20,018 nt of DNA from a virus. The notes beneath the pieces were generated by a model. That model saw only the letters and a program-made list of their open reading frames with translations. It ran no database searches and was not told the origin of the DNA. Within the stretch, counting starts at the first letter, position 1; each line of letters starts with the position of its first letter. Location of the stretch: the IMG/VR virus record IMGVR_UViG_3300031841_000134, positions 1-20,018 of that record. One strand, written 5' to 3'. Shown one piece after another: positions 1 to 20,018 of the stretch. The position numbers and the translations under genes are program-made.

Positions 1-803
1 ACCGGTATGATGCAGGCAATAAATTTTATAGTCAAGACAGATTTTTACAAGGTGTTGGTTTAGATAAACCAGCTATTACTTTTAATTCATCTCCAAACAA
101 CGCAGGTATTATGGGTATGTATCCTAAATATCCCTATCCTCCTATTATGTCTGAAGATGGCGGAGACGGTGGTGGACCTATTGGTCCTAGAGGAAACTCA
201 AAATTTGACTATGAGTTTGAAGCTTTAGGTGGTTTATATAATCCAGATAATGTGCCTTTAACTGAAGAAGAACAAAAAACTTTAAACCGACAAAAAAATA
301 TAGACATGCTTAAAAGTATTGGAAAATTTGGTCTTACAACTCTCAGTCCTTTTGGTCCTTTGACTACCATGGGGATAGGTAAAGGAATTGGTTTTGTAAA
401 AGATAAATTTTTTGGTGGTGACGGCGGCGAAGGATTTGACCAAGACCAATATGATGCAGGTAAAGCATCAGCTGCTGCACAAGAAGCAGCTAACAGAGAT
501 TACGCTAGAAGTGGCGGTGACGATGGTGGATCAAGCGGTGGACAAAGCGATTCACAAGCTGGGGCTGATGCATCACAATCAGCTAGTGATGAAGACGCTG
601 GAGCTGGTGGTTATGCTTACGGCGGCAGAGCAAGTTTTAGTAATGGAGGGCTTTCTAAATACGAAATATTTAAATTAGGAGAGTTAGGTTACAATACAAA
701 AGGTGGAACAGTTACTGCACCTTTTGGTGGTGTAAAAGTATTAAGAGATATTTTAAAAGTAAATCAATATGCTGGTGGTGGTATTGTGGGGTTATATAGA
801 TAA
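1..803 (+). CDS. Gly-rich phage structural protein, 5' partial
   Basis: The reading frame is already open at base 3 and runs without a stop through the ATG at 111, so the true start lies before the window and at least 266 codons are visible. An internal start at 111 is possible but no Shine-Dalgarno precedes it. I recognise no enzymatic domain. The visible protein has a Gly/Pro-rich segment, a hydrophobic Gly-rich stretch, then a low-complexity region rich in Ala, Ser, Gln, Asp and Gly, and a C-terminus carrying several Gly-Gly motifs (YGGRAS, NGGLSK, KGGTVT and a terminal AGGGIVGLYR). The same kind of motif recurs in the genes at 1528 and 3584, suggesting a related role in virion assembly or DNA delivery. 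The function is inferred from context only. The stop overlaps the next start as TAATG. Confidence 0.75.
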   Translation, partial: RYDAGNKFYSQDRFLQGVGLDKPAITFNSSPNNAGIMGMYPKYPYPPIMSEDGGDGGGPIGPRGNSKFDYEFEALGGLYNPDNVPLTEEEQKTLNRQKNIDMLKSIGKFGLTTLSPFGPLTTMGIGKGIGFVKDKFFGGDGGEGFDQDQYDAGKASAAAQEAANRDYARSGGDDGGSSGGQSDSQAGADASQSASDEDAGAGGYAYGGRASFSNGGLSKYEIFKLGELGYNTKGGTVTAPFGGVKVLRDILKVNQYAGGGIVGLYR

Positions 804-967
804 TGGCAAAGATAGTACAATCATTAACTAGAGCCAGTAAAGAATACGATCAAAGAACGTTTCAATCTTTAGTTAGAGATTTAGATAACGTAATTAATAA
901 ACTTAACTCTACGTTTCAAGATGAAATTAAACAGGAGATAGAAGCTAAGGCTTTCTTTCTAGAATAA
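803..967 (+). CDS. small hypothetical protein, 54 aa
   Basis: This 54-residue frame begins MAKIVQSLTRASKEYDQRTF and ends AKAFFLE. It begins inside the stop of the preceding gene (TAATG) and its own stop overlaps the next start in the same way, so it fills the space exactly between two genes. That exact fit is the main evidence that it is real. It is charged, predicted helical, without membrane segment or signal peptide, and the stretch from about residue 22 to 50 has the hydrophobic spacing of an amphipathic or coiled-coil helix. Its position in the structural operon suggests a small virion or assembly protein. I do not recognise a named family. Confidence 0.8.
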   Translation: MAKIVQSLTRASKEYDQRTFQSLVRDLDNVINKLNSTFQDEIKQEIEAKAFFLE

Positions 968-1326
968 TGGCAACAGTAAACGTATTTAAATTTTTTGGCG
1001 TAGATAATGTTACATCAACAGATGCACAAACGATGTTTGGTACGACAACAATTAATGGTGTGGCTACACAGAACCCATTAGTTAATGAAACTTACATTGT
1101 AAAATCTATAAAGGTTACATCAGCTGGCACGCCTACGGTAACCGTTATTAACAACAGTATTACTACAATCAAGACAGCTGCTCTGACAGCTAATCAAACA
1201 GTAGAATTATTAACCGTTCCTTTAGTAATAGAAGGCGGTAAAGTGTTAACAGTTACATCAAGCAGTGCAGACTCTCTTGATGTGGCTATTAGTTATTTAA
1301 ACATAAGGAAGGATAAGGTAGATTAA
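967..1326 (+). CDS. small beta-rich protein, possible virion decoration or tail protein
   Basis: A 119-residue protein dominated by Thr, Val, Ser, Asn and Ile in alternating patterns typical of beta-sandwich virion proteins. There is little helix-forming sequence and no membrane segment, signal peptide or catalytic motif. Such Thr/Val-rich small proteins in phage structural blocks are often capsid decoration, head-fibre or tail accessory proteins, but I cannot choose among these. It starts within the stop of the 54-aa gene (TAATG) and ends in the start of the next gene (TAATG), so it is probably translated by coupling. The coding call is firm; the role is inference. Confidence 0.82.
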   Translation: MATVNVFKFFGVDNVTSTDAQTMFGTTTINGVATQNPLVNETYIVKSIKVTSAGTPTVTVINNSITTIKTAALTANQTVELLTVPLVIEGGKVLTVTSSSADSLDVAISYLNIRKDKVD

Positions 1327-1505
1327 TGAGTGATATACCCGTGATAGATGCAGTAAAGACTATAAGTCAATATAGACATAAGAAAACAGGGGCTATTTAT
1401 AAGACAAAAGAAGAGTGGAAAAAGCTTGGAATACCCAATGAAGACATAGCGCAGGACCTAACAGTTATCATGCCTCCGCTTGATTTGTTAGGAAAAACAA
1501 GTTAA
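1326..1505 (+). CDS. small hypothetical protein, 59 aa
   Basis: A 59-residue frame beginning MSDIPVIDAVKTISQYRHKK and ending with a Pro-rich MPPLDLLGKTS tail. Its start overlaps the preceding stop as TAATG, matching its neighbours. The middle (about residues 16-40, with RHKKTGAIYKTKEEWKKLG) is basic and looks like a small compact fold that could bind nucleic acid or a partner. I recognise no family. A 22-base gap follows, the first small break in this gene run, and it carries a Shine-Dalgarno for the next gene. Confidence 0.72.
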   Translation: MSDIPVIDAVKTISQYRHKKTGAIYKTKEEWKKLGIPNEDIAQDLTVIMPPLDLLGKTS

Positions 1506-1515
1506 AACGATTATT

Positions 1516-1520
1516 TGAGG
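1516..1520 (+). promoter_or_regulatory. Shine-Dalgarno for the gene at 1528
   Basis: TGAGG lies seven bases before the ATG at 1528. It stands out because most upstream junctions use TAATG overlaps without a recognisable ribosome site; here translation can start afresh after the 22-base gap. Confidence 0.6.
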
Positions 1521-1527
1521 TAAAATT

Positions 1528-2709
1528 ATGGCAATATCTAACATGCAACAAGCACAACAATTACGAGCAAATGGCGGGATCATGGATCTAGAACCTAGAC
1601 AGAATTATGGCCTAGGTAAGTTAGTTAAAAAAGCTTTTAAAGGTGTTAAGAAAGTTGCTAAAAGTCCTTTAGGTAAAGCGGCGTTAGGTGCTGCTGCACT
1701 ATATGGTGTCAATAAATTTGGTCTTCCTGGTATTGGTGGTAAAGGATCTATTAGTAATTTTTTTAGATCTGGTTTAGGAAAAGGAATTGGAAATCTTGCT
1801 AGAACTGGTATGGAAAAATTTGGAAATTTAAAAACAGGTAAACAACTTTTATTAGGTGGCGGAGCATTAGCGACAGCACTACCTTTTTTTATGGGTGGTG
1901 GTGAAGATGAAGAAGAGGTTACAGATACATTTGAAGTAACACCTAGCACAATTACAGACATCGTATCACAAGCAAGATCAAGAGATCCAAGTCTAAGATT
2001 TTTACCACAGAACGCATACACACAGTCAGGTTTCTTTAACGCTGCTGATGGCGGTATGGCTAGAGCAGGTTATGCTATGGGTGGACCTACTGAAGATGTG
2101 ATGGTTGAAAATGTAGACACACAAGAAGTTGTATCTAACCCAGATCCAATGGCAGAATTAAATATGTTATCTATAGAATTATTTGGCAAACCTCTAAACG
2201 ATTTAAACGAAACTGAAAGAGGACAACTACAAGAATTGATACAAAGCAGAATGCAGCAACAAGCAGGAGATAGAGTTATGGCTAACTCAGGTGGCATGAT
2301 AGATTATATGTCTAGTGCAAACCCTATGGCTGACTCTTACCTTATGGAAGACACAGACATAGTTAACATGTACAGACCAAGCGGCGATAGACAAATGGCT
2401 GCTGAAGGCGGTATCATGGATCTAGGTGGTATGGAAAAAGATTATAGAAACGAAGGTGGCTTTGTACCTATTGGTGGTAAAGAAAAAGCTGACGATGTAC
2501 CAGCAAGACTATCGAAAAACGAATTTGTATTTACAGCCGACGCTGTAAGAAATGCAGGAGGCGGCGACATAGACGAAGGCGCAGCTGTAATGGAAAGAAT
2601 GATGGAACATTTAGAACAAGGCGGACAGATATCTGAAGAGTCGCAAGGTGGAAACCCTGCACAAGAAATGTTTGACACCGCACAACAACTGGAGAGTAGA
2701 ATAGGATAA
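1528..2709 (+). CDS. Gly-Gly-motif virion protein, possible internal/ejection or tape-measure-like protein
   Basis: A 393-aa protein with ordered segments. Residues 10-30 hold a RANGGIMDLEPR motif. Residues 31-45 are strongly basic (KLVKKAFKGVKKVAK). A hydrophobic Gly/Ala-rich stretch follows, with LLLGGGALATALPFFMG at about 107-123, then an acidic cluster (EDEEE, 126-130) and several Gly-Gly motifs (ADGGMARAG, AMGGP, NSGGMIDYM, AEGGIMDLGG, NEGGFVPIGG). The C-terminal part (about 311-365, KADDVPARLSKNEFVFTADAV and an acidic GGGDIDEG turn) is a compact segment I associate with conserved proteins of uncultured marine phages. GGIMDL occurs identically at 16-21 and 294-299. No catalytic motif is visible. 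Its place before the gp16-size protein suggests a component delivered with DNA. The stop overlaps the next start. Confidence 0.8.
   Translation: MAISNMQQAQQLRANGGIMDLEPRQNYGLGKLVKKAFKGVKKVAKSPLGKAALGAAALYGVNKFGLPGIGGKGSISNFFRSGLGKGIGNLARTGMEKFGNLKTGKQLLLGGGALATALPFFMGGGEDEEEVTDTFEVTPSTITDIVSQARSRDPSLRFLPQNAYTQSGFFNAADGGMARAGYAMGGPTEDVMVENVDTQEVVSNPDPMAELNMLSIELFGKPLNDLNETERGQLQELIQSRMQQQAGDRVMANSGGMIDYMSSANPMADSYLMEDTDIVNMYRPSGDRQMAAEGGIMDLGGMEKDYRNEGGFVPIGGKEKADDVPARLSKNEFVFTADAVRNAGGGDIDEGAAVMERMMEHLEQGGQISEESQGGNPAQEMFDTAQQLESRIG
1573..1591 (+). repeat. direct repeat copy 1 (GGIMDL-coding)
   Basis: A 19-base stretch encoding GGIMDL. It matches the copy at 2407-2425 at 18 of 19 positions, in the same frame of the same gene; the only difference is G versus T at the sixth base. 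Confidence 0.75.
2407..2425 (+). repeat. direct repeat copy 2 (GGIMDL-coding)
   Basis: Second copy of the 19-base unit at 1573-1591, differing at one synonymous base. Near identity at the DNA level, not just the protein level, suggests recent duplication or gene conversion, though constraint on a short motif is an alternative. Confidence 0.75.
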
Positions 2710-3584
2710 TGGCATTACCAAGTTATTTAGAAGATACAGCCAAGGACTTTGCCAAGCAGTCGGTAGCCACGTATTCGGCACCGATTGAAACAAGCACATT
2801 TACTGGCGGACTAGACGCATCAGGCAAAAGGGCTGCGGGACCGGGGATCACGGGAGCTAATCCATTTGTTGCAGCAATGGATCCTTTACAAACGCAAGCA
2901 CAAAGTTTAGCACAACAAGGTATTGGATCTTACTCACCTTTTTTACAAGCTGCTCAAGCAAACATAACTAATCAAGCAGGTCTTACAGGACCTAGTGCGT
3001 ATTCATCTTTTATGTCTCCGTACCAACAACAAGTTATTGACACATCATTAGCTGACTTTGATTCATCAAGAGTTGGAAACAGACAAGCGATACAAGATCA
3101 AGCAGTAGCTTCTGGAAATTTTGGTGGTGGTAGAGAAGGAGCGATGTTAGGACAATACGATGCTGATACAACAGCAGGTAGAGCTGCTTTACTAGCATCA
3201 TTACAACAAAGCGGTTTTACGCAAGCAAATCAATTAGCACAACAAGCTTTTGGTAATCAAGGAACACTAGCACAAAACCAAATGGGTTTATCTAATTTCC
3301 AAAGAACAGGTTTAGGACAAGACATCGGCGCTCTTGGAAACCTAGGTGCTCTTAACCAACAACAAGCACAAGCTAACTTAACAGCTAACCAACAAGCAGC
3401 TAAGACAGCAGCTTACGAACCATACGGTAGATTAAATCAATACGGTCAAGGTTTGACAGGACTAGCAGGGGGTGTAGCATCAGCTTACGCTGAACCAGCA
3501 CCAGTGCAAAGTCCACTATCACAAGCTCTATCAACAGCTTTAGGAGTAGGAGGAATTTACTCTAGGCTATACGGGGGCCAATAA
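2709..3584 (+). CDS. Gln/Ala-rich virion protein, candidate internal (DNA ejection) protein
   Basis: A 291-aa protein very rich in Gln, Ala, Gly and Leu, with long helical stretches broken by Gly (for example QQQAQANLTANQQAAKTAAY near 228-247) and a YEPYGRLNQYGQGLTGLAGG segment that ends in Gly-rich turns. It has no enzyme motif, no signal peptide and only weakly hydrophobic segments. Ala/Gln-rich helical proteins of this type in podoviruses are commonly internal-core or ejection proteins that form the conduit for DNA, such as T7 gp14 and gp15; that parallel rests on composition and on position two genes before the gp16-size protein, not on detectable homology. A tail or neck component is the alternative. 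Start and stop both lie in TAATG overlaps. Confidence 0.78.
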   Translation: MALPSYLEDTAKDFAKQSVATYSAPIETSTFTGGLDASGKRAAGPGITGANPFVAAMDPLQTQAQSLAQQGIGSYSPFLQAAQANITNQAGLTGPSAYSSFMSPYQQQVIDTSLADFDSSRVGNRQAIQDQAVASGNFGGGREGAMLGQYDADTTAGRAALLASLQQSGFTQANQLAQQAFGNQGTLAQNQMGLSNFQRTGLGQDIGALGNLGALNQQQAQANLTANQQAAKTAAYEPYGRLNQYGQGLTGLAGGVASAYAEPAPVQSPLSQALSTALGVGGIYSRLYGGQ

Positions 3585-5062
3585 TGAGACCGCTTAAAAG
3601 ACCAATGTTCAGAACAGGCGGACCTATCAAAGAAGGCGTTATGAATGGCCTAAGAGATGGCGGCGTAGCTACAACAATGGCTGACGCTACTATGATGGCT
3701 GGTGGTGGTATGCCTAACAAAAGAGGTTTAGTCGATGGACCAGGTGGTTATGCTGGTGATAAAGTAGGATTTTTTAGAAAAGCATTTGATCCAAGAAAAT
3801 CTGCAGGTTCAAATCTTTTAAGAAGAGGTAACGCACTTAGCAATGATATCTTTGCTTTAATTATGGGTGCAGGAATGCTGCCTATGAAAAACGGAGGAGT
3901 AGCTTCTTTAGCTAACAGACCAGGTTATAGTTTTGGTAGCAAAGTTTTAAAAAAACTTGGTCCTGTTGGAACTATTTACAATAAAGGTATAGCCAATATT
4001 AAAAAAGGTTTTGATACAGTCAAAGAAAAATTAGGTACAACAAAAACTGTTACAGAAACAGTTCCTAAACAAGGACCATACACAGCTGGTGGAAACATTT
4101 ACAGTAAAGGTTATCCTGGAGGAACAAAAATAGGCACAGGACCTGGAACAGTAGAAGTTTCTAAAAGTATATATCAACCAGGAGGATTTTTATCTTTTCT
4201 TGCAAAATCTCCTGAAGCACAATTAGCTAAAAAATTATATGAAGGAAAAGGAATTATCACTAAACCTCTTAAAGCAGTTGTTAAAGGTGTAGGAAGTTCT
4301 CCAACAGCTCTTATTGGATTAACTTATGCCGGGGGTAAATATTTATTACCTGATGGAACAGAAGCTAGTCCAGAACAAATAGAAGAAGCTAAAAAAATTA
4401 CAGGTGCAGGTGGTGCTGGCACAAGCACAGTTAAAAAAACACCAGCAGAAATAGCTGCAGAAAAAGAAATAAAAGACAAACAAAAATTAGACAGAATTTA
4501 TAAATTACTTGGTGTAGACAGAGCTAAAAGAAACGCTGCATCTAAAGCATTAATAGACATGAGCAGATACATCGATGAAGGTGGTAAAGATGTTATTTCT
4601 AAAAAGAATATAGGTTCTACAATTAGTAAAGGTATTAGTGCGTTTGATAAGAGATTAGATAAAGTAGATCAATTAAAAGAAGCTGCAGGATTAATGCAAG
4701 CTAAAGCTGAAATAGAAGCTATGTCAGATCCTTACAGTAAAGAATATAAAAAACAAATGACAGAAAAATTAAAGAAAGAAAATAATCCTACAGCAAGAGA
4801 TTATGCAAGAGCTTACATAGGAAAGAAAACTTTAAGTCATCCAGATACTGTTACCATTGGTAAATCAGTAAGTCCTAATGCAGTTGTATTAGCAGATGCT
4901 AAAAAAGCAAAAGCAGAAGGAATTGGTGAAGACATAACAGCAGAAGCGTATGTTAAAGATCAAATTAAAACACAAGGCGGTGATGTTGCCGGAGTATACA
5001 TTGTAGACAAAGTAATTATTCAAGTAGATGCTCAAGGAAACACAACACAACTATTACCATAA
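3584..5062 (+). CDS. Gly-Gly-motif virion protein, unknown function
   Basis: A 492-aa basic, Lys/Ala/Gly-rich protein. The N-terminal 110 residues carry a dense series of Gly-Gly motifs: FRTGGPIKEG (9-18), RDGGVAT (24-30), AGGGMPN (39-45), GPGGYAGDK (52-60) and KNGGVASLANRPGY further on. The RPMFRxGG...EG(I/V)MNGL arrangement at the N-terminus is one I associate with proteins of uncultured marine phages of unknown role. The central part is Gly- and Lys-rich, and residues from about 280 on are mostly helical and charged (KKTPAEIAAEKEIKDKQKL), perhaps coiled coil. No catalytic motif is seen. It is probably a virion or internal protein on context. Its stop also forms TAATG, but that ATG opens only a 10-codon frame; the next gene starts at 5069. 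Confidence 0.78.
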   Translation: MRPLKRPMFRTGGPIKEGVMNGLRDGGVATTMADATMMAGGGMPNKRGLVDGPGGYAGDKVGFFRKAFDPRKSAGSNLLRRGNALSNDIFALIMGAGMLPMKNGGVASLANRPGYSFGSKVLKKLGPVGTIYNKGIANIKKGFDTVKEKLGTTKTVTETVPKQGPYTAGGNIYSKGYPGGTKIGTGPGTVEVSKSIYQPGGFLSFLAKSPEAQLAKKLYEGKGIITKPLKAVVKGVGSSPTALIGLTYAGGKYLLPDGTEASPEQIEEAKKITGAGGAGTSTVKKTPAEIAAEKEIKDKQKLDRIYKLLGVDRAKRNAASKALIDMSRYIDEGGKDVISKKNIGSTISKGISAFDKRLDKVDQLKEAAGLMQAKAEIEAMSDPYSKEYKKQMTEKLKKENNPTARDYARAYIGKKTLSHPDTVTIGKSVSPNAVVLADAKKAKAEGIGEDITAEAYVKDQIKTQGGDVAGVYIVDKVIIQVDAQGNTTQLLP

Positions 5063-5068
5063 TGACTT

Positions 5069-8000
5069 ATGCCTTTAAAACCAACATTATCTAATAATCT
5101 TTCTGGAGCAGAAAAAAATAATAAAGTAGGTGTAATAGAATCTATGCTGTCCGGCATAGCATCAGGTATCATTGCAATACCTAAAGGTTTCTTTTCTCTT
5201 GGTGCTAGTCTTTTAGATCTTGGTGCTAATACAGGTAAAGCTGCAGAAGTAGAAAGATTTTTTGATGACCTCACAGAGTTTGATGAGAAAGCAGAAGCTA
5301 CAGCTGCAGGAAAAATTACAGAACTATTAGTTAACATTGGTATACCAGGCGGTATAGCTTTAAAAGGTGCAAGTGGATTAGCGAAGTCTGCTATGCTAGC
5401 CAGACAAAACGGTAAGTATGTAAAACTTAACGACCCAAAATTATTAGATGATCTTGGCAAAGGTACAACGCTTACGGGAGCAGGAAGAGCAAGACAAGCT
5501 GTTGCTGGAGCTTTAGGTGCTGGTGCTGCAGAAGCTACGTTTGTAGGTGATGTAGAAGGTGTTGGTACGTTTGGAGATTTGCTAGGTGGTCCTACTAAAA
5601 TTAATAGAGACGAAGAAGACAACGCTGTCAGAGAAATATTAAACAGAGTTAAGTTTGGTACAGAGGGTGCATTATTTACAGGTGCAATTAGCGGTGCAGG
5701 AACTGTAATAAAAAAATTAACAGACAGAAATAAAAAACTAGACGTAGCTAATTCTAAATTAGATTATTGGATTGACAAAGTTGCATCTAAAATAAGAGCA
5801 CGTAGTGGTAAGACACAAGAATTTTTTGACATAGAGAGAGGATCTATTGGTGCAAGAGCTTCAGATGCTAACGTAGCTAGAACTTTATCTAGAGAGTTAG
5901 ATGTAAACATAGATGCAATGTTTCCACCTATGCGTACAGTATTTAATAAACAAACAGCAGCAGAGAGAACTAAATTTTTAAACGTAGTTAATGATGCATT
6001 GTTATCCGGTAAAGCAGAACTTGACGATGCAGGTGTAGCAACGTTTGGCAAGATGGATGATAAGGCTGTATTAAAAGTAGATGAGTTTATAGATAAATTT
6101 GCAAGGAATGCGGAGCAAGCTGATGAACTAAGAGTAAATATTATTGGTGGTTTATCTAACATGAGAACTGCATGGTCTAAACTATTTTCACAGTTAGGTG
6201 GTACGTTAGATGCAGGCGATATAAAAGAATTTCAAAAACTATTTGGCGGTAAATTTAAAAACTATCTTGGCTCGACATACGATATCTTTCAAGACAAAAG
6301 TATCCTACCTTTCTTTAGATATAAGCCAGCAGAGGATGCAATAGAAAAAGCTAAAGCATCTTTTATAGCTAGTGCTAGAGAAGCTGGTGAAGAGATGACA
6401 GATTTACAAGCAGAAGCTGCGGTAGCTAGAGTTTTAAAAACAGCAAGACTTCCTAAAGGTATTAGAATGGACAAACCATCTGATGCTATCTTTGAAGTAC
6501 CAAGTTTTTTTGTTAATAGAACTACATTAAAAGATGTAACAACTGAGAGAGGTTCAGCATTAGTATCTGCCGGGGCTCTTAAGTCGGGGACCAAGGAAGT
6601 GTTTGAAGGATTGTTAGGTAAACAAAAAAATCCTATGCAAACTATGCTTGGAGGTATGTCTAAATTATCTTTAATTACAAGACGTAATGTTTTCTTTAAC
6701 GACCTTATAAAAAAATCTGATGAGTTAAAAGCTGCAGGTGACTTACCTATGTTTGCTAAAACACAAGACGAAGCTAGACTATTATTTGGTGATGACTTTA
6801 AACAAATAAGAATTGACCAAGCTAAATCATTATCTGTTAGTGCAAAGTCTGGTGCAACTAATCCATTAAATGAATTGTACGCACCGTCTGGTATTGCAGA
6901 TGCATTAGAAAAAACATCTATAACTTTAGATGGCGCAGGTACATTAGGTAGAATATATGAAAGTTTAGTCTTGTATCCTAAAGCCACATCACAAATAGCT
7001 AAGACAATTTTATCACCGGTAACACATCTAAGAAACTTTGTAAGTGCTGGAGCGTTTGCTGCAGCTAATGGTATATTACCGTTTGCAGATAAACAAGCTA
7101 TCAAACAAGCATACCAAGCATTACAGACACCGCTAAAAGGAACAAGACAACAGAATGATTTATACCAAGAGTTATTAGAATTAGGTGTAGTAAACTCTAA
7201 CGTAAGACTAGGAGACTTAACTAGACTAATGGAAGATGTAAACTTTGGTGAGACTATGACATCAGATAAAGGTATGAGATTATTACTAAAACCTTTGTCA
7301 AAATTAAAACAAATATCACAAGATTTGTACACTGCTGAGGATGACTTCTGGAAAATATATTCTTGGGCTATGGAAAAATCTAGACTAGAAAAATCTTTTG
7401 AAAAGATAGGTTTAACAAGAGGACAATTTTTTAAAAGAGCTGATGGTACAGAAGTTAGATTAACAGAAGACTTTCTAAAACGAGAAGCTGCAGACATTGT
7501 TAAAAATAATATACCTAACTATGATTATGTGTCTGACTTTGTTAAAGGATTAAGAAAACTACCTATTGGTAACTTCGTTTCGTTTCCTGCAGAGATTGCA
7601 AGAACAGGAACTAACATTGTATCAAGAGCATTGAGAGAAATAAATGAAGAAGTTATTGTTGATGGTAAAGTGTTTAAACCTTTTCAATCTATAGGTTATA
7701 CAAGATTATTTGGTTTTGGCGCAACAACAGCAGCGGTGCCTATGGCAACCGTGGCAGCGTTCCAAGCTATCTACGATGTAACAGATGAAGAAAGAGAAGC
7801 TATTAGAAAGTTTGCTGCACAATGGTCTAAGAACTCAACATTACTTCCAATTAAAGATAAAGAAACAGGTGAATTTAAATACATAGATTTTAGTCACGCA
7901 AATGCTTACGACACATTAACAAGACCTATACAATCTATAATTAACGCTGTAGCCGATGGCAGAACAGATCAAGATGGAATGATGGATGATTTTGCAAGAG

Positions 8001-8938
8001 GTATGTTTACAGCCATGTCAGAATTTGGTCAGCCGTTTATATCAGAATCTATTTGGACGGAAGCAGTGTTAGATATTATAGCTAGAGGTGGTAGAACTAG
8101 AGAAGGTTTCCAAGTATACAATCCAGAAGACACGCCAGGAGATAGAAACAGTAAAATTATGGCACACTTAGTTAAAGCACAAATGCCTTTTTCTTTAGAT
8201 CAATTAAAAAGAATGGATAGATCTATAGAAGCTGTAGACGTAATTACAAAAGGTAAATACGATGAATATGGTCAAGACTTTGAATTTGGTGATGAGTTTG
8301 GTGGGTTGTTTGGTTTTAGAGCAGTTAATATTAATCCTGAAAGAACTTTAAGATACAAAGTTGCAGACTTCCAAAGAGGATCTAGGGATTCTAGATCTTT
8401 GTTTACTAGACTCACGCTTAAAGGTGGACCTATTGAGCCAAGAGAAATTGTAGATGCATATCTAAATGCAAACAGAGCATTGTTTCAAAATCAAAAAGAA
8501 TTTAAAGAAAATTTAGATGCCGCAAGAATTTTAAACATATCTGAAGCAGGGTTTGTAGATGCAACAGATAGAATATCTGGTATTGCTTTAAGTGCTGCAG
8601 ATGAAAATGTTTTTAGACCTATGAATGTATCTGTAGAAGTACAAAATTCTTTTGCAGAAAATGCAGAAAAAATAGGAGCATTAAATCCTTTTGACACAGC
8701 AGGTTCAGTAATAGCAGAAATACAATCAGAACTATCAGAACTATCATTAGAAGAACCGGAGTTTCCTTTTATAGAAAACCCATTAACAGTTACAGCACAA
8801 AGTAATGTTGCCACAGGGCCTAATACATTGAATTTACCTAGTGTAGACCAACAAATTATGACACAATCGGCAGCAGCTAATCAATTTTCTAACTTGACAA
8901 TGGATCAAAAAATCCGTTTATTGTTCCCCAATGGCTAA
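5069..8938 (+). CDS. large internal virion/DNA ejection protein (T7 gp16-like by size and position)
   Basis: The longest gene here, 1289 aa, close to T7 gp16 (about 1318 aa), and like gp16 it is a very long protein of the late block. The N-terminus has amphipathic, Gly-rich helical stretches (SGIASGIIAIPKGFFSLGAS at about 29-48, then hydrophobic Gly/Ala-rich segments near 110-125 and 145-175). The middle is charged and helical, and there is another hydrophobic stretch around 900 (FGFGATTAAVPMATVAAF). Such a mix suits a protein stored in the capsid and injected to span the host envelope. I do not see the lytic transglycosylase motif found at the N-terminus of T7 gp16, so peptidoglycan cutting is not supported. 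ATG at 5069 has no Shine-Dalgarno; translation probably depends on the preceding gene. The last eight bases overlap the holin-like gene. Confidence 0.8.
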   Translation: MPLKPTLSNNLSGAEKNNKVGVIESMLSGIASGIIAIPKGFFSLGASLLDLGANTGKAAEVERFFDDLTEFDEKAEATAAGKITELLVNIGIPGGIALKGASGLAKSAMLARQNGKYVKLNDPKLLDDLGKGTTLTGAGRARQAVAGALGAGAAEATFVGDVEGVGTFGDLLGGPTKINRDEEDNAVREILNRVKFGTEGALFTGAISGAGTVIKKLTDRNKKLDVANSKLDYWIDKVASKIRARSGKTQEFFDIERGSIGARASDANVARTLSRELDVNIDAMFPPMRTVFNKQTAAERTKFLNVVNDALLSGKAELDDAGVATFGKMDDKAVLKVDEFIDKFARNAEQADELRVNIIGGLSNMRTAWSKLFSQLGGTLDAGDIKEFQKLFGGKFKNYLGSTYDIFQDKSILPFFRYKPAEDAIEKAKASFIASAREAGEEMTDLQAEAAVARVLKTARLPKGIRMDKPSDAIFEVPSFFVNRTTLKDVTTERGSALVSAGALKSGTKEVFEGLLGKQKNPMQTMLGGMSKLSLITRRNVFFNDLIKKSDELKAAGDLPMFAKTQDEARLLFGDDFKQIRIDQAKSLSVSAKSGATNPLNELYAPSGIADALEKTSITLDGAGTLGRIYESLVLYPKATSQIAKTILSPVTHLRNFVSAGAFAAANGILPFADKQAIKQAYQALQTPLKGTRQQNDLYQELLELGVVNSNVRLGDLTRLMEDVNFGETMTSDKGMRLLLKPLSKLKQISQDLYTAEDDFWKIYSWAMEKSRLEKSFEKIGLTRGQFFKRADGTEVRLTEDFLKREAADIVKNNIPNYDYVSDFVKGLRKLPIGNFVSFPAEIARTGTNIVSRALREINEEVIVDGKVFKPFQSIGYTRLFGFGATTAAVPMATVAAFQAIYDVTDEEREAIRKFAAQWSKNSTLLPIKDKETGEFKYIDFSHANAYDTLTRPIQSIINAVADGRTDQDGMMDDFARGMFTAMSEFGQPFISESIWTEAVLDIIARGGRTREGFQVYNPEDTPGDRNSKIMAHLVKAQMPFSLDQLKRMDRSIEAVDVITKGKYDEYGQDFEFGDEFGGLFGFRAVNINPERTLRYKVADFQRGSRDSRSLFTRLTLKGGPIEPREIVDAYLNANRALFQNQKEFKENLDAARILNISEAGFVDATDRISGIALSAADENVFRPMNVSVEVQNSFAENAEKIGALNPFDTAGSVIAEIQSELSELSLEEPEFPFIENPLTVTAQSNVATGPNTLNLPSVDQQIMTQSAAANQFSNLTMDQKIRLLFPNG

Positions 8939-9122
8939 AGATAACGCATTACAAAAAATAGAATCTCATGAAAAGCTTTGCAGAATTATGCAAAAGCAAA
9001 CGCATGATAAAATTCACAAAATCGAAACACAAATAAATAGATTAGAAAAAATTGTGTTAGTGTCTGCCGGTATGTTAATTATGGGCATGGCAAACATGAT
9101 ATTTATGTTAATCACAAAATGA
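8931..9122 (+). CDS. holin-like membrane protein with coiled-coil N-terminus
   Basis: A 63-residue protein. Residues 1-40 are charged and helical with a heptad-like pattern (HDKIHKIETQINRLEK), and residues 41-62 form one strong membrane segment (IVLVSAGMLIMGMANMIFML). This layout, a cytoplasmic coil followed by one C-terminal transmembrane helix, resembles the XhlA family of phage lysis proteins. The gene directly precedes the endolysin and overlaps it by ATGA, and it also overlaps the end of the 1289-aa gene. Holin or lysis-accessory function is therefore likely but rests on architecture and context. Inserted in the inner membrane, it would open the way for, or help time, the peptidase encoded next. 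Confidence 0.75.
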   Translation: MAKDNALQKIESHEKLCRIMQKQTHDKIHKIETQINRLEKIVLVSAGMLIMGMANMIFMLITK

Positions 9123-9589
9123 AACTTACCGCTAACATAACACTTGACGAGCTTTGCAAAAGCCAAGTTGCTGAGAGGAAGGGGATTAATAATAACCCTA
9201 ACCCACAGCAAATAGAAAATATAAAAGCACTAGCAGTAAACGTGCTTCAACCAATCCGTTCTCATTTTGACAAACCATTAATTATATCTAGCGGTTTTAG
9301 ATGCGCTGAGTTGTGTATCGCAATAGGTAGCAGTGTTAACAGTCAACATGTTGCAGATGATGGAGCCGCCGCAGCAGACTTTGAAATACCAGGTGTAGAT
9401 AATTTAGATTTAGCTATTTGGATTAAGAACAACCTAGAAATAGACCAGGGAATTCTTGAGTTCTACAAAGAGGGTGAGCCTACAAGCGGATGGATTCATT
9501 GTAGCTATTCATCAGACAATAACAGAAACCAATGGCTTAAAGCTAGAAGAGAGGACGGGTCAGTTAAATACTTACCTTGGACCGGCTAA
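9119..9589 (+). CDS. M15-family zinc peptidase, putative endolysin
   Basis: A 156-aa protein of the D-Ala-D-Ala carboxypeptidase-like M15 group, which cleaves peptide cross-links in peptidoglycan. Visible motifs: N-terminal TLDELCKSQVAER (8-20), ISSGFRC (56-62), the zinc motif SxH...D with His77 and Asp87, the catalytic Glu in ILEFY (Glu114), and the third zinc ligand in GWIHCSY (His127). There is no signal peptide, so release to the wall needs a holin, fitting the preceding gene. The first zinc motif is odd: family members usually read HxxGxAxD, with seven residues from His to Asp, whereas here ten separate His77 from Asp87 (VADDGAAAA between them). The gene overlaps the holin-like gene by four bases and ends the + strand late block. 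Confidence 0.88.
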   Translation: MKLTANITLDELCKSQVAERKGINNNPNPQQIENIKALAVNVLQPIRSHFDKPLIISSGFRCAELCIAIGSSVNSQHVADDGAAAADFEIPGVDNLDLAIWIKNNLEIDQGILEFYKEGEPTSGWIHCSYSSDNNRNQWLKARREDGSVKYLPWTG

Positions 9590-9634
9590 TTTTTTTTGCG
9601 CTAAGATATTTTAGTACTCCTAGATTTTCCTACG
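9590..9634. other. convergent intergenic gap
   Basis: A 45-base gap between the endolysin stop and the stop of the minus-strand helicase gene. It opens with eight T residues (9590-9597), suiting + strand termination, but I find no strong GC hairpin before them; GGTC/GACC could pair only weakly across about 18 bases. CTAA...TTAG at 9601-9614 is a short AT dyad. Transcription presumably ends here from both sides, but the signal is weak. Confidence 0.3.
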
Positions 9635-11068
9635 TTAGATCCAGTCTTTTAATTCTTCACCCATAATCTCACTAGCTATATTTACTTTCTTACGTAGTGC
9701 GACTACAATTTTATCATCTATAGTATCTTCTGCTATTAGATCTATGTATGTCATAGGGCTTTCCTGGCCTATACGGTCGATTCTAGCCTCAGACTGCTGT
9801 CTTTTCTCTAGATCATACCCGTTAGAATAATAAATCATTGTGCTGGCGGCTGTGAGCGTTATACCGTAGCCTCCTGTGGCTGTTGTACCAACTAAGAATC
9901 TTACAGGACTTTCTTTATCTTGAAATTTTTCTATATTACTTTGTCTTTGGTCTTGTGGTGTCAAGCCGTAATATGTAACGACCGAATTATCCCCATGCTC
10001 TTTTTTTATACGTTCTACGATTGTTTCTACATCGTACTGGTAATGTGCCCAAATAACAACCTTACCGTGTACCTCATCTAACAAGTCAGATAAATCATCT
10101 AGTCTATTATTTTTTATATCCTGTATTGTGCCATCATCTGCAGTAAAATGACCACAAGTAATTTGATGTAATCGCATAAGCTGAGTCATAACTGTAGCTG
10201 TAGTCATAAGTTTACCTTTAAATTGTGCTAAAGCTAATTGAGACATTTGTTTGTACGCATGCTCTTGTTCTTTTGTAAGTTTAACTGTTCTACGCATAAA
10301 TGTTTTTTTAGGTAGATCTAAACATTCGTCTTTTAATACTCTGTAAGAAAAAACTTTTAGCATATCTGTAAGCTCTGATAAATTACGATAGCCAACAACA
10401 ATTTGTACAGACCTGCCACCAAAATTAGCTGTCTTCATTACAGCATATCTAGTTCTAAAAGAATAATAAGAAGCGTGACCTAATAATTCTGGTGCTAGAA
10501 ACTCACACTGTTTATATAAATCTAGTGGTGATTTTGTAATAGGTGAACCTGTTAATATTCTTCTGTATTTAGCATGTGGACCCAATGTGCATATGTTCTT
10601 AGTTCTTTTAGCGTCTGGGTTTTTTATAGTTGTAGACTCATCAATAGCCATTATGGCGTTATGACAAGACAAAAACTTATACGCAAATTCTATACCTTTT
10701 TTTGTACTAAAGGCTTCTACATTCATAACTAGAACATGTAGATCTTGACCCGTTTCGAACAGTACATCTAGTTTCTTTTGTTGTTTTGCATTGATATTAG
10801 CCTGCCACAATACTGCCTTATGTTCAACATGATCCGGCATATGTGTAGGTAATTGGTCTTTATACCATGTGCCTACAACACCTTTTGGTGCTATAATTAA
10901 GGCACCGTTAATTTTACCTTTGTCATAAAGCATAGCAATATTATCTACTAACACTTTAGATTTACCTGTACCCATCTCCATAAAATAGGCAAAGTATTCT
11001 TTATCCCACGATCGTGCCAAAGCATTTAACTGATGCTGATAAGGCTTAGTCTTAAATTTGTAATGCAT
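9635..11068 (-). CDS. SNF2-type (SF2) DNA helicase/translocase
   Basis: A 477-aa superfamily 2 ATPase. Motifs in order: KPYQHQ (8-13), motif I MGTGKSK (32-38), motif II as DEST (143-146) in place of DEAH/DEGH, motif III LTGSP (172-176), and a C-terminal helicase domain ending in motif VI QQSEARIDRIGQ (424-435), whose R-IGQ ending is typical of the SNF2/Rad54-like group. The length covers both RecA-like domains with no extra nuclease or DNA-binding module. It would use ATP to translocate on duplex DNA, perhaps in replication or in removing bound proteins. It is the only minus-strand gene in the window, converging on the endolysin and diverging from the DNA-metabolism block. AGAAAG in front of its ATG is only a weak ribosome site. 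A possible promoter with TTGACA lies just upstream. Confidence 0.9.
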   Translation of the reverse strand: MHYKFKTKPYQHQLNALARSWDKEYFAYFMEMGTGKSKVLVDNIAMLYDKGKINGALIIAPKGVVGTWYKDQLPTHMPDHVEHKAVLWQANINAKQQKKLDVLFETGQDLHVLVMNVEAFSTKKGIEFAYKFLSCHNAIMAIDESTTIKNPDAKRTKNICTLGPHAKYRRILTGSPITKSPLDLYKQCEFLAPELLGHASYYSFRTRYAVMKTANFGGRSVQIVVGYRNLSELTDMLKVFSYRVLKDECLDLPKKTFMRRTVKLTKEQEHAYKQMSQLALAQFKGKLMTTATVMTQLMRLHQITCGHFTADDGTIQDIKNNRLDDLSDLLDEVHGKVVIWAHYQYDVETIVERIKKEHGDNSVVTYYGLTPQDQRQSNIEKFQDKESPVRFLVGTTATGGYGITLTAASTMIYYSNGYDLEKRQQSEARIDRIGQESPMTYIDLIAEDTIDDKIVVALRKKVNIASEIMGEELKDWI

Positions 11069-11084
11069 AATTTTTAACTTTCTA

Positions 11085-11112
11085 TTGACTTCTATAACAT
11101 AAAGACTATATT
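11085..11112 (+). promoter_or_regulatory. candidate sigma70-like promoter for the DNA-metabolism block
   Basis: TTGACT (11085-11090) and TATATT (11107-11112) are separated by 16 bases. Transcription would begin near 11118-11120, so the upstream start codons at 11111 and 11114 would not be in this RNA, and ATG 11120 would be leaderless or nearly so. In an AT-rich genome chance matches are common; position at a divergent gene boundary raises the odds. Confidence 0.45.
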
Positions 11113-11120
11113 GATGTCAA
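11091..11120 (-). promoter_or_regulatory. candidate sigma70-like promoter for the SNF2 helicase gene
   Basis: On the minus strand a perfect TTGACA (complement of 11115-11120) is followed after 18 bases by TATAGA (complement of 11091-11096). Transcription would start near 11084, giving a leader of about 16 bases. It overlaps the + strand promoter almost completely. Confidence 0.4.
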
Positions 11121-11509
11121 TGACAGAAAGCATGAATTACGGTGACATAAAAACAAACAAACCTACAGTGTATGTTTTACAAGAATTACCAGGTACAAAA
11201 GCTGGTTCACCTAAGATAAATATTATGAGTGCATCTCAGTATGGAAATTTTAAATTTCTATTACCAGAGTTTTCACAAATAATTTTTTCTCCAGGTCCTT
11301 TAATATACAAGTTAAGAGGTTTGTTAAAAAACTATACTACAAAAGATTATTTGTTGTTAACGGGTGATCCTGCAATTATAGGTGTTGCGTGTTCTATTGT
11401 TTCTGACATTACAAATGGTAAATACAAACTGTTAAAGTGGGATAGACAAGACAGAGTGTATTATCCAATAGAAATAAATCTTAACGAGAAAGGAAAGATA
11501 GATGAGTAA
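11114..11509 (+). CDS. conserved-looking phage hypothetical protein, about 131 aa
   Basis: The frame is open from 11111 (TTG), with ATG at 11114, 11120 and 11132. None has a good Shine-Dalgarno. I give the first ATG; if the promoter at 11085-11112 is used, 11120 or 11132 is likelier. The protein is a compact mixed alpha/beta sequence with the central stretch FSPGPLIYKLRGLLKN and then YLLLTGDPAIIGVACSI, followed by LLKWDRQDRVYYPIEINL. There is no membrane segment or signal peptide. I know similar sequences as uncharacterised proteins of marine phages but not their function. As first gene of the replication block it is probably made early. It overlaps the next gene by eight bases. Confidence 0.75.
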   Translation: MSMTESMNYGDIKTNKPTVYVLQELPGTKAGSPKINIMSASQYGNFKFLLPEFSQIIFSPGPLIYKLRGLLKNYTTKDYLLLTGDPAIIGVACSIVSDITNGKYKLLKWDRQDRVYYPIEINLNEKGKIDE

Positions 11510-12056
11510 TATAAACTTTGAACAAGATGCAAGAGAAGATCTTGATTCAGTAAATGAGGGTAAGAAATTATCCGACCAAGTAAAGAAACTACAAGATCTA
11601 GAAGATGAAGTAGTTCTTAAAGAAGAAGAGTTAAAGGAATTAAAAAGAAAAGTAGACTTGTTATCAGGTGAGGTTATTCCTACAATGATGCAAGAGATGA
11701 ATATATCTACTTTAAAATTAGCAGATGGATCTTCAGTAGAAGTGAAACCTGTCTATGGTGCTTCCATTCCTGTAGCAAAAAAGGAAGGAGCATATAACTG
11801 GCTTCGAGAAAACGGCCTAGGTGATCTTATTAAAAATGAGGTTACCGTTGCTTTTGGTCGTAACGAGGACAACAAGGCAATCGCTTATGCGAACCTTGCA
11901 CAAGGTCAAGGATACCAACCTGTCCAGAAATTAAAGGTTGAACCTATGACACTTAAAGCATTAGTCAGGGAGCGTCTGGAGGCTGGACTCGAGATGCCAT
12001 CTGACTTATTTAACATGTTCACAGGCAACAGAACAAAAATAACAAGGAGCAAATAA
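11502..12056 (+). CDS. coiled-coil phage protein of DNA-metabolism block
   Basis: A 184-aa acidic protein. Residues about 20-56 form a clear coiled coil rich in Lys, Glu and Leu (DLEDEVVLKEEELKELKRKV). A globular part follows with LADGSSVEVKPVYGASIPVA, a helix around NWLRENGLGDLIKNEVTVAFGR, and a C-terminal MTLKALVRERLEAG and MPSDLFNMFTGNRTKI segment. This C-terminal layout recurs in uncharacterised phage proteins that I associate with replication regions, usually paired with a protein like the next gene. No enzymatic motif is visible. An AAGGA-type ribosome site lies inside the end of the preceding gene. A scaffold or adaptor role at the replisome is a guess. Confidence 0.78.
   Translation: MSNINFEQDAREDLDSVNEGKKLSDQVKKLQDLEDEVVLKEEELKELKRKVDLLSGEVIPTMMQEMNISTLKLADGSSVEVKPVYGASIPVAKKEGAYNWLRENGLGDLIKNEVTVAFGRNEDNKAIAYANLAQGQGYQPVQKLKVEPMTLKALVRERLEAGLEMPSDLFNMFTGNRTKITRSK
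12044..12049 (+). promoter_or_regulatory. strong Shine-Dalgarno for the gene at 12059
   Basis: AAGGAG lies nine bases before ATG 12059, inside the last codons of the preceding gene. It is one of the few near-consensus ribosome sites in the window and suggests high expression of the downstream protein. Confidence 0.65.
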
Positions 12057-12058
12057 AC

Positions 12059-12820
12059 ATGAACCAAGTAGCAGAAAAAAAGACTGCAGGTCTTCCAAGC
12101 AATGTGTTTGAAGAAGATGCAGCAAAAGGTTTGGGTAATATAGGTCAACAAGATCTAGCCCTACCTTTCTTAAAAATCCTTGGACAGCTTTCACCAGAAG
12201 TTAACAAACGTGATGGTAAGTATGTCGAAGGTGCTGAACCAGGAATGATATACAATTCTGTGTCAGGCGACTTATACGATGGAGCGAAGGGCATAGATGT
12301 CATTCCTGCATATTATAAGTTAGAGTACGTAGAATGGAAAGATAGAGGAGAAGGTGCAGGCGGACCAGTAGCTGTACATGACTCTTCTTCTGACATTATG
12401 TCTCAAACAAAAGCAGATGCAAACTACAAAGACAGATTACCTAATGGTAATTATGTTGAGAAGACTGCATCACATTTTGTAATTATCACAGGAGATAGTC
12501 CAACGACTGCGTTGATATCTATGAAATCTACTCAATTAAAAATTAGTAGAAAATGGAATTCAATGATGTCGGGTATTAAACTAAAAGGTAAGAACGGGTT
12601 ATTTACACCGGCATCTTTTAGCCATATTTACAGACTAAAAACCACACAGATGTCTAACGACAAAGGTACATGGTTTGGTTGGGATGTAAGTAAGGCAGGA
12701 CCCATAACGGACACAGGTCTTTACCAGCAAGCAAAAACGTTTAGTGAAAGCATTTCTAAAGGAAGTGTAAAAGCTAAACATGGTGAAGAGAAACCGAAAG
12801 GGTCTCAATCTCACTTCTAA
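12059..12820 (+). CDS. replication-block protein, possible ssDNA-binding protein
   Basis: A 253-aa soluble protein with a helical N-terminus, then LALPFLKILGQLSPEVNKRD (33-52), a beta-rich middle (GMIYNSVSGDLYDG, GIDVIPAYYKLEYVEW) and ASFSHIYRLKTTQ toward the C-terminus, ending in a basic tail (KAKHGEEKPKGSQSHF). I associate this pattern with an uncharacterised family that sits in phage replication modules beside the coiled-coil protein encoded just before. Its size, strong ribosome site and place before the primase match what T7 does with gp2.5, so ssDNA binding or annealing is a reasonable guess. Against it, the acidic C-terminal tail typical of SSB proteins is missing. The spacing of two bases from the upstream gene implies co-translation. 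The function call is weak. Confidence 0.72.
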   Translation: MNQVAEKKTAGLPSNVFEEDAAKGLGNIGQQDLALPFLKILGQLSPEVNKRDGKYVEGAEPGMIYNSVSGDLYDGAKGIDVIPAYYKLEYVEWKDRGEGAGGPVAVHDSSSDIMSQTKADANYKDRLPNGNYVEKTASHFVIITGDSPTTALISMKSTQLKISRKWNSMMSGIKLKGKNGLFTPASFSHIYRLKTTQMSNDKGTWFGWDVSKAGPITDTGLYQQAKTFSESISKGSVKAKHGEEKPKGSQSHF

Positions 12821-12821
12821 G

Positions 12822-12875
12822 TTCCTTAATTGGAATCATGCATGAGTAGGCCGCCTGGGAGACTGCGCGGCCTAC
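12822..12875 (+). other. structured intergenic element of three abutting dyads
   Basis: Between the gene ending at 12820 and the primase start at 12888 lie three back-to-back inverted repeats: TTCC/GGAA around six bases (12822-12835), the perfect 10-base palindrome TCATGCATGA (12836-12845), and a perfect 9-bp stem GTAGGCCGC/GCGGCCTAC with a 12-base loop (12846-12854 and 12867-12875). The last stem is GC-rich in an AT-rich genome. No T run follows, so it is not an ordinary intrinsic terminator. It may be a structured leader of the primase mRNA, an RNA processing site, a small RNA or a replication signal. I could not match it to a known RNA class. Confidence 0.65.
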
Positions 12876-12887
12876 ACACAGATAATT

Positions 12888-14516
12888 ATGAATGGATATG
12901 TAAAAATATTTAATGGCTATAGGCATGCGTATGGTATCGCAGATTGGAGCAACGCTACCGTAGACCCAGAAAGCGGAAAGAAAAAACCAGTCTACAGATG
13001 GACTTATGAAGAGTTCACTGATCAAATTTATCAAGACCATTTAACAGGTGAGAAATCTGTTGGTGCACAGCCTACAAATGAAAACGGTGATGCTAAGTTT
13101 GGTGTTATTGATATTGACCCTAAAGAGTACGAAGGCTTTAACAAACAATTTTATCTAGAAACAATACAAAAATACGATCTACCTCTTATACCTATAGAAT
13201 CTAAAAGTGGTGGCTTACATTTATATTTATTTATGGCAGAGTTTGTGCCATCTACATTAGTTGTATCGTTCTTAAGTAATCTATTACCTTTATTTAATCT
13301 AAAACCTGACTGTGAAATCTTTCCTAAGCAGACACAACTGACAAAGGATCCGGAAACAGGGATATTAAAACCAGGACAGTTTATTAATCTACCATATTTT
13401 GAAAGCAAGAAACGTAGAGCTATCAATATGGATGGCACATTCTTTACACTAGAACAATTTATAAAAGTAGCAGAAGCCAATCTAACTACAGCAGAAGATT
13501 TAAAAAGAATTACAGATGAGATGGAATCTAAATCTATGGAAGGTGTTGACGAAGAGTTTACAGAAGGTCCACCTTGTTTAGCTTTACTATCTAAAGTTAC
13601 AAATAAGACTGGCTTTGATGGCAAAGATAGATTTATGTACAACTATCATGTCTTTGTAAAGATGAAGTATCCTGATAGCTGGCAACAGAAAGTTAAGAAC
13701 GCACCTGTAAAATATTTTGAGACTGTGCATGCAAATGCGTGGGATCAACAAACACTAAACGCAAAACTTAGATCATGGAACAAATCAGAGAAAGGTTATA
13801 CATGTACACAGAGTCCTATCAGTGAGTATTGTAAGAAAGGTATATGCGTAAAGAAAAAGTTTGGTGTACTTGCCGGATCTAAAGGATCTTATCCTGTACT
13901 AACTAACCTAAGAAAAATAGACATTGATCCAGATCCAGAATATGAATTTGATGTAACTAGACCAGATGGTATTGGTAAGGCGACAGTGCATTGTAAGACT
14001 GTAGAACATGTTACAGATCAGCGAAAGAGACGGAATGCTATCACAAAACATGCAGGATTTCCACCACCAATTATTAAAGGTCAAGAAGATCAAACTGTAT
14101 TAGAAGCATTATTTAAAACACAAAAAACAATTAATCCTCCTATCGGTACATCACCTAAAGAAAAACTACACGACTTATTACATGCAAAAATTAACGGACC
14201 TAAAGCTATGAATGATGCCAGCTTTAAATCAGGTACAGTCCTAATAGAAGAAGGCTATGCTTATTTTAAATTTGATAAATTCTACGACAGACTAAAAGCA
14301 AAGAATTGGAAACACGGTGAAGATAAGACAGGTGTTATGATGAGAAAGACATACAAAGAATGTGACATACAATTTTTAGATCAAAAAAGATTTCCTGCAA
14401 AAGAAAAAGGTAAATACAATACACCTACAAAGAATGTAGTAATGATAAACATAGAACAGTTTGAAGAAGTACCTATACACCATACAAAATTAAAACATGA
14501 AACGGAGATAATGTAA
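12888..14516 (+). CDS. archaeo-eukaryotic-type (AEP) DNA primase
   Basis: A 542-aa protein with the three AEP active-site motifs: FGVIDID (Asp75, Asp77; metal binding), SKSGGLHLY (Ser107 to His111; nucleotide binding) and DCEIFPKQ (acidic residue 141 or 143), followed by GQFINLPYF. It would make primers for the family A polymerase encoded downstream, unlike T7, whose gp4 uses a TOPRIM primase. A helical domain follows with four cysteines (Cys230 in GPPCLALL; Cys306, Cys315 and Cys320 in YTCTQSPISEYCKKGIC) that could hold a zinc or Fe-S centre as in the PriL-type large subunit. The C-terminal third (about 360-542) is Lys-rich and unrecognised. The ATG has no Shine-Dalgarno and lies 12 bases after a strong hairpin, so translation may be controlled by that structure. 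The stop overlaps the next start as TAATG. Confidence 0.85.
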   Translation: MNGYVKIFNGYRHAYGIADWSNATVDPESGKKKPVYRWTYEEFTDQIYQDHLTGEKSVGAQPTNENGDAKFGVIDIDPKEYEGFNKQFYLETIQKYDLPLIPIESKSGGLHLYLFMAEFVPSTLVVSFLSNLLPLFNLKPDCEIFPKQTQLTKDPETGILKPGQFINLPYFESKKRRAINMDGTFFTLEQFIKVAEANLTTAEDLKRITDEMESKSMEGVDEEFTEGPPCLALLSKVTNKTGFDGKDRFMYNYHVFVKMKYPDSWQQKVKNAPVKYFETVHANAWDQQTLNAKLRSWNKSEKGYTCTQSPISEYCKKGICVKKKFGVLAGSKGSYPVLTNLRKIDIDPDPEYEFDVTRPDGIGKATVHCKTVEHVTDQRKRRNAITKHAGFPPPIIKGQEDQTVLEALFKTQKTINPPIGTSPKEKLHDLLHAKINGPKAMNDASFKSGTVLIEEGYAYFKFDKFYDRLKAKNWKHGEDKTGVMMRKTYKECDIQFLDQKRFPAKEKGKYNTPTKNVVMINIEQFEEVPIHHTKLKHETEIM

Positions 14517-15481
14517 TGAAAAAAATGGGACCGCCTGAAAAAGATCCAAGTATGCTAGATCCTCAGTATTTAAAATATAAATCTAGCTATCTAAATTATT
14601 ATAAAAAAAATTATGCAAAAATTAAACAAAAAGCAAAAGATAGAAGATTAGAATTTAATAAAACACTTCCTTCTCTTAATCTTATTTGTACATATTGCAA
14701 TAAACCTTTTATTCTACCAGGAGTGAAAGAGAACGGACATAAACAAAAACCGGTTAAACATTGCAGTTATCTTTGTCAGAAAAGAGAAGAGCGACTTAGA
14801 AAATTGTGGATACCCAAATGGTTATATAATTTTTATTTAGAAAAAAAATTATTTAGAATTGTTACAGGTTTTAAAAATTCAAAATATAGTATGTTTTCAT
14901 GGAATAGACGTTGGAGAATATTAGGAAATCATAATTATACTTTTAAAATATTTTTTGCAGGGGTTTATTGGAAAAGACACGGTTGGTTTTGGAACCCTAA
15001 ATGTTTTTGGAGAAAAAAATTTAAATGGTTAGATAATTATAAAAGAAAAAAGTCAAAAGAAAATAGAATTAATTATGTTAAAATTTATTCAAAAAGTAAA
15101 AAACATAAACAATGGGTAATAGATTGGCAAAAACGACAATCTAAAAATTCAAACTTTAAAATAAGAAGGGCTTTAAGAGTTTCCATAGTAGGAGCACTTA
15201 AAAGACAAGGAGTAAGAAAACATCGAAAAACAGAAGAGCTTCTTGGAACTAGCAAAGTAAATGCAAGAAAACATATAGAATCTTTATTTAAATCTGGAAT
15301 GACATGGGAAAATCATGGTTTAGGTTGGGACAAGTGGCATATAGATCATATAATACCTTGTGCTGCTTTTGATTTAAAATGTCCAGTCCAACAACTAGCG
15401 TGCTGTCATTACAAAAATTTACAACCACTTTGGCAAGAAGATAATTATAAAAAAAGAGATAAATTATATGAAAACAATTAG
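14516..15481 (+). CDS. HNH homing endonuclease with N-terminal zinc ribbon
   Basis: A 321-aa very basic protein. Near the N-terminus four cysteines (Cys58, Cys61, Cys83, Cys87) form a CxxC...CxxxC zinc site. The middle is extremely Lys/Arg/Trp/Phe-rich and likely binds DNA. The C-terminal HNH nuclease has WHIDHIIP (His275, Asp277, His278), HYKNLQPLW (His298, Asn301) and DNYKKRDK (Asn310). Freestanding HNH enzymes of this type cut phage DNA at a target and are copied into it. Placement between primase and helicase genes is typical, as such elements settle in conserved replication genes. The composition looks even more AT-rich than its neighbours. It fits without disrupting either flanking gene: TAATG at its start and a 14-base overlap at its end. 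Confidence 0.9.
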   Translation: MKKMGPPEKDPSMLDPQYLKYKSSYLNYYKKNYAKIKQKAKDRRLEFNKTLPSLNLICTYCNKPFILPGVKENGHKQKPVKHCSYLCQKREERLRKLWIPKWLYNFYLEKKLFRIVTGFKNSKYSMFSWNRRWRILGNHNYTFKIFFAGVYWKRHGWFWNPKCFWRKKFKWLDNYKRKKSKENRINYVKIYSKSKKHKQWVIDWQKRQSKNSNFKIRRALRVSIVGALKRQGVRKHRKTEELLGTSKVNARKHIESLFKSGMTWENHGLGWDKWHIDHIIPCAAFDLKCPVQQLACCHYKNLQPLWQEDNYKKRDKLYENN

Positions 15482-16949
15482 AAAAATACTCGGGCCTCCC
15501 GGAACAGGGAAGACAACTAAACTGTTAAACTATGTGAAAACATTTTACAAACTAGGTACACCATTACATAAGATAGGTTACTTTGCCTTTACGACAAAAG
15601 CTGCAGACGAAGCTAAGAATAGAATGTTAGATTATCACACAGCATTAGAAGCAAAAGATATTCCATACTTTAAAACATTACATGCATTATGTTTTGCAGA
15701 GTTAGGACTAAAGAAAAGTAATGTCATGCAAGAAGAACATTACGAAGATATTGGTAGTGAAGTGGGTATAGAAGTTACCGTTTACACAAACGGAGAAGAG
15801 AAGACAGGCTTTGTAGATTCTGATAGCGAATACTTTAACATTATCAACGCAGCAAGGATCAAGGAAATAGATGTTATTGATGAATACAATACAGATTTAT
15901 ATTCTGAAAGCATCGATAAAAGATTATTAAAAATTTTAAAAGATGAGGTCGACAATTATAAAAAGTCTTACAAGTTAGTAGACTTTACCGACATGATTGA
16001 AAGATTTAATAAGTCTAATTTGTGTCCAAAGTTTGACGTAGTTATTATTGACGAAGCACAAGATCTATCGCCAATACAATGGAAAATGTTTGACATATTA
16101 AAGTCACAATCTAAACACATTATTTTAGCAGGCGATGATGACCAAGCTATTTACGGTTGGGCCGGAGCAGATGTTCACAGATTTCAGAAAGAAAAAGCAA
16201 AAGACATAGTTTTGCCACAATCTTACAGAGTGCCAAAAGCCGTGCAAACACTAGCTAATTGTATACTAGAACGTATACCAGAGGACAGAAAGTTGGTCAA
16301 AATATGGCAACCACGTGATGAAGAAGGATCTGTACAAAGAGTTACGTCAATAGAAGATGTGCCCCTTGAACAGGGAACATGGTTAATTCTAGGCAGAACA
16401 CATTCTAAACTTAGATCACTACAACAGCAGCTACACGACAGAGGTATTTATTACGAATACAAAAATAGAAAAAGTTATAATGAAAGATTATTTAGAAACA
16501 TTTTAAATTACGAACGATGGCGTGAAGGTACGCTGTTATCAATTACAGAATGCAGAGATCTATTTGAATTTTTAAATAAACCTTTTGATCACACAGATGA
16601 AAGACTTTATGATTTAAAAGAATTTGGCTACAGTATTACACAAAGATGGTACGAAGTGTTTGAGACACACCCAGAAGACAGTTTATACATACGATTAATG
16701 AGACAGAACGGAGAAGAATTATCTAAAGCATCAAGAGTAAAACTATCTACCATACACGCAGCAAAAGGTGGAGAAGCAGAAAATGTTTTACTTATTTTAG
16801 ATAACACAAAGAAAATAAGAGATGCGGTAGAGAAGGACCAAGACAAGAGAGAAGAAGAACACAGAGTTTGGTATGTGGGTGTAACACGTACAAAACAAAA
16901 CCTATACATCATGGAAGCAAAACAGGAGAGAAACGGATATGACATCTAA
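15468..16949 (+). CDS. UvrD/Rep-type superfamily 1 DNA helicase
   Basis: A 493-aa SF1A helicase. Motifs: Walker A GPPGTGKTT (9-17), motif Ia FAFTTKAADEAKNRM (39-53), motif II IIDEAQD (193-199), motif III AGDDDQAIYGWAGA (221-234), motif IV LPQSYRVP around 250, motif V TIHAAKGGEAENV near 430, and motif VI VWYVGVTRTKQNLYI near 470. It unwinds DNA 3' to 5' in known family members. It is shorter than UvrD (about 720 aa), with a reduced 2B region and no C-terminal extension, like many phage versions. The start at 15468 lies inside the HNH gene. With no DnaB-type helicase in the window, it may be the replicative helicase or act in repair and recombination. It overlaps the DUF3310 gene by 11 bases. 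Confidence 0.93.
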   Translation: MKTIRKILGPPGTGKTTKLLNYVKTFYKLGTPLHKIGYFAFTTKAADEAKNRMLDYHTALEAKDIPYFKTLHALCFAELGLKKSNVMQEEHYEDIGSEVGIEVTVYTNGEEKTGFVDSDSEYFNIINAARIKEIDVIDEYNTDLYSESIDKRLLKILKDEVDNYKKSYKLVDFTDMIERFNKSNLCPKFDVVIIDEAQDLSPIQWKMFDILKSQSKHIILAGDDDQAIYGWAGADVHRFQKEKAKDIVLPQSYRVPKAVQTLANCILERIPEDRKLVKIWQPRDEEGSVQRVTSIEDVPLEQGTWLILGRTHSKLRSLQQQLHDRGIYYEYKNRKSYNERLFRNILNYERWREGTLLSITECRDLFEFLNKPFDHTDERLYDLKEFGYSITQRWYEVFETHPEDSLYIRLMRQNGEELSKASRVKLSTIHAAKGGEAENVLLILDNTKKIRDAVEKDQDKREEEHRVWYVGVTRTKQNLYIMEAKQERNGYDI

Positions 16950-17175
16950 GAAAAAAGAAAACCCATACTTAAAACAAGTTTCGGGAACACATTACATGTA
17001 CATGGCCATACAGCCAGCAGAGTTTATAAACAAGAATAAGTTGCAATTTGCGGAGGGGAACGCTATAAAGTACATATGCAGACATGCAGTGAAAGGAAAA
17101 GCAGCCGACATAGAAAAAGCAATACACTATCTAGAAATGATACTGGAAAGAGATTATGAAAATACCAAAGTTTGA
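16939..17175 (+). CDS. DUF3310-family small protein (T7 gp1.7-related)
   Basis: A 78-aa protein matching the DUF3310 pattern: HYMYMAIQPAEFINKNKLQF, then EGNAIKYICRHAVKGKAADIEKA and IHYLEMILE. This domain is found in many phages and in T7 gp1.7, a nucleotide kinase; the present protein is little more than the domain itself and lacks the rest of gp1.7, so kinase activity is uncertain. A role in nucleotide supply fits its place between helicase and polymerase genes. AGGAG (16924-16928) gives it its own ribosome site. It overlaps the helicase gene by 11 bases and the polymerase gene by 20. Confidence 0.87.
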   Translation: MTSKKKENPYLKQVSGTHYMYMAIQPAEFINKNKLQFAEGNAIKYICRHAVKGKAADIEKAIHYLEMILERDYENTKV

Positions 17176-19012
17176 AGCACAGACTGAGTGGAATATTCCT
17201 ACAGAATTTCCAGATCTTAGACAGGTTGATGAGATTGCAATAGACTTAGAGACAAGAGATCCAGATCTTATAAAGAAAGGATCAGGAGCTGTGATTGGTA
17301 ATGGAGAAGTTATAGGCATAGCTGTTGCTACATCACATTACAAAGGATACTTTCCTATTGCGCACCAAGGTGGTGGCAACATGGATAAGAAAAGAGTTTT
17401 GTCTTGGTTAAAAGATGTACTTGAAGCTGACAGTACAAAAATATTTCACAACGCCATGTACGATGTTTGCTGGCTACGTGCTATGGGTTTTAAAATTAAT
17501 GGTGACATTGTAGATACAATGATAGCCGCAGCAATTACAGATGAGAATAGATTTAGATACGATCTTAATAGTTTATCATGGAAGTATTTAGGTTTTGGTA
17601 AGAACGAAGCTGCGTTAGCAGAAGCTGCAGCAGAGTGGGGTATCGATCCTAAGTCAGAAATGTACAAACTTCCATCATTACATGTAGGTTCTTATGCAGA
17701 ACGAGATGCCGAAGCTACGTTTGGTTTATGGCAAGAGATGAAAAAAGAAATTATACACCAGGATTTAGAAGATATATTTGATTTAGAAACAGAACTATTT
17801 CCGTGTCTAGTTGACATGAGATTTAAAGGCGTCAGGGTAGATGTAGAAGGCGCACACAAAATTAAAAAAGAACTTATAGAACAAGAACATAAATTACTTT
17901 ACGAAATTAAAAGAGAAACAAACATCGACACACAGATCTGGGCAGCTAGATCTATATCAGAAGTGTTTGATGTATTACGATTAGAGTATCCAAGAACAGA
18001 TAAAACACAAGCTCCAAGCTTTACCAAAAACTTTTTACAGGAACATAAACATCCTGTCGTGAACATGATTGCTAAAGCTAGGGAGATAAACAAAGCACAC
18101 ACAACATTTATAGATTCTATATTACGTTATCAGCATAAAGGCAGAATACATGCAGAGATTAATCAGCTAAGATCACAGACAGGTGGCACAGTGACAGGTA
18201 GATTTAGTTATCAGAATCCTAACCTGCAGCAAATACCTGCAAGGAACAAGGATCTAGGACCTAAGATAAGAAGTTTATTTATTCCAGAGGACGGTTGTAA
18301 GTGGGGATGTTTTGACTATTCACAACAAGAACCAAGACTCGTCGTACACTACGCAGCTTTGTATAAGTTGCCGTCAGTCTATGATGTTGTTGATGCATAC
18401 GAAACTGATCCTAACTCAGACTTCCACCAGACTGTAGCTGATATGGCTGACATACCTAGATCACAGGCCAAGACGATCAATTTGGGTCTTTTTTATGGCA
18501 TGGGTAAAAACAAATTACAGGCAGAGTTGGGTGTAACTAAAGACAAAGCTGCCGAACTATTTAATACGTATCATGCTAAAGTACCTTTTGTTAAACAGCT
18601 CATGGAGAAAGCATCTAACCGAGCACAGGACAGAGGACAGATAAGAACTTTACTAGGCAGACTATGCAGGTTTCATTTATGGGAACCGAATCAATTTGGT
18701 ATGCATAAAGCCATGACACACGAAGATGCGTTAAGGGAACATGGACCGGGGATCAAGAGGGCCTACACCTACAAAGCACTAAACAAATTAATACAAGGGT
18801 CCGCAGCTGACATGACAAAGAAGTCAATGTTAGAGCTTTACAAAGAAGGGATAATACCGCATATACAAATACACGACGAGCTTGATCTATCTATTGAGAC
18901 AGATGCTCAGGCTAAAAAGATTATTGAGATTATGGAAAACGCCGTAACTTTGGAAGTCCCAAACAAAGTAGACTACGAACACGGTAAAAATTGGGGAAGT
19001 ATAAATGATTAA
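17156..19012 (+). CDS. polA: family A DNA polymerase with 3'-5' exonuclease domain
   Basis: A 618-aa replicative polymerase. The N-terminal proofreading domain has Exo I IDLETRD (Asp30, Glu32), Exo II HNAMYDV (Asn99, Asp103) and Exo III YAERDAE (Tyr180, Asp184). The polymerase domain has motif A FDYSQQEPR (Asp387), motif B RSQAKTINLGLFYGMG (Lys439, Tyr447) and motif C IHDEL (His573 to Glu575), all intact. There is no 5'-3' exonuclease, as in T7 gp5 (about 704 aa), and the protein is shorter, with no obvious room for the thioredoxin-binding loop. The residue equivalent to E. coli Phe762 is Leu443, encoded at 18482-18484. ATG 17156 lies inside the DUF3310 gene with GGAAAGAG just upstream as ribosome site. 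It should copy the genome with primers from the AEP primase. Confidence 0.95.
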   Translation: MKIPKFEAQTEWNIPTEFPDLRQVDEIAIDLETRDPDLIKKGSGAVIGNGEVIGIAVATSHYKGYFPIAHQGGGNMDKKRVLSWLKDVLEADSTKIFHNAMYDVCWLRAMGFKINGDIVDTMIAAAITDENRFRYDLNSLSWKYLGFGKNEAALAEAAAEWGIDPKSEMYKLPSLHVGSYAERDAEATFGLWQEMKKEIIHQDLEDIFDLETELFPCLVDMRFKGVRVDVEGAHKIKKELIEQEHKLLYEIKRETNIDTQIWAARSISEVFDVLRLEYPRTDKTQAPSFTKNFLQEHKHPVVNMIAKAREINKAHTTFIDSILRYQHKGRIHAEINQLRSQTGGTVTGRFSYQNPNLQQIPARNKDLGPKIRSLFIPEDGCKWGCFDYSQQEPRLVVHYAALYKLPSVYDVVDAYETDPNSDFHQTVADMADIPRSQAKTINLGLFYGMGKNKLQAELGVTKDKAAELFNTYHAKVPFVKQLMEKASNRAQDRGQIRTLLGRLCRFHLWEPNQFGMHKAMTHEDALREHGPGIKRAYTYKALNKLIQGSAADMTKKSMLELYKEGIIPHIQIHDELDLSIETDAQAKKIIEIMENAVTLEVPNKVDYEHGKNWGSIND

Positions 19013-19014
19013 TT

Positions 19015-19665
19015 ATGGCTTACTTAAATGCAAACATTCCTGTAACATATGCTCAAATTAGGAGAGAATATTTATATGACCTTAAAAAACATCATGGTGA
19101 AGTTGAAGACTGCATTGTGTTTGGTATTACGGCTATTACTGGCCGTCCCATACTTTTTCATTGTATTATGGAAAATGGAGCTGTCTTCTATCGTCTACCG
19201 ATATCTGCATTTATTCAAAGAGGCTTTGATCCAAAGAACGTTCCTAAACGTAGACTTGATGAGTTGGAGCTTTGGAATTCTTTCAGTTATTATCCTGCTG
19301 TTACTAGTTGGGATATCTTAGACGGACAATCTGGCAAATACATAGGTAAAGATAAAAAATGGCACAGTGGTGCTTATTTATTTACGGTTGATTTTGCACA
19401 CCCAGAGAGTAATATAGTAGATACAGATCATTCTGAAATTCCGCACGAACATAAGTGCGCACACATACTTGCCTTAGATGATGGTAATTATGCGGCACAG
19501 CCAAACAACAGACTAATATGGGACATACCATCTTTTACAGTTAAAGATGAAATACCAGATTGGAAGGTGCAGACATCAGAGTGGAATGTAGAAGACACAC
19601 GTAAATGGAAGACCGAAGATACGGATAACTTCTTTTACGAAATTGAGGAGAAAAAAAATGATTAA
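19015..19665 (+). CDS. conserved phage protein of unknown function, 216 aa
   Basis: A 216-aa soluble protein starting two bases after the polymerase stop. The N-terminal half has YAQIRREYLYDLKKHHGEVE followed by DCIVFGITAITGRPILFHCI, then LPISAFI; the middle holds ELWNSFSYYPAVT and AYLFTVDFAHPES. I know this arrangement from uncharacterised proteins of marine T7-like phages, often near the polymerase gene, but no function. The C-terminus (about 185-216) has a Trp/Asp/Glu repeat-like pattern (WNVEDTRKWKTEDTDNFFYE) that reads as an acidic binding tail. No catalytic motif is obvious. It overlaps the next small gene by eight bases. Confidence 0.85.
   Translation: MAYLNANIPVTYAQIRREYLYDLKKHHGEVEDCIVFGITAITGRPILFHCIMENGAVFYRLPISAFIQRGFDPKNVPKRRLDELELWNSFSYYPAVTSWDILDGQSGKYIGKDKKWHSGAYLFTVDFAHPESNIVDTDHSEIPHEHKCAHILALDDGNYAAQPNNRLIWDIPSFTVKDEIPDWKVQTSEWNVEDTRKWKTEDTDNFFYEIEEKKND
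19645..19650 (+). promoter_or_regulatory. strong Shine-Dalgarno for the small gene at 19658
   Basis: GAGGAG lies seven bases before ATG 19658. It is among the best ribosome sites in the window and is a main reason to accept the following 33-codon frame as a gene. Confidence 0.65.
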
Positions 19666-19759
19666 TAAATGTAAAAATATTTGTTGCAGAGCATGGGACA
19701 AAGTTAAGTCTATTTGGAACAGATTTATAGATTGGTTTACAGCTGGTCTAGATAAGTAG
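19658..19759 (+). CDS. 33-aa amphipathic peptide
   Basis: A short frame beginning MINKCKNICCRAWDKVKSIW and ending WFTAGLDK. It has three cysteines near the N-terminus (Cys5, Cys9, Cys10), three tryptophans and a regular alternation of basic and hydrophobic residues from about 11 to 30, which would form an amphipathic helix able to lie on a membrane or bind a protein. The near-consensus ribosome site, the eight-base overlap with the upstream gene and the three-base gap before the next gene support it as real. I recognise no family. It could act on a host target or assist the membrane protein encoded next; both are guesses. Confidence 0.6.
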   Translation: MINKCKNICCRAWDKVKSIWNRFIDWFTAGLDK

Positions 19760-19762
19760 TTT

Positions 19763-20018
19763 ATGGCGTTAAAAATCGGAGAAGACCAGGCAGTACAGAT
19801 GCCTATGAAGACGGTTGCTAGCTTGATCACAATCGTCGCTATCGGCGTGTGGGGCTATTTTGGAATTGTAGAAAAATTAAATCAACACTCTACAAAATTA
19901 GAACTTATGGGTTCTGATCTTGAGAAAAATACAGAGTTTAGAATCAAATGGCCGCGTGGAGAACTGGGGGCGTTGCCCGCCGATTCTGAGCAATTCATGA
20001 TGATCGAGGATCTTTACA
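19763..20018 (+). CDS. membrane-anchored phage protein, 3' partial
   Basis: Open from ATG 19763 to the window edge, 85 codons visible. It begins MALKIGEDQAVQMPMKTVAS, has one membrane segment at about 17-36 (TVASLITIVAIGVWGYFGIV), then a charged, probably coiled-coil stretch (EKLNQHSTKLELMGSDLEKN) and a segment with KWPRGELGALPADSEQFMMI. The layout suggests a short cytoplasmic N-terminus and a coil on the other side of the membrane, though orientation is not proven. I associate the N-terminal MALKIGEDQAVQMPMKT pattern with uncharacterised marine phage proteins. Its DNA is visibly richer in G and C than its neighbours (for example 19948-19986). No clear Shine-Dalgarno; coupling to the small gene is likely. 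Confidence 0.75.
   Translation, partial: MALKIGEDQAVQMPMKTVASLITIVAIGVWGYFGIVEKLNQHSTKLELMGSDLEKNTEFRIKWPRGELGALPADSEQFMMIEDLY

Follow-up and report, generated by a model that had tools for sequence, protein, structure and literature searches.

Between a gp34-like gene and a primase gene, a virus record of 20,018 bases (the window, by which we mean the whole stretch of DNA analyzed) has a gap of 67 bases. A preliminary description placed three dyads in this gap and took them for a selected element. Does the gap hold a selected RNA structure and, if so, what does that structure do for the genes on either side?

Structure and covariation of the gap hairpin

We found the three dyads, a TTCC/GGAA repeat, a perfect palindrome, and a GC-rich stem, where they had been described, and the gap length is exact (Table 1). 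The loop of 12 bases drawn on the GC-rich stem is in the right position, but it is not unstructured. It contains a 3x3 internal loop, a G.U and a G-C pair, and a GAGA tetraloop. The GC-rich stem is far above chance for the window sequence, in which its pattern occurs once, against 0 of 100 shuffles. The folding energy of the gap region is -27.4 kcal/mol (z = -2.96), and 1 of 200 shuffles was equally good.

Table 1. Features in and beside the gp34-primase gap of the window
Feature	Position	Strand	Description
gp34 homolog	12059..12820	+	PHROG_2402 / PF23977; gene 5' of the hairpin; stop TAA at 12818-12820
H1	12818..12835	+	stop TAA, then small hairpin TTCC-TTAATT-GGAA (12822-12835; arms 12822-12825 and 12832-12835)
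Perfect palindrome	12836..12845	.	TCATGCATGA; adjoins the 5' side of the main hairpin
H2, main RNA hairpin	12846..12875	+	stem GTAGGCCGC (12846-12854) / GCGGCCTAC (12867-12875), enclosing CTGGGAGACTGC
Apical GGGAGACU	12857..12864	+	G.U pair, G-C pair, and GAGA (GNRA-type) tetraloop
Spacer	12876..12887	+	12 nt, A+T-rich; hairpin foot to primase start; T-run lacking, Shine-Dalgarno weak or absent
Primase (AEP, PHROG_21866)	12888..14516	+	gene 3' of the hairpin; ATG at 12888

The hairpin lacks a T-run on its 3' side, as had been noted, and a scan of the window gave 0 terminator-like sites within 12600-13100. The missing Shine-Dalgarno sequence had also been pointed out. The signal is indeed weak or absent here, but this is unremarkable, as an SD-like tetramer is missing from 13 of the window's 20 genes; in close relatives the spot before the primase reads AGGA. 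A promoter scan around the gap was negative, and the TATAAT-like strings that overlap stop codons are confined to some clades, so we rejected a promoter in the gap. No GC-skew switch was found at the hairpin site. A search of the gap region against Rfam gave no match (best E value, 2.1, to unrelated families).

A protein search with the window primase returned 80 viral loci. In all 80, a hairpin lies directly 5' of the primase, with a variable stem and a top that reads GGGAGACT. In the Pelagibacter phage HTVC027P, with a primase of only 40% identity, the equivalent place, at 1,831-1,860 of its record, reads ACGGCGC-TGAA-GGGAGACT-GGAG-GCGCCGT, and its relatives L367, L396, L400, and L401 have GCGAGAGT, in which the pair closing the GAGA loop is exchanged. 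We aligned 48 distinct, thinned phage hairpins and compared them with shuffles, which ignore relatedness among the phages: 97.9% of stem cells were paired (68.7 shuffled), 123 cells were changed on both sides (38.8 shuffled), and the covariation score was 0.722 (0.191 shuffled). When the partner was slid by 1 to 3 columns, covariation was 0.05 to 0.17. Changes on both sides were found at all eight lower-stem pairs and at the pair that closes the tetraloop, and RNAalifold recovered the same structure unaided. The replaced stem types GGCC, GGCG, and GGGC precede primases that are roughly 25 to 40% identical to each other, which argues that the stem changes were not one event.

The eight-pair stem has G.U in 26 cells of the alignment and A.C in 1. 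Tolerance of G.U but not of A.C indicates that the coding (mRNA) strand folds. The G.U pair and the GAGA loop are invariant in 48 of 48 hairpins, and the tetraloop closing pair is G-C in 44 and C-G in 4; this is a GNRA-capped hairpin, with a GAGA tetraloop on a co-varying closing pair. The 3x3 loop between stem and cap is symmetric. Except in the window's subgroup, it mostly sets purine against purine, and A.G is swapped for G.A among relatives; the window itself reads CCU/GCG. A model built from the phage hairpins alone (R1) gave a single match on the window, the main hairpin (34.9 bits; E = 3e-6).

These data strongly support the claim of a selected element: the relatives, checked for loss of the stem or of compensatory changes, have a conserved stem with many such changes, and the check did not refute the claim. 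The term "structured leader" was right as anatomy. We concluded that the main hairpin is real, selected, and RNA-level, an intercistronic, cis-acting hairpin with an unusual shared cap. With 86 distinct hairpin sequences collected, it is an apparently undescribed structured RNA that is widespread in marine phages.

The two smaller dyads were also compared among relatives. Hairpins of the H1 type, directly 3' of the stop codon and differing in sequence, have at least 5 pairs in 14 of 18 representatives, against 6.5 expected, which gives moderate support for recurrence of a small post-stop hairpin. Palindromes of at least 8 bp were found in the 29-base stretch 5' of the hairpin in 18 of 28 representatives, with 3.1 expected and a maximum of 9 in 2,000 shuffles. 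Recurring examples are CATGCATG, TGTGCACA, TGTGCGCACA, CTTGCAAG, GTTGCAAC, and TGTTATAACA, and those of the relatives are centered on TGCA or TTATAA. Both tests are weaker than that of the main hairpin because the representatives are not fully independent.

Gene setting of the hairpin

The order gp32-like gene, gp33-like gene, gp34-like gene, primase, and helicase is common to the retrieved stretches of R5C (a roseophage), Pan1, DSL-LC04, 023Pt_psg01, and HTVC027P, to which the gene-order comparison was limited. Among 53 gp34 representatives, we found a strong hairpin of some sequence in the gp34-primase gap of 36, where 2.3 were expected; wrongly chosen gene starts account for some of the misses. 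R5C, Pan1, DSL-LC04, and 023Pt_psg01 also have a strong hairpin in the gap. In this wider family GNRA and UUCG loops are common, and T-runs follow some of the hairpins, as in intrinsic terminators. Since the hairpin of the wider family is conserved by position while its loops differ, the GGGAGACU cap is a clade-specific form. In the capped clade, the foot of the hairpin is mostly 5 to 17 nt from the AUG. There is essentially one copy per phage genome, and in the window's phage family it is always in the gp34-primase gap. The data therefore do not support a regulon in which one phage genome would contain several copies.

Three loci (L082, L121, and L168) separate the hairpin from the primase. 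Their upstream gene clearly encodes a gp34 homolog, about 62 to 64% identical to that of the window, and the hairpin is kept, but no similarity between the downstream protein and the AEP primase could be detected. The hairpin thus follows the end of gp34 or the locus, not the primase, which argues against autoregulation by the primase. The replacement protein, which lies between gp34 and the helicase, has 492 to 496 amino acids and no Pfam match; it is possibly an unrecognized primase.

The gp34 protein of the window matches PHROG_2402 (E = 4e-70) and Pfam PF23977 (Pam3_Gp34; E = 3e-72), families to which no function is assigned. Many gp34 homologs end in DIPF or DVPF (pattern D[DE][IV]PF), and bacterial single-strand DNA-binding (SSB) proteins have tails that resemble these. 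The AlphaFold (AF2) model of gp34 has a pLDDT of 85. Its Foldseek matches were weak and nonsignificant; several of the top ones have SSB or RPA folds, and there were weak OB-fold matches. A sequence search of gp34 against the PDB found none. The tails of many homologs, the replication cluster, and the weak OB-fold matches together suggest that gp34 is likely a phage SSB. A large family of phage proteins, so far without an assigned function, would thereby gain a suggested identity.

The primase was assigned by PHROG_21866 (E = 5e-109) and by the Pfam AEP-TOTE family (E = 8e-12). Between it and a UvrD helicase lies an open reading frame (14516-15481) whose only PHROG match is weak and to a family of unknown function. 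By eye, its C terminus is HNH-like (DHIIP..NLQPLW..N..K), and it may be a homing endonuclease. Elsewhere in the window, an SNF2-type helicase gene (9635-11068) is encoded on the minus strand in a stretch of plus-strand genes, with a local inversion of GC skew over the gene. A conserved protein of 216 amino acids (19015-19665) is labeled "ferredoxin" in PHROGs (phrog_3704) and has no Pfam match; its syntenic counterpart in HTVC027P, 3' of PolA, is annotated PurM. Both names look doubtful, given the lack of a Pfam match.

Possible roles between the two cistrons

Intercistronic hairpins that stabilize or process RNA are found in phage and bacterial operons between cistrons needed in different amounts. 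We propose that the gap hairpin is such a boundary and that it separates the expression of gp34 from that of the primase; we put the probability of this reading, which is drawn from sequence comparison, at about 0.48. As a cis-acting hairpin in a polycistronic message, it would protect or define the 3' end of the gp34 message and partly uncouple this message from that of the primase. The two genes would then be expressed at different levels, with gp34 needed in bulk and the primase in small amounts. In distant relatives the gap often contains a terminator-like hairpin, and in some relatives transcription may terminate there. Since the T-run is gone in the window's clade, the hairpin there would not be an intrinsic terminator but would act on message processing and stability, as well as on the primase start close by. 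We infer the effect on the expression ratio and the reading of the near-invariant GAGA cap by an RNA-binding factor. An RNase processing site had been among the first proposals; a role related to RNases, in processing or in end protection, is compatible with the data and is part of this explanation.

The boundary most simply explains why a strong hairpin, whatever its sequence, is nearly always present in the gap, after a gene probably needed in bulk and before one needed in small amounts. It is also supported by the covariation with its mRNA-strand bias, the conserved position in the gap, the persistence of the hairpin when the downstream gene is replaced, the single copy per genome, and the SSB-like tails of the gp34 homologs. 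The hairpin resembles known stabilizing and processing hairpins in its intercistronic position, its strength, and the sequence drift in the wider family. It differs from them in that the cap in the window's clade is conserved more strongly than such a role requires: for stability alone, a G.U pair and a GAGA loop fixed in 48 of 48 copies would be unnecessary. Also against the boundary, the window copy has no T-run, the SSB identity of gp34 is nonsignificant by fold search, and the window gp34 itself ends in SQSHF, not DIPF.

The main, serious rival of the boundary is a translational operator. According to this model, gp34 (likelier than the primase) or a host RNA-binding protein would bind the GAGA-capped hairpin and, as at the gene 43 operator of T4, control how ribosomes reach the primase start, which lies 12 nt 3' of the hairpin. 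As judged from the sequences, we consider this possible but less probable than a boundary. A cap that stays nearly invariant while the stem drifts is what an operator predicts, and the short distance from hairpin foot to AUG in the capped clade fits it, as does the single-copy element with this cap in host SAR11-like genomes. In contrast, the hairpin before an unrelated protein in L082, L121, and L168 speaks against autocontrol by the primase, and the hairpins of distant relatives carry other loops. In the predicted fold of the window, the palindrome pairs with the start codon and would sequester it, but by eye this pairing was not kept in relatives, and we rejected it.

In the gene 43 operators of T4 and RB69, the top is conserved and the stem varies between phages (PMC3014915). 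The gap hairpin is similar in that it lies before a replication gene, near its start, with a conserved top and a variable stem. It differs in its distance from the start, with its foot about 12 nt from the AUG while the T4 operator is about 40 bases upstream, and in its cap, which is GAGA and not UAAC. Moreover, a T4-type operator is bound by the protein whose gene it precedes, and the two should therefore stay together, whereas the hairpin here survives replacement of the downstream gene (L082, L121, and L168), and no protein is known to bind it.

An attenuating or relict intrinsic terminator, which would stop RNA polymerase partially across the family and be degenerate or Rho/Nus-assisted in the window, appears improbable to us. 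The hairpin resembles terminators and attenuators as a strong, GC-rich, intercistronic structure, and there is a T-run 3' of it in L168 (TTTTT), L542, L543, L567, L569, and L558; a T-run is also usual in the host element that bears this cap. In contrast, the window's clade has an almost fixed cap, and neither the window, nor its group-2 relatives, nor HTVC027P has a clear T-run.

An element acting as DNA, such as a replication origin, a single-strand initiation hairpin, or an operator for a DNA-binding protein, is highly improbable. The conserved palindrome next to the hairpin and the replication gene cluster would suit it, but the 26 G.U cells against 1 A.C fit RNA of the coding strand, while leaving room for a single-stranded DNA hairpin of that strand, and there is no GC-skew switch. 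The early suggestion that the AEP primase uses the site as an origin or primer signal is disfavored because the mRNA strand folds and the hairpin stays when that primase is replaced. Least likely of all is a riboswitch or an independent small RNA, both raised at first on finding structured RNA in a noncoding gap: the gap has one short capped hairpin and a minor one, simple and without a junction or pocket, Rfam gave no match, which leaves the riboswitch unsupported, and a stable small RNA, which keeps a slight chance, has no promoter or terminator in its support.

The same cap in SAR11-like genomes and in other phages

We found matches to R1 in 14 of 60 SAR11-like genomes of one family, a label that here means about 1 Mb, 24 to 33% GC, and the same class as a (alphaproteobacterial) Limimaricola genome. 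The exact sequence GGAGGGAGACTGAA occurs once each in 71 of 197 genomes of the order, and its reversed control in 1 genome. A 91-position model of this host element (R2) matched 61 of 147 genomes of the order, almost all in single copy. The element (seen in L605, L609-L621, and L682-L711) is unannotated and intergenic, often 3' of a phosphomannomutase-like or tRNA-Ser gene. It has a conserved 5' block (CAACTA..AAGWGT..GAATC), followed by a co-varying hairpin with a GGA-GGGAGACU-GAA top and usually by a T-run. A comparison of the element with Rfam gave no convincing match.

The host and phage hairpins both have the GGGAGACU cap, fixed on a stem that co-varies. They share the 14 nt GGAGGGAGACUGAA, which some phage copies (e.g., L342 and L110) have unchanged at their top, whereas the 5' block of the host element is not evident in the phage copies. 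R2 gave no match on the window, and on related phage hairpins it gave only weak matches (best E = 4e-4) that are explained by the hairpin. We rejected the idea that GGGAGACT is the usual loop of SAR11 terminators, as it was found in 1 of 308 terminator-like hairpins of one whole genome. Meyer et al. (2009) described a SAR11 motif beside rhtB, a single bulged hairpin with a U-tract in about half of its copies (PMC2704228). Like the host element, it is a single hairpin with a conserved loop and a U-tract in SAR11; its genomic neighbors differ, in a comparison by description, since the text contains no motif sequence.

The capped hairpin may be a recognition motif for a SAR11-type host RNA-binding factor, copied by pelagiphages for the gp34-primase boundary and used by the host in an undescribed small RNA or 3' element. 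We regard this reading as doubtful. The cap that phage and host RNAs share points to a possible RNA-binding factor in certain marine bacteria that rank among the most abundant. For HTVC027P, an isolated phage, the SAR11 host is known, and a data set of RNA-seq during its infection of HTCC1062 exists (PMC12753301; PRJNA1253180), so the role of the hairpin is testable now.

Strong stems were found at 54 of 95 places for the real octamer, a figure that includes many primase-leader copies, and at 9 of 114 places for a permuted octamer. A scan of genome contigs for GGCC..GGGAGACT..GGCC gave mostly scattered high-GC or terminator matches. In other phages, GGGAGACT-capped hairpins lie just 5' of the start codons of unrelated genes (L108/L136 and L187) or have T-runs, as in terminators (L120/L129 and L134). 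R1 scored 26 to 37 bits on L108/L136, L187, and L120/L129.
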